64,000 nucleotides of DNA, taken from NCBI RefSeq assembly GCF_004358445.1, contig NZ_CP037951.1, positions 979,501-1,043,500 on the forward strand, written 5' to 3'. The stretch comes from Parashewanella tropica. Lineage in GTDB: Bacteria > Pseudomonadota > Gammaproteobacteria > Enterobacterales > Shewanellaceae. Shown here one piece after another: positions 1-64,000 of the stretch (positions are counted from its first letter, which is position 1; every line of letters begins with the position of its first letter). Below the pieces are notes generated by a model. The model had not been told where the DNA came from and searched no databases. It was given only the letters and a program-made list of their open reading frames with translations. A program made the position numbers and the translations under genes.

Positions 1-514
<514 letters not shown>

Positions 515-678
515 GATTTACTCCTTTGTAATTAGAAACTGTTTATTTTTCTGTCTCGGAAGGTACAGCTCCTTGTACAGACTATAGCGTAATCTAGGTA
601 AGTAATGTTACAGAAATAAGACTGGATAACGACTTTTTCAAGATTGGATCAAACAAGTAGCAGATTATTAATCAGAAA

Positions 679-839
679 ATACCATTCACATTAATTAATT
701 GTGTTTATAGAGGAGCTTTAGCACAGGAAATATAAGGCGCAATGACGAATCATAGCCGTAGCTATGGTGAGGAATTACAACGCGGTAGTTGCAAAGCTAA
801 AGCTCAATCTAAGGCACAATTAATTGATACGAATGGTAT
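679..839. repeat. 161-bp palindromic (MITE-like) element
   Basis: The ends form an imperfect inverted repeat: ATACCATTCACATTAATTAA at the left matches the reverse complement of the right end (ATACCATTCGTATCAATTAA), and both arms continue AATTGTG. Farther in, GAGCTTTAGC recurs as its complement, and the centre holds the palindrome ATAGCCGTAGCTAT. No coding capacity is visible. The structure is that of a non-autonomous mobile repeat or an extragenic palindromic unit. It fills most of the gap between tadA and purL. Confidence 0.7.
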
Positions 840-932
840 AAAAAACAGTTTTTTGAAAATAGGTCGTAGAAACATGCGGTAAACCCTATGATCTTAGAGT
901 GGGTAGGATGAATTCACTCATCGAATTATCTA

Positions 933-938
933 TAATAG
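933..938 (+). promoter_or_regulatory. Possible -10 box (TATAAT) upstream of purL
   Basis: A perfect TATAAT lies 109 bp before the purL start. No convincing -35 is placed at 16-18 bp, and no clear PurR operator (ACGCAAACGTTT type) was recognised between it and the gene, so the call is tentative. Confidence 0.3.
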
Positions 939-1046
939 CGCGCAAAAATAAAGGTGATGTTTGCTGATTTTTCGGCTGATTGTGTGCCTGAAAAATTAAC
1001 AACTCACTACACCCTGTACCCCAACATAAACATAAGGTGAACAGAC

Positions 1047-4000
1047 GTGATGGAGATCATCCGCGGAGCCCCAGCACTTTCGGATTTTAACGTGCAAAAA
1101 TTGCTGCAAGCATGTCGCAGCCAATCCCTTCCGGTGCAAAATATATACGCCGAATTTATCCACCTCGCTGATACTAGCGCCCCACTCGAAACCACTGAGC
1201 AACAACAATTAGAAAAACTGCTTACGTACGGTCCTAAGTTGGAAGTGCATCAGCCACAAGGTCAACTTTTCTTCGTTACTCCTCGCCCTGGCACCATTTC
1301 TCCTTGGTCTTCAAAAGCAACCGATATTGCCCACAACTGTGATTTAAGCAAAGTGAACCGTTTAGAACGCGGTATTGCGTATTACGTTGAAAGTGATGCG
1401 TTAACTTCTGAGCAGCAGAACGTGCTTTCAGGATTATTGCATGATCGAATGGTTGAAGCGGTATTTACCGATATCGAATCAGCGAGCGTGTTGTTTGTGC
1501 AAACCGAACCTAAGCCGTTTACTAGCGTAAACATTTTAGAGGAAGGTCGCACTGCTCTTGAGCAAGCAAACCAATCTATGGGCTTAGCACTTGCGGAAGA
1601 TGAAATTGATTACTTGGTTGAGAATTTCACTCAACTAGGTCGTAACCCAAATGACATCGAGTTGATGATGTTTGCTCAAGCGAACTCTGAGCATTGCCGT
1701 CATAAAATCTTTAATGCCGATTGGACAATTGATGGTGAAAAGCAGCCAAAATCATTGTTCAAGATGATTAAAAACACCTTTGAAACGACACCTGATCACG
1801 TTTTATCGGCTTACAAAGATAACGCCGCTGTGATGGAAGGCTCAGTTGCAGGTCGATTCTTCCCAAATCAAGACGGTACCTATAACTATCATACTGAGCC
1901 AATGCATGTGCTGATGAAGGTTGAAACTCACAATCACCCTACGGCAATCAGTCCGTATCCGGGGGCTGCAACAGGCTCAGGCGGTGAAATTCGTGATGAA
2001 GGCGCAACGGGTCGTGGCTCTAAACCTAAAGCGGGTTTAACGGGCTTCAGTGTTTCTAACCTTAACATCCCTAACTTTGTTCAACCTTGGGAAGGGGATT
2101 ATGGTAAGCCGAATCGCATTGTTAGCGCTTTAGACATTATGACCGAAGGCCCACTCGGTGGCGCAGCATTCAACAACGAGTTTGGTCGTCCTGCGCTATT
2201 AGGTTACTTCCGTACCTATGAGCAACAAGTTTCAAGCCACAACGGTGTTGAGGTTCGTGGTTATCACAAGCCAATTATGTTGGCGGGTGGTCTAGGTAAT
2301 ATTCGCGAAGATCACGTTCAAAAAGGCGAAATCACCGAAGGCGCTAAGCTTATCGTTCTTGGTGGTCCTGCGATGAACATTGGTCTTGGTGGCGGTGCAG
2401 CATCGTCAATGGCATCGGGTCAATCATCAGAAGATTTAGATTTTGCTTCAGTACAGCGTGAAAACCCAGAAATGGAGCGCCGTTGCCAAGAGGTTATCGA
2501 CCGTTGCTGGCAAATGGGGGATGAAAACCCAATTCAATTTATCCATGACGTAGGCGCTGGTGGTCTATCTAATGCTTTGCCTGAGCTTGTAAGTGATGGT
2601 GGTCGTGGTGGACGCTTTAATCTTCGTGACGTGTTATCCGATGAACGTGGCATGAGTCCACTTGAGATTTGGTGTAATGAATCGCAAGAGCGTTACGTTA
2701 TGTCTGTAGCGCCTGAAAACCTTGAAACGTTCACCAAAATTTGTGAGCGCGAACGTGCTCCATTCGCCGTTGTAGGTGAAGCAACGGTTAAGCAAGAACT
2801 AGTATTAGACGATCCACATTTTGATAATCAGCCTATCGATTTACCGTTAGAAGTGCTTCTTGGTAAGGCACCCAAAATGAGTCGTGATGTCGTATCTAAA
2901 TTGGCACAAAGCCCAGCACTAGACCAAAGTAAGATTGATGTTGCAGATGCGGTTAAGCGTGTGCTTTCGCTGCCAACGGTTGCTGATAAAACCTTCCTGA
3001 TCACCATTGGTGATAGAACCGTTACAGGTCTAGTAAACCGTGACCAAATGGTGGGGCCTTGGCAGGTACCGGTAGCAGATTGCGCTGTAACAGCTTCAAG
3101 CTTTGATAGCTACACAGGGGAAGCGATGTCTATGGGTGAGCGAACGCCATTGGCACTTCTTGATTTTGGTGCTTCCGCACGTATGGCGGTAGCAGAATCG
3201 ATTATGAATATCGCAGGTGCGGATATTGGCTCAATGAAGCGCATTAAGCTATCTGCAAACTGGATGTCTGCTGCTGGTCACCCAGGTGAAGATGCTGGTC
3301 TGTATGAAGCGGTGAAAGCCGTAGGCGAAGAGTTGTGTCCTGAGCTTGAGTTAACCATTCCTGTTGGTAAAGACTCCATGTCGATGAAAACTGCATGGCA
3401 AGACAATGGTGAAGATAAAGCGGTAACGGCGCCAATGTCTCTCGTTATTTCAGCCTTTGGTGTGGTGCGAGATATTCGTAATACCGTAACGCCAGAACTC
3501 CGTACTGACAAAGGCGACACTAAGTTACTACTCATTGATTTAAGTGAAGGCAATAATCGCTTAGGTGGTTCTTGCTTAGCTCAAGTCTATAGTGAGCTAG
3601 GTGATAAAGCGCCTGATTTGTCTAACCCTGCCTTGCTGCGTCATTTCTTTGAAACGACACAAAAGTTGGTTGCCGATAAAGACGTGATTGCTTACCACGA
3701 TCGCAGTGACGGTGGTGTATTCACGACCTTAGTGGAAATGGCATTTGCGGGTAATACTGGCTTAGACATCGACTTATCTGCGCTTACAGGTACTCATCTT
3801 GAGCGTTTGTTTAATGAAGAGTTAGGTGCGGTGATTCAAGTGCCAGCGGATAAAGCCGCTGTAATTGCTGCTCAATACAATGCTGGTGGTGTGGCTTGTC
3901 ATGTAATTGGTGAGTTATCGCAAGGTGACCGAGTAACCATTAAAGCTGATGGTGCTGAAATTTACTCTGAAAGCCGTGTTGCATTACGTCAATTGTGGTC

Positions 4001-4931
4001 AGAAACTACATACCGCATGCAATCGCTACGTGATAACCCTGAGTGTGCAAAACAAGAGTTTGATTTAAAACTTCAAGCCGATGAGCCGGGTTTAACTGTT
4101 GATTTAAGCTTTGACACTCAAGAAGACATCGCTGCGCCTTATATTCTGAAAGGTAACGCCCCTAAGATGGCAATTTTGCGTGAGCAAGGGGTAAACTCAC
4201 ACATCGAAATGGCGGCAGCATTCGATCGTGCAGGCTTTGAGAGCCGTGATGTTCATATGTCTGATATCCTTTCTGGTCGCATTAGCTTAGAAGAATTCCA
4301 AGGTCTTGTAGCATGTGGTGGCTTCTCATATGGTGACGTACTGGGCGCAGGCGAAGGTTGGGCGAAGTCAATTCTGTTTAATAGCCGTGCTCGTGATGAA
4401 TTCAGTGCTTTTTTTGCGCGTGAAAGCAGCTTCGCATTGGGCGTATGTAACGGTTGTCAGATGTTATCTAATCTGAAAGAAATCATTCCGGGTAGTGAAC
4501 ATTGGCCACACTTTGTACGTAATAAATCAGAACGCTTTGAAGCGCGTTTCAGCTTGGTCGAAGTTCAAGAAAGCCCATCGTTGTTCTTTGAAGGTATGAA
4601 AGGCTCAAGAATGCCGATAGCGGTATCTCACGGTGAAGGCTTGGCGGAATTTGCTAATGCCGATGCACTCGCAAATGCTGAAGCAACAGGAACCGTTGCG
4701 CTTCGTTATGTGAACGGTCATGGACAAGTAGCGACTCAGTATCCTCAAAATCCGAATGGTTCGCCAAACGGTATCACGGGCTTAACCACAACGGATGGAA
4801 GAGTAACCATTATGATGCCACATCCTGAGCGTGTGTTCAGAACGGCAGCAAACTCGTGGCACCCAGACGAGTGGGGTGAAGATAGCCCATGGATGCGTAT
4901 GTTTAGAAATGCGCGAGTAAAGTTAGGTTAA
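1047..4931 (+). CDS. purL: Phosphoribosylformylglycinamidine synthase PurL
   Basis: Large gammaproteobacterial-type FGAM synthase, the fourth step of de novo purine synthesis: FGAR, glutamine and ATP to FGAM, in the cytoplasm. At 1294 residues it matches the E. coli enzyme. It carries the N-terminal PurS-like region ([32 protein letters not shown]), two AIRS-type synthetase halves ([21 protein letters not shown] and later [10 protein letters not shown]), and a C-terminal glutamine amidotransferase with the nucleophile region [11 protein letters not shown] and a closing HPERVFR. GTG at 1047 is followed at once by ATG at 1050; E. coli PurL also begins MMEI, so either codon may be used. An AAGGTG ribosome site lies just upstream. 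Monocistronic, with a terminator right after the stop. Confidence 0.99.
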
Positions 4932-4952
4932 TTCTGAACTCTTTTTAATATA

Positions 4953-4987
4953 AAAAAACCAATGAGTTGTTAGCTCATTGGTTTTTT
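4953..4987. terminator. Bidirectional rho-independent terminator
   Basis: Perfect 14-bp inverted repeat AAAAAACCAATGAG / CTCATTGGTTTTTT around a 7-nt loop. It has a T-run in both directions and serves purL and the convergent gene, whose stop codon (4970-4972) lies inside it. Confidence 0.92.
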
Positions 4988-5764
4988 ACTTTTTGGTCCA
5001 TCGGTTTCAGCTGAAACGCTAGAATTTTCGCTATTATCTGAAAAAGAGGGCATGGTCGAGTTATCATCATTATTGGAAGTTGTTGATGCCAAACTTTGTG
5101 GTGATGAAGAGGGAACTGCAACTGATAAGGTAACTGCTGCAGGATTAGGCAGACTCTTCGCTATATCAGCTCTACGGACATGGAAATATAAGGCTTCCCT
5201 TAAGCTTGCTAAAATCTCATTGGGGTTATCTGAACCTGCTTGTGACTGTTGCTCAAACCACATATCGACAAATTGGCCAGTTTGATAACTTAAATTATCC
5301 TCACCCAAAAGACTGAGTAAAGAAGCGTTACTCGTCATGTTTTTTGACCATGCGAGAACCAGAAGGCAATCCATATCATCTTTTTTTAATCTATCTGATA
5401 GTATTCTTTTCAACTGAGATAGAAGTGCTGCCTTGTGAGTAGGTGCAATCTGTGGAAGTTCCGAAATCAAAGTTTGATATTCAGTTAATGAAACGTCATC
5501 GGTTACACTTTGACCCTCAGATACTTTTTTAGAAAGGCTTTGGTTAACAGGAGCTATGCATAGAACCAATGAATCAAGCTGATCCCCTTCTACATTGTCA
5601 AACCATGCTATTAGCAGTGCCACAATTGCTTTAACAGTGATGGTTGGCTGCTTCCCTTTTGTAAGAGGCTCATAAAGCACTTCTGGTATTTCAGGAAATG
5701 CTCTCATCATATTTACTAGCGATGACCAATCACGGGGGCTAATTTGTTTTTTAGTAGAAAACAC
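4970..5764 (-). CDS. Unknown protein, second frame of a possible -1 frameshift gene
   Basis: 264 residues if translated from the GTG at 5764. It has a helical, moderately hydrophobic N-terminal two thirds (FPEIPEVLYEPLTKGKQ, IVALLIAWFDN, LLVLAWSKN) and a low-complexity Ser/Asn/Asp-rich tail from about residue 215. No family is recognised and no signal peptide is obvious. GTG 5764 has no convincing Shine-Dalgarno and lies inside the preceding frame, which continues to 5716. The upstream frame contains the heptamer A AAA AAC, and a -1 slip there leads exactly into this frame. The more natural reading is therefore that this is the C-terminal part of a roughly 430-residue protein, through programmed frameshifting or a mutation. 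Independent translation cannot be excluded. Confidence 0.65.
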   Translation of the reverse strand: MFSTKKQISPRDWSSLVNMMRAFPEIPEVLYEPLTKGKQPTITVKAIVALLIAWFDNVEGDQLDSLVLCIAPVNQSLSKKVSEGQSVTDDVSLTEYQTLISELPQIAPTHKAALLSQLKRILSDRLKKDDMDCLLVLAWSKNMTSNASLLSLLGEDNLSYQTGQFVDMWFEQQSQAGSDNPNEILASLREALYFHVRRADIAKSLPNPAAVTLSVAVPSSSPQSLASTTSNNDDNSTMPSFSDNSENSSVSAETDGPKSKKPMS

Positions 5765-6228
5765 AATCTATGTATAAGTTCGGGCTCAGTTTCTTTTTTT
5801 ATCGGGGGGATTTTAGTCTGAATAGACGTCACACTTTGAGCTGCTGAATTCGTACTCATAGAACTCGCAGCACTTTCACTATAGCTTGAAGTGGCTGAAT
5901 AGGCATTTGTGGCTGCTGGTAAATGAGGTGAGGTTGGACTCCATTGATAATCATGATGCCTTTGGTGACCCCATGCGCTATCAGTTTCATGATGACTTCT
6001 ATTATTAAAATAGCCGTTTCCCTCTGGTGGCTGACTGTAGTGCGAGGAAAGGCCTGAGGTTACACCATACTGATATCCACCTGAACAGTAATGGGGGGCT
6101 GGTGGATAAGGTGATGAGGTTCCTTGAGGTGTGGTGCCCCATTGCTGACCTGGTGTTTGATGTAAATATTGATTATAGGGGGCTTGATAAGCGTAACTAG
6201 GGTCTACAGGTGGTGTCCGTTCGGCCAT
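5716..6228 (-). CDS. Unknown Gln/Pro/Tyr/Ser-rich protein, first frame of the pair
   Basis: Starts at ATG 6228 (MAERTPPVDPSYAYQ), chosen because AAGG lies 7 nt upstream; an ATG at 6234 and a TTG at 6264 are in frame but less well placed. The product is low-complexity, rich in Gln, Pro, Tyr, Gly, Ser and His, with no hydrophobic segment. It turns basic and helical near the end (KIPPIKKETEPELIHRLC). It stops at 5716 after overlapping the next frame by 49 nt. No family is recognised. Disordered regions of this kind are common in secreted or effector-like proteins, but nothing here proves that. It probably forms one protein with the downstream frame. Confidence 0.6.
   Translation of the reverse strand: MAERTPPVDPSYAYQAPYNQYLHQTPGQQWGTTPQGTSSPYPPAPHYCSGGYQYGVTSGLSSHYSQPPEGNGYFNNRSHHETDSAWGHQRHHDYQWSPTSPHLPAATNAYSATSSYSESAASSMSTNSAAQSVTSIQTKIPPIKKETEPELIHRLCFLLKNKLAPVIGHR
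5746..5752 (-). promoter_or_regulatory. -1 frameshift slippery heptamer A AAA AAC
   Basis: In the upstream frame the codons read CTA AAA AAC, so the heptamer A AAA AAC is in the phase required for tandem -1 slippage (X XXY YYZ). After the slip the next codon is CAA at 5746-5744, which is the downstream open frame. The zero-frame stop is about 30 nt later. A weak stem (UAGC...GCUA with GUGA/UCAU inside) can be drawn between them. Confidence 0.5.
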
Positions 6229-6343
6229 TCTCATACCTTGATTATCTGATGCATTTGTCAACAAATTATCACAGGCTATATGACTTAATGATTAAAGATT
6301 ATTAATCATTAGGTTGGTGAAGCTTTAGAGCGATAGAGAATAA

Positions 6344-6369
6344 AAAAGCAGCCTTTGCTGGCTGCTTTT
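6344..6369 (-). terminator. Rho-independent terminator of the yebC-like gene
   Basis: Inverted repeat AAAAGCAGCC / GGCTGCTTTT with a 6-nt loop, followed on the minus strand by a run of T. It lies just downstream of the 6394 stop. Confidence 0.88.
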
Positions 6370-6393
6370 AGATACTGAGAATTAAATAATCTT

Positions 6394-7119
6394 TTATTCA
6401 ACCACTTCCGCGTTGTGATAAACGTTCTGAACATCATCACAATCTTCAAGCGCAGCAACCAATTTATCGAATTGTTCAATTTGCTCAGCATCGCTGATTT
6501 CAGTCATGGTTTGAGGTACCCAAGAGATGTTTTCTACTTTAAATTCAATGTCACCCAAAGTATCAATCAGTGCTGTACGAGTTTTGTTGTATTCAGTGTG
6601 CGGGGCATAAACGCTAGTTAAGCCGTCTTCTACTTCTACATCTGTCACATCCACATCTGCCATCATTAGAGCTTCTAAGATAGCTTCATCATCATCGCCT
6701 TCAAATACAAATACGGCAGAGTGATCAAACATATGTGCTACAGTACCTGGGCCGCCTAATTTTGCATCGTTTTTAACGAAAGCTTGGCGAACTTCAGTAT
6801 AAGTACGCTTAACGTTATCAGTAAGGCAGTCTACGATTAGCATACAGTTATTCGGACCAAAACCTTCGTAACGTGCGCCTTCGTAATCTTCACCGCCGCC
6901 ACCTTTGGCTTTATCTATCGCTTTTTCGATAACGTGAGCAGGAACTTGGTCTTTTTTGGCTCTAGTGATTAGGTGTTTTAGCGCGATGTTTCCGTCAGGC
7001 TCAACACCACCATTTTTGGCACATATATAAATTTCTTTACCGTAACGTGAGTATAAGCGAGTTTTCATGCCTGCTGTTTTGGCCATAGACTCTTTGCGGT
7101 TTTGGAAAGCTCTTCCCAT
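6394..7119 (-). CDS. YebC/PmpR family protein (YeeN-like)
   Basis: 241 residues, the usual length for the family. It has the N-terminal MGRAFQNRK motif, then the blocks [38 protein letters not shown] and [11 protein letters not shown], ending [13 protein letters not shown]. The sequence is closer by eye to E. coli YeeN than to YebC itself. Family members were long annotated as transcriptional regulators; more recent work assigns YebC-type proteins a role at the ribosome, relieving stalls at difficult (proline-rich) sequences. Which role applies here is not visible. Cytoplasmic, monocistronic, with its own terminator and divergent from the small gene at 7254. Confidence 0.92.
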
Positions 7120-7190
7120 CTTAGTCTCTGTATCTCAAATCAAAAGTTCATCAATTCTAACAGGTTCAATTTTTATTTGTAGGTGTATAG

Positions 7191-7218
7191 TTGAGAGCCA
7201 ACCAATTTGAACTATAAC
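7191..7218 (+). promoter_or_regulatory. Sigma-70 type promoter for the 7254 gene
   Basis: TTGAGA (7191-7196) and TATAAC (7213-7218) are separated by 16 nt, 35 bp before the start codon of the first small paralog. Confidence 0.5.
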
Positions 7219-7253
7219 TAAAGAGTTAGCTTTATTTGACCTTAGAGGAATTT

Positions 7254-7496
7254 ATGGATCAAAGTAACATCATTCCTAAAACGGCAACGGTTACAGTCAC
7301 TTATATTGATACTCGTTCCGGTGATAAAGTATATAAATTGGTGATGCATGAGATGCCTGTCAGTGATAAAGGCAGGGTTATTTTCCCTGATGATTTTAGA
7401 GAAAATAAACACATCCTTTCAGTTTTTAATGGTGCCTGTGATTTTTTAAATGGCGCAGGAGAAAGAGAGCCATTTGCTTATGTTTCCAATTTTTAA
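7254..7496 (+). CDS. Small unknown protein (80 aa), paralog of the 7678 gene
   Basis: The ATG at 7254 follows AGAGGA at a proper distance, so the in-frame TTG at 7236 is not needed. The product (MDQSNIIPKTATVTVTYI...) is a soluble, beta-rich looking protein with no signal peptide or Cys cluster. It aligns along its whole length with the 80-aa product of 7678: both have a T-VTV-Y start, an LH/MHE-LP block and a LNG-GER end. It resembles short uncharacterised proteins (I recall DUF2375/TIGR02922) reported in Colwellia and relatives; that link is from memory and unverified. Function unknown. Confidence 0.8.
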   Translation: MDQSNIIPKTATVTVTYIDTRSGDKVYKLVMHEMPVSDKGRVIFPDDFRENKHILSVFNGACDFLNGAGEREPFAYVSNF

Positions 7497-7677
7497 GCTC
7501 TGATTTTGTGTTAAGTGCGTCACATATTTGATTGTTTTTGATTTAAAACAAACGATGAGTTTAATTCTGAACAAAGAAACTGTAATTGCTTGTAATTAGC
7601 CCAATACTTTTTGATAATGCAAGCAAAACATAAGCACTACAAAATTTTAACCTACTAGATTGGCTTAATTCCTTATC

Positions 7678-7920
7678 ATGGATTTGAACAACAACTTCCC
7701 CAAAACAAAAACTGTCACCGTATTATATTTTGAAGCTCCTGCCGGTGCTGTTTTGTATTCATCCGTATTACACGAATTACCATACAGCGAAAACAGCCGT
7801 ATCGTATTGCCTAATACATTTCGAAAAGGTAAAAATATCATTGCTGTGATGGAAGGCAATTGCCGTTTACTAAATGGGATGGGTGAGCGTATTTCGGTTG
7901 TTGAGGCAGTTAATGAATAA
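7678..7920 (+). CDS. Small unknown protein (80 aa), paralog of the 7254 gene
   Basis: Begins MDLNNNFPKTKTVTVLYFEA and ends CRLLNGMGERISVVEAVNE. It shares with the 7254 product the core T-VTV-Y, VLHELP / VMHEMP, R-V-P--FR--K-I--V and LNG-GER, so the two are a diverged tandem duplication separated by 181 bp. No strong Shine-Dalgarno precedes the ATG. No catalytic motif, signal peptide or membrane segment is visible, and the function is unknown. The 181-bp spacer holds no gene and no clear terminator. Confidence 0.78.
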   Translation: MDLNNNFPKTKTVTVLYFEAPAGAVLYSSVLHELPYSENSRIVLPNTFRKGKNIIAVMEGNCRLLNGMGERISVVEAVNE

Positions 7921-7997
7921 ATAAAATTGCTCATTCAGTTTACCGTCAGCTTGATTTGTTAGCCTAGTAGCTCATTGATTTACATAGGGTTGTATTT

Positions 7998-8309
7998 ATG
8001 GCTAAAGTCGGCTCAGCTCTTGTTTTTGTTCAAGTATATAAATCGGGACAAATTGCAGATCTATCTTCAAAAGATTTAGAGTCACTTAAGGGGTTTGTGG
8101 CTAAAGCTAAGCTCAAAGGCGGACATAGTGATACCAAGTTTTTTGAAGCTAGAGTGCGTAATGATCATAGTGGTAAAACGGATATCCATAAATTCAAAGT
8201 CACAATTAAATCAGGTGGAAGTTATACTGTGACTGAGAATAATGGACGAACATCTGATAAAAGTACCTCTTTAAGTAAATATTTTTCTACCATATTGAAT
8301 GGTAAATGA
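7998..8309 (+). CDS. Small unknown protein (103 aa)
   Basis: ATG 7998 follows AGGG at about 9 nt. The product (MAKVGSALVFVQVYKSGQIA...) is Lys/Ser/Gly-rich and soluble, with a KFFEARVRNDHSGKT centre and a repeated SGGSYTV-like, probably beta, segment. It has no signal peptide and no recognised domain. It is the last of three small same-strand genes and converges with the Lon-like gene, leaving only 7 bp between the stops. It is not obviously homologous to the two 80-aa paralogs. Confidence 0.72.
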   Translation: MAKVGSALVFVQVYKSGQIADLSSKDLESLKGFVAKAKLKGGHSDTKFFEARVRNDHSGKTDIHKFKVTIKSGGSYTVTENNGRTSDKSTSLSKYFSTILNGK

Positions 8310-8316
8310 TGAGACA

Positions 8317-10731
8317 CTAACAATTTTCGACTTCACTTTCTCTAAGTTTCGATAACTTATAATAGGCTGCTTCATAAACTGAGCCTTTAGTAAAGCCATT
8401 ATTGTTCGGCTCTCCAGCGCCTTTTCCTGTTAGTAGTTTTATGGCTTGGCTTACATGGCTGATTGCCCAGATATGAAATTGTTTTCGTTTGACGGCTTCA
8501 ACAATATCGGCTCTAAGCATTAGGTTATCCACATTGCTTTGCGGGATGATCACCCCTTGTTGTTCGCTGAATCCTTTGGTCATACAAACATCAAAGAAGC
8601 CTTCGATTTTTTCATTAACCCCACCGATTGGCTGAGCGACTCCAAATTGATCCATTGAGCCTGTAATAGCAATATCTTGCCTTAGTGGAACCTCACTAAT
8701 GGCAGATAACACTGCACAATATTCGGCAAGTGAAGCACTGTCACCGTCAACGCCTGCATAAGACTGTTCAAAGGTAAGGTAAGTGGTTAAGGGGATTTCT
8801 GCGCTTTTACCGAGTATTGAGGCTAAGTAAGATGTTAAAATTAATACGCCTTTCGTATGAATTTGCCCGCCCAGTTTGACTTTATGCTCAACATCTAACA
8901 CTTCACCTTCACCATAAGCTGTATTAGCAGTAATACGACTCGGTAATCCAAAACGATGCTCGCCTGTTGATATAACGGTAAGGGCATTAATTTGCCCTAT
9001 GGCTGCTCCAGAGACTTGTAATAAAGTCCGCCCAGACTCGACATCTTCTTTCATCATGTCTTGAAGTTTGGAAACTCTATGCTCTTGGTTGTCTAAGGCT
9101 TGTTTCACATGTTCAGCACTGATTTTTTTAGCATTTAAGTTTTTGGCTACAAAATTAGTTTCACGCAGTAAATTGGCAATGTCTGCAGAGTATAAAGACA
9201 ATTTGTTTTGGTCATCAGCTCGACGAGAGCTGTATTCAATAACGCGCTCAATGGCTGATTTATCACAATGAAGCATGCCATTATCATGGATGATAGAGGC
9301 TATGAACCTAGCGTATTGTTGCTCGCTGGTTTCAGTTCTCGGCATACTAGTTTCAAAATCAGCTGTGACTCGAAATAGCTCTTTAAAATCTGGGTCGTAG
9401 TGTTGCAGCAGGCTATAAGTTTGATGGTCACCAAACATGATGATTTTTACATCAAGGGGAATCGCTTCGGGCTCGATGGAAATGGTGCCGGATAGTGTGA
9501 CTTCACGCTCCAATGAGCTTAAATCCAATTTTCGTGCTCGTAGTGCTCGCTTTAAGCCATCCCAAACATAAGGGCGTTCTAGGACTTTCATCGCGTCGAT
9601 CATCAAAACACCACCATTGGCTTTATGAAGACTGCCAGCCCTGATCAATGAAAAATCGGTAAATACCGTACCCTTAAAGGTGGCATTTTCAACATAGCCG
9701 AATAAGCTGTGATAGCTTGGGCTTTCTTCGACTTTTATGGGAAAGTGTTCGCTTTGTTGTTGAACAAGAACATTAACTTGATAGCGACGCGGCATCTTTT
9801 TTTCAAGGGTAGCGTAAGCGAGCCCAAGTTGGTCTTCACTTTGCTCAATAAACAAATCAACGTTAGTGACCATGTCTTTTTGCATTGCAACAAGATGTTG
9901 ACTGACCTCTTCATTAGATTTGTATTTATCAAATAAAGGTTGGATAAAGTGGCAAATAACTTCTAACGCCGTTTGCTCATTATGTTCTTGCTGTTTATCG
10001 CTGAATTCTTCTTCCCATTTGGTAAAGGTTCGAACGGCTCGCCTGAGCTTAGTTTCAAGCTCTCTGATGCTTTTTTCAATCGCTTCTTTTTTCTTTTTTG
10101 ACAGTTTTTCAAAACTCTCTTCGGTATGAGGCTCTTTACCGTTTAGTGCCATAAGCTGGTAATCACCTTGCGGAGTAACGACTAATTGAATGTTTTGTTT
10201 TTCAGCTTCTTTGGTGATTTTGGATAGCTCTTCATCTTGCTGATCAGCCAGTTGTTTTTTAAGTTGATCTGATCGCTTGAAGTACATCTCATTTTCAAAG
10301 GAAAGGGGAAGGGCTTTGACTAGACGTAATACTAACTTTTCTATGTCCTCTTTAAATTCATTGGCGAGTCCGATATCGAGCTTAAGTACTTTAGGGCTAC
10401 GAGGTTCATCGAAATTACTGACGTAGCACCAATCAAATAACTCTCTATGAGACTTCAACTGATTTAGGTAACGCAACATCATGGTTCGCTTACCTAAGCC
10501 ATTCTGACCGATAGCAAAAATGTTGTAGCCTTTCTCTTCCATGCCCATCGCGAATTCAACAGCTTGTTGAGCGCGCTCTTGTCCAACAATTTCATTGATA
10601 GGGACTAATTTTGCCGTGGTTTGGTTTTTAGTTTTTAGAGATTTGAGCTTGCATGAGCGATAAACGTGAGTAGCAGAAAGTTTTTTTACAGGAGCATAAA
10701 AAGAAGAATGCAGCGCGTCAGTTTGAGTCAT
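8317..10731 (-). CDS. Lon-family (S16) ATP-dependent protease, YcbZ/LonB-like
   Basis: 804 residues with an AAA+-type N-terminal part (Walker A GQNGLGKRT at about 75-83) that is split by a long charged, helical insertion at about 180-300 (QLADQQDEELSKITKEAEK). A sensor-like region follows, then a C-terminal S16 protease domain. The catalytic serine lies in GVDGDSASLAEY (about residue 660) and the lysine in GGVNEKIEG (about 705). It lacks the N-terminal LAN domain of classical Lon and so belongs to the LonB/YcbZ-like group in proteobacteria. Expected role: ATP-driven protein degradation in the cytoplasm. The start is supported by AGGA upstream of ATG 10731. Monocistronic. Confidence 0.9.
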   Translation of the reverse strand: MTQTDALHSSFYAPVKKLSATHVYRSCKLKSLKTKNQTTAKLVPINEIVGQERAQQAVEFAMGMEEKGYNIFAIGQNGLGKRTMMLRYLNQLKSHRELFDWCYVSNFDEPRSPKVLKLDIGLANEFKEDIEKLVLRLVKALPLSFENEMYFKRSDQLKKQLADQQDEELSKITKEAEKQNIQLVVTPQGDYQLMALNGKEPHTEESFEKLSKKKKEAIEKSIRELETKLRRAVRTFTKWEEEFSDKQQEHNEQTALEVICHFIQPLFDKYKSNEEVSQHLVAMQKDMVTNVDLFIEQSEDQLGLAYATLEKKMPRRYQVNVLVQQQSEHFPIKVEESPSYHSLFGYVENATFKGTVFTDFSLIRAGSLHKANGGVLMIDAMKVLERPYVWDGLKRALRARKLDLSSLEREVTLSGTISIEPEAIPLDVKIIMFGDHQTYSLLQHYDPDFKELFRVTADFETSMPRTETSEQQYARFIASIIHDNGMLHCDKSAIERVIEYSSRRADDQNKLSLYSADIANLLRETNFVAKNLNAKKISAEHVKQALDNQEHRVSKLQDMMKEDVESGRTLLQVSGAAIGQINALTVISTGEHRFGLPSRITANTAYGEGEVLDVEHKVKLGGQIHTKGVLILTSYLASILGKSAEIPLTTYLTFEQSYAGVDGDSASLAEYCAVLSAISEVPLRQDIAITGSMDQFGVAQPIGGVNEKIEGFFDVCMTKGFSEQQGVIIPQSNVDNLMLRADIVEAVKRKQFHIWAISHVSQAIKLLTGKGAGEPNNNGFTKGSVYEAAYYKLSKLRESEVENC

Positions 10732-10964
10732 AATCCGTCCTGATGTTTAAGGCGTTTTTCTTTGAATAGTGGTACAGCTTAAACCTGAGCTCAAAGTATG
10801 AGAAAGAATTTTATAAGGTAATCATTACTATCTTAGTATAAATCTACCGAATATGAACAGTATGATTTTCATCACAAAACTGAAGCAAATTCAAGGAGTC
10901 TTGCTATAACTTAAGTAAAGGGCTTGTTCCTTAATTATAAAAAGCTAATCACAAGGAGTGTGTT

Positions 10965-11078
10965 ATGCAAGAATATTTTATTTGGATAATTTCAGCCACT
11001 TACGTAGGTGTTTTTTTAGCCATGGTATTGACCACTTATATTGATAAGCAATATCAGAGTAAGCACAACTCTCAATAG
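10965..11078 (+). CDS. Small single-span membrane protein (37 aa)
   Basis: ATG 10965 lies 8 nt after a perfect AAGGAG. The 37 codons encode one hydrophobic helix (FIWIISATYVGVFLAMVLTT) followed by a polar tail (YIDKQYQSKHNSQ), and the frame is closed by a terminator about 15 bp later. Short inner-membrane proteins of this type often modulate larger membrane complexes, but no partner is evident; the neighbours are a Lon-family protease and a secreted lyase, both on the other strand. Function unknown. The start, the transmembrane segment and the terminator together make this a credible gene. Confidence 0.7.
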   Translation: MQEYFIWIISATYVGVFLAMVLTTYIDKQYQSKHNSQ

Positions 11079-11092
11079 TGCTCTTTAAATAT

Positions 11093-11130
11093 AAAAAGCA
11101 GCTAAGTACATTATTACCTAGCTGCTTTTT
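11093..11130. terminator. Bidirectional terminator
   Basis: AAAAAGCAGCTA (11093-11104) pairs perfectly with TAGCTGCTTTTT (11119-11130). It lies between the 37-aa peptide gene and the convergent lyase gene. Confidence 0.9.
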
Positions 11131-11145
11131 GTTTTTAAAATAGGG

Positions 11146-12582
11146 TTAAACGCCTTTACGTACAGCCTTTACAGCTCGCTCTACCATTTCTGGTGCTGCG
11201 CCTAAGTAATTATTCGGATCTAAAACTTTATCTAAATCTTTACCAATCTCTTTTTTAAGCTCAGGGTTTGCGAGAATGATTTCACGTAAGGTTTGACCTG
11301 GCTTCGCCTTTTTAATCGCAGTTTTTACGGCTTTATAAGCTTTATTGCGACCAATTTTAACGGCGAGATATTGCATAACCGACTCAGACATTGAGTAACC
11401 TTCAGATAAATCAAGGTTACGTCTCATACGCTCAGGGAAAACTTCAAGCTTGGCAAACATACGTTCAGCACGGTTTAGCGACGCAGAGGTGATCAAGAAC
11501 ATTTCAGGAATTAAAGACCATTCAACAATCCAAGGTGAACCTGTACGAGTATCGGCGTGAGCTGTGATTTCAAGTACACCAGACATACGAAGGCGAGCCA
11601 TTTGCGCTAAACCGCCCATAAACTCAGAGGCACGAGGGTTTTTCTTTTGTGGCATTGTGCTACTTGCGCCGCCTTCACCTTCTTTCACTTCACCTACTTC
11701 AAGGCGAGACCAGTTATTGATGTCAGTGGCTAGGCGACCAAGGGTACCGTGGATTAAGCCTGTAACTGCGACTGCTTCAGCAAGGTGATCACGGCTTGCG
11801 TTCCATGCCATCAAAGGTGTGTTCAAACCCAGTTGTTTCATCACCTCAGCTTGTACTTTTAACCCTTTCGGTCCTGTTGCAGCAAGCGTTCCTACCGCAC
11901 CCGTTGATTGACCTATGGTGACACGTGGCATCAAGTCAGCAATACGTTTACGGTGGTTATGTAATTCGACCATATACGTCGCAATACGGAAGCCAAACGT
12001 CGTTGGCGTGGCTTGCTGACCATTGGTTCGAGCCACCATTAATGTACGTTTGTGTTTTTCAGCCAAATCAGCCGTTAGCGCGATAACATCCTCAAGTTGC
12101 TTGTCGATTAACTCTAAGGCTTGCTTTACTTGAAGTACGGTGGCGGTATCCATTACATCTTGAGTAGTACTGCCCCAATGCAAATAGTTGCTGACTTCTT
12201 TGCCGCCAGCCTTACGAATGATTTTGGTCAGGGTTGAAATCGAACGACCCGTTTTATTGGTGCCTTTGCGAAGGAAGTCTAAATCAATGTTTTTCCACTG
12301 TGCCGCTTCGGCAATCGCTTCTGCATTTTTCTTTGGAATGACGCCATATTTAGCTTGAGCGTTGGCAAGCGTGCGCTCGTATAACAACCAGTTTTTAATT
12401 AAGTTCTCATCTGAAAATACTTGGCGCATTTCTTTGGTGCCAAACAAGTCGCGATAAATGACAGAGTCAAAAACAGACACATTAGGTGCGTAAGGCTCAG
12501 CCATAGTCTCTGCGTGAGTGGTGGTACTGTTACCAGCAAACAAACTGGCGGTTAAACATAGAGAAAGAATTGTTTTTTTCAT
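11146..12582 (-). CDS. Exported fumarase/aspartase-superfamily lyase (ASL/PcaB-like)
   Basis: 478 residues. Residues 1-24 form a clear Sec signal peptide (MKKTILSLCLTASLF...THA), so a periplasmic location is expected. The rest is a full superfamily lyase: HWGSTTQDVMDT at 135-146, ARTNGQQATPTTFG at 184-197, and the signature loop GGASSTMPQKKNP at 304-316 with its serine. The blocks resemble adenylosuccinate lyase and 3-carboxymuconate cycloisomerase (PcaB). However, the His of the ASL motif RTHGQ is Asn here. Superfamily members split fumarate from N-substituted aspartates or perform related eliminations; the substrate is unknown. It is downstream of a DASS transporter gene, probably in the same transcript. 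Export of such an enzyme is unusual. Confidence 0.9.
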   Translation of the reverse strand: MKKTILSLCLTASLFAGNSTTTHAETMAEPYAPNVSVFDSVIYRDLFGTKEMRQVFSDENLIKNWLLYERTLANAQAKYGVIPKKNAEAIAEAAQWKNIDLDFLRKGTNKTGRSISTLTKIIRKAGGKEVSNYLHWGSTTQDVMDTATVLQVKQALELIDKQLEDVIALTADLAEKHKRTLMVARTNGQQATPTTFGFRIATYMVELHNHRKRIADLMPRVTIGQSTGAVGTLAATGPKGLKVQAEVMKQLGLNTPLMAWNASRDHLAEAVAVTGLIHGTLGRLATDINNWSRLEVGEVKEGEGGASSTMPQKKNPRASEFMGGLAQMARLRMSGVLEITAHADTRTGSPWIVEWSLIPEMFLITSASLNRAERMFAKLEVFPERMRRNLDLSEGYSMSESVMQYLAVKIGRNKAYKAVKTAIKKAKPGQTLREIILANPELKKEIGKDLDKVLDPNNYLGAAPEMVERAVKAVRKGV

Positions 12583-12624
12583 AATTGCTTCCTTTGCTAC
12601 AAGTTAATTGCGAGATGTCAAAGT

Positions 12625-12660
12625 CGCCCTTACTTATTGTTTAGTTGTACCGTAAGGGCG
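12625..12660. other. Intercistronic hairpin
   Basis: CGCCCTTAC pairs with GTAAGGGCG across 18 nt in the 89-bp space between the DASS and lyase genes. It could act as an attenuator, an mRNA-stabilising structure or a partial terminator; the T-run lies on the plus-strand side (GGGTTTTTG), which argues against simple termination of the minus-strand transcript. Confidence 0.5.
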
Positions 12661-12671
12661 GGGTTTTTGTG

Positions 12672-14006
12672 TTATAGCCAGATGAAATGAACCATCAGTA
12701 ATAGCAACAACACGCACAGAATATTGAGAACGAATCCTTTTTTAACCATTTGAGGTATAGGCACATGCCCAGTGGCATAGACAATGGCGTTTGGAGGTGT
12801 GGCAACTGGCAGCATAAATGCACATGACGCAGCAACACCGATAGTCGCAGCCATAAAGATGGCAGGTACGCCAAGTGCCTCAGCTACAGGTACGAAGATG
12901 GGAACAAGAATTGCTGCGCTAGCGGTATTACTGGATAGTTCCGTTAAGAACACCACGAAAATAGCAATTGATCCTATTACAATCCAGCTAGAGGTATCGT
13001 ACAAAGAGTTACTGATCGCGGTTGCGATAAAGTCACTTACACCGGTAAGCTTTAATATTGCCGATAACGCCAGACCACCACCGAATAATAGTAATACACC
13101 CCATTCGACTTCTTTTTCGATGTCTTTCCACTCAACAAGGCGAGTGACGCCAATCATGGCGATAGCAAATAGAGCTACGACAACATCAAAGCTAGCTATG
13201 CCGCCAAGTGATTTTGATATTGGCTTTGAAAAGCTCCACAGCAGAATAGTGATAAAGAAAATGGAGATAGTCAGAATACGTTCTTTGGTGAACACGAATT
13301 CTTTTTGTTGGAACTCGAAGGTGTGATTCAGATCGGGACGGATGCTAAACCAGAGCACAGTCAGAATGGTTGGAAACATGATCAACATTGCTGGAATGCC
13401 ATATTTCAACCAACCAGTAAAATCCAAGTTCATTTCAAGAGCGACAATGGCATTAGGCGGACTGCCGACGAGAGTTCCAATGCCACCAATACTGGCTGAA
13501 TAAGCAAGACCTAATAAGGTGAACAGATATACTTTGGCCGATGGCTTTTCAGCACTTTGTTTGATCAAACCTAAAGCTAATGGAGTCATTACTGCAACCG
13601 TTGCGGTATTCGACATCCACATCGACATAAACGCAGTTAAACCAAATAACAGCAGCACTGCATTGAGCAGTTTTCCTTTTGCAAGATGCACCACTTTATC
13701 AGCAAGTACGACGTCTAAGCCTTGCTTTTTAAGTGCGGCTGCTAGAGTGAAGCCTGCTAAAAACAGGAAGATGATAGGAGTTGCGAAACTTGATAGTGCT
13801 TGTTTTAACGGGAGGATCCCAGTCACTGTAGCGCATAGAGGAACCAATAATGCGGTAACGCTAAGTGGAACAGCTTCGGTAAGCCAAAGAATTGCGATGA
13901 AGATGAATAAGCTCAACCCTTTAACTAACATAGGGTCGAAAGGTAGTGTATTGAGCATCAAAATATAGCCGATGACGTTCAATACTATGATGTGATTTTT
14001 ACTCAT
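12672..14006 (-). CDS. DASS/SLC13-family anion (dicarboxylate) transporter
   Basis: 444 residues, almost wholly hydrophobic, with roughly 11 membrane segments. It shows the two SNT motifs of the family (MSNTATVAVMTP near residue 131 and LSSNTASAAILVP near 366), each followed by its hairpin partner: GTLVGSPPNAIV near 185 and VATPPNAIVYATG near 411. DASS carriers import C4-dicarboxylates, citrate or sulfate with sodium. Next to an exported lyase that may release fumarate, dicarboxylate uptake is the simplest guess, which is inference. The gene lies upstream of the lyase on the minus strand. The LysR-like site at 14174 is 168 bp before the start. Confidence 0.92.
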   Translation of the reverse strand: MSKNHIIVLNVIGYILMLNTLPFDPMLVKGLSLFIFIAILWLTEAVPLSVTALLVPLCATVTGILPLKQALSSFATPIIFLFLAGFTLAAALKKQGLDVVLADKVVHLAKGKLLNAVLLLFGLTAFMSMWMSNTATVAVMTPLALGLIKQSAEKPSAKVYLFTLLGLAYSASIGGIGTLVGSPPNAIVALEMNLDFTGWLKYGIPAMLIMFPTILTVLWFSIRPDLNHTFEFQQKEFVFTKERILTISIFFITILLWSFSKPISKSLGGIASFDVVVALFAIAMIGVTRLVEWKDIEKEVEWGVLLLFGGGLALSAILKLTGVSDFIATAISNSLYDTSSWIVIGSIAIFVVFLTELSSNTASAAILVPIFVPVAEALGVPAIFMAATIGVAASCAFMLPVATPPNAIVYATGHVPIPQMVKKGFVLNILCVLLLLLMVHFIWL

Positions 14007-14173
14007 AAGGATTGCTTCTTTTAGTAATAGTTTGCGTTACTTTGAAGCCTGAGCCTCTTAATTAACGCAGCAAGTCAATGGCTTATATGTTCTGAATCGT
14101 GATGTGATATGAAGAACATTTAAAAACCACCCTTAGTGATAACGATCACTCTAATGGCTGTTTATGCTTTTAA

Positions 14174-14213
14174 AAAGTGCAAAGAATGAGGTTGTAGTTG
14201 CGCAAAACGCAAT
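14174..14213. promoter_or_regulatory. Putative LysR-regulator binding site before the DASS-lyase unit
   Basis: AAAGTGCAAA, then TTGCG 14 nt later and GCAA at the right edge, matches in order and spacing the element at 19957 between the LysR and tctC genes. The rest of the 342-bp gap 14007-14348 holds no gene; I see only AT-rich promoter-like sequence and the palindromic GTGATAACGATCAC at about 14132-14145. Confidence 0.5.
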
Positions 14214-14348
14214 GATTGGGTTGCTTTAAGAAGTTAGTAAGAAATAAATAACCTCCTAGTCCCATTGCTTTTTCTGAGACTAAGAGAAAGTGTGTGATTG
14301 AATTGTGCGCGAATACATAGGGTTGCAGACCAACATTTTCAATAGGTC

Positions 14349-15449
14349 TCAGCGTTGAGCTTTTTCTAAATCAAATCTATTTAGGTTACTTTTCACTTGC
14401 TGATGATTAATTTCAAGTTCACAAAATGTGCTATTGATCCACTTTAGAGCACCTGAAGTGAGCATGAAAATTTGCGGTATTAAATACCATTCACTTATCC
14501 ATACACCGCCTTGGCGCTGATGTTGATGCAACGTTAGTTCATTCATTTGCTCACAGTGTTGTCTTGCGAGTCGAGAAATCGCCTCAGCCATTTCAGAGTT
14601 ACGTTGATTTCTCTTGTGAGGCATAGAGGACGATGCGCCTTTACCTTTTTCGATAACTTCTTGAAATTCAGCAATATCTGAAGATGAAAGCAAATTAATA
14701 TTGTGTGCAATTTTGGTTAAAGTGGAACACAGTAATCCAATTGAGTTGATGATTTCAGCGATTCCATCCCGTGCATTTTGCCAGTGTGGTTCGATAACGC
14801 TTAGGCCTAACTCGCTTGCGACATTGTCTCTTAATTGCTTTCCATGAGCACCAAAGGCATTAGAGTCGCCCACAGAGCCACTTAATTGCAACCATAAAAA
14901 ATGGCTTTGTACATGATTGATTGACTCTAAACGCCGCTGCAACTCCGCTTGCCATAAGGTGAATTTTTGTGAAAGTTGCATTGGCATAGCGTATTGACCA
15001 TTGGTTCGAGCAATAGCGGTAATAGATGAGCTAGATGTGACTAAGGGGTCAATAGTTGTGAGCAGCTTACGAATGGTTTGCTTTATATGCTCAAGAGAGC
15101 GTTTTAATTGAATTGCAGTGCAAGTATCCATTATGTCTTGAGTGGTTAGCCCAAAATGTACTTGTGACTGCTGCGCTTTAGGGAGTGCATTTTTCAATTG
15201 TTTAACGAGCCCAAGTATGGGTCTGCCTGTCAGTTTCATATCTTCCTGAAGGGCTTGGCGATCTAAATATTCAGCTTTAAGCTGGCTTAATTTCAATGCC
15301 GTATCAGCTGAAATTAGTCCCAACTGCGCCTGATGTTTAGCTATGGTTTTCTCTATATCTAACCATAAATGAAGTGTCCTATCTTCATCCCAAATTGAGT
15401 TCATATGATCATCAAAAAACAAGTGATGATAAGTTTGCCAATGAAGCAT
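14349..15449 (-). CDS. Cytoplasmic fumarase/aspartase-superfamily lyase, C-terminally short
   Basis: 366 residues, no signal peptide. It carries the same blocks as the exported lyase at 11146: VHFGLTTQDIMDT near 98, ARTNGQYAMPMQLS near 148 and GKGASSSMPHKRNQRNSE near 268, again with RTNGQ where ASL has RTHGQ. It ends at LNRFDLEKAQR, equivalent to the RRNLDLSEG point of its relative. It therefore lacks the C-terminal helical domain of about 90 residues that normally completes these lyases. It starts 11 bp after the tctA stop with AGGAAT upstream, so it is the last gene of the tct operon. The natural reading is a lyase acting on the substrate or product imported by the Tct system. Activity without the last domain is uncertain. 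Confidence 0.85.
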   Translation of the reverse strand: MLHWQTYHHLFFDDHMNSIWDEDRTLHLWLDIEKTIAKHQAQLGLISADTALKLSQLKAEYLDRQALQEDMKLTGRPILGLVKQLKNALPKAQQSQVHFGLTTQDIMDTCTAIQLKRSLEHIKQTIRKLLTTIDPLVTSSSSITAIARTNGQYAMPMQLSQKFTLWQAELQRRLESINHVQSHFLWLQLSGSVGDSNAFGAHGKQLRDNVASELGLSVIEPHWQNARDGIAEIINSIGLLCSTLTKIAHNINLLSSSDIAEFQEVIEKGKGASSSMPHKRNQRNSEMAEAISRLARQHCEQMNELTLHQHQRQGGVWISEWYLIPQIFMLTSGALKWINSTFCELEINHQQVKSNLNRFDLEKAQR

Positions 15450-15460
15450 AAGACTAATTC

Positions 15461-16978
15461 CTATAGCGAGTCGGTTTCATGATGAGAGCGACGATGAGTT
15501 AAAAAAATAAAACATCGGATCAAGACGATAACAATACTTAAGCCGATAAAACTTAGAGCGATAGGGCGGTCTAAGATGACATCAATGCTACTTTCTGAGA
15601 GTAATTGGGTTTGCAAGAAACTTTCTTCAGCGCCTTTGGTTAAGATGAAAGCAATAATAAAAATCGGTGGAGAAAGCTGTGCCTTTTTCATTAACCAACC
15701 ACTGACTCCAGCAAGGAGCATAATAAGAACATCAAAACTTGAGCCTGAAAGTGAGTAAACGGAAACAAGGCACGTGATAAAAATGGCGGGGTAGATAATG
15801 ACTTTTGGCGTGCTCGCGGTAAATTTAGCAATGTAAGGTGATATGAAGTAGCCAATGGCGCCATAACATAAAATGCCAATTACCCCACAAATGAAAACTT
15901 GAAGAAAAAAGTCTTGGGAGCTTACTAAAAAAGCTGGACCAAAATCTGAGCCGTGGATGAGTAACGCGCTTAGCAGTACCGTACCCATAGTTGAACCGGG
16001 GATCCCAAGGGTTAAAAGTGGGATCATAGATGGACCTGAAACGGCATTATTGGCTGATTCAGCACTGGCTACGCCAGCAAGTTGCCCTTTTCCCCATGAA
16101 TGAGGTTTAGATGAGCGTGATTTAGAGAAAGAATAAGAAAGATAGGCGGCAACGGCGGAGCCAACACCGGGTAATAAGCCAATAATCGAACCAATCAAGC
16201 TTCCAGAGCAAATAGGCATGGCGCATTGTTTAATGTCTTTTCTTGTTAATCTATTATTTCTTCTGTTAACTAACTGTCTAGCCTTCTTTGTCGCAGCAAT
16301 TTGAACGTTTACGCTTTCCACTTGAATAAGCACTTCTGAGATGACAAAAATACCTATCATTAGTGGGATCAAGTTGATTCCGTTTGCGAGCTCATTTATA
16401 CCAAAAGTCAGTCTTTCTTGACCTGAGATAGGATCAAGACCAATCGTTGAAACCAGCATGCCAAGCGTGACACACACTATTGAATTTATTGGATGTTTAT
16501 CAACGACCAATGCCAATACTGTAAAGGTTGTTAAGTAGATGGAAAATAACTCAGGAGGTCCCAGTCTTAGGGCGACAGATGTAAGAAATCCAATGCAAAG
16601 CAGTAAAACCAAATCACCAAACAAATCGCCTGCGACAGAAGACAATGCACTCACTTTTAGTGCTTTTTCTGCTTGTCCTTTTTGAGCTAAAGGATAGCCA
16701 TCAAGCTGAGTGATTGTTGAAGCTGTGGTTCCCGGAGTATTAAATAAAATAGCTGCAATAGAGCCACCATATCTGCCTGCTTTACCCATTACGTACAACA
16801 ATGCAATGGCAAAAAGAGGATCGATATAGTAAGTCAGGGGTAAGGTTATCGCCATGGCGGCAGAGATCGTTAACCCAGGGATTGCACCAACTAGCATGCC
16901 AAAAATGGATGCTACAAGGATCAAAAGTAATAGTTCTGCATCTTGTAATGTTTGAAGAAATACATTTAAAATTTCCAT
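15461..16978 (-). CDS. tctA: Tripartite tricarboxylate transporter, large permease TctA
   Basis: 505 residues with about 12 membrane segments. Family landmarks are GMLVGAIPGLTISAAMA near residue 27, the NTPGTTAS region near 82, GLLPGVGSAVAAYLSYSF near 267 and TLGIPGSTMGTVLLSALLIHG near 326. It forms the large membrane subunit of a TTT carrier that takes carboxylates from the periplasmic binding protein TctC and imports them with sodium or protons. GGGGAG lies before ATG 16978. It is 14 bp downstream of tctB and is followed by the short lyase. Confidence 0.95.
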   Translation of the reverse strand: MEILNVFLQTLQDAELLLLILVASIFGMLVGAIPGLTISAAMAITLPLTYYIDPLFAIALLYVMGKAGRYGGSIAAILFNTPGTTASTITQLDGYPLAQKGQAEKALKVSALSSVAGDLFGDLVLLLCIGFLTSVALRLGPPELFSIYLTTFTVLALVVDKHPINSIVCVTLGMLVSTIGLDPISGQERLTFGINELANGINLIPLMIGIFVISEVLIQVESVNVQIAATKKARQLVNRRNNRLTRKDIKQCAMPICSGSLIGSIIGLLPGVGSAVAAYLSYSFSKSRSSKPHSWGKGQLAGVASAESANNAVSGPSMIPLLTLGIPGSTMGTVLLSALLIHGSDFGPAFLVSSQDFFLQVFICGVIGILCYGAIGYFISPYIAKFTASTPKVIIYPAIFITCLVSVYSLSGSSFDVLIMLLAGVSGWLMKKAQLSPPIFIIAFILTKGAEESFLQTQLLSESSIDVILDRPIALSFIGLSIVIVLIRCFIFLTHRRSHHETDSL

Positions 16979-16992
16979 GCTACTCCCCTTGT

Positions 16993-17445
16993 TTACTCAT
17001 AACCGACAAGGGGAACAGTGAGTGTTAAACCAAACACTTTATATAAAAGTAAATAAGACAAACTGGTGGCGATGAGGGTGAAGCTAAAAATTGTGAACGG
17101 TTTACGAATACCAAAAATGAACAGTACGATTGGGCTTAAAAGTAATAGAGCGATAAAGAAGCCCAGTTTAGAAATAACAAGATAAAAGCTTAAGCTAACT
17201 CCAATAAGTAAAATGGGGCTGATATTGTAGCGTAAATCAAATGAAGCGCGTTTTTTCGAGTGGTGGAAATCTTTAATAATCCAATACCCTCCAATAGCGC
17301 ATAAAATGACGGCAAGGACAGTAGGTAAAGTACCAACCCAGAGTTCATCTTTAATTAAATGAGGGATGAGCAACGACTGCCAAAGTGCCGTTAATCCAAT
17401 AACAAAGAGTATGACGCCTCTTAGCACAACCTTATACCGTTTCAT
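16993..17445 (-). CDS. tctB: Tripartite tricarboxylate transporter, small permease TctB
   Basis: 150 residues with four hydrophobic segments: an N-terminal VILFVIGLTALWQSLLIP, LPTVLAVILCAIGGYWII, then the paired segments in the second half. The length and topology are those of the poorly conserved TctB subunit, and the position between porin and tctA confirms it. No strong ribosome site precedes ATG 17445, which suggests coupling to upstream translation. It works with TctA in the inner membrane. Confidence 0.9.
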   Translation of the reverse strand: MKRYKVVLRGVILFVIGLTALWQSLLIPHLIKDELWVGTLPTVLAVILCAIGGYWIIKDFHHSKKRASFDLRYNISPILLIGVSLSFYLVISKLGFFIALLLLSPIVLFIFGIRKPFTIFSFTLIATSLSYLLLYKVFGLTLTVPLVGYE

Positions 17446-17497
17446 GTTACATGGAGGTTTCCATTCTATTGTTTTGCACTGACAGCGTGAAGCGAAA

Positions 17498-17519
17498 ATG
17501 GGCTACGATCGTAACCCAT
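17498..17519. other. Short perfect-core palindrome between porin and tctB
   Basis: ATGGG and CCCAT flank the 10-bp palindrome TACGATCGTA, downstream of tctB's start in the 91-bp spacer. Its role is unknown; it may be an intercistronic RNA structure. Confidence 0.35.
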
Positions 17520-17536
17520 ATACATTAAAAACGATT

Positions 17537-18892
17537 TTAGAACGTGTACTGAACACGAGCAGTGAAGCCTTTTCCTTTGTCTTGAGTACCAACTAGGCTA
17601 GTAACGGCTGCCTCGCTACCTTTAACTTTTGCGTCTTGGTAGTTCAGCATAAATCGTAGTTGTGAGTTCAAGTAGTAGTTCACACCTAGGGTCATTACGT
17701 CAATTTCAGTGCCTTGTGATTTATTATCGAGCGCCGCGTTTTTAAATGTTGAATCTGCATTGGTTAAACGAGCATAGACTTCCCACGCATTTTTAACACC
17801 TTTAGGTTGCTTGAAAGCACCTTTAGCTTGGTCGTAGTAACGTGATTCACCAGTAATAAAGTAACTACCAGTTACGTAGTAACCGGATAGTTCAGGTGCA
17901 GAGTCAGCGCTATTTGTGGTATCAGCATCACGCATGATGTACTCAGATTGAACAGAGAAAGGACCATTTACAGCGGCAAACTCAAGTCCGTATTCATTGA
18001 TTTTGCTAACAGCAACACCTTTACCGCCTGCATTTGAATCAAGTAGACGAACATTGGTATTACGGATCTCACCACGTGCACGGTTACGAAGCTCTGCATC
18101 GCCGTGTTCACGAATAGAACCCCATGCACCTACGTGTATAACAGTGTCTTTTGTGGCAATCGGTGCGTAATTTACACGACCGGTTACAGCCCAAAGATTG
18201 TTGCCATCGCCTTCTTTGCGGCCATTGCTTGCACCATCTGCGGCTTGATATATACCCACCGCGTAACGTAAACCAGAGTCTTTGAAGTTTTGGTTTACAC
18301 GTAAACCCCAGTTGAAGAATGGAGATACAGCATTAACAATGGCTGAGCGAGACATTGCAGTGATGTGATTACTGCTGGTAACGGCTTCTAAAGTGACATC
18401 TTCTTTAATTTTACCGATTTGGATTTGAGGACCGCCATTTCTTTTAAAGCCGTTATAACTCAAAATCGCATTTTGAATTCGACCGTCTTCGCGGTTTTTA
18501 CCTTTGCGGTTGCCGCCACCAAATGCCAAAACAAACTGATAAGCCCAATCTTGGTTTAGATCTCCTGAAATGCCTACACGCGCACGACGAATGAACAGAT
18601 CGTTTGAGTTATCACCATCATTTTTCGCGTTATAAGCGCCATCGAAATTGTCATAATCTAAGTGAAAGCGACCATTTAGCTTGAAGCTAGTCCCAGTCTT
18701 CTTATCTTTAATACGAAGTCCTGCACCTGTGTTTTTAACTTTCGCTGATTTCTTTTCAACTTTCTTTTCTAGCTCAGCCAAACGCGTTTTAAGCGCTTCA
18801 ATTTCAGATTCGGTCGAGTCAGCGAGCACTGATGTGCTAGCAAACATGCTTACAAATAAACTACTTAGCAAAAATGTCTTATTAGTTTTCAT
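17537..18892 (-). CDS. OprP/OprO-type outer-membrane porin
   Basis: About 451 residues from ATG 18892, preferred over 18907 because it gives a clean signal peptide (MKTNKTFLLSSLFVSMFAS...VLA) with GGAG upstream. After the signal comes a short coiled coil (EIEALKTRLAELEKKVEKK), then a 16-strand-type barrel starting FKLNGRFHLDYDNF and containing LFIRRARVGISGDL. It ends ARVQYTF with the terminal Phe needed for BAM insertion. This is the phosphate-selective porin O/P family (PF07396), whose members also pass other anions. Placed between tctC and tctB, it probably admits the carboxylate substrate of the TTT carrier. Confidence 0.9.
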   Translation of the reverse strand: MKTNKTFLLSSLFVSMFASTSVLADSTESEIEALKTRLAELEKKVEKKSAKVKNTGAGLRIKDKKTGTSFKLNGRFHLDYDNFDGAYNAKNDGDNSNDLFIRRARVGISGDLNQDWAYQFVLAFGGGNRKGKNREDGRIQNAILSYNGFKRNGGPQIQIGKIKEDVTLEAVTSSNHITAMSRSAIVNAVSPFFNWGLRVNQNFKDSGLRYAVGIYQAADGASNGRKEGDGNNLWAVTGRVNYAPIATKDTVIHVGAWGSIREHGDAELRNRARGEIRNTNVRLLDSNAGGKGVAVSKINEYGLEFAAVNGPFSVQSEYIMRDADTTNSADSAPELSGYYVTGSYFITGESRYYDQAKGAFKQPKGVKNAWEVYARLTNADSTFKNAALDNKSQGTEIDVMTLGVNYYLNSQLRFMLNYQDAKVKGSEAAVTSLVGTQDKGKGFTARVQYTF

Positions 18893-18918
18893 TATTATTA
18901 TCTCCATAAAGGGTATTT

Positions 18919-19890
18919 TCAGGGGGATAGAGAAGTGTTGAGTTGGTTAGTTATACGATTAAATAATTCGGTTAGTTGGAATTGGGTTTGTTGGGAATCG
19001 GCGTACTTAATGTTTAATCCTTGATTCGCTAGCTTTTCTTTTAAAGTGTTTACCTTTGCTAACTGTTTAAGCATTTGCTGTAACTGGTTCACAATGATCT
19101 TGGGCGTATTTTTGGGGGCAAGTAATACAACGGGGGAGGATAGGCTAAAGTTCTTTATCCCTAACTCTGTAAACGTTGGAATATTGCTCATTGCTTCATC
19201 GCGAGTGTGGGCGTTTACAGCCAAACCTTTTAAGAGAGATTCATAGCCTTTTAATTGCTGAACACCAATAAAGCCAAAATCCACTTGATGGCTGATTAAT
19301 GCGGCTCTAGCTGGACCGCCCCCCCTAAAGGGCACATCCCGAACTTTTAAGTGATTAGCGTTAAGAAACCCCATACCACTGAAATGGTGGAAGCTATTTC
19401 TTCCAGAGTGTCCCCAGCGCATTTTCGAGTGCTTATCTTGGATGGCTCTTACGAGTTTACTTGTATTCTGATAAGGGCTATCTGCCGGAACGACAAGTGC
19501 AGTATTGAGCTCGCCTACTTGGGCGATAACTTGAAATGAACTGAATGGATCAAGGTCGGGCTTTCTATGTAATGACGATAACAATAATGAACTGGCAGAA
19601 ACTAACAGGAGTGTGTGACCATCAGGTTTTGCCTTTCTTAAAGTCATTGTACCTTTGATACCACCGTACCCCGCTTGGTTGATCACGGCAAAAGGCTGTG
19701 TTTTTTGAAAAAAAGGAGCAGCAGCAATGGCTCTAGCATAACTGTCTACTCCGCCACCTGCTTTATAGGGGACAATAAGTTTTATCGGTTTTACAGGGAA
19801 TTTTTGAGTTGAGCCATAGGCTGTGTTGAACATAGCACTGAATAAGATCAGCAAGGTTAACTTAAAAATAAAAAGGGTATTAGCTTTCAT
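18919..19890 (-). CDS. tctC: Tripartite tricarboxylate transporter binding protein TctC
   Basis: 323 residues: signal peptide to about residue 26 (ending AYG), then the typical Bug/TctC fold with FPVKPIKLIVPYKAGGGVD and INQAGYGGIKGTM near the start, and later RDVPFRGGGPARAALISHQVDFGFIG. It captures a carboxylate (tricarboxylate, aromatic or dicarboxylic acid) in the periplasm and delivers it to TctAB. First gene of the operon tctC-porin-tctB-tctA-lyase; divergent from the LysR regulator, with the shared operator at 19957 between them. The ligand cannot be told from sequence. Confidence 0.94.
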   Translation of the reverse strand: MKANTLFIFKLTLLILFSAMFNTAYGSTQKFPVKPIKLIVPYKAGGGVDSYARAIAAAPFFQKTQPFAVINQAGYGGIKGTMTLRKAKPDGHTLLLVSASSLLLSSLHRKPDLDPFSSFQVIAQVGELNTALVVPADSPYQNTSKLVRAIQDKHSKMRWGHSGRNSFHHFSGMGFLNANHLKVRDVPFRGGGPARAALISHQVDFGFIGVQQLKGYESLLKGLAVNAHTRDEAMSNIPTFTELGIKNFSLSSPVVLLAPKNTPKIIVNQLQQMLKQLAKVNTLKEKLANQGLNIKYADSQQTQFQLTELFNRITNQLNTSLSP

Positions 19891-19956
19891 TTTTTAACCT
19901 CCTTAAATTAATTTAGTGCTACATGGTATAACTCTAAAGTGAACTAACGGTTTCCC

Positions 19957-19995
19957 AAAGTGCAAATAAGGAATATACTCTTGCGTAATTTGCAT
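19957..19995. promoter_or_regulatory. LysR operator in the tctC/lysR divergent region
   Basis: The 121-bp intergenic region contains TGCAAAT and ATTTGCA as inverted arms 16 nt apart, within an AAAGTGCAAA...TTGCG...TTGCAT frame. The dyad is where a LysR-type activator would be expected, and the frame recurs at 14174. Confidence 0.6.
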
Positions 19996-20011
19996 ACAGA
20001 ATGGAGGCTAT

Positions 20012-20920
20012 ATGAACATCAAAGCCTTAAGAGCATTTCGAATCACTATGATAGAAGGCTCAATCGCAAAAGCTTCTGAAAAGATGCACTTAAGTCAGTC
20101 AGCCATCAGTCGATTGATTTCGTCTTTAGAGGGGGAGCTTAAGCTTGATTTGTTTTTACGAAGCGGAAGAAGACTGATCCCAACTCAGCAAGCACTTGCC
20201 TTTGATCGCGAAGCAAGACGTATCCTCGATAACTTAGATGAAATCAAACGTATTGCTGATGAAATACGAACGGCACAAACTCAACGATTAAGAGTGCTGG
20301 CAATGCCTCGCGTGGCACCAACGTTAGTTTCACCGACAGTAAAGCGCTTTTTAGAAGAACATTCAGATGTTCATTTGAGTGTTGATGTTCGTACCCACCG
20401 TGATGCGGAGCAATGGTTGTTAGGGCGAGAGTACGATTTGGGGATTGGTCCACTTCCAATCAATCATCCAGATATCAGTAGTGAAGTGCTGCTTAAAGTT
20501 CGTGCTGCCGCCATTCTTCCTTTAAATCATCCTTTGTGTGACAAAACAGAAATCAATGCCAGCGATTTAAAAGATGAGGCAATGATCGCACTTTTGCCGC
20601 ATCTATTACTTAGAACTCAAATGGAAGACTTTTTTCACTCAGCGGGACAGGAAAAGGCATTTGCTTGTGAAGTGGCCTCATCACAACTGGCTTGCTTTTT
20701 GGTTGCTGATGGCGCAGGTATTACCATTGCAGATTCGCTAACGGCAAAGATAGTTGATAATCAAGTGGTGACTCGCCCAATCGTACCTGAAAGATGGATG
20801 TCTTTTGGTATTTTATATCCTAAGTCGGTAGAGTTATCTTCTGCTGCGAAAGAGTTCATTGCACTATTGAAAGCAGATCTCGCTCATTTAGAAAGTGAGC
20901 ATATTAAGATTGAAAAATAA
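20012..20920 (+). CDS. LysR-family transcriptional regulator
   Basis: 302 residues. The N-terminal winged helix-turn-helix spans about 2-60 (MNIKALRAFRITMIEGSIA, then MHLSQSAISRLISSLEGELK). A linker helix and a periplasmic-binding-like effector domain starting RLRVLAMPRVAPTLVSP follow. GGAG lies before ATG 20012. It is divergent from tctC and, like most LysR proteins in that position, should activate the neighbouring operon in response to its substrate. The similar site before the DASS-lyase pair suggests a second target. The effector is unknown; a carboxylate is likely. Confidence 0.93.
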   Translation: MNIKALRAFRITMIEGSIAKASEKMHLSQSAISRLISSLEGELKLDLFLRSGRRLIPTQQALAFDREARRILDNLDEIKRIADEIRTAQTQRLRVLAMPRVAPTLVSPTVKRFLEEHSDVHLSVDVRTHRDAEQWLLGREYDLGIGPLPINHPDISSEVLLKVRAAAILPLNHPLCDKTEINASDLKDEAMIALLPHLLLRTQMEDFFHSAGQEKAFACEVASSQLACFLVADGAGITIADSLTAKIVDNQVVTRPIVPERWMSFGILYPKSVELSSAAKEFIALLKADLAHLESEHIKIEK

Positions 20921-20941
20921 CGTGTCATTAATGCTAAAAAT

Positions 20942-20982
20942 AAAAGCCTCATGATCTACATTAATAGAGCATGAGGCTTTTT
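20942..20982. terminator. Bidirectional terminator
   Basis: AAAAGCCTCATG pairs with CATGAGGCTTTT across a 16-nt loop, between the LysR gene and the convergent ABC-2/M1 gene. Confidence 0.88.
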
Positions 20983-21003
20983 AGATTGCAATGTTAGTCC
21001 TGA

Positions 21004-24000
21004 CTACAGCTTATAAATATTATCTTTCGAGTCTCTATCAACCAGCCTTACAAACGGGTCTACACCTAAGAATTTAGGCTCAGACTTCGATTTAATCTCA
21101 AAGCTCAACTTGTTATCGCCAGAGGTAATTCGATGTTTTTCGAGCATTAACACTTGAGCATCATCCGTCAGTTTTTCTGGATCTTGGCTAAATATCCCGA
21201 TATCAATTAAGTTATCTAATTGCTGTTCGGTTTCTTCGCCTTTACCTGATGCTGATTTACGAGAAGCAAATACTGTCATATCGACTTTGTAATTCCCGTT
21301 CTCAAGCTTGGTAATTTCAGCCTCTTTAACGCGTAGGTCATAGATAGAAATTTGGTTAAAGGAATTATCGACTAAGCGTGCTTGCTCACTGTCCAAGCCC
21401 ATCTTGAGGTAACTCACCAAATCCAATGTCGTTGGATATGGGTCATTACGATACTTATAACGCTGCAAGAAGGCTTTTAGGTTTGCATTTAAACGCTCTT
21501 CGCCAATCGCATCTTTCAGTGCCATCATGATCACTGAACCTTTTTGATAGTGAATATAACCTTGGTTCTCACTTCGCAATAGCGGCATTTCTTTGATGCG
21601 TTCGTTCGAGCGACCACGTAAATACCTATCAAGTTCATACTTCATAAACTTACGTAGCATGTTCTTACCGTACTTTTTCTCAAGCACCATTAAAGCTGAG
21701 TATTGAGACAAAGATTCAGAAATCACCGCGCTACCTTGAACATTCGCCGCTCCCACTTGATGTCCCCACCATTGGTGAGCCACTTCGTGGGCGGTTACGT
21801 AATAAACTGGGTCGATGTTGTCAGGATCTCTCAGGTCACTTATAAAACCGATATTTTCAGAATACGGAACGGTATTGGCAAAGCTCTGGGCAAATCTGCG
21901 ATATGAAGGGAATTCCATAATGCGCATTTGCTTATGTTGATAAGGACCAAAGTTCTCCGAGAAGTAGTCGATAGAATCTTTGACTGATTCAATCATGCGA
22001 TCAACATTCCAGTTATGTACTGGGTGGTGATACACCTCTATGCTAATTCCTTTATGTTGCTCTTTTTTCACCTGATATCTGGCTGAAATAAAGGCATAGA
22101 AGTTAACCATTGGCTTATCCATTTTGTAATGGAAGTAGCTACGATTATTTTCTTGCCATTCTTTTTGCAGATATCCCGGTGCTAAGGCAATTTGATCATT
22201 GGCAGTAGAAATTGTGGTTTCAAACTCAATGAAGTTGCCATCGACACCAAAGAAGTTTTGATGATGATAGCTTTCATCTTCCAGTTTGTTGGCACGTTCT
22301 TTATGCGCTAATTCACGTTTTGTACGCTCATGGCGATCAGCAATCTCATAATTGTCTTGGTAGCCGAAACTCGGTAGTAAGCTCCAGTTGTTGATGAAAG
22401 TGCCATTTTCAACAACGGCATAATCGACACCAGACTCCTCGATTCCTACTGTTTTACGGGTTAGCTTGATGTGACCTTCTATGATTGCATTAGGTTCCAC
22501 AGGTTTATCGAATGTCAGCCAAGCACTTCTATAAACAGGGTGGAACTCACCTAGCTTAGAGTTAGGTATCGCAATTTCGACATCTTCAGCCTTGGTATGA
22601 GTAGGAAGACCAATTAATACCTTTTCAATCGCTTGATCCGATTTATTTTGCCAAGTGATTGCAAAGTCAGCCTTGATCATTCTATCAGCAGGGAAGATAT
22701 CCACCTTAGCATTGACCTTAGTCGTCGTTGGTAGAGGAAGAGATTGATATTGCTTATACTCTTTTTCGTAATCTGCACGTCTGTCTAAGCTTTCATCTTG
22801 GGTGATGTAGTTGTTTACCACTTTGGTTTGGTAATACAAATAACTACCCGTAGAGATAAACACTAACAAACTGGCTGCAATCGTCGCTTTACCTGTGAAG
22901 CCGATTTGGTAACCCAGCGACTTTAAGCGTGACTTAAGTGGTTGTTGAGGTCCGCGATGATACAAACCAAAACCGATCACAAACAAGATTGTGGTTAATG
23001 CGCCCCAGTACAACATATACCAAGTATGAGGAGCTAGGCTTAAGCCATAACCATTGAGATCAGAATATTCGGTATTCGGTGAAGTACCAAAGTTATAAAG
23101 GCTGTGCCCTAATCCCCAATTTGCCATAATGACTGTGGTTAAGTTGTACGCCACAAATAGTGCCATACCTACATACTTATTAGGCGATATTGCCTGTAAG
23201 AAGAAGGCGAGAACCGCACTCATTAAAAATGGTAACAAGTAAAAGTATCCTAGACGGATAGCATACTGCGAAAGCTCAATATGGCCTTGCCCTTTTATGA
23301 GCTGAAAACTGATTGTCGTCAGCATAGAAAGCACATAAAGCGTTGCCATAACTAAAGCTACTGCCAGTAACTTGGACGACCAAAAGCTGATATTTTTTAC
23401 AGGTAGGCTATCAATAATATCGCCCATGCCTGAGTTACGTTCACGCCATACAATCTCGCCGCTGTAATAGATCAAGATAATGACCATCAACAGCCCTGTT
23501 GCTTGGACTATGTCAGTTACCATTGCTGTAGTTAATGGCCAATTGGAAGTACCATACCAACCAAAGTCATCAATCATGGGAGCAACCAGATTGAATACTG
23601 TTAAAAAGCTCAATACTAGAAATGGTGCACTAAAGATAACTTGCCTGACTTCAAACTTTACCCTTGCCCAAAATTGATCCAAGTTATTTGGTGTGGTTGT
23701 AGTGGCAAGGTCTTTTAATGGTTTTAGCTCAGGTATTACCTCAACTTTTTTGCTTTTTGTGTCTTTCTTCTTACTTAGTGTTGGCTGCTTTAAAATGCCA
23801 GAGAAAAACAGCATCAACAGAGCTACCCCAAACCAAATTAAACGGTTTTGCAGCAGCAAAGCATCAAACGGCAGCATTTGAGTATTCTTTTCCGCTATCG
23901 TCCAATAGCGAGTAATTTCAGAAAAAGTAAAGCGTCCAAATGGATCGAGTAAAGCGGCCAGTTCTCTATACTCAGGGCGACTCGCTAACACACCTGCAAA

Positions 24001-24567
24001 ACTGAAAAAGACCAGCATGGTAACAGCGGTTAAATACAAAGCCATTAGTGAGCGAAATCGATTCGCCATAGTGTAAAACAGTACTGATGTTAAAAATAAA
24101 CTCGGTACGGCAAGAACAAAAAATGGCTGAATATAAAAGTCCAAAGAGACTGGACCAAGGCGAGTTTGATCTAACCAAGGCATAAATGAGCCAAGTAATA
24201 AACCGATTGGTACAAACGCAAAGCAAGTTAGCACAACCGCATAGCTGCCTAATAACCTTCCAAGTTGATACGCGAAAGGATTTAACGGTTTGCTATAAAC
24301 CAGTTCTTCCATTTGGTGCTGGTGGTTTCTAATTGCGGTACTGCCCACAAAATTAACCACGGCGAACATGGCAATAAATGCCATGATATTGATAGCAATG
24401 GCTACGTTGTAGGCACTGTTTTTCATTACTTCACCACCGCCGCCAATGACAACATTGTTAGAAGCAACCGATAGAAAGCTCATTAAGAAAAACAAAAATG
24501 ACACTATGTAGAAAGAGGGCTGGCGCAAATAATATCGCCATTCAAATGTTAAGCTTGATAGAAACAT
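21004..24567 (-). CDS. ABC-2 permease fused to an M1-family aminopeptidase
   Basis: 1187 residues. About 1-570 carries two sets of six hydrophobic helices of ABC-2 type permeases, separated by a cytoplasmic linker rich in Lys (LSKKKDTKSKK near 260). After one more membrane segment near 585, the chain continues as an extracytoplasmic M1 gluzincin. The zinc site HEVAHQWWGH is at about 925-935 and the third ligand lies in SAVISESLSQY about 20 residues on. The Gly-x-Met-Glu-Asn block of classical M1 enzymes is not obvious. It is preceded by its ATPase partner (9-bp gap). The arrangement suggests an ABC machine whose energy is coupled to a periplasmic peptidase; the substrate is unknown. Such fusions occur in several marine genera. 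Confidence 0.9.
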   Translation of the reverse strand: MFLSSLTFEWRYYLRQPSFYIVSFLFFLMSFLSVASNNVVIGGGGEVMKNSAYNVAIAINIMAFIAMFAVVNFVGSTAIRNHQHQMEELVYSKPLNPFAYQLGRLLGSYAVVLTCFAFVPIGLLLGSFMPWLDQTRLGPVSLDFYIQPFFVLAVPSLFLTSVLFYTMANRFRSLMALYLTAVTMLVFFSFAGVLASRPEYRELAALLDPFGRFTFSEITRYWTIAEKNTQMLPFDALLLQNRLIWFGVALLMLFFSGILKQPTLSKKKDTKSKKVEVIPELKPLKDLATTTTPNNLDQFWARVKFEVRQVIFSAPFLVLSFLTVFNLVAPMIDDFGWYGTSNWPLTTAMVTDIVQATGLLMVIILIYYSGEIVWRERNSGMGDIIDSLPVKNISFWSSKLLAVALVMATLYVLSMLTTISFQLIKGQGHIELSQYAIRLGYFYLLPFLMSAVLAFFLQAISPNKYVGMALFVAYNLTTVIMANWGLGHSLYNFGTSPNTEYSDLNGYGLSLAPHTWYMLYWGALTTILFVIGFGLYHRGPQQPLKSRLKSLGYQIGFTGKATIAASLLVFISTGSYLYYQTKVVNNYITQDESLDRRADYEKEYKQYQSLPLPTTTKVNAKVDIFPADRMIKADFAITWQNKSDQAIEKVLIGLPTHTKAEDVEIAIPNSKLGEFHPVYRSAWLTFDKPVEPNAIIEGHIKLTRKTVGIEESGVDYAVVENGTFINNWSLLPSFGYQDNYEIADRHERTKRELAHKERANKLEDESYHHQNFFGVDGNFIEFETTISTANDQIALAPGYLQKEWQENNRSYFHYKMDKPMVNFYAFISARYQVKKEQHKGISIEVYHHPVHNWNVDRMIESVKDSIDYFSENFGPYQHKQMRIMEFPSYRRFAQSFANTVPYSENIGFISDLRDPDNIDPVYYVTAHEVAHQWWGHQVGAANVQGSAVISESLSQYSALMVLEKKYGKNMLRKFMKYELDRYLRGRSNERIKEMPLLRSENQGYIHYQKGSVIMMALKDAIGEERLNANLKAFLQRYKYRNDPYPTTLDLVSYLKMGLDSEQARLVDNSFNQISIYDLRVKEAEITKLENGNYKVDMTVFASRKSASGKGEETEQQLDNLIDIGIFSQDPEKLTDDAQVLMLEKHRITSGDNKLSFEIKSKSEPKFLGVDPFVRLVDRDSKDNIYKL

Positions 24568-24576
24568 ACTTCCCCC

Positions 24577-25458
24577 TTATGCCGCAGATTGGTTGCGGTG
24601 GCTGTGTAAGGTAGAGAAATATAAATCTTCTAGCCCAGCTTGAGCTGGCGTAAAGCCTTCAGGGCACTCATTGGCAAGTACATTGATAATGGTTTTACCT
24701 GCAAATAAGCGCTTAGAAATCACATCTAGCTGAGACTCTAGCTCCTGCGCTTCTTGTTGGTCGCAAGTCTTAGTCCAGATCTGATCATTAAGAGAATGCA
24801 CTAACTGTTGCGGATGACCTTCAAGCAATATTTTGCCCGAAGCCAATACCGCCATGTTAGAGCAAAGTTCAGAAACATCTTCAACGATGTGAGTAGAAAG
24901 AATAATGACTTTCTCTTCACCAAGGCTAACCAAAAGATTATGAAAGCGATTGCGCTCTTCAGGGTCGAGTCCTGCTGTTGGTTCATCGACAATTAAAAGC
25001 TGTGGATCGCCTAACAGTGCTTGGGCAATACCAAAACGCTGACGCATACCACCAGAAAAACCACTGACGGCTTTGTTCTTGTGTTGGAAAAGGTTGGTGT
25101 GAGCTAAAAGGTTATCAACAATTTCTTTACGTTCTTTTTTGTTGTTAATGCCCTTTAGAATGGCAAGGTGATTCAATAAATCAAAGGCGCTGATCCGTGG
25201 ATAAACGTTAAAATCTTGTGGTAAATAACCTAATGTTTTTCTGATGGATTGCGGATCAGATAACACGTCAATACCGTTAAAATTGATTGAACCACTATCG
25301 GCATCTTGTAATCCTGCGATGGTTCTCATCAGTGAAGACTTACCTGCACCATTAGGCCCAAGTAGACCAAACATGCCTTTATCAATGTTTAAGTTAACGC
25401 CATCCAGCGCCTTAACCCCGTTATCGTAAGTCTTAGTTAACCCTGTTATGTTCAGCAT
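24577..25458 (-). CDS. ABC transporter ATP-binding protein, ABC-2 type
   Basis: 293 residues, one nucleotide-binding domain: Walker A GPNGAGKSS at 34-42, signature FSGGMRQRFGIAQALLG near 140, Walker B LLIVDEPTAGLDPE and the switch STHIVED. A C-terminal extension of about 80 residues is typical of the drug/antibiotic and lantibiotic-exporter type (CcmA/NatA-like). It drives the fused permease-peptidase encoded 9 bp downstream; the two genes form one operon with no other members. Confidence 0.94.
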   Translation of the reverse strand: MLNITGLTKTYDNGVKALDGVNLNIDKGMFGLLGPNGAGKSSLMRTIAGLQDADSGSINFNGIDVLSDPQSIRKTLGYLPQDFNVYPRISAFDLLNHLAILKGINNKKERKEIVDNLLAHTNLFQHKNKAVSGFSGGMRQRFGIAQALLGDPQLLIVDEPTAGLDPEERNRFHNLLVSLGEEKVIILSTHIVEDVSELCSNMAVLASGKILLEGHPQQLVHSLNDQIWTKTCDQQEAQELESQLDVISKRLFAGKTIINVLANECPEGFTPAQAGLEDLYFSTLHSHRNQSAA

Positions 25459-25589
25459 TTCTTTCTTCCGTACTGTTGCTAAATTGTTAAATCCTATCAG
25501 CTAAAAATGCAATAGTCTTTTTCAATGTGTAATTAATTGTAAATTGAACAAACGAAGGGGTAAGTGATGTTGGGTTGTGACATTAAAAA

Positions 25590-25618
25590 ACAGCCCTATA
25601 AAAACTGTTTAGGGCTGT
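25590..25618 (-). terminator. Terminator of the subtilase gene
   Basis: ACAGCCCT pairs with AGGGCTGT across a 13-nt loop and is followed on the minus strand by six T. It lies just after the 25633 stop. Confidence 0.85.
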
Positions 25619-25632
25619 GTTTTAAGGTTTAA

Positions 25633-26952
25633 CTAATTAGGAAGTGAATAAACTAAAGCGTTTGGTGTTTCCTTAGCTCTCTCTTTGTTTTTCCTGCCTG
25701 GGAACCAACCTAAGTTCATATTAATTGCCCCAGTAGTCGAGCGTTCGGTTAACTCTTTACTGATCTCAGTTGGGGTTAACTTAGGGTTTTCTTGTAAATA
25801 CAGAGCCACAACTCCAGCTACATGAGGCGAGGCCATTGATGTACCACTGGCTTTGGCATAAGCATGATCATTACCTATCCATGCTGAAATGATATTTGAG
25901 CCTGGGGCAAAAATATTTGTGCATTTACCGTAATATGAATAACTGGCTCGTTTGTCCTTTTCGTCTGATGCGCTAACGGTAATGGCGTTAGGATCATGAG
26001 CTGGAGAACCTTTACAAGAATCGAGAACATCAACAGCACTGGTTTTATTTCCAGCTGCAACGACGACAGGAATCCCTGAATTAACCAGCTTATCTACTGC
26101 TTGCTCTAAAGCTTGACTAACTTGAGGGCCACCTAAGCTCATATTCACCACACTAGGTGTTTTAGCTTGCTGGGCTAATGTGTATACCTCTTCTAGCCCT
26201 GCAATAACATCACTGTCACTTCCTTTTCCTTCACAGCTCAAAACTCTTACTCCAACCACGTTTACATTTTTAGCTACGCCAGAAGTTCCGCCGGCAATCG
26301 TGCCTGAAACGTGCGTTCCATGACCATTACAGTCACCAACATCATTGGCAGGGTTTTTCTCATACCCTTTGCCTTTTTTATTGATATAGACGGATGCGCG
26401 ACCACCAAACTCCTGATGTTTGTAATATAAACCTGTATCAACGACATAAGCTGTAACGCCAGAACCATCGTAAAGATAGGTGTAACTACCGTCTACATCT
26501 GAAAGTTTATGCTGATCGATACGAGCTAATCCCCAGTCAACATTTTTGGTCTGCACTTTTTTTGAAGGGGTTGGGGGTTGATTATCAACGGGAATAATGG
26601 ATACCTGATAATCCGGCTCAATATAGGCGGTACTCGGAAGTTTCGCTAAATCGGCTACTTGTTGCTTATTGGCGGTAACAACAAAACCGTTAAGCATTCG
26701 ATGAAACTTTTTACCCACTTTGACACCCAGTTGATTCACTGCTTGCATGGCTTGTTCGTTAACCAAGTTGGCGTTTAAGGTGTCTAGACTTTGTGCTGTC
26801 ATCTGTGAGTTTTTCACTGGTGACTTTAACACCACAATATACTGCTCATTTGTTGAGGGAGTTGAAGTGTTCTGTGCTGAATCCATTGCATGTGCAAAGA
26901 AAGGTGCCAGTCCAATGGCTAAGAAAATTTTTGAGAAAGCGTTGTACTGCAT
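25633..26952 (-). CDS. Secreted subtilisin-like serine protease (S8, proteinase K type)
   Basis: About 439 residues from ATG 26952 (GGAG 7 nt upstream; a further ATG-like start at 26973 would spoil the signal). Signal peptide to about residue 22 (APFFAHA), then an I9 propeptide/inhibitor (YIVVLKSP...YIEPDYQVS). The S8 domain has the catalytic triad Asp in AYVVDTGLYY, His in GDCNGHGTHVSG and Ser in ASGTSMASPHVAGVVALY; VNMSLGGP and VVVAAGN are also present. No PPC or other C-terminal domain is seen, although the tail after NLGWFPGRKNKER is unusual. Extracellular protein digestion is expected. Divergent from the heme-type TonB receptor. Confidence 0.94.
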   Translation of the reverse strand: MQYNAFSKIFLAIGLAPFFAHAMDSAQNTSTPSTNEQYIVVLKSPVKNSQMTAQSLDTLNANLVNEQAMQAVNQLGVKVGKKFHRMLNGFVVTANKQQVADLAKLPSTAYIEPDYQVSIIPVDNQPPTPSKKVQTKNVDWGLARIDQHKLSDVDGSYTYLYDGSGVTAYVVDTGLYYKHQEFGGRASVYINKKGKGYEKNPANDVGDCNGHGTHVSGTIAGGTSGVAKNVNVVGVRVLSCEGKGSDSDVIAGLEEVYTLAQQAKTPSVVNMSLGGPQVSQALEQAVDKLVNSGIPVVVAAGNKTSAVDVLDSCKGSPAHDPNAITVSASDEKDKRASYSYYGKCTNIFAPGSNIISAWIGNDHAYAKASGTSMASPHVAGVVALYLQENPKLTPTEISKELTERSTTGAINMNLGWFPGRKNKERAKETPNALVYSLPN

Positions 26953-27148
26953 GCTCACTGCTCCTGTAACCATATTTTAAAAGAAATTTTTGTGCACTTC
27001 AGCATCAACATTCGCTGTGTTTTGCGCAAGAACAATTAGTAATATCGTATATAGAAGTTTGATAGTGATGGGAAAGAGCTACACATCCGTTCTTTTGACG
27101 ACTCTGTCTCGTACACATTTATTAACAAATATATCTTTTAAATTTGCT

Positions 27149-27167
27149 AATGATAAGTATTCTCATT
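27149..27167. promoter_or_regulatory. Fur box and promoter of the heme-type receptor
   Basis: AATGATAAG T ATTCTCATT is a near-perfect 9-1-9 dyad that fits the iron-repressor Fur consensus. It covers the expected -35 area of a promoter whose -10 is TATAAT at 27183-27188, 32 bp before the GTG start of the receptor. Confidence 0.85.
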
Positions 27168-27219
27168 TGCGGTTTGTTTCTATATAATTCCGCCAATTTT
27201 TTTAGATGAGAATAATGTC

Positions 27220-29448
27220 GTGAACCAAAAAAGGAAAATATTTTGCTTATCAATGTTAGCTCTTGCAGTACAAAATAACGTTTGGGCTGAAGAAAAGAGC
27301 AGTGCGCTTGGTGAAGCTAAAGTTGATGCTATTGAAGTCATTACCGTTAATGGCACCGCTTACAAAAAGAGCATAAAGCTTACCCCGCCAGGTGAGGCTG
27401 TTATTTCTCTTAAAGAAATAGAAGTTGAGCAAGCAACCCAGTTTGCGGAACTGATTGACCAGCTACCGGGTGTCAATATGGATGGTGGTACTCGAGTTGG
27501 TGGTGAACGAATCAATATGTGGGGTTTTGGTCGCCAAGAAGATGTTCGTGTATTTGTTGATAATGCCCCTATTGGTTTTGAGCAATATCGCTATGGTTCA
27601 TTTTTCGTTGATCCTGACTTGATTAAGCAAGTCGAAGTGATCAAAGGTGCTCATGACGTTCGTTCGGGCAATGGTGGTTTCGGTGGCTCCATGTATGTGA
27701 CGACTAAGAGTGCGGCTGACTTTCTTAAATCAGGTGAACATTTTGGTGCCAGAGTAAAATTAGGTCATCGCACTAATAATGATGAGAAACGTTATACGAC
27801 GAGCCTATTTGGTGAATTCAATTCAGAATGGTCAGCTCTGGCACATGTCACTCATAGCGATGCAAACGATACAACCCTTGCCGATGATAAAAAATTCCTA
27901 TATTCAGGCTATCGACAAAATAGTGTGCTTGCCAAAGTAGATTGGGATTCTGGTCCTAATTCACTGTCATTATCTTATACAAATTATCAAGATAAAGGTC
28001 GTCAACCATGGGCGGTTCGCCGTGGAAAAATGCCTACGATCAGTGCATACAATATTAAAAAGTATGGTGGTCTAGCGAACGCGCTATTTGCTCAGACAGT
28101 AATGAACACTTATCGTGATCAAACTTACTCTCTTAACTATCGTTTCAACCCTCAAAGTGACTTGATTGATACTCAAGTACTTGTTTCAACCAGCGATAAT
28201 AAACGTCATTGGGTACGCCCTAAAATTGCATTTGAAAAAATGTTTGTATCGCTCGGTGCGTTTGGACATGAGTCTTGGTTAGATTATAAACGCCATTTTG
28301 TAGACATTAACAATACCAGTTTGTTTGGTGAGCATAGTTTACTGGTTGGTTTACAGTATCTGTATCTCGATCGTGACTCTTTAGTATTTAACAAAAGCCA
28401 AGCAAAAAGAGAAAATAAAAACTTCGGACGCTATACACCTTATTACCAACCAAGTGGAAAACAGAGTACCACTGCAATTTATGCGAAGTTAACATATCAA
28501 TTAACTGAGGACTTAAGCATTTCTCCGTCTTTACGTTATGACCATATTCGTAGTGAAGGTAAAGGAAATCTAGCGTCTGATTACAATACGCCTGAAGCTG
28601 GGCATGACTATAGTGCGGTTAATCATAGCGGCTTTTCACCAAGAGTGGCGCTAGATTACGCATTGACTCAAGATACGAACTTATATTTTGATTATGCTTA
28701 TACCTTGCGTGCACCAGTGGTCGATGAAATCTATTCCGTCCAGTTTCCAAGAGCCAGTAAAGCAATCAGTAGCAGTCGAGATTTAAAAGTCGAACGATTA
28801 AACGCTTACAAATTTGGTGTAACCCATATAGAAGAGCAATTGTTCACAGATAACGATACGCTATCTACACAGGTGACACTGTTTTATCACAAAGGTAAAA
28901 ATGATATCGCACGTCGTTTAGGCGCAAGCGTTAAACCGGGTGATAGAAAGTTTGAACAGTTACAGGGTTACTACACCAATCTAAAAGGGTATTACAACAA
29001 AGGGGCAGATTTAGTTATTAACTATCGCTTAGCTGACTTTTATGTCGATGCCAACTTTGCTTACATAAAAGGTGAGCATAAAGGCAGTAGCCTTGATTCA
29101 ACCGGTAAAGATGAACCATTAAAAGACTTAGCGCCTGCTAATGCTCGATTGAAAATGGGTTATTTCATTACCGAGGAAATCGAACTTGCTTGGCAAGGTC
29201 GTTGGTATGACAGAAAGTCTGAAAAAGATTTACCTGCGAAGTCTGCCTTTAGAACTAATCAAACCTCTGACGCTTATTTACTTCAAGACTTGTACTTGAG
29301 TTATAAACCGACAAATAGTGTCATTGAGGGATTAGAAGGATACGTAACGGTTAAAAACTTGGTAGATAAAGCGTACACACCATTTTTGAATAATGGCGTA
29401 CCGGGCGCTGGACGTGACATTCGTGTTGGTCTTAATTATCAGTTTTAA
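27220..29448 (+). CDS. TonB-dependent heme/hemoglobin-type receptor
   Basis: 742 residues from GTG 27220; signal peptide to about 23 (NNVWA). The plug domain begins near IEVITVNGTAYKKS and includes LIDQLPGVNMDGG, NMWGFGRQEDVRVFVDNAP and VEVIKGAHDVRSGNGGFGG. The 22-strand barrel has, near residue 500, YTLRAPVVDEIY, a variant of the FRAP box of heme receptors, followed by a degenerate NPDL box (SRDLKVERL). It ends VGLNYQF with terminal Phe. With a Fur box over the promoter this should be an iron-repressed heme or hemoprotein receptor. No exbBD/tonB or heme ABC genes are adjacent. The ligand is inferred. Confidence 0.88.
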   Translation: MNQKRKIFCLSMLALAVQNNVWAEEKSSALGEAKVDAIEVITVNGTAYKKSIKLTPPGEAVISLKEIEVEQATQFAELIDQLPGVNMDGGTRVGGERINMWGFGRQEDVRVFVDNAPIGFEQYRYGSFFVDPDLIKQVEVIKGAHDVRSGNGGFGGSMYVTTKSAADFLKSGEHFGARVKLGHRTNNDEKRYTTSLFGEFNSEWSALAHVTHSDANDTTLADDKKFLYSGYRQNSVLAKVDWDSGPNSLSLSYTNYQDKGRQPWAVRRGKMPTISAYNIKKYGGLANALFAQTVMNTYRDQTYSLNYRFNPQSDLIDTQVLVSTSDNKRHWVRPKIAFEKMFVSLGAFGHESWLDYKRHFVDINNTSLFGEHSLLVGLQYLYLDRDSLVFNKSQAKRENKNFGRYTPYYQPSGKQSTTAIYAKLTYQLTEDLSISPSLRYDHIRSEGKGNLASDYNTPEAGHDYSAVNHSGFSPRVALDYALTQDTNLYFDYAYTLRAPVVDEIYSVQFPRASKAISSSRDLKVERLNAYKFGVTHIEEQLFTDNDTLSTQVTLFYHKGKNDIARRLGASVKPGDRKFEQLQGYYTNLKGYYNKGADLVINYRLADFYVDANFAYIKGEHKGSSLDSTGKDEPLKDLAPANARLKMGYFITEEIELAWQGRWYDRKSEKDLPAKSAFRTNQTSDAYLLQDLYLSYKPTNSVIEGLEGYVTVKNLVDKAYTPFLNNGVPGAGRDIRVGLNYQF

Positions 29449-29485
29449 TAATTAACCTAAACATGCCCTAACGTTCAAATGACTG

Positions 29486-29510
29486 AAGCCCAACACTATA
29501 TGTTGGGCTT
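29486..29510 (+). terminator. Hairpin after the heme-type receptor
   Basis: AAGCCCAACA pairs perfectly with TGTTGGGCTT with a 5-nt loop, 37 bp after the stop. The T-run is poor, so it may terminate weakly. Confidence 0.65.
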
Positions 29511-29644
29511 ATAGCTGTTACATAAATTTACAGCTTTTGAGTTTGTGCCACTCAAACATAATGTTACTTTGTTCCCTAAGAAAGGTGGATTTGGTATTAG
29601 CTAACTGATTTTAGCTAGCACTACCAAAAGCAAAGGAATATTAA

Positions 29645-30742
29645 ATGGCGCGGTTATTTTTGTGCTGTCTGTTAGGGACTCTTCTCGTTGCATGTTCAAA
29701 CACTAATCATGTACAGAGACTGGTTGATGATAACTCTGTAATTAAGTATCGAAAAAACTCACATCAACAAGTCTTTCAAAATCTTTACCCAACAAAGGTA
29801 AAAGAGCGGATTTATCCTGTTACTTGTGAAGAAAACTGCTACCCCAAATCCTCTGATGTTAAATGTAAGCTAGATGCAGAAGATTGTACTTTTACAGGAC
29901 ATAATGAAAAAACCGAGTTACAGACAGGTATCGAAATACAGTGGCTAGGTCACGCCAGTTTTTATATTAAGACGTCTGATGAAAGCAGCTTTTTACTTGA
30001 TCCAATAACAAAGCAATTTGACTCACCTGTCAGCTTTGCCCATTGGCTGACCGGAGGTATTTACCGTAATGAGCCCAAACAATGGTTATCTGAGCAGCAA
30101 CTTAAAGATGTGGATGCCATTATGTATTCCCATATTCATTACGATCATTTCAACAAAGCTGATATCGACAACATGGAACGAGATATTAAATATCTGGTTC
30201 CGCTTGGGTTTGCGAAACACTTTGAAAATGATAATTTTCATATCAATGAAATGGCTTGGTATTCCTCAACCAACATAAATGATACTCCAGTGTCTTTTGT
30301 TCCAGCTAATCATTTCAGTGGTCGTATTCTGGTTCCCTTTATTTACAACGATTTTAATCAAAGCTTGTGGGGTGGTTGGCTGATAGAACACAAAGATAAA
30401 AAGCTATTTTTTGCAGGTGATACAGGCTACTCCAAGCATTTTAAAGATATCAAAGAGCGTTATGGCGCTATGGATATCTGCTTAATGCCTATTGCTTCTT
30501 ATCACCATGAGGAAGACGGCGATTGGTATCGATACGTACATTTAACACCTGAAGATGCCTTAGTCGCAGCAGATGAGCTTGAATGTAAGGTGATGATACC
30601 TTGGGGCTATGGCAATAACAGTTGGAAAATGGGGGATAAAAGCAGTCATTCTCCATTATTGAGATTGCTACATATGCACAAAAAAATGGATTCTAAAGTA
30701 TCGCTTTATATTTTGAATGAAGGGGAGAAGGTAAGACTTTGA
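29645..30742 (+). CDS. Metallo-beta-lactamase-fold lipoprotein (NAPE-PLD/RomA-like)
   Basis: 365 residues. A lipobox (LLVAC, Cys17) marks a lipoprotein. After a Cys-containing linker, the MBL domain begins IEIQWLGHASFYIKT near residue 95. It has the metal motif SHIHYDHF near 168 (HxHxDH), later NHFSGR, GDTGYSKHF near 259 and a distal MPIASYHHEED. This layout matches the N-acyl-phosphatidylethanolamine phospholipase D-like branch of MBL hydrolases. A phospholipid or phosphodiester substrate at the envelope is a reasonable guess only. AAAGGA precedes ATG 29645, and the 5' leader can fold (TTTGGTA...TACCAAA). Monocistronic. Confidence 0.9.
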   Translation: MARLFLCCLLGTLLVACSNTNHVQRLVDDNSVIKYRKNSHQQVFQNLYPTKVKERIYPVTCEENCYPKSSDVKCKLDAEDCTFTGHNEKTELQTGIEIQWLGHASFYIKTSDESSFLLDPITKQFDSPVSFAHWLTGGIYRNEPKQWLSEQQLKDVDAIMYSHIHYDHFNKADIDNMERDIKYLVPLGFAKHFENDNFHINEMAWYSSTNINDTPVSFVPANHFSGRILVPFIYNDFNQSLWGGWLIEHKDKKLFFAGDTGYSKHFKDIKERYGAMDICLMPIASYHHEEDGDWYRYVHLTPEDALVAADELECKVMIPWGYGNNSWKMGDKSSHSPLLRLLHMHKKMDSKVSLYILNEGEKVRL

Positions 30743-30757
30743 CTTTTTAAAGTAATG

Positions 30758-30787
30758 AAACAGGGCTTGAGCACCAAACCCTGTTTT
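30758..30787. terminator. Bidirectional terminator
   Basis: AAACAGGG pairs with CCCTGTTT across 13 nt, between the MBL lipoprotein gene and the convergent FG-GAP gene. Confidence 0.75.
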
Positions 30788-30805
30788 AAGAATAGATGTT
30801 AGAGT

Positions 30806-33523
30806 TTATCTAGTTGTAAAAATGGCAGTTCTAGTAGCAAAAGAAATTCTTTCTCGATCGTTACTTTCCCCTTTAGGAGTGAAATGAAAACCGTCTTCGA
30901 CTGGCTCATTTAAGCTTGGAGACTGCCAGAGTAATTTTCCTGAGGATAGTGATATTCCGCAAACAATGTAGTTTCCAAAAAATGCTCGATCGCCATGAAC
31001 CAACATCTCATCAAAGCCATTACACTCTTGAGGAAACCTTATATTCTTTAATGGTGTTAAATCTTGACTAAATTCAATGAGCTTTTTATCCACAAAACTA
31101 CCTTGGTGGTTACAATACAATTTGTTGTTTTGATGATTAAAAGCCATTTTCTTACAACGAGTATGAATTTTTTCTTCAGCAGTCTTAGTTGATACAAATG
31201 AAGGGTTTACACTAAAGATCCTCGTTTTTGAGTCAGAAGAAAAACGTCGTGGTGAATATTGAAGAATATTAGTCTTACTGCTAGGTGTACTATAAACTTC
31301 ATACTCATAATCTGAATGTGAAAGTGTTTTGAAGTCACCAGTGACATCATGAATGGTAGAAGTCTTAAGGTTCACTACTTTAAGCTTATCCTTGGAAAAA
31401 ATGAGGGCATCTTTGTTTCCGTCACCATCAACATCGTGAATCTTTAAAAAATCAATATAATCTTTACCTATCGAAATTTTCAGTAATTGTTCGGCATTGT
31501 TAGCATTTATCGATACTAGATGTTTTTCTTGTATGCCAGCCTCTTCGATGAAAATAACTTCACTAGTGCCGTCACCCTCAATGTCGCTAAGCGCTGTTTT
31601 TTCAACGGTAGGCGTGAATCGTCGCTCGAGTGTAAACTGTTTCAGAGTGTTTGAAGTGTTATCTTGATGGGTGAGGTAATACTCATCAAACCAACTACCG
31701 GAAGTTAAGCCAATATTTTTAAATACTCCAGGTGATACTTCACCCCAACCCAAATTTAAATAATACCTATTATCGTGTGAACGTGAATAGGTACTATGTT
31801 GAGTTCCATTTAAAGGGATAACAAATACGGACTCTTCTCTAACGTTAATAACGTCCAATGAATTATCATTTTCAAGATCACCTAAAAATTGATATTGCAA
31901 TGGATTATGCGAAGCACTAGCTGGAACGCGTATACTATTACTTATTGAGAGCTTATTATCTTTCCAATCCAGAGAGTGGATAACAACTTGAGAATCATCC
32001 GCACATTCTTGCACAACAATTTCGTCAGAGTCATCATTGGTTAGGTTGGTAATAATTACACCACAAGCTCCACCACTTTGTATCAATTCGTATTCAAATA
32101 ATTTTGATTTTGTAACAGCACTCCAAAACTCTAAGTTACTTGAGTTTCCAGGTACTATCATCTTATAGTCAGTATTGCCAAGGTTAACCAACATGGGGGC
32201 TAAGAAAGTGTTTTTATTAAAAATCCTAAATATTTCGTCAGTTTTTAAATCTATGATATACCCATTAGAGGTGACGATTTCCAGTTGTGGATCTTCATCT
32301 ACATTACCAATGTTAAATGCCTTAAATCCTTCATTTGGTTTGCTATCATATTGCTTTATAACTTCATTTTTTGTTAAGTCATAAATACCAATATATCTGT
32401 GTGTTGCACCAAACTCAGTATTAAAAACAATTTCTGGGGTATTATCGTTATTTAAGTCAATAACTTTGAATTTATCTATTGAGCCATACTTTATGCTAAG
32501 TATTTCTTCAGCTTCTTTGGTTAAATCGGTGATCTGATATAAGTGTTTATCATCCCTAACCAGAATATCTATCTTTCCATCGTTATTAATATCAGCAGCT
32601 TCAATGTATAGATCTGGCGAGCCATTAAATCGATATGGGTAACTCCACTTATGCTTATAACCATCATGAGTTACTTCAACTAAGCTGATAACGTTTCTAT
32701 TGAGTAGTAATAGCTCTTTCTTACCATCGCCATCAAAGTCAGCGTATATCGGTTTATGATCATGACTTTTATCAAGAGTAAAGGAGCTTGCTATGGGGAG
32801 CCCCGCTTTTTCATCGTTGACTTTGATATTACCAGTAAAGACATCTGTCGTATTATCAGCGGTGAGCTTAAATTGATGCTCACTTTGTTGATAAAAAAAG
32901 GAATTTGGCGCCGTCCAAGACAACTCTCCATCTTCATTCCATTTTACTTCTGACGGTGATGTAATGATTTTGGGATTTACTAGCTTTTCGTTAGCACTGA
33001 TAAGTTTTAAAGAAAGTCGTTCATTTGCCTGAAGCTCTTCGCGGGTGGAAGTTGTAGTGAATGAGACGGCTTTATTAAGTACAAACACTCGTTCATTTGA
33101 AGAAGGATTACTTAAAACAAGCTGATGTGTAGGGTAAGTTGCTTTGAAACTGGCGGTTTCACCAACAATAGCTCCTGTCGAGTTTGAACAATCTACTCTT
33201 CCATTGTATTGGGTGAACTTAAGCGTAACAGTTTGACTGCCATTGCTAGATACAGAGCCTGTTTCATAAGTACCTCTAATTTCGGCTTCGTTTCCTTTTA
33301 CAGTAAAAGTTTTGTCTGCTTTATATTCGTGAACTTCTTTACAATTATTTTCTGGAAAGTAATCAATCCACTTACCAACAATCTTATTAGTGATAATAGG
33401 GGAGGGCTTGGGATTATTTGAAGAGCCATTTTTATTGCCGCTGCTTCCACCTCCACCTCCGCAGCCTTGGAGTGCAATTGCCGAGATCAGAAAAACAGTG
33501 ATTTTTAAGAGGGTTGATTTCAT
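30806..33523 (-). CDS. FG-GAP/VCBS-repeat lipoprotein
   Basis: 905 residues. A lipobox (ALQGC, Cys21) is followed by a Gly/Ser/Asn linker. A beta domain at about 45-150 has a Lipocalin-5-like look (IVGKWIDYFPENNCKEVHEY). A probable Ig-like segment precedes at least eight calcium-loop blades of the FG-GAP type: DFDGDGKKE, DINNDGKID, DLNNDNTPE, NVDEDPQLE, NLTNDDSDE, DLENDNSLD, DIEGDGTSE and DVDGDGNKD. These should form a beta-propeller on the cell surface or in the periplasm. Its function is unknown; adhesive or polysaccharide-binding roles are common. A site similar to the maltodextrin operator is 85 bp upstream, so it may be co-induced with starch use. Confidence 0.85.
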   Translation of the reverse strand: MKSTLLKITVFLISAIALQGCGGGGGSSGNKNGSSNNPKPSPIITNKIVGKWIDYFPENNCKEVHEYKADKTFTVKGNEAEIRGTYETGSVSSNGSQTVTLKFTQYNGRVDCSNSTGAIVGETASFKATYPTHQLVLSNPSSNERVFVLNKAVSFTTTSTREELQANERLSLKLISANEKLVNPKIITSPSEVKWNEDGELSWTAPNSFFYQQSEHQFKLTADNTTDVFTGNIKVNDEKAGLPIASSFTLDKSHDHKPIYADFDGDGKKELLLLNRNVISLVEVTHDGYKHKWSYPYRFNGSPDLYIEAADINNDGKIDILVRDDKHLYQITDLTKEAEEILSIKYGSIDKFKVIDLNNDNTPEIVFNTEFGATHRYIGIYDLTKNEVIKQYDSKPNEGFKAFNIGNVDEDPQLEIVTSNGYIIDLKTDEIFRIFNKNTFLAPMLVNLGNTDYKMIVPGNSSNLEFWSAVTKSKLFEYELIQSGGACGVIITNLTNDDSDEIVVQECADDSQVVIHSLDWKDNKLSISNSIRVPASASHNPLQYQFLGDLENDNSLDVINVREESVFVIPLNGTQHSTYSRSHDNRYYLNLGWGEVSPGVFKNIGLTSGSWFDEYYLTHQDNTSNTLKQFTLERRFTPTVEKTALSDIEGDGTSEVIFIEEAGIQEKHLVSINANNAEQLLKISIGKDYIDFLKIHDVDGDGNKDALIFSKDKLKVVNLKTSTIHDVTGDFKTLSHSDYEYEVYSTPSSKTNILQYSPRRFSSDSKTRIFSVNPSFVSTKTAEEKIHTRCKKMAFNHQNNKLYCNHQGSFVDKKLIEFSQDLTPLKNIRFPQECNGFDEMLVHGDRAFFGNYIVCGISLSSGKLLWQSPSLNEPVEDGFHFTPKGESNDRERISFATRTAIFTTR

Positions 33524-33607
33524 AGCGCAACATCCGATGTTTAGGAGTAGTGAGTACTATCTTACTCAAGAGCTCGTTTAGAAGAAAGTTAGATGTGCAA
33601 TTTGAGT

Positions 33608-33621
33608 TACATACGATTGCA
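33608..33621. promoter_or_regulatory. Possible MalR/LacI operator before the FG-GAP lipoprotein
   Basis: TACATACGATTGCA resembles the palindromic sites at 40474 and 47958. The stretch ATACGATTGCAAAAGGT (33611-33627) is identical over 17 bases to 34503-34519 in front of the amylase gene. Confidence 0.5.
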
Positions 33622-33681
33622 AAAGGTGGAATACCACATTAGTTAAGCAATCAGTATAGAGAAGATTTCATTTTTGTCGTG

Positions 33682-33719
33682 ACCTCAACACCACCAACTC
33701 ACGGAGATAGAGTTGAGGT
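33682..33719 (-). terminator. Terminator-like hairpin after the 33757 gene
   Basis: ACCTCAAC pairs with GTTGAGGT, with a nested CAACTC/GAGTTG pairing. On the minus strand it is followed by a short T-run (CAAAAATG complement). Confidence 0.45.
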
Positions 33720-33756
33720 GTGAGAATGAAATAACCCTATCGCTACTGTTAGTTTA

Positions 33757-34215
33757 TTACACCCCATAAATTTCTTTTAATCTTGCAGCAATTTTTTCAT
33801 GTGCAGCTTGTGGATATTGAGGATGATTAAAATGAAGGAAACCATTATCTTCTTTATTCTTTGGAGGATGTTTTAACGTTATGCGCATATTAGGAGCATC
33901 TGGGTGCGAAGCATAAGTGCTATTCATGCGAGCTGTATACCTAATTGCATCTTGGTGATTCAATGCTCTTTGAATGTGATCAGTAGTACGGTTGCCTCTT
34001 ACCCACGAAATAGCTGTAGCAAACCAGTCACGAAGATTGAATCCTGTATTAACTCTAGCTGCTGTAAATTTTTGCTTTTTTAAGTCAAATTTGACTGTAT
34101 ATTCTTTGTCATTAGGCATTTTTATTCTGGTATTGCAATCTAGAGCGTTATTTCCACTCTGATGAATGTGATCAACTACGGCGAGTTGAACTTGTTGTAA
34201 GCTGATACCTGACAT
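33757..34215 (-). CDS. Unknown protein (152 aa)
   Basis: Begins MSGISLQQVQLAVVDHIHQ and ends AARLKEIYGV. Soluble, with no signal peptide. It contains MPNDKEYTVKFDLKKQKF, a Trp-rich centre (NLRDWFATAISWVRGNRTT) and a His-rich end (GFLHFNHPQYPQ). No family is recognised. Monocistronic, with neighbours on both sides that look regulated by maltodextrin. The gap 34216-34594 upstream holds the short palindrome ACGACTTAACGTCGT near 34389-34403 and the operator at 34500. Confidence 0.7.
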   Translation of the reverse strand: MSGISLQQVQLAVVDHIHQSGNNALDCNTRIKMPNDKEYTVKFDLKKQKFTAARVNTGFNLRDWFATAISWVRGNRTTDHIQRALNHQDAIRYTARMNSTYASHPDAPNMRITLKHPPKNKEDNGFLHFNHPQYPQAAHEKIAARLKEIYGV

Positions 34216-34499
34216 AACTATATCCCTTTATAATCAGTTTATGCTTTAAAATTAGTCTGTAAGCAGGTTTTAAGCTAGTTATGTGATCGAGTTTTAATTT
34301 TATGGGAATATAGGGTTAACCCATTTAAAAGTGGAGAGTTTACTTCTCTTTTGGTTTAGATGAAGAGTTGTAGGTTTTCATATTTTACGGACGACTTAAC
34401 GTCGTAACTTTTTTGTATAAAAGGGGGAATTTTTTCCGCTTATAAGTTTATAGTCTTTTTTCTGATAAATTTCTTAATTACATCAGATACACTCAACAT

Positions 34500-34513
34500 T
34501 GAATACGATTGCA
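34500..34513. promoter_or_regulatory. Possible MalR/LacI operator before the first amylase
   Basis: TGAATACGATTGCA, 81 bp before the amylase start, matches 11 of 14 positions of the palindromic site TGAATACGTATGTA found elsewhere in the locus. Confidence 0.55.
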
Positions 34514-34594
34514 AAAGGTTGGTTGTTTTTTCATCTAACGTTAACCTGATATGAGCTGTTACATAATTAGAACAAACAGACTCAGGAAATAATA

Positions 34595-35986
34595 ATGAAA
34601 ACAAACCTTCTGGCAGTAACCTTGCTCCTTTCAAGTTCTGCATCTTTTATGACTCAAGCTGACACCATCTTGCATGCGTTTAACTGGAAATACAGTGAAG
34701 TCAAAGAAAAAGCACAAGAAATCACTCAACTTGGGTATAAAAAAGTGTTGGTTTCTCCAGCTTATAAATCTACGGGGGACGCTTGGTGGGCACGCTATCA
34801 GCCACAAGATTATCGCGTGATTGATAATCCACTAGGTGATACCGATGATTTTAAGCAAATGATTGCAGCGCTCAAAGACAATGGCGTTGATACCTATGCT
34901 GATATCGTATTTAACCATATGGCGAATGAAGCCAGTCAACGATCCGACTTGAACTTTCCGGGTAGTAAAATCCTGTCTCAATATTCTCAGCAATCAGAAA
35001 AGTACCAATCGATTACTGTATTTGGCGATTTAAGCCAAAACTTATTTACTGCTTCAGATTTTCATCCAGCAGGTTGTATTGGTGACTATACCAATGTTTG
35101 GGAAGTGCAAAATAAGCGTTTGTGTGGCGGTAATGGCGACCCCGGTCTACCCGATTTAACGGATAACTCATGGGTAGTGAGTCAGCAACAAGCTTACTTA
35201 AAGGCACTGAAAACCATGGGCGTTAAAGGATTTCGTGTCGATGCAGCTAAGCATATGACCATGTCTCATATAAACAAGGTGTTTACGCCTGAGATCAAAT
35301 CGGGAACTCATGTTTTTGGTGAAATCATCGCCAATGGTGGCAGAGGGCATGTAGATTACGACCGCTTTTTAGCGCCGTATTTACAACAGACTGATCATGG
35401 TGCTTACGATTTCCCACTGTTTAGCCAAATTCGTAAAGCGTTCGCATTTGGTGGCACCATGAAGCACCTTGTCGATCCTGGCGCATTTGGGCAAGCTTTA
35501 CCGAATCACCGTGCCATTACCTTTAGCGTCACTCATGATATTCCGTTAAATACAGGGTTTCGCAATCAAATTTTAAATGAAACTGATGAAAAGCTCGCAA
35601 ATGCTTACATCTTTGGTCGCGATGGTGGTGTGCCACTGGTTTATTCCGATCACAATGAAAGTAACGATAATGGTCGCTGGCAAGATTTATATAAACGCAG
35701 CGACATAAAGGGCATGATTAAGTTTCATAATGCGACTCAAGGTCGAGGGATGAAAGTCGTGAACTCTGATGATTGTTTCATACTGTTCAAGCGTGAACAC
35801 CTTGGTGTTGTCGGAATAAACAAATGCGATCAAGGCAAAGACGTGTGGGTGAATACGGCGGTTGATAATTTGTATTGGCACCGTAACTATCGTGATACCT
35901 TATCGAATGATGTGCAGCGTGTTTCAAGCCAATGGCATAAATTCTATTTGCCGGCGAGAAGCGCAAGAATGTGGTTGATGGAATAA
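34595..35986 (+). CDS. Secreted alpha-amylase, GH13
   Basis: 463 residues with a signal peptide to about 22 (ASFMTQA). A compact (beta/alpha)8 GH13 enzyme: region I DIVFNHMANEA near 108, region II GFRVDAAKHM with the Asp nucleophile near 215, region III HVFGEIIANG with the acid/base Glu near 242, and region IV TFSVTHDIP near 312. A short C-terminal beta domain follows. It hydrolyses internal alpha-1,4 bonds of starch or glycogen outside the cytoplasm and feeds maltodextrins to the TonB receptor at 44947. AGGAA precedes ATG 34595. It is followed by a perfect terminator and then the LacI gene. The subfamily cannot be set by eye. Confidence 0.93.
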   Translation: MKTNLLAVTLLLSSSASFMTQADTILHAFNWKYSEVKEKAQEITQLGYKKVLVSPAYKSTGDAWWARYQPQDYRVIDNPLGDTDDFKQMIAALKDNGVDTYADIVFNHMANEASQRSDLNFPGSKILSQYSQQSEKYQSITVFGDLSQNLFTASDFHPAGCIGDYTNVWEVQNKRLCGGNGDPGLPDLTDNSWVVSQQQAYLKALKTMGVKGFRVDAAKHMTMSHINKVFTPEIKSGTHVFGEIIANGGRGHVDYDRFLAPYLQQTDHGAYDFPLFSQIRKAFAFGGTMKHLVDPGAFGQALPNHRAITFSVTHDIPLNTGFRNQILNETDEKLANAYIFGRDGGVPLVYSDHNESNDNGRWQDLYKRSDIKGMIKFHNATQGRGMKVVNSDDCFILFKREHLGVVGINKCDQGKDVWVNTAVDNLYWHRNYRDTLSNDVQRVSSQWHKFYLPARSARMWLME

Positions 35987-36010
35987 TCCATACCGATGCC
36001 AACAATCTGA

Positions 36011-36048
36011 ATCAAATAACTCACTGTTAGCTTGGTGAGTTATTTGAT
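36011..36048 (+). terminator. Terminator after the first amylase
   Basis: Perfect 14-bp inverted repeat ATCAAATAACTCAC / GTGAGTTATTTGAT with a 10-nt loop, between the amylase stop and the LacI start. Confidence 0.75.
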
Positions 36049-36087
36049 ATATTTTGGCGGCATAATAATAATTCGGAAAGCTACAGC

Positions 36088-37107
36088 ATGAAAGGGAAAG
36101 CCACTTCTCTCGACATTGCCCACCTTGCAGGTGTCTCTCAATCAACGGTTTCACGAGCGCTTAGAAATAGCCCTTTAGTAAAGAAAGAAACCATTGATGA
36201 GGTTAAGCGCATTGCCAAAGAACTGAATTATAAAGTAGATAAACATGCGAGCAGTCTTCGAACTCAAACCAGCAATACGCTAGCACTGCTAATTTTTGCC
36301 GATCCGACTTCTGATAACTCTCTGATCAATCCATTTTTCTTGTCGATGCTTGGCTCTATTACTCAAGCCACAGCAAAGAAAGAGTATGATTTACTGCTTT
36401 CATTTCAGCAGCATTCCGATGATTGGCATGCCGACTTTGAAGACAGCCATAAGGCTGATGGCATCATCCTATTAGGGTACGGTGATGCCGTTGCTTTTGA
36501 GCCGAAATTAAAACAGCTGGAAGAGCAGGGTACCCATTATGTTCGCTGGGGACCTCAACTGGCTGAGCATCCGTCTGTATGTTGTGACAATAAAGATGGC
36601 GGCTTTCAAGCAGCAACGCATTTACTTAATCAAGGCCATAAAAGAATTGCCTTTATTGGCGATGCTTCTGTGCATTGTCCTGAGTTTTTTGACCGTTACC
36701 AAGGTTATGCCGAAGCTTTGATTAAATCAGGGTTACCGATTGAGCCAAAACTCCAAGCGGATGCCATTTCAACAGAGCAATCAGGGTATGAAGCTACCCT
36801 AGCTTTGTTAGATAGTGGTCAAGAATTCACGGCATTATTTGGTGCTAGTGACTTAATTGCAATCGGTGCGATTAAAGCGTTAAAAGATCGAGGTAAGCAT
36901 ATTCCTACAGATGTGAGTGTGGTTGGTTTTGATGATATTCAAATTGCTCAGTTTATGAACCCACCATTGACCACAATTAGACAGGATACTCATAAAGCGG
37001 GTGAAATGCTGGTGGAAGTATTGATTGATAAGATTCAGGGCAATCAACAACAGCAAGTGATGCTGAGCCCTGAATTAGTAACTAGAAATTCATCTAAAAA
37101 TATTTAA
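36088..37107 (+). CDS. LacI-family regulator of maltodextrin genes (MalR/MalI type)
   Basis: 339 residues. N-terminal helix-turn-helix SLDIAHLAGVSQSTVSRALR followed by the hinge NYKVDKHASSLRT. The periplasmic-binding-like core starts NTLALLIFADPTSDN and has the domain features FDRYQGYAEAL, LFGASDLIAIGAIKAL and VSVVGFDDIQIAQF. It sits inside the starch locus, and TGAATACGTATGTA-like palindromes, of LacI-operator type, precede the surrounding units. Repression relieved by maltose or a maltodextrin is therefore inferred. The gene follows the amylase in the same direction. Confidence 0.92.
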   Translation: MKGKATSLDIAHLAGVSQSTVSRALRNSPLVKKETIDEVKRIAKELNYKVDKHASSLRTQTSNTLALLIFADPTSDNSLINPFFLSMLGSITQATAKKEYDLLLSFQQHSDDWHADFEDSHKADGIILLGYGDAVAFEPKLKQLEEQGTHYVRWGPQLAEHPSVCCDNKDGGFQAATHLLNQGHKRIAFIGDASVHCPEFFDRYQGYAEALIKSGLPIEPKLQADAISTEQSGYEATLALLDSGQEFTALFGASDLIAIGAIKALKDRGKHIPTDVSVVGFDDIQIAQFMNPPLTTIRQDTHKAGEMLVEVLIDKIQGNQQQQVMLSPELVTRNSSKNI

Positions 37108-37130
37108 AAATTCATCATTGGTAAATGTAA

Positions 37131-37224
37131 GGCGCAATAGTACGAACGCCAACAGAAACATACATCCATGTATTGACGACCGTTACATCCTGTAACGGAC
37201 GGTTGTCTTATCGTACCATTGCCC
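37131..37224. repeat. Long hairpin repeat between convergent genes
   Basis: The outer arms GGCGCAATAGTACGA and TCGTACCATTGCCC are complementary with two differences. Inside are TACATCCATGTA and CGTTACATCCTGTAACG, each self-complementary. The 94-bp unit occupies the space between the LacI and GH13 stops. It looks like an extragenic palindromic repeat and may double as a terminator. Confidence 0.65.
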
Positions 37225-37241
37225 CTAGTTGAACTGTTGCA

Positions 37242-38888
37242 TTAGAGTTGAGTCTTAGTCCCTAATCGCTGTTGCATTGAAGCTGTTAATGCTTTTATTA
37301 ATGGCTTTGATGTAATCTCTGCATTGTAAAGAAGAACTTGAACACCGTGCGCTGGTACTGTGACTCTAGATTGAGTTTTAATATCAACCTTTTCACCTGT
37401 TACGGCATTTTCCCAGCGACCAGTTTGAATATTCTCAGGCATAGAGAAAGTCTGAGCCTTATCCCCTTTATTCAACATCACCAACGCCGTTTGGCTCACA
37501 CCATCATGCTGATAAACACGATAAAAAACGGCTTTAGCACCTTTTAGTTCTTCAACAATCTGAAGTCCTTTCTGCAAGGCAATATTCTCTTTACGTACTT
37601 TGGCTATTTGCTTTAGTTGCTGAGCAATTTTATGCTTTTTGGCTTTTTGAATGTTGTTAACACCATAATAATTACGATTACCAAAATGTTCGCCTTTACC
37701 ACGCATAAAGCCCATTTCACTGCCGTAGTAAACCACTGGGATACCACGAGAGGTAAACAATAGGTTGTGTGCATCAATAAAGCCGTTATCGTCAGCATTC
37801 ATTCTCGGCATATCATGGTTATCATAAAAGGTGCTTAACTCATATGGGTTAGCGTAAGGCCCTTTAGTTAAATGCAATGCTGAGCTAAGCGCTTCAAAGC
37901 CTTTGCCATTGGCAAATACGTTATCCATGGCTTGCTTTAAAGGGAAATCTAATACACTCATGCCACCAAACTCTGGATAAGTGTATTTGGCAATTTGCTT
38001 AGCATCGTAAGAGTACACCTCGCCAAACATAAACAAGTTTGGATATTGAACACGAATGATTTTACTGAATTGCCCCCATACTTTAGCTGGAACGTGTTTT
38101 ACCGTATCTAAACGCATGGCAGATGCGCCTTGTCCTAACCATTGCAAATAAGCATCGGTAAAGTATTTTAGCGCCTGCGGGTTTTCAACATTAATATCAG
38201 CCAACTGCGCTAAGTCTGGCTTGGTATTGAACCAAGCATGTTTTGGATTCGCTTTTGGCGATAGTGACTCTGGCTTCAGGTTCATATGATCTGAAACCAG
38301 CTTGCCGTTTTTATCGTACAGCTTACCAAAGTCCGCTTGCGGCTTAGGCATCGTATAGGCTGGAGAGCCGTGATTGATCACCACATCAATAATGGTTTTT
38401 AATCCATGCTTGCCGAGCTTTTCATTAAGTTGTTGGAAGTTTAAATCTTTGGACGGCAAGTGTTTATCTAACTCATAAAAATTCACCCCCCAATAGCCAT
38501 GATAGCCAGACTTGCCTCTATCCATAGCAAAGCCCGTTGGCTTGATTTCATCCCCGCCAGTAAAGGCATCTGCTGGGTTTTTTACGATGGGCGTCATCCA
38601 AATGGAGGTGAAGCCTAAATCTGAAATGTAATCCGCTTGAGACAACAGCCCTTTAAAATCACCACCTAAGTAACCGACATTGGCTTTATCGCCATTCGGC
38701 CAATTCAGAGGTTTGTTAAAGCCTGTCTCATGCTCGTAGTTATTGCTTTTATCACCATCGACAAATCTATCTGTGATGACAAAGTACACGTTCTCTTTGG
38801 CAAATGGATGCAAGGTGCCGTAAAAATCTTGTGCTTCAACATTCGAAAAGCTGGCAGCAATGGTGAGTCCTAATACTAATTTTTTCAT
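37242..38888 (-). CDS. Exported GH13 alpha-amylase family enzyme
   Basis: 548 residues with a signal peptide to about 19 (NVEA). The early block VYFVITDRFVDGDKSNN with YLGGDFKGLL is typical of the CGTase/maltogenic amylase-like branch. Catalytic regions: DVVINHGSPAY near 165, AMRLDTVKHVP near 256 (nucleophile), FGEVYSYD near 288 (acid/base) and TFYDNHDMPR near 357. The C-terminal beta domain ends VPAHGVQVLLYN. The natural job is maltodextrin or cyclodextrin trimming in the periplasm. It follows the MFS permease gene by 4 bp and so belongs to that operon. Exact specificity is uncertain. Confidence 0.9.
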   Translation of the reverse strand: MKKLVLGLTIAASFSNVEAQDFYGTLHPFAKENVYFVITDRFVDGDKSNNYEHETGFNKPLNWPNGDKANVGYLGGDFKGLLSQADYISDLGFTSIWMTPIVKNPADAFTGGDEIKPTGFAMDRGKSGYHGYWGVNFYELDKHLPSKDLNFQQLNEKLGKHGLKTIIDVVINHGSPAYTMPKPQADFGKLYDKNGKLVSDHMNLKPESLSPKANPKHAWFNTKPDLAQLADINVENPQALKYFTDAYLQWLGQGASAMRLDTVKHVPAKVWGQFSKIIRVQYPNLFMFGEVYSYDAKQIAKYTYPEFGGMSVLDFPLKQAMDNVFANGKGFEALSSALHLTKGPYANPYELSTFYDNHDMPRMNADDNGFIDAHNLLFTSRGIPVVYYGSEMGFMRGKGEHFGNRNYYGVNNIQKAKKHKIAQQLKQIAKVRKENIALQKGLQIVEELKGAKAVFYRVYQHDGVSQTALVMLNKGDKAQTFSMPENIQTGRWENAVTGEKVDIKTQSRVTVPAHGVQVLLYNAEITSKPLIKALTASMQQRLGTKTQL

Positions 38889-38892
38889 TTTG

Positions 38893-40386
38893 TTACTCGC
38901 TCTTAGCTGCTGTGACTCTAAGGGTTAAAAGACCAGAAACCATAAAGCTGGTGGCACCAATCAATAATGCGTAAATTGGTTGGTTTTCAAACCCTGCTTT
39001 TAACAATACGCCTAATACACTAGCGGCTAATAGCTGTGGAATAACGATGAAAAAATTGAAAATACCCATATACACGCCCATTTTTTTAGCAGGCAATGAA
39101 CCCGCTAACATGGCGTATGGAAGTGACAAAATAGACGCCCAAGCAAAACCAACGCCCACCATCGAAATCAATAAGTAATCAGGATTATCTATTACTAGGA
39201 ATAACCCTAAGCCAGCGGCGCCAAAGAATAGGTTAGTTAAGTGGGCTTTTCGCAAACCAATGGTTTTAACCACAAAAGGAATGACTATTGCGGCTAACGC
39301 AGCAAAGCCATTGTAAGCGGCAAACAGTACACCCACCCAGTTAGCGCCATCGTTATAAGCGGCAGATGAGGTATCAGTTGAACCAAAATGCACAGAGGTT
39401 ACCGCTGCTGTGGTGTAAATCCACATGGCAAACAAAGCAAACCAAGAGAAGAACTGAACCACTGCAAGTTGCTTCATCACGGTAGGCATTGACAGCAAGT
39501 CATCAAAAATCGAATCAAAACCTGAAGGCTCAACATTCTGTTTGCGACGCAAAGCGACGATGAATTGCAGTAAACCAAATACTGCTAAGCTGACCGTCAG
39601 AACGTAAAGCTGTTTATCCCATTGGTTTGAGAATACAAGAAAGGTGGTAAGTAAACCTGTCGCCAACCAGCCAAAGCCATTGCGGAAATAGACTTGAGCA
39701 GCAATCAATGGGCTAGAGTCACCTTTTGAATCATCTTCTTGCTCAAAGCTCGCGAGTTCTTCTGGTGAATACTCTTTGGATGAAAATACCGTCCAACCGA
39801 TTGCGCCAAGTAATACTACTGCACCAGCATAAAACGAATATTTTACTGTGTCTGGAATCGTACCTTCAGGTGCCTGATTATCAACACCAAAGTTGGCTAA
39901 AACCCAAGGCAGCATAGACGCCACAACTGCACCAATACCAATAAAGAAGCTTTGCATCGAGTAGCCTTTAGGCTGCTGCTTTTTCGGCATGTTATCCGCA
40001 ACAAAGGCTCTGAATGGCTCCATCGAAACGTTAATCGAAGCATCTAAAATCCACAGTAAACCTGCTGCCATCCATAAATAACTGGCGTTTGGCATTAAGA
40101 CTAAGGCTAAACTGGTAACAATGGCACCGTATAAAAAGTAAGGACGGCGACGACCAAGGCGAGTCCAGGTTTTATCACTCAAGTGACCAATGATTGGCTG
40201 GACAATCAAGCCTGTTACTGGACCAGCAATCCACAAAATTGGGATGGCATCCATCTCTGCGCCGAGGGTTTGAAATATCCGACTCATATTGGCATTTTGC
40301 AGCGCAAAGCCAAATTGCAAACCGAGGAATCCAAAACACATATTCCAGATCTGCCAAAAGCTCAAATGCGGCTTTTCGTTCACCAT
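38893..40386 (-). CDS. Maltose/maltodextrin permease, MFS (GPH/SLC45-like)
   Basis: 497 residues with 12 membrane segments. The opening HLSFWQIWNMCFGFLGLQFGF, the loop GHLSDKTWTRLGRRRPYF and SINVSMEPFRAFVADNMP are characteristic of the SLC45/sucrose-type carriers that act as MalA-like maltodextrin symporters in Xanthomonas, Caulobacter and Alteromonadales. It transports the product of periplasmic enzymes across the inner membrane, replacing a MalEFGK ABC system, which is absent here. The operator at 40474 lies 88 bp upstream. Operon with the GH13 enzyme at 37242. Confidence 0.9.
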   Translation of the reverse strand: MVNEKPHLSFWQIWNMCFGFLGLQFGFALQNANMSRIFQTLGAEMDAIPILWIAGPVTGLIVQPIIGHLSDKTWTRLGRRRPYFLYGAIVTSLALVLMPNASYLWMAAGLLWILDASINVSMEPFRAFVADNMPKKQQPKGYSMQSFFIGIGAVVASMLPWVLANFGVDNQAPEGTIPDTVKYSFYAGAVVLLGAIGWTVFSSKEYSPEELASFEQEDDSKGDSSPLIAAQVYFRNGFGWLATGLLTTFLVFSNQWDKQLYVLTVSLAVFGLLQFIVALRRKQNVEPSGFDSIFDDLLSMPTVMKQLAVVQFFSWFALFAMWIYTTAAVTSVHFGSTDTSSAAYNDGANWVGVLFAAYNGFAALAAIVIPFVVKTIGLRKAHLTNLFFGAAGLGLFLVIDNPDYLLISMVGVGFAWASILSLPYAMLAGSLPAKKMGVYMGIFNFFIVIPQLLAASVLGVLLKAGFENQPIYALLIGATSFMVSGLLTLRVTAAKSE

Positions 40387-40473
40387 TTGCTTTTCCTTAT
40401 TATTCTTTTTGCTTTCTTGCTGTTTCAGCGATATCGCAATGGTAACGAGCTTGTTACGTTAGCAACAGCTCTT

Positions 40474-40487
40474 TACATACGTATTCA
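40474..40487. promoter_or_regulatory. LacI-type operator before the permease operon
   Basis: TACATACGTATTCA (TGAATACGTATGTA on the other strand), a palindrome with an ATACGTAT core. It overlaps the stop codon of the GH31 gene and stands 88 bp before the permease start, which suggests a separate promoter inside the gene cluster. Confidence 0.65.
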
Positions 40488-42887
40488 CAAGCTTACATCA
40501 ATTGATTGGCTATCTTTCCAAATCGAATTAATGGTTAGTTGGTTGCTTTTCCATTCGAATTTAACGAGTTTGCCATCAACCATAACCTTTTCAGGTTTAC
40601 TGTGAATGTTGTGGATTATTAGTGTTAATTCACGTTGCTCAACCGCTTGTTGATACTGATTCAGTTGTCTATCCAATTTGAATGACAATTGCTTACCATC
40701 AAAGTCAGCATTAAACGAAGCCAGTTCATATTGCCCTTGCTCGATGCTTTTTGGGTTCTTACCATCATCATCAAACATTTGCCCTGAAGCGTGTTTCAAA
40801 TTGTCATCATGGTAATAATGCAAAATAAGTTGCTCAGTTGAGTAATCTTTGGTGGATTGAATCGGCTCAACCATAGGCACAAAGCTACCAGCCTTAACCA
40901 GTACAGGGAGCGTTTCTAACTGAGTTGGAATCGATACCGTTTTACCGCCTTGATATCGAGTGTGATTAAAGAAATCAAACCAAACACCTTGAGGAAGTTG
41001 TACTTCAACGTGTTTTACAGCTGGATCAACAACAGGAGTAACTAAAAACGCCTCGCCCCAAAAGTAGCTATTGGCATTATCAAAACTGGTGTTATCTGAG
41101 TTTGCGAACATCATAGGAAGCATTAAGGGTAAACCCTTGGTTGAGTTCTCAAACGCCAAGGTATAGTTGTAAGGGAGCAATTGATAACGCAATTTGATGA
41201 ATTTTCTTACGATGCTTTTAGTGGTTTCATCATGGAACACTGGCTCAGGGGCAATATTGTCTTGGGCGTGAGGGCGATATACAGGTTGAAATACACCGTA
41301 TTGTAGCCAACGGGTGTAAAGCTCAGCATCAAACTTCTCACCGCCAGCAAAACCGCCTAAATCGGAATGGGTATACGCTAAGCCAAGCATCCCCATTTGT
41401 AAGCTCAGTTCAACTTGAGGCTTTAAACCGCCCCAGCTGCGACTAACATCGCCTGTCCACGGGATCATGCCATAACGTTGCGAGCCTACAAAACCGGAGC
41501 GCATCATGATCATTGGTCGCTGCTCCGGCTGTGCTTGGGTTAGTTTTTCATATAAATTCTTTGCCCATTGATGACCATAAGCATTGTGGATTTCATTGGC
41601 TGTAACTTTAGGAGAACCTTTAACTGAATCCAATGTATGAACAGTATCGTAAGGGTGAACTTCTGGCTCGCCTAAATCGCCCCACCAACCTGCAACGCCA
41701 TGTTTAAGCAATGGCTGATATTTTTCCCAAAACCACGCTTGCCCTTTTTGGGAGAAGACATCCACAAGCCCTGTGTTACCAAAATAGAAATCCCATGTTT
41801 TGACCTTGCCCGCAAAGTTCTTCGCAAGCGCATCTGCCGATAGTGCTTCATCCCAACGCTTTGAAGTGGAAAGAATGAATGGCTCGGTGATCAAAACCGT
41901 GTTGACGCCTTTTTGTTTAAAGTTAGCAATCATTTTTTCAGGCTCAGGGAAGCTATCTTTATCCCAAGCGAGATTCCCCATAGTTCCTTTGATTTCTTTA
42001 CCGAACCAAAATAGATCCAGAACTACAGCATCAAGTGGAATATCTTGTTCAATAAAGGCATTCACAGTGCCTTCGGTTTGCTGTTGGGTCTTATAGCCAA
42101 AACGGGAAGCAAAATTGCCTAGCGACCAGCGAGGTGGCATCGGCTGACGTCCGGTGACTTCTGTGAGGTTTTCAATCAACTCAGGATAATCTTTGCCTGC
42201 GGCAACAATGTAGGCGGTGCGGCCTGCTTCCGCTTCGAATTGCAGAATATCAGATTCGGTTTTGCCAATATCCAACCAACCGTTAGCGGTATTATCAAAA
42301 ATCAGTGCATATTTTTTATTGGACATCACCGCTGGCAAACCGTAATACATTTGCTCAGCATGGGTGGTGTAACCGTAAGAGGCTTTGTTATACAGGGGTA
42401 GACGTTGACCTCGGCGATCCATACCTAAAACACGCTCACCGCCACCAATGAGCTTTTCGTTTTCGTCTAACTTAAAACGAAATCCTCGTATGTTTTCGTG
42501 AGCGATTAACCCCGATTCTTCCGCAAGCAGAAGTTTTCCGTTGTGGTGATAACTTAGCTTAAATGGATTGGCTTGGATCTTTATTGTTAGATCATCAAGC
42601 TGATATTGAAATCCAGTCTTGGTTTTAGTGAGACTGCCGCTCGTGTATGAAGCTTTTTCATCAATCGAAAATGACGGCAATTGCTTCATGCCTTCGATTC
42701 GGTAGTGGACACTCACTGCGCCTTCACCAATAGCATCAATAGTGATTTGGCTTTCATCAGTTTCCAGAAGTAGCTGCTTACCTTTAAGCGTTGCGGATTC
42801 TAATTTAGCAGCTTGAATAGGCAGAGCTAAGCACAATGCGATTGCGCTAGAAATAGCGGTCTTAGGGAACACGTTTATGGTTTTCAT
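40485..42887 (-). CDS. GH31 alpha-glucosidase, exported
   Basis: About 800 residues from ATG 42887, which gives a signal peptide (MKTINVFPKTAISSAIALCL...IQA) and has AAGGG upstream; an upstream in-frame start at 42917 would overlap the preceding gene. The GH31 barrel carries the nucleophile motif WWGDLGEPEVHP near residue 399 and the acid/base block WTGDVSRSWGGL near 477. GGGERVLGMDRRGQ and the RPHAQDN region are also present. The C-terminal beta domains end the chain. It releases glucose from non-reducing ends of maltodextrins, probably in the periplasm. It begins 13 bp after the GH13 lipoprotein gene on the same strand. Confidence 0.93.
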   Translation of the reverse strand: MKTINVFPKTAISSAIALCLALPIQAAKLESATLKGKQLLLETDESQITIDAIGEGAVSVHYRIEGMKQLPSFSIDEKASYTSGSLTKTKTGFQYQLDDLTIKIQANPFKLSYHHNGKLLLAEESGLIAHENIRGFRFKLDENEKLIGGGERVLGMDRRGQRLPLYNKASYGYTTHAEQMYYGLPAVMSNKKYALIFDNTANGWLDIGKTESDILQFEAEAGRTAYIVAAGKDYPELIENLTEVTGRQPMPPRWSLGNFASRFGYKTQQQTEGTVNAFIEQDIPLDAVVLDLFWFGKEIKGTMGNLAWDKDSFPEPEKMIANFKQKGVNTVLITEPFILSTSKRWDEALSADALAKNFAGKVKTWDFYFGNTGLVDVFSQKGQAWFWEKYQPLLKHGVAGWWGDLGEPEVHPYDTVHTLDSVKGSPKVTANEIHNAYGHQWAKNLYEKLTQAQPEQRPMIMMRSGFVGSQRYGMIPWTGDVSRSWGGLKPQVELSLQMGMLGLAYTHSDLGGFAGGEKFDAELYTRWLQYGVFQPVYRPHAQDNIAPEPVFHDETTKSIVRKFIKLRYQLLPYNYTLAFENSTKGLPLMLPMMFANSDNTSFDNANSYFWGEAFLVTPVVDPAVKHVEVQLPQGVWFDFFNHTRYQGGKTVSIPTQLETLPVLVKAGSFVPMVEPIQSTKDYSTEQLILHYYHDDNLKHASGQMFDDDGKNPKSIEQGQYELASFNADFDGKQLSFKLDRQLNQYQQAVEQRELTLIIHNIHSKPEKVMVDGKLVKFEWKSNQLTINSIWKDSQSIDVSL

Positions 42888-42900
42888 TATTGGTTGTCCC

Positions 42901-44796
42901 TTACTGCTGCAACTCAAGGATATAAGACTGTAAAGGCTTCAGTTTAAGTTTGATACTGCCTTTTCCATTCGCCACAATCATTTGCTGAGATGCACCTGTC
43001 AGTTTATCTATAACATGATAAGCTCCATCGGCGAGTTGCCAAGTCGACACTAAGCTTTTAGGTAATTGGTAGCTCAAGTCTGAACTCATATTAGGACTCT
43101 GCTTTTCAGCAAAATTACTGATCACAATCAGCTTTTGTTTATCGTCAAAACGCGCATAGCTATAGAGTTTTTGATGATAGCCTTGCGAAGTTTTATTCGC
43201 AGTATGCGTTGAAACATAGTTGCCCATTAATGCGCTTGAGTTTTTAGTAAAAGTCAGAAGCGTTCGGTAATAATTTTGCAGTGCTTTTTGTTCGTTAGAA
43301 AGTAAAGCACCATCAAATTTGCCACCATTCATCCATTGTTGATGTGCTTTCACGCCCCAGTAATCAAAAATGGTGGTGCGACTGGCTTTACCAAATCCTG
43401 CGTCTTTTGAGGCTTTTTCACCCACGGTTTGACCAAAGTAAATCATGGTTGGTCCTTTACCTATGGTTGCAGAAACCACCATTGCAGGAAGAGCTTTTTC
43501 AGCGCGACCAGCAAACTCTGGGCTGGCGATACGTTGCTCGTCGTGGTTTTCTAAAAAGTGAAGTAGGTTTTCATCAATATCTTCAAACTTGTTGGCGACT
43601 TCATCAATCACGTCAGTATTGCGTTTATCTTGAATAATTTCTTTCAAGCGATCGTACAAATCGACTTTATCGTAGAGGTAATCCATTTTGCCAAGGTGAA
43701 TAAAGTCACGATAAATCTTGGGTTGATAGATTTCTGCTAACAAAAACGCATTCGGGTTTTGCATTTTGATGTGGCTGTTGAGGTAACTCCAAAACTCCAC
43801 TGGCACCATCTCCGCCATGTCATAACGGAATCCATCCACGCCTTTGGCTGTCCAATACAAAGCGATATCTTTAAACTTTACCCAAGAACTTGGCACCGAT
43901 TGTTGCTGCCAAAATTTGAAATGGGCTTGGTAATCTTTGTTCGCATAGTTTTCAGGTAGGCGAGGGAAGTCATAGCTGCCATCAGGGCGAACGCCATAAT
44001 TCACTTTTACGGTTTCATACCAATCATAAAAATGTGGTTGCGCTTTACGGGAACCGTTCCCCGTCCACTTGGCTGGGCTTTCTATGAATTTACCATCAAT
44101 CAGTGGGTGCTTTTCACCACCTAATACTTTGTAGTTATCTAAGCTTGTCGGCAGCTTAAAGTCTTCACCTTCTACGTAATAAAAGTTGTTGTCCCTGTGA
44201 TAAGCCAATTGAGAGTTATCACGAGTACCAAAGTCTTCTACACCTTTAGGGTTGGTTAACGATTGATAGTTACGTGCGATGTGATTAGGCACGATATCAA
44301 TGATGACTTTTAAATCATGCTTATGAGTGCGCTTTATCAGTGCTTCAAACTCTTGTAACCGCTTAGCAGGATCTATTGCTAGATCTGGATTAACGTTGTA
44401 ATAATCTTTTACCGCATAAGGAGAACCAGCACGTCCTTTAACTACTTCTGGATCATCTTGGCTAATGCCGTATTTTGTGTAATCGGCTACTAGCGCGTGA
44501 TGTAAAACGCCGGTATACCAAACATGACTAACACCTAAATTTTTAATGGCATTTAGGGCGGTATCGTCAATATCTAAAAACTTGCCTACACCGTTTTCCT
44601 CTTTAGTTCCCCACTCTTTATTGGTGCTATTTTTATTGCCAAATAAGCGAGTGAACATTTGGTAGACGACAGGTTTATGGGAGTCAGCGTTTTGCGAAGT
44701 AACTACTTCAGATTTTGGCTCTGTTGATGATTTGCAGCCTAGTAAACTGAAGCTTGTAGCTAAAGTTGAGCATAAAAGTAAGGTATATTTTTTCAT
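42901..44796 (-). CDS. GH13 lipoprotein (amylase/neopullulanase-like)
   Basis: 631 residues with a lipobox (LLGC, Cys21), so an outer-membrane-anchored enzyme is expected. GH13 regions: DIVPNHIAR near 171, VDGFRYDMAEMVP near 320 (Asp nucleophile), FLLAEIYQPKIY near 354 (Glu) and HFLENHDEQR near 413. A C-terminal beta domain ends LKPLQSYILELQQ. The long insertion after the first third and the YQMFTRLFGNKN opening are like membrane-anchored SusG/neopullulanase-type enzymes, which would pass products to the TonB receptor encoded just upstream. The receptor's terminator at 44910 lies between the two genes. Confidence 0.9.
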   Translation of the reverse strand: MKKYTLLLCSTLATSFSLLGCKSSTEPKSEVVTSQNADSHKPVVYQMFTRLFGNKNSTNKEWGTKEENGVGKFLDIDDTALNAIKNLGVSHVWYTGVLHHALVADYTKYGISQDDPEVVKGRAGSPYAVKDYYNVNPDLAIDPAKRLQEFEALIKRTHKHDLKVIIDIVPNHIARNYQSLTNPKGVEDFGTRDNSQLAYHRDNNFYYVEGEDFKLPTSLDNYKVLGGEKHPLIDGKFIESPAKWTGNGSRKAQPHFYDWYETVKVNYGVRPDGSYDFPRLPENYANKDYQAHFKFWQQQSVPSSWVKFKDIALYWTAKGVDGFRYDMAEMVPVEFWSYLNSHIKMQNPNAFLLAEIYQPKIYRDFIHLGKMDYLYDKVDLYDRLKEIIQDKRNTDVIDEVANKFEDIDENLLHFLENHDEQRIASPEFAGRAEKALPAMVVSATIGKGPTMIYFGQTVGEKASKDAGFGKASRTTIFDYWGVKAHQQWMNGGKFDGALLSNEQKALQNYYRTLLTFTKNSSALMGNYVSTHTANKTSQGYHQKLYSYARFDDKQKLIVISNFAEKQSPNMSSDLSYQLPKSLVSTWQLADGAYHVIDKLTGASQQMIVANGKGSIKLKLKPLQSYILELQQ

Positions 44797-44909
44797 TTTT
44801 TATTCAACCTACGATTAACTTTGTTCTTATCAAGTGCTGAAAGTAATTTTGCATTTGAGTTTTAAGCAAACTGTATTTAAATTTGAATTCAAGCTTGTAT
44901 AAGCAAAAA

Positions 44910-44930
44910 AGCCCTGCTCAAGGCAGGGCT
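44910..44930 (-). terminator. Terminator of the maltodextrin receptor gene
   Basis: AGCCCTGC pairs with GCAGGGCT with a 5-nt loop and is followed on the minus strand by six T. Confidence 0.9.
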
Positions 44931-44946
44931 AGTAAGTGGCTTTGCA

Positions 44947-47784
44947 TTATAGGGAGTAGTTAAAGCCTAAGAAAAATTGGCGTCCAAAGTTTTGGATTGT
45001 GCCTGTTTGGTGTTTTTTACCAAAATATGTTTTGTTTGCTTCATCAGTTAAGTTATTAACTTGGAGCAGTAATTTCACGCCATTGTCAAAAGCATACGAT
45101 GCTTGATAATCCAGAACCGTTTCAGCATCAAAGAATGCCAATTGAGACTCTACTGCTACTTGCTCTGAAACATATTTACTACGATATCGCATACTTAAAC
45201 GAGTATCGAAACCATCTAATGTATAAAACAATGTTGTATTAAGAACATGCTTAGAAAGGCCTGGTAATGGAATATCTAAATCAGAGCCACTTAAGTTAGT
45301 TGTAAATTTGACCTCACTGTCTGAAAAAGAATAACTACCTGTAAAACCTAACCCATTAAGTGCATCTGGTAAAAAATCAAAAATTTGGGTATATGCAAGC
45401 TCTAATCCACGAATATAACCGCCTTTATCGTTGTTTATCGCAGTTTGATATTGTCCTTCATTTTTAATTACATCATAAGTAACACCATTATCAGTTACTG
45501 TGTCAGGAACAATAAATCCTTCTTTTTCAAAATCAAATGGTTTAATGGTGAAGTTATTAATGAATGACTTGATATTCTTATAGAATAACGCAACTACAAA
45601 CGCGCCTTCACTTTCTGAAAAATATCGCTCATAAGATAAATCAAACTGATCTGCATAGAATGGATCTAGTAGTGGGCTGGTATTTCCCCAAGAGTTATAT
45701 ACTTTATAAGTTTTTTCTTGTGGAGTACCTTTATTGACAACTTTGTCGTGATACCAATTTCCACGTCCTGACTTAAGTTTATCAATTGGTGGACGAGCCA
45801 TTACTTTTGCTGCTGCAAAGCGTATTTGGTCGTTTTCAGTTAAATGAAAATTCAAGTTAAGTGAAGGTAAGTAATCTGTGTATTTTTGACCAACTTCATT
45901 ACGAATGTAATCTTTACTTATCACTCCATTGTCATCAGCAATTTCTTCACCTAAACCAAAGCCTACTTGTTGCAAACCTGAAGAGTACTGATCTGTATTG
46001 ACAATGCGAACACCAAGATTACCAGTAACCTTAATATCAGCAAGCTCAAAATCTAGATTGCCTTGTACATACCCTGCTAAAACATCTTCATTGACAGAGC
46101 CACTTTGGATCATTGTCCAGCTATTTCCCCAGTTTGCAGTCGGTTTAAATGGACCTTTTCCAGTTTTAGCAAGCTGCTTATTAACAAGAGCAACAGCTTT
46201 ATCAAAGTCAATTTTTAGGAAGCTTGGGAAACCAGATAATTCACCACCAAAATCAACAACACTTGTCATATCCTTGTTGAGGCGAAGTACAGGTTGATTG
46301 TCAGGATTTTTACCAAATTCATTACCATAGCCAGCTTGAGAACGCTGTGCATTGAACTCTCTTTCAGAGTAACGAACTCCAAACTCAACAGAGCTTAAAA
46401 AATCATTTTCAAGTTCATATTTGAAATCAAGCTTATAAGCGACTAATTCATTTTGTTGATCATACGGCCACATACCAACTTGGCGTAGTCCAAGTTTATT
46501 AATGTCGGAGTAATCACCAGAAAAACTTGCCGTAGCGTGATTTAGACCATTCAAACGATAAGTGACAGATTCCGGAGCTCGAATTTGAGCGTCAATATCG
46601 TTATAGAGAACAGCACGCGTTCCACCGTTTACGAATTTTCCATCTGCCTTTGAATAGCTTATGTCAGCTGCTATCGTTAGCTTTTCCCCATCGTTCCATT
46701 CAACATTGAATGCACCTGAGGTTAGGTCTGATAACTTGGTATCATCATCGTTTACGACGAAAACTGCGAAATTTCCATTTCCTTCAGAAGAAACAGTACC
46801 ACCAACCATTGAGCCATTTTCAATAATAGGATTGGTGATTTTTCCATCTTTAAGATTTTTTACTCGATAGCCTCTTGCGAAGTTCTTTGAGTCAAATTTA
46901 GAATGAAAAACATCGGTTTTAATGCTCCAATTATCATTAGGTTGCCAATGAATCGCAGCCATGTAACCGTCGCGCTTATCTTCCCCGCCTTTTTGTTGTA
47001 CTTCGAAGCCTTCACTTATAGATTCTTCTGAACCTGAACCATTTAAATCACGTTTACCGTCATTAAAACGCAACCCAATGAATTGACTGGATACATATGG
47101 CTGGTATAAATGCGCATAGCCTGCAGCAATTCCTAAGGTATCTTCTAAAAATTTACCTTGATATGAAAAACTTAAGCGATTACCAAATTTATTAGCATCT
47201 GAAACTTCATCTGCGCGATCATTAAAAGCGCCTCTTACGTTAATGTTGAAAGAATGCTCTTTTTCACTTTTCAATGGATCTGCTGTTTTTAATTCGACTG
47301 TGCCAGCAACACCGCCTTCAATAAGCGAAGCTTTTGGAGATTTATATACAGCAGCTTGATTAATTAACTCAGATGGATATTGGTCAAATTCAATGGCGCG
47401 TTTACCACCAGTAGTCACTTGCTCTCGACCGTTTAAGGTTGCAAAAACAAAGTCACCATCTAGTCCTCGAATATTTAATCCGCTAGCTTGACCACCAGTC
47501 CGAACGGCTGTAACACCGGGCAATCGAGTTAAAGCATCTGCAATAGAAGAGTCTGGAAGTGCGCCTAAGTCATCTGCAGAAATAGTTTCAGAGATAGTGT
47601 CATTAAAACGTTTGGCGTTGAGTGATTTTATTACACTTGTTCTGAAGCCTTTAACTTCAATAACTTCGATATCATCTTTCTGTGCTTCTTTTTCTTTAAC
47701 TTTTTCATCAGCAGCGTAAGTATTTGCACTTAGACCAGCTGATAGTAGCGCAAGTGTCAGCATGCTTGGCTTAAACGGTGACAT
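44947..47784 (-). CDS. TonB-dependent maltodextrin receptor (TIGR01782/MalA type)
   Basis: 945 residues with a signal peptide to about 24 (ANTYA). The plug has the family opening IEVIEVKGFRTSVIKSLNAKR, then DDLGALPDSSIADALTRLPGV and the LNIRGLDGDFVFATLNGRE block. The barrel ends RQFFLGFNYSL. This is the Xanthomonas/Caulobacter-type group whose members import maltodextrins, pectin fragments and similar oligomers. The neighbours (four GH13, one GH31, SLC45-type permease) identify the ligand as malto-oligosaccharide by context. The operator palindrome at 47958 lies 174 bp before the start. No exbBD is near. Confidence 0.92.
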   Translation of the reverse strand: MSPFKPSMLTLALLSAGLSANTYAADEKVKEKEAQKDDIEVIEVKGFRTSVIKSLNAKRFNDTISETISADDLGALPDSSIADALTRLPGVTAVRTGGQASGLNIRGLDGDFVFATLNGREQVTTGGKRAIEFDQYPSELINQAAVYKSPKASLIEGGVAGTVELKTADPLKSEKEHSFNINVRGAFNDRADEVSDANKFGNRLSFSYQGKFLEDTLGIAAGYAHLYQPYVSSQFIGLRFNDGKRDLNGSGSEESISEGFEVQQKGGEDKRDGYMAAIHWQPNDNWSIKTDVFHSKFDSKNFARGYRVKNLKDGKITNPIIENGSMVGGTVSSEGNGNFAVFVVNDDDTKLSDLTSGAFNVEWNDGEKLTIAADISYSKADGKFVNGGTRAVLYNDIDAQIRAPESVTYRLNGLNHATASFSGDYSDINKLGLRQVGMWPYDQQNELVAYKLDFKYELENDFLSSVEFGVRYSEREFNAQRSQAGYGNEFGKNPDNQPVLRLNKDMTSVVDFGGELSGFPSFLKIDFDKAVALVNKQLAKTGKGPFKPTANWGNSWTMIQSGSVNEDVLAGYVQGNLDFELADIKVTGNLGVRIVNTDQYSSGLQQVGFGLGEEIADDNGVISKDYIRNEVGQKYTDYLPSLNLNFHLTENDQIRFAAAKVMARPPIDKLKSGRGNWYHDKVVNKGTPQEKTYKVYNSWGNTSPLLDPFYADQFDLSYERYFSESEGAFVVALFYKNIKSFINNFTIKPFDFEKEGFIVPDTVTDNGVTYDVIKNEGQYQTAINNDKGGYIRGLELAYTQIFDFLPDALNGLGFTGSYSFSDSEVKFTTNLSGSDLDIPLPGLSKHVLNTTLFYTLDGFDTRLSMRYRSKYVSEQVAVESQLAFFDAETVLDYQASYAFDNGVKLLLQVNNLTDEANKTYFGKKHQTGTIQNFGRQFFLGFNYSL

Positions 47785-47957
47785 AGTATCTCCATATAAG
47801 TAGTTATTATTATTGAGGCCGAATGTTACGGAGTGTTACTAAATACCGTGTACCGCTTTATCAGCCACTTTAATTCCTATAGTTCTTGTTGTTTTCTATA
47901 GGCACAAATTCATCACGGCTGAATGTTAATCAAATGAATATATGGCTAACAAACTTC

Positions 47958-47971
47958 TACATACGTATTCA
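47958..47971. promoter_or_regulatory. LacI-type operator before the maltodextrin receptor
   Basis: TACATACGTATTCA is identical to the site at 40474. It stands in the 679-bp divergent gap 47785-48463, which otherwise shows only AT-rich promoter-like sequence. Confidence 0.65.
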
Positions 47972-48348
47972 AAGTTTGGATAATAGCAGTTAGTGCTGCG
48001 GTTCGAGAACAAAAAAGACTTTTATGCTTTAGGGTTTAAAATTTTTGAGTTCCTTTAAGTTGTTGAAATATATAAGTTTCTTCCTTTGTTTTAAATGTTT
48101 TTTATTTTTATTGGTGCTGCTTTTTTGGCTATGTATTAAAAGCTTACGATTCTAAATAAAATCGGCTTTACATGTTGTTATCAACCAAATCTTTCATGCT
48201 TTTTATATCTCATGTTTTTTAACAAACATTTGTGTAATAAATTACATTTTAGCTAGGTTGGGTGCTAGAAAATCGTATTGATATGCTGATTTTTATCTCA
48301 CCACTAGGTTAGATGTGAAAGTTTATTACAAAATGGTTAATTGTTTTT

Positions 48349-48362
48349 TGAATTCGTATGCA
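48349..48362. promoter_or_regulatory. LacI-type operator before the intracellular alpha-glucosidase
   Basis: TGAATTCGTATGCA matches TGAATACGTATGTA at 12 of 14 positions, 102 bp before ATG 48464. Confidence 0.55.
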
Positions 48363-48463
48363 CAATGACTCAGGCAAAGGCTTTGTTTACTATCTGCGAT
48401 ATTTACTAAAGCAGGTAGGTGAATCGTTTTCTCACTTACGCACAAAAGAAGTCGAGCAATAAA

Positions 48464-50077
48464 ATGAGTCAGTCTGAAATTCAATGGTGGAAAGGCGCCA
48501 TGATTTACCAAGTCTACCCACGTAGCTTTGCTGATAGCAATGGCGATGGCATTGGTGACTTAAAAGGGATCACCAATAAACTTGAATACATTGCTAGCCT
48601 TGGTGTCGATGCGATTTGGATATCACCTTTTTTCAAATCTCCGATGAAGGATTTTGGTTACGACATTGCCGACTATCGTGACGTTGACCCACTATTTGGA
48701 AACATGGCTGACTTTGATGAGTTACTTGAGAAAGCTCATGCTTTAGATTTAAAAATCATGATTGATCAGGTGTTAAGTCATACATCAAATGAGCATGATT
48801 GGTTTAAAGAAAGTCGCAATTCAAGAGATAATGCTAAAGCAGATTGGTATGTTTGGGCAGATGCAAATGAAGATGGCACGCCACCTAATAACTGGATGTC
48901 GATTTTTGGTGGTGTTGCTTGGCAGTGGGAGCCTCGTCGTCAGCAATACTATTTACACAACTTTTTATCGTCGCAGCCTGATCTCAACTTTCATAACCCT
49001 GATGTGCAGCAAGCCGTACTTGATAATGTAGAGTTTTGGCTGAAAAAAGGCGTTGATGGGTTAAGACTCGATGCGATTAATTTCTGTTTTCACGACCAAC
49101 AACTAAGAAACAACCCTGCTAAACCTGTCGATAAACGTCAGGGGCGTGGTTTTTCTGAAGACAACCCGTATGCGTTTCAGTATCACTATTACAATAACAC
49201 TCAGCCTGAGAATTTAGAGTTTCTTGAACGCTTACGTGCCATGATGGATAAGTACCCCAATACAGCGGCGTTAGGTGAAATTTCTTCAGAAGATTCATTA
49301 GCGACTATGGCAGAATACACCGAAGATGGTCGTATTCATATGGGCTATAGCTTTGAATTGTTAACTGATGATTATAGTGCAAGCTATATTCGTGAAACGG
49401 TAAGCCGCCTAGAAGAAAATGTCGCATCGGGTTGGCCATCATGGTCTGTAAGCAATCATGATGTAAAACGCGTTGCCAGCCGTTGGGGTATGGGCGAAGC
49501 AAATTCAGAGCAGTGCAAAATGATCACCGCACTTGTGGCAAGCTTGAAAGGTAGCATCTGTTTTTATCAAGGTGAAGAGCTTGGTCTACCTGAGGCTGAT
49601 ATTGCATTTGAAGATTTACAAGATCCTTATGGCATTACCTTCTGGCCAACATTCAAAGGTCGCGATGGATGCCGTACTCCGATGCCATGGAAAGTGAACG
49701 AGACTAATGCAGGGTTCAGTGAAGCTAAACCTTGGTTACCTGTGGTCGATAGTCACAAGCCTTTGTCTGTTGATGTACAAGAGAATGACCCAAACTCTGT
49801 ATTGATGGCTTTCAAAAACTTTATGGTATGGAGAAAATCTCATCCGTCATTGATTGCAGGCGATATTGAGTTTATTAAAACTGAAGAACCGATTTTGATG
49901 TTTAAACGCAGCTTTGAAGGTGAGACTGTTATCTGTGGCTTTAACCTTTCTGAGCGTGAAGTTAAAGTACCTGCATTAGTAGCTATACAGTTACTTGAAC
50001 ATCCACTAAAAGCTAAGGCAAGCCTAAATAAAAATGAGATAACTTTCCCAGCTTATGGTGTTTTATACGGAAAGTAA
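48464..50077 (+). CDS. Cytoplasmic GH13 alpha-glucosidase / oligo-1,6-glucosidase type
   Basis: 537 residues from ATG 48464 (MSQSEIQWWKGAMIYQVYPRS), the usual start for this group; the extra upstream residues from 48419 have no support. No signal peptide. Regions: MIDQVLSHTSNEH near 100, VDGLRLDAINF near 197 (nucleophile), ALGEISSEDS near 269 (acid/base) and SVSNHDVKR near 326. The QVYPRSFADSNGDGIGDLKGI opening defines GH13 subfamilies 17/23/31-type exo-enzymes. It should split imported maltose/maltotriose to glucose, which the kinase encoded next can phosphorylate. Confidence 0.92.
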   Translation: MSQSEIQWWKGAMIYQVYPRSFADSNGDGIGDLKGITNKLEYIASLGVDAIWISPFFKSPMKDFGYDIADYRDVDPLFGNMADFDELLEKAHALDLKIMIDQVLSHTSNEHDWFKESRNSRDNAKADWYVWADANEDGTPPNNWMSIFGGVAWQWEPRRQQYYLHNFLSSQPDLNFHNPDVQQAVLDNVEFWLKKGVDGLRLDAINFCFHDQQLRNNPAKPVDKRQGRGFSEDNPYAFQYHYYNNTQPENLEFLERLRAMMDKYPNTAALGEISSEDSLATMAEYTEDGRIHMGYSFELLTDDYSASYIRETVSRLEENVASGWPSWSVSNHDVKRVASRWGMGEANSEQCKMITALVASLKGSICFYQGEELGLPEADIAFEDLQDPYGITFWPTFKGRDGCRTPMPWKVNETNAGFSEAKPWLPVVDSHKPLSVDVQENDPNSVLMAFKNFMVWRKSHPSLIAGDIEFIKTEEPILMFKRSFEGETVICGFNLSEREVKVPALVAIQLLEHPLKAKASLNKNEITFPAYGVLYGK

Positions 50078-50110
50078 CCTTAGGTTATCTAGATTGAGAT
50101 TAAAAAATTG

Positions 50111-50134
50111 AGTGGACGCCTTGTCCACTTTTTT
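50111..50134 (+). terminator. Terminator between alpha-glucosidase and sugar kinase genes
   Basis: AGTGGAC pairs with GTCCACT with a 5-nt loop, followed by a T-run. It lies 34 bp after the stop and 22 bp before the kinase start, so the kinase may depend on read-through. Confidence 0.85.
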
Positions 50135-50155
50135 ATTAGGAATTGAGGAAGAAGC

Positions 50156-51055
50156 ATGATCCGTTTTGGTGTTGATTTAGGTGGAACCAAAATTGAATTG
50201 GTGGCCTTGGATGATAGTGGTAAAGAGCTTTATCGAAAAAGAGTACCTACGCCCAAGGTTTATCAGGGGACAATAACTACCATTTCAGATCTAGTTACCG
50301 AAGCCGAAGCTGAATTAGGACAAAAGGGAAGTGTAGGTGTTGGTATTCCTGGTGTTGTTTCTCCTTTCACTGGATTAGTAAAAAATGCCAATTCAACGTG
50401 GATTAACGGACATGCTTTGGATAAAGATTTAGGTGAACTGCTACAAAGAGAAGTAAGAGTGTCAAATGATGCGAATTGCTTTGCGGTTTCCGAAGCGACG
50501 GACGGTGCAGCTAAAGGAAAAGCTGTCGTATTTGGTGTGATCATTGGTACAGGCTGCGGTGGTGGTATCGTATTTAACGGTAAAGTTCACGGTGGTGGCA
50601 ATGGCATTGGTGGAGAGTGGGGGCATAACCCATTACCTTGGCTATCAAAAGATGAATATCAATCGACACAATGCTTTTGTGGAAACAAGGATTGTATTGA
50701 GACCTACGTAAGTGGAACGGGGTTTATTCGTGATTATCAGGCTAATGGTGGAAACGTATCTACAGGTTTGGAAATTATGGAGCGATTCCATCAAGGTGAT
50801 ACTTTGGCTACTCAAACGTTTGAACGCTACATCGACAGGCTAGCAAGAGCCTTGGCACACATGATCAATATGCTCGATCCAGACGCGATTGTTTTAGGTG
50901 GTGGCATGTCTAATATTGACGAAATCTATCGTCGTTTACCACTTGTATTAAAGCAATATGTACTTGGTAAAGAATGTAAAACTCCAATTTTGAAAAATAA
51001 GTTTGGCTGCTCGTCAGGTGTTCGTGGTGCTGCTTGGCTATGGGGTAAAGGTTAA
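50156..51055 (+). CDS. mak: ROK-family sugar kinase (Mak fructokinase-like)
   Basis: 299 residues. ROK features: ATP site DLGGTK at 7-12, NDANCFA at 104-110, GTGCGGGIVF at 131-140, substrate/zinc region GEWGHNPLPW near 153 and CFCGNKDCIE at 173-182. The sequence lines up closely with E. coli Mak (manno(fructo)kinase), including VKNANSTW and SSGVRGAAWLW. At the end of a starch locus, phosphorylation of glucose released from maltodextrins is the likely work, since Mak-type enzymes accept glucose to some extent. Its 3' end overlaps the convergent RHH gene by 18 bp. Confidence 0.88.
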   Translation: MIRFGVDLGGTKIELVALDDSGKELYRKRVPTPKVYQGTITTISDLVTEAEAELGQKGSVGVGIPGVVSPFTGLVKNANSTWINGHALDKDLGELLQREVRVSNDANCFAVSEATDGAAKGKAVVFGVIIGTGCGGGIVFNGKVHGGGNGIGGEWGHNPLPWLSKDEYQSTQCFCGNKDCIETYVSGTGFIRDYQANGGNVSTGLEIMERFHQGDTLATQTFERYIDRLARALAHMINMLDPDAIVLGGGMSNIDEIYRRLPLVLKQYVLGKECKTPILKNKFGCSSGVRGAAWLWGKG

Positions 51056-51322
51056 GCCCTGCTTTAATGTTCTGGTTTGATAAAAGTAGCCCTCAGCTTT
51101 TGCTCGGCAACTTAGCTTTTTTAGGTTCTCAGCTGATAAGCGAATGGTGATTTTGTTATTACGGATTGCTTTAAAATCTTCAGTGTTTGAGGCTTCAGGT
51201 GATACTCGGTTTATCAGCATACGTAGCATTTCTGCTTCACTCATGCCATGCGAATGACAAAACTGCTTCCAGTTAGATTTCTCTATTTCAGATAGCAAAG
51301 TTTTAGTAATAATGGCTCCCAT
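51038..51322 (-). CDS. RHH-like / MobC-like small protein
   Basis: 94 residues. The C-terminal half ITIRLSAENLKKLSCRAKAEGY has the look of the ribbon-helix-helix relaxosome protein MobC, but the expected ending (T-W-R-AL) is replaced by FYQTRTLKQGLTFTP, running into the mak 3' end. A helical N-terminal half (SNWKQFCHSHGMSEAEMLRMLINRV) resembles a second RHH unit. It probably binds DNA; it may be truncated by the event that joined this region to mak. No relaxase is nearby. It marks the left edge of an accessory segment. Confidence 0.65.
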   Translation of the reverse strand: MGAIITKTLLSEIEKSNWKQFCHSHGMSEAEMLRMLINRVSPEASNTEDFKAIRNNKITIRLSAENLKKLSCRAKAEGYFYQTRTLKQGLTFTP

Positions 51323-51414
51323 AGCTCAACCTCCAAAGCACTTGCTGCTTTTAAAAGTTATGCCACGCTCAAAGTGAAATAGCCATGTATAAAGGTGAGG
51401 TTTAGATGGTAAAA

Positions 51415-51459
51415 ATGGCTTTAGTACCAAATGCCAGCAAATTTGGTACTAAATGCCAT
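51415..51459 (-). terminator. Large inverted repeat: terminator or operator
   Basis: TTTAGTACCAAA (51420-51431) pairs perfectly with TTTGGTACTAAA (51442-51453), and the flanks ATGGC/GCCAT extend the dyad to 18 of 19 pairs. On the minus strand five T follow, which suits termination of the 51485 gene. The same dyad could be the operator of the RHH protein encoded about 95 bp farther on. Confidence 0.6.
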
Positions 51460-51484
51460 CTTTTTGCGAATCCTGCATTAGAAA

Positions 51485-52483
51485 TTAGAGGGTATTTTTA
51501 GATTTAGACTTTGCTGACATCCCCTGAGCCATATCAATCACAACTTCCTTCAATGAAGCGTTTTTTACAGTTGGATAGCCATGCCAATACTTCATAACTG
51601 TAGGAGTGAACTTTGCAAAGTAGCCCCTTCTGAAGATCGTGTCTGTAGCATATTGGCTGTATTTTATGCCTTGCTCAGCTAGGACTTTTTCAGTTGTTTT
51701 ACCGACAATATAAAACTGTATTGGATGCCAAATATATCGCTCTTGTTTTAAGCCTACTTTATCAAGTTCTGTAGCAATGGTTTTGGAGAGGTTGCTTTCA
51801 GCGTGGGCGTGGGTAACTTCATGGAAGATCATTTCTAAACTGGCATAACCTTGATAATCAGAGCGTGAACTGTTGATCATGGTATAAGGCCATTCGTGGG
51901 TAAATGCACCATTTCGATGACCTGCGAAATACACTATATCAACGGGATGCTCATTCGCAGCAAACAAAGGTGCTTCAAATCTGTCTTCAAGTCGAGTTTG
52001 AATCTTTAGACCATATTTATTTAGTTTTACAAGAAGGTCACTAAGCCATGCCTTATTGTATTCATCGTGTTTGTGCCATAACTTATTTTTGTAGGTAGGA
52101 AATACTTGCTTGAATAACTTAAGATGTCTTTTGTTCTCTAGCTGAATGCTCATACCATCATGGTATTGAGTTAGTGAGCGTGAAACATTTTGCAGCCAAG
52201 GCATTGTTCTCATGGCTGAACGTCTTTTGCCAAAAAAATTATTTTTATAGAAAGCAACCAACTCACGGAGTTGAGCTTGCTCTTGTTGGGTTAATGAGTC
52301 TTGCCAACCTTGCTCAGTAATATCATTACCCGTTCGAGCCATTTCAAAGACAAAATGATGAAGGTTAATGGCTGGATTACTTTTAAATTTTATCTGATTC
52401 CAAGTGCCAATTTCTTTTGCGTTTAATGATGAAGATAAGGTCATGAACCCCAATAGAATTAACGGTATTATTTTTGTTTTCAT
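51485..52483 (-). CDS. Exported putative zinc metalloprotein with HExxHxH
   Basis: 332 residues with a signal peptide to about 22 (SSSLNA). The centre has IFHEVTHAHAES near residue 219, an HExxHxH motif as in gluzincin or metzincin-like hydrolases. Tyr/Trp-rich segments surround it (THEWPYTMINSSRSDYQGYASLE). I recognise no named family. It may be a periplasmic peptidase or a degenerate one; the conserved-looking motif is the only evidence of activity. Monocistronic, with the strong hairpin at 51415 downstream and a divergent small-protein/NERD unit. Confidence 0.75.
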   Translation of the reverse strand: MKTKIIPLILLGFMTLSSSLNAKEIGTWNQIKFKSNPAINLHHFVFEMARTGNDITEQGWQDSLTQQEQAQLRELVAFYKNNFFGKRRSAMRTMPWLQNVSRSLTQYHDGMSIQLENKRHLKLFKQVFPTYKNKLWHKHDEYNKAWLSDLLVKLNKYGLKIQTRLEDRFEAPLFAANEHPVDIVYFAGHRNGAFTHEWPYTMINSSRSDYQGYASLEMIFHEVTHAHAESNLSKTIATELDKVGLKQERYIWHPIQFYIVGKTTEKVLAEQGIKYSQYATDTIFRRGYFAKFTPTVMKYWHGYPTVKNASLKEVVIDMAQGMSAKSKSKNTL

Positions 52484-52629
52484 TACGGCACATCCTGATT
52501 GTGTACATTTATGTTGGTTATAGGGTAAGGTGGCAACCTTAAGTTTTCAATGTGAAAAATCTTGTTTCGCACAGTGTTGTTAGAAGCTTCTACTTAAGTT
52601 TTTTATATTGCCACTTTCAAGGATGTATT

Positions 52630-52791
52630 GTGAAGAAAGTCTTAATTCCCGTTTCAGGTCTCTTTTTTTGTAATAGTTATATGCAGTTTTCAGCGGAAAG
52701 TTCTAATCCAATATTGGGCTGGTTTTTTATTTTACTCGGGGTTGGAACGATTATAAGTTACTTCAGAAAAGATTCGTCAGGTATAGAATAG
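52630..52791 (+). CDS. Small membrane protein (53 aa)
   Basis: GTG 52630 follows AAGGATG at a good distance and gives MKKVLIPVSGLFFCNSY..., with one strong membrane helix (ILGWFFILLGVGTIISYF) and a short charged tail. An in-frame ATG at 52552 would add a Cys/His-rich hydrophobic stretch and is less likely. Fifteen bp before the NERD gene, so probably co-transcribed. Function unknown. Confidence 0.55.
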   Translation: MKKVLIPVSGLFFCNSYMQFSAESSNPILGWFFILLGVGTIISYFRKDSSGIE

Positions 52792-52806
52792 AGGGTTTGA
52801 TTATAA

Positions 52807-53580
52807 ATGGACTTATCAATTTACCTTGAGATGATTTTCGGTTCGCTTTGGTATCTGATCCCGTTCTTTGTTTTCATAGCAATTATTAAATCAGCTTGGT
52901 TTAAAGGTGTACTTGGGGAGTGGATGGTTAATTTGCTGTTTAAGCTTTTCTTGGATAAGAGCAAGTACCAAGTGATCAAAAATGTCACGTTGCCTACAGG
53001 GGATGGAACAACTCAGATTGATCATATCATCGTGTCTCAGTTCGGTGTGTTTGTTGTTGAAACCAAGAACATGAAAGGCTGGATTTTTGGTAATGAAAAT
53101 CAGAAGCTATGGACGCAAAAGATTTTCAAACACACCTCTAAATTTCAAAACCCATTACATCAAAATTATAAGCACACCAAAACACTAGAAGCTTGTTTAG
53201 ATGTCGATTCTGAACACATATTCTCGGTTATTATTTTTATTGGTGATAGCACTTTTAAAACTCCTATGCCTGAAAATGTGACGTTTGCTAGAGGTGGTGT
53301 CGAGTACATTAAGAGCAAGACGGATATAGTTTTTACTACCGAACAAGTAACGGCTTTTATCGAGCAAATTGAATCAGGGCGATTACAACCAAGCATCAAA
53401 ACCAATATTGAGCACATTAGACATGTAAGAGAAATCGTTAGCAATAAAAGCAGTGTTAAAACTTGCTCCAAATGTGGTGCAGATATGGTGCTAAGAAAAT
53501 CTACGAAAGGTAAAAATGCAGGGAATGAATTTTGGGGATGTGGTGCGTTTCCTAAGTGTCGGAATACTGTTACTGCTTGA
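52807..53580 (+). CDS. Membrane-anchored NERD-domain protein with C-terminal zinc ribbon
   Basis: 257 residues. An N-terminal membrane helix (SLWYLIPFFVFIAIIKSAW) precedes the nuclease-related NERD domain: GEWMVN near 37, the Asp in QIDHIIVSQFGVFVVETKN near 75-93 and a following WIFGNENQKLW with Lys/Trp. This is the core of a restriction-endonuclease-like fold. The C-terminus is a topoisomerase-type zinc ribbon (CSKCGADM, later WGCGAFPKCR). NERD proteins are suspected nucleases, found in accessory and defence contexts. First solid gene of a same-strand run with GNAT and a membrane protein. Confidence 0.9.
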   Translation: MDLSIYLEMIFGSLWYLIPFFVFIAIIKSAWFKGVLGEWMVNLLFKLFLDKSKYQVIKNVTLPTGDGTTQIDHIIVSQFGVFVVETKNMKGWIFGNENQKLWTQKIFKHTSKFQNPLHQNYKHTKTLEACLDVDSEHIFSVIIFIGDSTFKTPMPENVTFARGGVEYIKSKTDIVFTTEQVTAFIEQIESGRLQPSIKTNIEHIRHVREIVSNKSSVKTCSKCGADMVLRKSTKGKNAGNEFWGCGAFPKCRNTVTA

Positions 53581-53583
53581 GGG

Positions 53584-54072
53584 ATGAATCAAGTTGAAAT
53601 CGTTAAATTTAAACAAGGAATTATTTTGAATATTGCGTTAAAGCCAATCAATAAACAAAACTATGAAGCGGTATGTGATCTTGAGGTAACTGAAGAGCAA
53701 GAAGACTATGTAGCTTCTAATATGTGGTCGATTGTTGAGTCTAAGTTTAATGACAATTATGAAACAAGGGCTATTTATCAAGACGAAGAGCCAGTAGGAT
53801 TTTTTATGTGGGTTAAAGAGGCTTCACATAAAATTTCAATCTGGCGTTTTATGATTGACCAAAATCATCAAAATAAAGGATTAGGACGTAATGCACTTGA
53901 GCTTGCCTTAAACGAAATTAAACAAGAGCCTGATATCCGAGTGATTGAGATTTGTTATAACCCTGAGAATCCAGTTGCTAAGGACTTTTATTCAAGCTTT
54001 GGCTTCAATGAGATCGGAATGGATGATGATAATGAAGATATGTTGGCTGTGATTGAATTAGAAACTGTTTGA
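53584..54072 (+). CDS. GNAT-family N-acetyltransferase
   Basis: 162 residues. The acetyl-CoA signature QNKGLGRNALELAL sits near 98-111 and the closing motif NPENPVAKDFYSSFGFNEIG near 127-146. The central WRFMIDQNHQ resembles spermidine/diamine acetyltransferases of the PaiA/BltD type. The start at 53584 is 4 bp after the NERD stop without a clear ribosome site; a TTG at 53626 with AAGGAA upstream is an alternative. Substrate unknown; translationally coupled to the NERD gene. Confidence 0.88.
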   Translation: MNQVEIVKFKQGIILNIALKPINKQNYEAVCDLEVTEEQEDYVASNMWSIVESKFNDNYETRAIYQDEEPVGFFMWVKEASHKISIWRFMIDQNHQNKGLGRNALELALNEIKQEPDIRVIEICYNPENPVAKDFYSSFGFNEIGMDDDNEDMLAVIELETV

Positions 54073-54075
54073 TAT

Positions 54076-54561
54076 ATGCAACCTTACTTTGAAACTTCAA
54101 TGAGCACGGTAAATAGCTCAATTTTTTTGTATCCATTAACTATCCTCATGCTGGTGATGAGTTATCGAAGAGTGAAAGTTGTTTATGATAGGTTTATAAA
54201 GCAACTTTTGAAACTTGAATACTACAAAATCGTAATTCTTATGGTCACTTGCTGCTGTTTTAGCTTTATAGTTTTAAGTCAGAAAAGGTCGTTAATTCAG
54301 AAAATAGAAGGAGGTGAAATTTATTCAGTTACTGGTGTAGTTACAAATCTGCAAACGGAAAAAGCAGCAAGTAGGGAGGAAAGCTTTGAGGTTGATGGAA
54401 TCAGGTTTTCTTATAATGATGTTGCAACGCCAAAGTATTTCTTCGTAAATCGTAAATACCAAGATGGCATTATTCAAAATGGAAGGAGAGTGAAAGTTGA
54501 ATACATTAAAGACAATGAGAAAAATTTCATTATTCGTTTGGATTTTCAGGCAAGTAAATGA
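54076..54561 (+). CDS. Unknown two-span membrane protein (161 aa)
   Basis: Starts 4 bp after the GNAT stop. Two hydrophobic segments (IFLYPLTILMLVM and IVILMVTCCCFSFIVL) flank a basic loop. The C-terminal half is a probable extracytoplasmic beta domain (GGEIYSVTGVVTNLQ, NGRRVKVEYIKD) with an OB-like feel. No family recognised. Third member of the NERD-GNAT run. Confidence 0.7.
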   Translation: MQPYFETSMSTVNSSIFLYPLTILMLVMSYRRVKVVYDRFIKQLLKLEYYKIVILMVTCCCFSFIVLSQKRSLIQKIEGGEIYSVTGVVTNLQTEKAASREESFEVDGIRFSYNDVATPKYFFVNRKYQDGIIQNGRRVKVEYIKDNEKNFIIRLDFQASK

Positions 54562-54609
54562 TTCACTAAGAAGGCTTTTTCTTCTATAAAAATAGCTGAT
54601 GAAGTAGCT

Positions 54610-55116
54610 TCATTTTTCAAAAATGTATAGCTTTATACCATTTGATGTATCAGCCAGTTCCTTGAGCTGAGGAACGGTTAAGTTGCATGAAAAAACATAT
54701 TTTGCTTTTAACAGTTTGTTTTCTGGTTCACGGATAACTTCTATTTTGTATTCAAATCTACCATCAGAACTTACTTTTTCTTCAAATAGAGCCACTTCTT
54801 TAAGATCTTTAAAAAGGTATTTCTTATTTCCGATACTGAGCTCTCCAGCTTCTAAGTCAATTTTTAAGCTTTTTGGCGATTTATTGAATGCAAAAATTTC
54901 ATAAAAAAAGTTTATAACGACAAATGGAGTAGCGAGCAGGATTAGAGCAGCTTTGCCCATAGAGCTGGAACTTAAGCTGTCCATAAAAACACAAATATAG
55001 GCAGAAACCAGCATCAAAAAAATGAGACATCCTTGACGGATGAAAAATTTATTGTAAGTCAGATTTAGTTCTATCAATGAAAAATTCCTTTCAATCTTAA
55101 GTGAAAGAAAATCCAC
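54610..55116 (-). CDS. Unknown two-span membrane protein with PH-like tail (168 aa)
   Basis: Two membrane segments (GCLIFLMLVSAYICVF and ALILLATPFVVINFFYEIF) precede a cytosolic domain with LKIDLEAGELSIGNKKYLFKDLKEVALFEE, a pattern like small bacterial PH-type domains. The chain ends KLYIFEK. Convergent with the 54076 gene. Function unknown. Its start lies about 100 bp from the ssrA fragment, so it may be the last gene of the left-hand accessory segment. Confidence 0.65.
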   Translation of the reverse strand: MDFLSLKIERNFSLIELNLTYNKFFIRQGCLIFLMLVSAYICVFMDSLSSSSMGKAALILLATPFVVINFFYEIFAFNKSPKSLKIDLEAGELSIGNKKYLFKDLKEVALFEEKVSSDGRFEYKIEVIREPENKLLKAKYVFSCNLTVPQLKELADTSNGIKLYIFEK

Positions 55117-55129
55117 TTACGAGATCTTT

Positions 55130-55171
55130 TGCCGCCACAAAATTTTTCGCTGTCGCCATTTTGTCGCCATT
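55130..55171. repeat. Short direct repeats left of the ssrA fragment
   Basis: TGTCGCCATT occurs at 55151-55160 and again at 55162-55171, with a related GCCGCCAC just before (about 55131). Closely spaced 8-10-bp repeats next to an attachment core are typical of integrase arm-binding sites; that role is inferred. Confidence 0.5.
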
Positions 55172-55180
55172 GAAAAGAAA

Positions 55181-55209
55181 AAAGACTTAGCTCGATGAGC
55201 TAAGTCTTT
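55181..55209 (-). terminator. Terminator of ssrA
   Basis: AAAGACTTAGCTC pairs perfectly with GAGCTAAGTCTTT around a 3-nt loop, with six T on the minus-strand side, immediately downstream of the ssrA 3' end. Confidence 0.9.
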
Positions 55210-55217
55210 GTTTTATT

Positions 55218-55260
55218 TGGTGGAGGCGGGGGATTTGAACCCCCGTCCAGAAAGCCTACA
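55218..55260 (-). ncRNA. ssrA: ssrA (tmRNA) 3'-end fragment, probable attachment site
   Basis: On the minus strand the sequence gives the last about 43 nt of a tmRNA: TGTAGGCTTTCTGGAC, then a T-arm of five G / TTCAAAT / five C, then GCCTCCACCA with encoded CCA. The terminator follows at once. Upstream of TGTAGG the match to tmRNA stops: no tag reading frame, pseudoknots or 5' acceptor strand is found in the next 350 nt, which instead encode ribosomal proteins L36 and L31. A bare ssrA 3' end is what remains after an integrase-driven element has entered ssrA and displaced the native end. The complete gene should lie outside the window. Confidence 0.8.
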
Positions 55261-55355
55261 TTTTATTCTAGTTACCGTGCCATGGGCGTTGTAGAGCATT
55301 TTCAATAACTTAAAATACCGATGTGTATCATCAGAGACCGTCACGTAGCGGCTGT

Positions 55356-55433
55356 GTGGACACTTAGTGGACACACTTAAAATCATTATTTTAATAATGC
55401 TAGCCATTCTGTTTGTCTTATTTGTGGACAAAG
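55356..55433. repeat. Short direct repeats right of the ssrA fragment
   Basis: GTGGACAC occurs at 55356-55363 and 55368-55375, and a related TTTGTGGACAAAG lies at about 55421-55433. They flank the ssrA core on the other side from the TGTCGCC repeats and may be integrase arm sites. Confidence 0.45.
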
Positions 55434-55472
55434 CAAGCTCAAGAAATATATCAGTACCCCAGTATTGAACCT

Positions 55473-55616
55473 CTATTTAGACTTTCTTGCTGAACCTTGG
55501 CGAGCTTTTAAGCGAGGGTTGCTTTTACATATTACGTAAAGCTTGCCTCGTCGTTTGACAACTTGACAGTCTTTGCTTCGATTCTTTGCGCTTTTGAGTG
55601 AGCTTAAAACTTGCAT
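55473..55616 (-). CDS. ykgO: Zinc-independent ribosomal protein L36 (type B)
   Basis: 47 residues from ATG 55616 ([17 protein letters not shown]), with AGGAAG 8 nt upstream; longer in-frame starts are discarded. The zinc ligands of normal L36 (CxxC...C....H) are broken: the first Cys is Asn and the His position is Leu (CKSNPRLK). It is therefore the C-minus paralog that replaces L36 in zinc-poor cells. It is 13 bp downstream of rpmE2 and shares its Zur-type promoter. Confidence 0.93.
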
Positions 55617-55629
55617 AATGAAAGACTTC

Positions 55630-55890
55630 CTAACGTGATTTTGAAGCAGTATTTCCAAAACGCTTATTAAATTGGGCAACTCGCCCTTCGGATTTAGCCT
55701 GTTGTTTTTCCCCTGTGTATACAGGGTGAGAAGCGCTTGAGATATCTAAATGGATTAATGGATAAGTATTGCCATCCGTCCATGTCACTGTTTTATCACT
55801 TTTACATGTTGATCTTATTAAAAAATCAGTATTTGAACTTGAGTCTCTAAATACCACATAGTCGTATTCAGGATGGATACCTTTTTTCAT
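55630..55890 (-). CDS. rpmE2: Zinc-independent ribosomal protein L31 type B
   Basis: 86 residues, [19 protein letters not shown] at the start and [12 protein letters not shown] and [11 protein letters not shown] towards the end, as in YkgM/RpmE2. It lacks the CxxC of the zinc-binding L31. It takes the place of L31 on the large subunit when zinc is scarce and so frees zinc. First gene of rpmE2-ykgO. The palindrome at 55905, 15 bp before the start, fits Zur control. Confidence 0.95.
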
Positions 55891-55904
55891 AACAGAGCCT
55901 TTTG

Positions 55905-55920
55905 ATATGTTGTAACATAT
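55905..55920. promoter_or_regulatory. Zur-type palindrome before rpmE2-ykgO
   Basis: ATATGTTGTAACATAT is a perfect 7-2-7 dyad that matches the ATGTTATA-like Zur boxes usually found before this gene pair. Confidence 0.7.
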
Positions 55921-56183
55921 TTAAAGTATGCTAATTCGATACTCATTTCAACACCAAATTACGTTAATAAAAAATTCTATAATTCTATAGAATACAAAAA
56001 GAACCTGTCTAAAAGTTGCACAATAAAGAGATGCTTTTAAGTTCACTTAACAATTACCTATTCTTCATCGAAAGACAAAGCACTATCGTAAAAAATAAAT
56101 CCAAGCAATGACCTAGGTATCTCAGCAGTATTTAATCGTCCAGCGTATTGCAATTTGAATTTTGATGTATAAAATACACAAAC

Positions 56184-56202
56184 GATAATAATTCTCATTA
56201 AG
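56184..56202. promoter_or_regulatory. Fur box before the FecI-type sigma gene
   Basis: GATAATAATTCTCATTAAG agrees with 14 of 19 positions of the Fur consensus (GATAATGATAATCATTATC). It lies between a likely -10 (TATAAAAT, 56168-56175) and the ATG at 56211, so iron-loaded Fur would block transcription of the sigma factor. Confidence 0.8.
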
Positions 56203-56210
56203 ATTGCGTT

Positions 56211-56738
56211 ATGTCAACATATAGCCTAGCCAACTCTAATCCTCAAAAAATTGAGAGCTTGTACTTACACCATAATCACTGGTTGAAGTCTTGGTTGTAT
56301 CGTCGGGTATCTTGTCCAGAAAAAGCGGCTGATTTAGCCCAAGATACTTTTGTGCGTTTACTAGGTAAAACTGTTCAACTTGATACTGTGGTAGCAGCAA
56401 GGCGCTACCTTCGCTGTATTGCAGACGGGCTGTGTGTTGATATGTGGCGACGAAAGTCAGTCGAACAGGCTTGGCTTGAAACCTTAGCTGAGCGTCCTGA
56501 ACTGGAAGAAATATCCGCAGAAGATCGAGCCATTATCATCGAAACCATCTGTGAAATTGATGAGATGCTGCGAAACTTACCTGAAAACGTTGCCACGGCC
56601 TTTTTACTGTCGCAAATGGACGGCCTTACTTATAAGCAAATTGCTGCAGAGCTTGAAGTATCAGAGCGCATGGTCAAAAAATACATGGCACGTGCTATGT
56701 TCGAATGCTTACTCATTGAATCTCGCCACTACCAATAA
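56211..56738 (+). CDS. ECF sigma factor, FecI type
   Basis: 175 residues. Sigma region 2 spans about 15-80 (SWLYRRVSCPEKAADLAQDTFVRLL, RYLRCIADGLCVDMWRRKS). Region 4 spans about 115-168 (LRNLPENVATAFLLSQMDGLTYKQIAAELEVSERMVKKYM). The motifs DLAQDTFVRLL and TYKQIAAELEVSERMVKKY are diagnostic of FecI-like iron-starvation sigma factors. FecR follows 13 bp later and the target receptor comes next, the canonical fecI-fecR-fecA order. Fur box directly upstream. It should direct RNA polymerase to the matching motifs at 57799 and 61404. Confidence 0.94.
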   Translation: MSTYSLANSNPQKIESLYLHHNHWLKSWLYRRVSCPEKAADLAQDTFVRLLGKTVQLDTVVAARRYLRCIADGLCVDMWRRKSVEQAWLETLAERPELEEISAEDRAIIIETICEIDEMLRNLPENVATAFLLSQMDGLTYKQIAAELEVSERMVKKYMARAMFECLLIESRHYQ

Positions 56739-56751
56739 TTAGAACATCAAG

Positions 56752-57771
56752 ATGTCACGGAAGATGCACGCTGCAACAGTAAATACCAACACGCCAAAGC
56801 CAACTCATCAGCAATTGCAACAAGCTGCGCTTTGGTTCGTGGTGGTCAACGATGAAAATCAATCCGAAGCTGATCATCAGCAATGGCGAGCGTGGTTAGC
56901 TGAAAACCCACAACATCAACAAGCTTGGCAGTATGTGGAAAATATCAGTGGTCGTTTCGCCAAGGCGCAAAATGACCAATTTGCTAATACCTGTCAAACC
57001 ATCACCACAATTCGTGAACAACGTCTGTCTCGTCGTCGCTTACTGCAAGCGGGAGGGATGATGTGTGTGGCATGGTTTGGTGTCCGCTTTACCCAATTAC
57101 CAGAATTGGCGGAACACTACGCCAATCGTTTTAATGCGGATCGCTATACAGGTGTTGGTGAAGTGGCTGAAGTTCAGCTGCAAGATGGGGGTAAACTCTG
57201 GCTAAACACCGATTCTGCAATCAACATCAATTACACCTCGAACGCCAGAGTCATCGAGTTACTGCAAGGCGAGATTTACATCGAAACTGCCAAAGATAAA
57301 AACCAACGCCCGTTCAAAGTCGAAACCTCAATGGCGACGCTAACGGCACTTGGCACACAATTTACGGTACGAGAATACGAGCATCGTCAATTGTTAGCGG
57401 TCTTTGACGGTGCGGTTGAAATCAAAACTCGTAATGGTGAAAAGCAGGTGATTTCAGCAGGACAGCAAAGCTTTTTTACCCAAGATACAATAGAGACGCC
57501 TACTAAGGTTGCTGCTGAACATGGTGCTTGGCATAAACACATCTTACTGGCTGACAACATCAGTTTAAAACAATTAGTGGCTGAATTAGGTCGCTATCGC
57601 TTGGGTTATCTTGGTGTTGCTCCTGATATTGAAGATATCAAAGTCATCGGTGCCTATCCGACTCAACAGCCTGAGTTGGCACTGCAATTATTGCAAGACT
57701 CTCTACCCATAAAAATCACTCAAATCTCGCCTTGGTGGGTGAATATTTCGTCAAAAAATTCAAGCCAATAA
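56752..57771 (+). CDS. FecR-type anti-sigma / sigma regulator
   Basis: 339 residues. The N-terminal DUF4880-type region (QAALWFVVVNDENQSEADHQQWRAWL) binds the sigma factor. A membrane segment follows a basic RRRLLQAGG at about 93-115, and the periplasmic FecR domain is VQLQDGGKLWLNTDSAIN through ALGTQFTVREY. The C-terminal STN-like part (LKQLVAELGRYRLGYLG) contacts the signalling domain of the receptor. It relays receptor occupancy to the sigma factor. An alternative in-frame start 4 codons on has no better ribosome site. Confidence 0.93.
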   Translation: MSRKMHAATVNTNTPKPTHQQLQQAALWFVVVNDENQSEADHQQWRAWLAENPQHQQAWQYVENISGRFAKAQNDQFANTCQTITTIREQRLSRRRLLQAGGMMCVAWFGVRFTQLPELAEHYANRFNADRYTGVGEVAEVQLQDGGKLWLNTDSAININYTSNARVIELLQGEIYIETAKDKNQRPFKVETSMATLTALGTQFTVREYEHRQLLAVFDGAVEIKTRNGEKQVISAGQQSFFTQDTIETPTKVAAEHGAWHKHILLADNISLKQLVAELGRYRLGYLGVAPDIEDIKVIGAYPTQQPELALQLLQDSLPIKITQISPWWVNISSKNSSQ

Positions 57772-57798
57772 AAAAATTGACAAAAAATTCAAAAAAGT

Positions 57799-57824
57799 GG
57801 TTCCCCTTTTTTTATCTCGTTCGG
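57799..57824 (+). promoter_or_regulatory. Putative ECF sigma promoter of the STN receptor
   Basis: GGTTCC (57799-57804) and CGTTCGG (57818-57824) are 13 nt apart, preceded by an A/T-tract with AAAATTCAAAA. The same arrangement, with identical spacing, recurs at 61404, so it is a good candidate for recognition by the adjacent FecI-type sigma factor. Confidence 0.6.
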
Positions 57825-57913
57825 TTACCTAATTAGATGGGCGTAAAACGCCCAACCCAAATGGTTTGAAAATAACCGATTAACTCACTTTTGCCTTTTA
57901 CTAGGAAACAACA

Positions 57914-60900
57914 ATGTCTCGACAACAACTTGGAAGTCAATCGAAAGTCGCTTCCACCGTTAAGCAGCCTTTGCGTGCTAGCCACTTAGCCGTTTGTGTC
58001 TGCTTTGGCTTATTCGGCACAACTATGGCAACCGATACCTTTGCCGCCCAAACTGAGCAGCAACAAACGCAAAACCACAGCTTTAATATTCAAGCAGGTT
58101 CACTGTCGGATGCACTCACCCAATATTCACGTGCGACAGGCGTGTTCTTTAGTGGTGCAGGCAAGCTGACTGACGGTAAACGCACTTCTGGATTAAAAGG
58201 CAGTTACACCTCAGCACAAGCACTGCAAATGTTGCTGAAAGGCAGCAATATTCAATACCAATTTAATGGTAACAGTGTGGCGTTATTTGCTAGCGGTACA
58301 GCGGGAAACGACAGTGATATCGAACTGTCAGCAGTACGAGTAACGGGCGAGTACCAAAGCGGCGACGACCGTGACGAAGCCGGATACAACACAGTATATG
58401 ACGAAGACGCCTCAACCAGCTTTATCGGTAAAAAAGACATTGAACGCTTTAAAGGCACTAGCCCTGCCGATATTTTTAAAGGTTTACCTAACACCTTTAG
58501 TGGCGATCCACATGCAGGTGGTGGTATCGACCCTAACATTCGTGGCTTCCAAGGTCCGGGGCGTGTTCCAGTCACCATCGACGGAACTGAACAAGCTCTA
58601 ACTGTCTGGAATGGTTATCGCGGTGCGTCAAACCGCAGCTATATCGACCCTAACTTGATTGGTAATGTTACCGTACACAAAGGCCCTTCATTAAACCCTG
58701 ATGCCCATACCTCAGTGGGTGGTGGTGTTGAAATTAAGACGCTATCCGCCATTGATATTATTGATAAAGGTGACACCTTTGGGATGGAGTTTATCGCAGA
58801 TACCAGTAGCAACAGTACTTCAGTACGAGAGCCTACCTTATACTATGGTAAGGACTGGCATGATGTGCCTTTATACAACCCTTCTGGTAGCCCAGATACT
58901 GTAAACCCTAAATGTTTATCGTTATATCGAGATTGCGCATTAGAAATCGCCCCTCGTCAGCGTGGTGGTAGCAGTAACAACTTATTTAACGGTCAAGACA
59001 ATTCATTCCGTCTTGCTGTGGCAAAACGAGGCGATAACTGGGATATTTTAGGCGCTTATGCCTATCGTAAAAAAGGCAATTATTTTACAGGTACTAAAGG
59101 CGCAGGCTTTTATCAGCAACCTAGACCGGAAGGAGGGCTACAGGGGCGTAATCCTGTTATCGAACCTCGTCATGTCGGTTTATCTCATATTCCGGGTGAA
59201 GAGGTCCCCAATACTTCTGTAGAAATGAAGTCTTTCCTGCTTAAAACTACTTATGAGCTGAGTGATTTTCAAAAAATACAAGTGGGTGCTCGCTATACTG
59301 ATGCTAAGGTGGGAGAAATTTTAGCCAGTCGCTCTGCCAATCGTGTTGAAGGAGGTAAATTAGCTCAGTGGCCAATCAGTAAAATGAAGCTACAAGCTTA
59401 TAATGTTGACTACCGCTGGAATCCTGAAAATCCATTATTAAATGTAAAGGCTAAAGTATGGACAACTTTGTCTGATACCTTTTCATTAAGAGGTGGCGGT
59501 GCGGTACAAAATTACAGAAGAAAAACTCCAGAAAACAATGACCCCAAAGCGAACATTTTGTTTAATGACGCACAAGCAGATTATACAGCCAAACGCTTCG
59601 GAGCTAATTTTAGTAATAAAATGGAGTTAGCAGATGGCTTAAACCTAACGCTTGCGGGTCGTTACCAATACGAACAATTACGGCCTAAACTAGGCTTGCC
59701 GCCACTGTCCATAAAAAATGTTAATGATACAAATAATGGTTGGCAAGGTCCTCGCCGCGCAGGTACCCGTAAGGAGTTTAATGGTAGTTTTCGATTTGAT
59801 TGGCAACCGGTTGAATTTCTGCGTTTAAATGCCGGTGCGCGTTATGGTCATTACTCGCTGCGTGATGATTATGTGGTAAACCGAAAAGCCGCCGGAGACC
59901 TTAATGCAGTTTCGCCAGGTACAATAGGAACTGGTAAAATCATACGCTTTAAAACCACCGAAACACGTACCGCAGAAGAGCAACAAGCAAGAATTGACGC
60001 TAAATCGGCTGAGATTAGAGCCCAATTTGATCCTAGTGCATTTGATAAAATTAGAGCTGATATTCAAAACCTTGAAAATGAAATTCATGGTATAAGAATT
60101 AATCCGGCTTTTCCTCCATTTTTAAAGCAACTTCTTATTGCTGAAAGGCAACCAAGGCTTGATAAACTTAAGGCCGATTTAGCTGATGCATTAGCCGATC
60201 GCGAAGGCACGATTAATCGTTTAATTGCAGAGGCAACCACTAGGATTAATAACGATAAAACCTACGTAAAAGACAATACGAAAGAATGGCTGCGTGACAG
60301 TAATGGTAAATTTAGTCGTGCGGGCAATCCTTGCTTATCAGCTGCTGAAATAAAACGCTTGAGGATTATTCCTGAGTCTTGCAGTACTGGTGCAGCAATA
60401 GGTGAGCGTGTTATGCCAAGTAAGCTTAAAGGCTCAGGTTGGATGCCAGAAGCACAAGCGACCTTTATTTTTAGCGATAACAGCCGCAGTTATATCCGAT
60501 ACGCCGAATCGCTGCGCTTCCCAAGCTTATTTGAAGGTACATACGGCTTCTCTGCTACCTATAACCCAAATTATGGATTAAAACCAGAGCGTGCTAGCAT
60601 TGTTGAGCTTGCCTATATTCATAACTTTGACAATCTTAGTACCAAGATAACCTACTTCGACCAAACCATTGATGATGTAATGGATCGTAGTCAATTGCAT
60701 TTTAGCAATATGGAAAAACAGCATATCAGTGGCTTAGAGTTCCAAAGTCGTTACGATAATGGCACCTTATTTGCTGACTTAGGTTTGGCTTACAATTTGA
60801 AAAATCAGGTTTGTGATGCTGGAACAGCTATAGAGCAGTCTTTTGTTCCCAAACAAGGTTTTGATATCGCCAAATCGCAACAATCCTGTGTTCGCGCTGG

Positions 60901-61231
60901 ATTTTCTGGCGGTACTGGTAATGGTTACTTAGCCGCCCGTGCCATTCCTCCATTGTCTGGTAACTTGTTAGTGGGCGCGCGTTTCTTAGATAAAGACTTA
61001 GAAACCGGTATGCGTATTAACTATTCATCAAAGAGTCACGATGACGACCCTGTACAACGTGCCGCGTCAACGACGGTTGATGCTTATGTGAACTATCAAG
61101 TTAAGGACTTCTTAAGCTTTGAGTTGACAGGGACGAACTTAGGCAACCGTTACTATGTCGAACCTATGACCATCACCAGCCACCCAGCACCGGGTCGCAC
61201 CTTTAAACTGGGAATGAAAGTTAAGTTTTAA
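57914..61231 (+). CDS. Signalling TonB-dependent receptor with STN domain, probable hemophore/heme receptor
   Basis: 1105 residues, long for a TonB receptor. Order: signal peptide to about 45 (ending TFAA); STN signalling domain about 52-110 (FNIQAGSLSDALTQYSR); plug about 140-270 (FKGTSPADIFKGLPNTF, DPNIRGFQGPGRVPVTI, NVTVHKGPS); then the barrel. Residues about 685-780 form an unusual helical, coiled-coil insertion (EEQQARIDAKSAEIRAQ...LADALADREGTINRL), followed by a Cys pair about 18 residues apart near 805-825. The barrel resumes WMPEAQATFIFSDN with the heme-receptor-like RYAESLRFPSLFEG and ends GRTFKLGMKVKF. It sits between fecR and a hemophilin-like gene, so it probably binds the hemophore, takes up heme and signals to FecR. 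Confidence 0.9.
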   Translation: MSRQQLGSQSKVASTVKQPLRASHLAVCVCFGLFGTTMATDTFAAQTEQQQTQNHSFNIQAGSLSDALTQYSRATGVFFSGAGKLTDGKRTSGLKGSYTSAQALQMLLKGSNIQYQFNGNSVALFASGTAGNDSDIELSAVRVTGEYQSGDDRDEAGYNTVYDEDASTSFIGKKDIERFKGTSPADIFKGLPNTFSGDPHAGGGIDPNIRGFQGPGRVPVTIDGTEQALTVWNGYRGASNRSYIDPNLIGNVTVHKGPSLNPDAHTSVGGGVEIKTLSAIDIIDKGDTFGMEFIADTSSNSTSVREPTLYYGKDWHDVPLYNPSGSPDTVNPKCLSLYRDCALEIAPRQRGGSSNNLFNGQDNSFRLAVAKRGDNWDILGAYAYRKKGNYFTGTKGAGFYQQPRPEGGLQGRNPVIEPRHVGLSHIPGEEVPNTSVEMKSFLLKTTYELSDFQKIQVGARYTDAKVGEILASRSANRVEGGKLAQWPISKMKLQAYNVDYRWNPENPLLNVKAKVWTTLSDTFSLRGGGAVQNYRRKTPENNDPKANILFNDAQADYTAKRFGANFSNKMELADGLNLTLAGRYQYEQLRPKLGLPPLSIKNVNDTNNGWQGPRRAGTRKEFNGSFRFDWQPVEFLRLNAGARYGHYSLRDDYVVNRKAAGDLNAVSPGTIGTGKIIRFKTTETRTAEEQQARIDAKSAEIRAQFDPSAFDKIRADIQNLENEIHGIRINPAFPPFLKQLLIAERQPRLDKLKADLADALADREGTINRLIAEATTRINNDKTYVKDNTKEWLRDSNGKFSRAGNPCLSAAEIKRLRIIPESCSTGAAIGERVMPSKLKGSGWMPEAQATFIFSDNSRSYIRYAESLRFPSLFEGTYGFSATYNPNYGLKPERASIVELAYIHNFDNLSTKITYFDQTIDDVMDRSQLHFSNMEKQHISGLEFQSRYDNGTLFADLGLAYNLKNQVCDAGTAIEQSFVPKQGFDIAKSQQSCVRAGFSGGTGNGYLAARAIPPLSGNLLVGARFLDKDLETGMRINYSSKSHDDDPVQRAASTTVDAYVNYQVKDFLSFELTGTNLGNRYYVEPMTITSHPAPGRTFKLGMKVKF

Positions 61232-61243
61232 CTATTCCTAACC

Positions 61244-61332
61244 CGTCATGCCTACGTAGGCAGGCATCCAGTGATTTCCATATTTTAAACGTTTCAATAA
61301 GTCACTGGGCTCCTGCCTTCGCAGGAGCGACG
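61244..61332. repeat. 89-bp imperfect inverted repeat (extragenic palindrome)
   Basis: The arm CGTCATGCC..AGGCAGGCATCCAGTGA and the complement of TCACTGGGCTCCTGCC..GAGCGACG are about 31 bp each with a few differences. Repeats of the CGTCATGCC/CAGTG type are widespread, dispersed palindromes in proteobacteria. It lies just after the receptor gene and may terminate or stabilise its transcript. Confidence 0.75.
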
Positions 61333-61403
61333 TGCTTGCCTAAATACGCATTCTAGTAATAAATCAAACTCTTCAAAAAAATCATAAAAAAATTCAAAAA
61401 TGG

Positions 61404-61429
61404 GGTTCCCCTTTCTTTATCTCGTACGG
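61404..61429 (+). promoter_or_regulatory. Putative ECF sigma promoter of the hemophore gene
   Basis: GGTTCC (61404-61409) and CGTACGG (61423-61429) with the same 13-nt spacer as at 57799, and the shared AATTCAAAAA upstream and CTTT-TTTATCT between. It gives the hemophore gene its own start, 128 bp upstream of the ATG. Confidence 0.6.
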
Positions 61430-61556
61430 CTTATTAAGTAGGAACCAAATTTGTGGTTGTGTTTTAATCCGCAGCCACACCTAACCGCTAATAAGTATAT
61501 GGGCTTATTGGCTTTATAAACTCTGAGGTAAACGCCTCAACAAAAGGAAATGTGAA

Positions 61557-62303
61557 ATGAAATTAAAATTAACGGCACTTATTGCTGCTATGGCTGTTAC
61601 TGGTTTTGCTCAAGCGGACATTATTGGTGGGCAAAGCTTTGAAGGCTATATCAAAGTAGGAAAATCTGTCATTGATACCGGAAAGACTCACAAGCCTGGA
61701 TTCGCTGGAATTGGTGTTTATGGTATGGGGCTTGACGGAATTATTGATTTCAAGGGTCTGACTCAATCTTCGAACGTTGTTAACGGCTTCTATCAGCTAG
61801 TGATGGACACGCCTCCGCCAGCAGGCGCGCCAGCTGAACACACTAACTTAGGCACATTCAATTTTGCCAAAGCGGGTACTGGTGATGTCTGGTTTGGTGA
61901 ATGGGCACAAGATATGTCTGGCGCAAGTGCAAACGATGGACGTCGTGCGGTTTATTATGTCGGTGACAATAAAGGCACCACTATGCCAACTGGTGGTGTT
62001 GCTACCTACAGCGTGACAGGAATTAACCACGGTAATGCTTTAGGTGGTGATTTTACCGCTAACTTTAACAGCAATAAGTTGACAGGCACACTTACCAGCA
62101 ACTCAGGTTTTGTAACAAATCTTAGAATCAATGCTGATATTAACAGCAGCAATGCAAGTTTCTCTGGCTCAGCAATTGCTAATGGTTTAGTTACTGGTAC
62201 AACTCAAGGTCACTTTTTTGGTCAAGATGCTGCTGCATTAGCTGGTATGGCTAAATTTGGCATTCGTCATTTTGACACTGCCTTTGGCGGTAAGAAAAAA
62301 TAA
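61557..62303 (+). CDS. Hemophilin-like Slam-dependent secreted hemophore
   Basis: 248 residues with a signal peptide of about 20 (ending GFAQA) and no lipobox, so a soluble, released protein is expected. The C-terminal half (GGDFTANFNSNKLTGTLTSN, then GTTQGHFFGQDAAALAGMAKFG) is the eight-strand barrel typical of TbpB-like and hemophilin (HphA) proteins handled by Slam. The N-terminal part (SFEGYIKVGKSVIDTGK...) would hold the heme pocket. It is followed by a Slam gene and preceded by the TonB receptor, as in Acinetobacter and Haemophilus hemophilin clusters. Heme binding is inferred from family and context; ligand residues cannot be fixed here. Confidence 0.85.
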   Translation: MKLKLTALIAAMAVTGFAQADIIGGQSFEGYIKVGKSVIDTGKTHKPGFAGIGVYGMGLDGIIDFKGLTQSSNVVNGFYQLVMDTPPPAGAPAEHTNLGTFNFAKAGTGDVWFGEWAQDMSGASANDGRRAVYYVGDNKGTTMPTGGVATYSVTGINHGNALGGDFTANFNSNKLTGTLTSNSGFVTNLRINADINSSNASFSGSAIANGLVTGTTQGHFFGQDAAALAGMAKFGIRHFDTAFGGKKK

Positions 62304-62330
62304 TCAGCTTTCCCTAGGTTGATGTTATTA

Positions 62331-62595
62331 AGGGCGTGTTTATCTTTCTTGTTTATTTTTGCAGCGACAAGTTGGTTATCTTATGTAAGGCAGAGTTTGT
62401 GAAGTGTGGTTACTCCACATAAACAAACGATAACGCAGCAGAAATGACCAATTTACGCTGTCTTTGATGCTTTTGAGCACTTCCTGTTCTGTGTTGTAAT
62501 CAGCTCACTTAGGTGTCTAAGCTTCTCTGATTACGCCTTGAACAGAAAAGTGCTCAAATAGCACAAAATTTAAACCTGAAAGGTAAATACGCCCT
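62331..62595. repeat. 265-bp MITE-like element between hemophore and slam
   Basis: Terminal inverted repeats AGGGCGTGTTTATCTTTC (left) and the complement of GAAAGGTAAATACGCCCT (right) match at 16 of 18 positions. A large nested palindrome inside pairs TGAGCACTT...GTAATCAG with CTGATTAC...AAGTGCTCA. No coding frame. It separates the two genes of the secretion pair and could affect slam expression. Confidence 0.75.
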
Positions 62596-62596
62596 A

Positions 62597-62626
62597 ACAG
62601 GAGTTAGCTTTCGGGCTAGCTCCTGT
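62597..62626. terminator. Hairpin before slam
   Basis: ACAGGAG and CTCCTGT pair, with TAGC/GCTA inside, 16 bp before the slam start. There is no proper T-run, so attenuation or translation control is as likely as termination. Confidence 0.4.
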
Positions 62627-62642
62627 GCTCGTTTAAATTAAT

Positions 62643-64000
62643 ATGGAAATGCGTGCTGTGCTTCTCTTTAAGTTAGTAAAAAGAATTATTTTCGTCCCCC
62701 TTATTTCACTGCTCTCTTTTCTTATTGCTAACGCCTATGCCAATGACGAAGATACTCAGTTACGGCTTGAGCAGCAAGCTGAGCAGGGTTTACAAAAAAA
62801 AGAGCAAGCCATTTTACAAGATGAAATGGCACGAGAAGCAAGGGACTCGAAACTCACGATTAACGGTCGCACTTATCACGTAAACAATAACGTTAATGAA
62901 CTTGGTCGTGCGCTGTATTTAGCGGTACAACACAAAATGTGGCCGGCGGTAAAAGAGTTTTTACCTCGTTATCAAGCCATAGTAACTCATGACTTGATGT
63001 TAGTTTTGTATGCCGAAGGCGGATTGGCAAGACATGCTGGAAACCTCACTCAAGCTGAAAACAAATATCGCCAGCTTTTGATTTTAAAACCGGACTTTAT
63101 TCTGGCGAAATTAGAACTGGCGCGAGTGCTATTTGAAAACCATAAAAATAATGAAGCCGCAAAACAGTTTGCTGAAATAGAAAAATTCATCCCTAAATAC
63201 GACCCCAAAACCCAAGGCGTTCAAGCCACTATTGCCGCTTATAGCAAAGCCATTCGGAATCGTGACGAGTGGCATGGCTTTTTCTCATTCGGTCCCAGTT
63301 TTGATAGTAATATTAACCAAGCCTCGGGGTTGACGGATCGTGTATTAACCAGTCCATTCGTCACTCCTTCAATGGGGGTCGGGATTGAAACTAGTCTTGA
63401 AAGACGCTGGTCGTTATCAAACCACAACGGCATACAATGGCGTACTCTACTATTTGCCAGTAATTATTATGGTGAGTCTTACGTTACCCTTGTAGATCGA
63501 CGAAACAAAAAATTAAGAGATCATAGCGAGTTTAGCCAAGGGACGTACATTACCAAGTTAGGTTACAGCTACAAGGAAGCGAAAAATCAGTTGTTCATTG
63601 CCCCCTTATTTGAATTGAAATTACTGGATAAAAAAGCTTTCTTTACTTCGGTGGGATTAACCGCAGAATGGTTACGCTTTATATCGCCAACGACAATGAT
63701 GAAGCTAGAGCTTAATTATAAAAAACAGGAATTTATAAAGCCGGATTTACGACTGCAAAACGGCATAGACTTTTCCAGTTATTTCACCCTATGGAAAAGA
63801 GTTTCGGATAAGTTAACCATGTTTGGTGGTATGGATTACAGCCAAAAACGAGCGAGAGATACCAATTTTAACTCTGATAACTTTGGCTTGAGGCTTGGGC
63901 TATCGTACCCATTAACTGACGGAATTAATACAACTGTCTTTAGCTCGTTTCGCAACCAATCATTTAAAGGTTACAACGCATTTTTTAGGGATACCAGAAA
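62643..64000 (+). CDS. slam: Slam / surface lipoprotein assembly modifier (DUF560), 3' end outside window
   Basis: Open to the right edge (452 codons seen, close to the usual full length of about 480-500). The N-terminus has a hydrophobic signal (LVKRIIFVPLISLLSFLIANAYA), then a TPR-type helical domain: VNELGRALYLAVQHKMWPA, YAEGGLARHAGNLTQAENKY, then ILAKLELARVLFENHKNNEA. From about residue 210 the DUF560 barrel begins (GFFSFGPSFDSNINQASG). Slam proteins move their partner (here the hemophilin-like protein) through the outer membrane. ATG 62643 has no good ribosome site; ATG 62649 is an alternative. Separated from the hemophore gene by a MITE-like repeat. Confidence 0.92.
   Translation, partial: MEMRAVLLFKLVKRIIFVPLISLLSFLIANAYANDEDTQLRLEQQAEQGLQKKEQAILQDEMAREARDSKLTINGRTYHVNNNVNELGRALYLAVQHKMWPAVKEFLPRYQAIVTHDLMLVLYAEGGLARHAGNLTQAENKYRQLLILKPDFILAKLELARVLFENHKNNEAAKQFAEIEKFIPKYDPKTQGVQATIAAYSKAIRNRDEWHGFFSFGPSFDSNINQASGLTDRVLTSPFVTPSMGVGIETSLERRWSLSNHNGIQWRTLLFASNYYGESYVTLVDRRNKKLRDHSEFSQGTYITKLGYSYKEAKNQLFIAPLFELKLLDKKAFFTSVGLTAEWLRFISPTTMMKLELNYKKQEFIKPDLRLQNGIDFSSYFTLWKRVSDKLTMFGGMDYSQKRARDTNFNSDNFGLRLGLSYPLTDGINTTVFSSFRNQSFKGYNAFFRDTR

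Follow-up and report, generated by a model that had tools for sequence, protein, structure and literature searches.

The window, by which we mean the whole 64,000-nucleotide stretch of Parashewanella tropica DNA analysed here, carries fecI, fecR, hphR, hphA and slam in one row, all on the plus strand. Four of these five genes end within the window, all intact; slam continues beyond it and is complete in the adjoining stretch (507 aa), followed just past the window end by exbB-exbD-tonB, and all eight cluster reading frames (fecI to tonB) are open to full length. The features considered are the following:

55173–55261, minus strand: copy of the 3' end of ssrA, left boundary of an 11.4-kb insert
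55630–55890, minus strand: gene for ribosomal protein L31, judged by eye to be type B, within the insert (PF01197, 7.5e-25)
56184–56202, plus strand: Fur-like box ahead of fecI, agreeing at 15 of 19 positions with GATAATGATAATCATTATC, which we take to be the Fur box consensus
56211–56738, plus strand: FecI-type ECF sigma factor (PF08281, 6.6e-16, and PF04542, 6.5e-13; sigma-70 regions 2 and 4)
56752–57771, plus strand: FecR-type anti-sigma regulator (PF04773, 6.1e-22; PF16220, DUF4880, 6e-13)
57782–57824, plus strand: first copy of a 43-nt element, a predicted ECF promoter for hphR
57914–61231, plus strand: HphR-like TonB-dependent heme receptor with STN signalling domain (PF07660, PF07715, PF00593)
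61387–61429, plus strand: second copy of the 43-nt element, a predicted ECF promoter for hphA
61557–62303, plus strand: HphA, predicted soluble hemophilin-type hemophore (PF22828, PF22829)
62331–62599, no strand assigned: repetitive MITE-like element in the hphA-slam gap, recognised by its genome matches
62643–64000, plus strand: Slam outer-membrane translocator, ending at window-equivalent 64166 (PF04575, 1.5e-25; PF24575, TPR_Slam, 2e-25)
about 66615–67023, window-equivalent: intact ssrA, holding the second copy of the 3' end

The initial annotation had described this row as a FecI sigma factor, FecR, an STN-domain TonB receptor, a hemophilin-like protein and Slam on one strand, and domain profile searches (PF04575, PF07660, PF04773 and the hemophilin models) confirmed it, each model matching the expected product. 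FecI also matched NF041727 (FecI, 1.2e-46) and FecR matched NF007296 (8.4e-70), both under the equivalog cut-offs of those models, and the receptor, which has STN (1.6e-9), plug and barrel domains, matched the heme receptor model TIGR01785 (6.5e-70), again under its cut-off. The ECF sigma factor, FecR regulator and STN receptor that FecI-FecR-FecA signalling requires are thus present together, and the slam gene adjoins hphA.

HphA matched both hemophilin domains (HphA_N, 6e-26; HphA_C, 4e-15), the NCBIfam model slam_lipo (4.8e-37) and, among PDB sequences, 8gmm (8.9e-50). Its AlphaFold model (pLDDT 88.9) had holo HphA of S. maltophilia as its best PDB fold match (TMq 0.81), and its matches in Pfam, in PDB sequences and among the PDB folds listed were to hemophilin, HpuA, TbpB and related barrel types. 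The hemophilin identity first proposed for the 61557 product was therefore borne out by structure prediction; a product lacking this fold was considered and rejected, as solved hemophilins match it best. In the alignment, H45 and H95 fall on two A. baumannii HphA histidines that lie 63 residues apart, the spacing of the heme ligands given as H43/H106 in excerpts of the published work, which points to H45/H95 as the heme-ligand histidines. Among 70 of the 80 HphA relatives, a set that skips the ten with an open frame longer than 300 aa, 55 kept H45 and 68 kept H95. The whole protein contains no cysteine and consequently no lipobox, in agreement with a soluble, non-lipidated hemophore, and its signal peptide was recognised by eye. 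From these sequence features, HphA is predicted to bind heme and to be secreted.

By blastn (pieces of at least 40 bases listed), the cluster proved to be an 11.4-kb insert at ssrA, missing at that place in a same-genus relative. Its recognised genes are fecI to tonB and the L31 gene, with type I ABC secretion genes not among them. Counting itself, the MITE-like element has 30 genome matches, of which 23 are nearly full length. No tyrosine integrase (PF00589, the one recombinase family searched) was found near the insert, and the genome has no member of the Pfam HemS and heme oxygenase families, the two heme families searched. A plasmid search with the receptor returned 91 records, none of which reached 60% identity; A. 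baumannii and Vibrio were among them.

Upstream of fecI, the Fur box of the initial annotation is supported at the level of sequence match to the consensus given above. Sites scoring at least 15/19 on the scanned strand numbered two in the window against about 0.3 per shuffled window (6 in 20), and a Fur-like site of at least 15/19 was present upstream of fecI in 29 of 63 loci (own included) compared with 8 of 630 random stretches. The hphA upstream region of the window locus has no Fur-like site above 11/19. What it has is the second copy of the 43-nt element, identical to the first at 39 of 43 positions, with the identity concentrated on a promoter-like core that has the layout of E. coli fecA; this layout, TCC-N11-CTCGTnCG, is also present in the E. 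coli fecR-fecA gap. At hphR, the element agrees with the fecA upstream region in both motif and spacing, and sigma-dependent activity is predicted on that ground. The 25-base core occurs at these two sites only in the 4.22-Mb genome at up to three mismatches (reversed control, 0). A looser form of the motif gave three forward matches against nine in the reversed control, so that only the strict form is informative. When hphR and hphA upstream regions were compared without gaps, the window locus had the highest score of 41 loci (31); the runner-up, from the Neisseriaceae, scored 19 through a Fur-like match, and the maximum among 205 mononucleotide-shuffled pairs was 14. The element is a candidate sigma-dependent promoter at both genes.

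We then compared 80 related HphA loci, in which hphA adjoins slam in 78, so the pairing is conserved in relatives; the order FecI-FecR-HphR-HphA-Slam was found in 56 of the 80. An STN domain was present in 62 of 76 receptors, namely in 62 of 63 from loci with FecI/FecR (the FecI call being weak, below 50 bits against the window FecI, in 26 of these 63) and in none of 13 from loci without them; the 14 receptors lacking STN are these 13 and that of L027. This test omitted L031, L049 and L073 because of a truncated or broken receptor, as well as L054 and L102, which have no receptor in the stretch.

Promoter testing was limited to loci with a FecI match of at least 80 bits. Of 35 loci examined 20 were tested, the remaining 15 being the window locus, ten Acinetobacter loci, L042, L046, L071 and L073. 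In Vibrio, Pseudoalteromonas and Photobacterium a different duplicated element precedes hphR and hphA, and its sequence resembles a reported HasI promoter. Its GG-N16-CGG spacing was seen by eye upstream of both receptor and hemophore genes before the profile was trained, and the profile itself was trained on 13 receptor sites only, with the tested genus left out. A HasI-like site was found before hphR in 20 loci. In 12 of these hphA has one too, with no more than one of 1000 shuffles doing as well, although the hphA site of L075 stood barely above its best shuffle (23.1 vs 22.8). The eight loci with no clear second site are three of Methylophaga, two of Marinobacterium and one each of Microbulbifer, Marinomonas and Salinivibrio, the last having a weak hphA site (3 of 1000 shuffles). 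In ten loci the Ton motor genes bear the same promoter-like element, as do PKD-repeat lipoprotein-like genes in some Vibrio; a whole-locus scan at score 17 gave six further matches away from hphR, hphA, exbB and the PKD genes, and missed the weaker hphA site of L072. The strict HasI-like pattern had no match in 369 class genomes and two in the reversed control, which serves as a background figure only and yielded no has operons for comparison. The ten Acinetobacter loci have a HasI-like site at neither gene and the exact fecA-type layout in none; by eye, their hphR is preceded by a fecA-like element with spacing one base longer, and their hphA by no ECF element, only a short Fur-like stretch in common with hphR. 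Together with the eight relatives lacking a clear second site, this indicates that a dedicated hemophore promoter is not universal.

These data suggest that a surface receptor probably switches on the gene of its own secreted heme scavenger. We put at roughly 75% the probability that the cluster is a heme-acquisition operon of the A. baumannii hph/hemO type, gained by horizontal transfer, with FecI-driven hphR and hphA promoters. Scarce iron would cause Fur to release fecI-fecR; HphA, exported by Sec and secreted through Slam, would capture heme and deliver it to HphR, with ExbB-ExbD-TonB from the same insert supplying the power; the engaged HphR would move its periplasmic STN domain, whereupon FecR would be inactivated and FecI freed; and FecI with RNA polymerase would transcribe hphR and, from the second promoter copy, hphA, so that receptor engagement would raise the supply of both receptor and hemophore. 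The wiring of the loop proposed initially has gained support from the shared ECF-type promoter-like element and from STN tracking FecI/FecR, whereas receptor occupancy by the hemophore as its trigger is still something we infer; the trigger may be hemophore loaded with heme or, as has been reported for HasR, heme together with hemophore. In excerpts of published work, an A. baumannii HphR mutant had reduced HphA expression, which favours the loop, with a warning from the authors about polar effects in their mutants; against it, the FecI-like sigma factor HemI of S. maltophilia did not autoregulate the operon holding its own receptor gene. A DNA switch common to receptor and hemophore genes was not found in the literature searched.

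The sigma factor might instead control the receptor alone, with hphA under a promoter of the usual Fur- or sigma-70-dependent kind and the 43-nt match as the relic of a local duplication. The Acinetobacter hphA genes and the eight relatives with a single clear site speak for such an arrangement, but in the window hphA has no comparable Fur-like site, the identity centres on the fecA-like core, and 12 other loci have an unrelated sequence duplicated at the corresponding two positions, which makes it rather unlikely. It is also improbable that the island is a decaying or silent acquired element: the MITE-like element breaks the hphA-slam gap, a PF00589 integrase is missing nearby, and so are HemS and heme oxygenase families in the genome, yet every cluster reading frame is full length and both promoter copies and heme ligands are kept.

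A serious possibility, though we would wager somewhat against it, is that heme or hemoglobin contacting the receptor directly drives the circuit, the hemophore being a product of the switch with no hemophore-specific feedback. In excerpts of the A. baumannii work, the authors' model has HphR able to work without HphA, and HasR induction, in the excerpted account of that system (PMC9249621), needs heme on the receptor together with unloaded, not loaded, hemophore. Nothing decisive opposes a direct heme trigger, since a receptor promoter at the hemophore gene is compatible with either. This alternative departs from the FecI-driven operon in the trigger only. If the proposed wiring is right, hemophore supply would be set by the hemophore's own success at the receptor, and Slam hemophilins would allow the HasR model to be tested independently (heme, hemophore or both as signal). 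The co-occurrence of STN with FecI/FecR allows sigma-switched and non-switched hemophilin systems to be predicted from sequence.

Among known systems, E. coli FecI-FecR-FecA likewise combines sigma factor, anti-sigma factor and STN receptor, and its promoter layout TCC-N11-CTCGTTCG is also found in the window; Fec takes up ferric citrate and has no secreted carrier protein. Closest is the A. baumannii hemO cluster (heme cluster 2; HphR-HphA-HsmA), whose gene table, in the excerpted source, lists an ECF sigma factor, an anti-sigma factor, hphR, hphA, hsmA/Slam, a TonB-like gene and a heme oxygenase (PMC10483418). It has the same gene order as the window, and its HphA has the same hemophore fold and heme ligands; unlike it, the window cluster is an ssrA insert, carries exbB-exbD-tonB where the hemO cluster has heme oxygenase, and has a predicted ECF-type site before hphA, where the ten Acinetobacter loci have neither site type. 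An unprecedented gene combination is ruled out by that table and by the 56 loci of like order, and the distinctiveness originally claimed for the FecI/FecR-hemophilin/Slam fusion does not hold: the window cluster is another case of a known arrangement, with unusually good evidence for its wiring. The Xenorhabdus Hrp locus (HrpA-HrpB-HrpC), in excerpts of PMC8406197, shares TonB, receptor, Slam and soluble hemophilin with the window cluster, but in the Xenorhabdus loci examined we found no FecI/FecR, and the receptor has no STN. The Has system of Serratia marcescens (HasI-HasS-HasR-HasA-HasDE-HasB) follows, in its excerpted description (PMC9249621), the same logic in parallel gene order, and the predicted promoter of the relatives carries a TTACGGGTTT-like sequence, similar to the reported HasI site TTTACGGGTTT. 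The window hemophore is a hemophilin rather than HasA, with predicted export by Slam and not by the Has ABC exporter, so the early comparison to HasR/HasI/HasS logic with an unrelated hemophore and secretion path stands. On balance we lean towards a single sigma-switch design that has been combined with two hemophores, and two secretion machines, unrelated to each other; its promoter would be HasI-like in Vibrio, Pseudoalteromonas and Photobacterium and fecA-like in the window. In these bacteria a hemophore gene with its own copy of the receptor promoter would create a self-reinforcing scavenging loop, and the same promoter would serve the Ton motor genes in ten loci and also the PKD genes in some Vibrio.

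The end of the window falls within a row of eight genes running from fecI to tonB, all backed by Pfam families and several of the first five also by NCBIfam, mostly with scores short of the strict equivalog cut-offs; the initial annotation had read the FecI, FecR, STN receptor, hemophilin and Slam genes correctly, each having its Pfam match.

Features of the cluster (window coordinates; those past 64000 are window-equivalent)
55173 to 66704: ssrA-bounded insert, 11.4 kb, carrying the whole cluster
56211-56738: fecI, ECF sigma factor
56752-57771: fecR, anti-sigma regulator
57782-57824: 43-nt element, predicted ECF promoter, copy 1
57914-61231: hphR, heme receptor with STN signalling domain
61387-61429: 43-nt element, copy 2, identical to copy 1 at 39/43 positions
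61557-62303: hphA, hemophilin-type hemophore
62643 to 64166: slam, outer-membrane translocator
downstream of slam: exbB, exbD and tonB, in this order

By sequence, HphA aligns with hemophilins of solved structure (8gmm, 8.9e-50). The protein was also modelled with AlphaFold (pLDDT 88.9), a check proposed with the initial annotation; the best PDB fold matches were the hemophilins of S. maltophilia, V. harveyi, A. baumannii and Haemophilus. HphA contains zero cysteines and therefore cannot be a lipoprotein. In A. baumannii HphA, mutating both H43 and H106 is reported to abolish heme binding; the aligned histidines are present here.

On one side the cluster borders a copy of the ssrA 3' end (window 55173-55261), on the other intact ssrA. 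A same-genus genome (G004) represents the empty site: there the sequence to the left of the insert runs straight into ssrA, with one repeat copy at that position. HphA_N was absent from four other same-genus genomes sampled, and was found in 3/117 relatives and 3/369 class genomes, own genome counted in both. No PF00589 integrase was found near the insert. The insert also contains a ribosomal protein L31 gene (window 55630-55890; type B by eye) and, between hphA and slam, a MITE-like repeat of ~268 bp (window 62331-62599) with 23 near-full genome copies. In four further same-genus stretches (L106, L107, L109, L111), repeated ssrA 3'-end copies flank small segments with differing cargo, including a TOTE-type primase-helicase, a SoFic-like Fic protein, a large subtilase and an ankyrin-repeat protein, with no integrase in the five proteins scanned; ssrA looks like a cassette hot spot, in part for defence-like genes.

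A scan of genome contigs confirmed 181 HphA loci, of which 80 were kept. Slam adjoins HphA in 78/80, bearing out the conservation of this pair in relatives on which the initial annotation had staked its reading, and a receptor gene was present in 78/80. FecI and FecR were both found in 63/80, with the FecI match below 50 bits in 26 of the 63 and with 4 of the 17 remaining loci (L031, L049, L054, L102) ending at a contig edge upstream. Two tandem hemophilin genes precede Slam in L006/L008, L033, L038 and L041, three being Stenotrophomonas or kin; a Stenotrophomonas-like cluster on a contig labelled Rickettsia endosymbiont (L035) is probably bin contamination.

Receptor architecture followed the regulators. 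A Pfam STN domain was detected in 62/76 receptor N-termini scanned: in 62/63 with FecI/FecR and in none of the 13 without, the fourteenth STN-less receptor being that of Photobacterium galatheae. These 13 (Xenorhabdus and Photorhabdus, Neisseriaceae, Haemophilus/Necropsobacter) represent fewer independent events than the count suggests, since they fall in about three lineages. The P. galatheae locus (L027, 6073-7000) keeps FecI and three HasI-like promoters, with a FecR-like frame of just 113 aa, and is possibly a rewired or constitutive version of the system.

The two copies of the 43-nt element lie 89 bases (hphR) and 127 bases (hphA) upstream of the start codons. The window's receptor-hemophore upstream match was the strongest among 41 loci (score 31, runner-up 19; maximum 14 in 205 mononucleotide-shuffled pairs). 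The 25-base core (<=3 mismatches) has two sites in the 4.22-Mb genome and zero in the reversed control; a looser pattern gave three forward matches, two being the element copies, versus nine in the reversed control, so that the stricter form alone is informative. An ECF promoter at hphA was not described in the literature searched, whose coverage of hemophilin prevalence and homologs was incomplete and gives no proof of absence.

Upstream of hphR, TT(A/G)nGG-N16-CGG or a close form occurs in Vibrio, Pseudoalteromonas, Photobacterium, Salinivibrio, Microbulbifer, Marinobacterium, Methylophaga and Marinomonas. With a profile trained on receptor sites from other genera and applied to 20 loci (1000 shuffles), we found a HasI-like site before hphA in 12/20 (Vibrio 9, Pseudoalteromonas 2, Photobacterium 1; 0 or 1 of 1000 shuffles), a weak one in Salinivibrio (3 of 1000) and none in the remaining 7. 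Ten loci have such a site near exbB as well, some 100 bases or less from its frame, and across the loci scanned six more above-threshold places lie away from the genes of interest. The strict form of the pattern occurred 0 times in 369 class genomes versus 2 in the reversed control. In Vibrio, PKD-repeat lipoprotein-like genes stand between hphR and hphA (L072, L075, L083; Pfam run on two of the proteins). In L075 and L083 both genes have a HasI-like site ahead of them, in L072 one of the two does, and L085 holds two such sites between hphR and hphA; the PKD genes may encode unrecognised components of the uptake machinery.

At the level of sequence, the parts, heme ligands, duplicated promoter-like element, Fur-like site and insertion are all in place. 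FecI would read both 43-nt elements, and HphR with its cargo would relieve FecR, resulting in positive feedback on hphA. The duplicated element and the co-occurrence of STN with FecI/FecR considerably strengthen this loop, proposed in the initial annotation, which we still infer. An A. baumannii HphR mutant has a lower HphA level, in line with such a loop, subject to the polar effects of which its authors warn; the missing second site in Acinetobacter and several marine genera counts against it, as does the lack of a Pfam HemS or heme oxygenase in the genome.

The arrangement, initially regarded as distinctive, is already known: the gene table of PMC10483418 lists, in this order, ECF-sigma, anti-sigma, hphR, hphA, hsmA, a TonB-related protein and heme oxygenase in A. 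baumannii, and 56/80 loci share the window's order. The E. coli fecR-fecA gap has the same TCC-N11-CTCGTTCG layout as the window element; across 111 sequences (3.66 million strand-bases) this layout was confined to the window, with its overlapping copy L002, and to E. coli fec, apart from a single match in L038, apparently by chance. The -35 half of the marine motif, whose commonest fully matching form is TTACGGGTTT, resembles TTTACGGGTTT, reported for HasI targets in PMC9249621.
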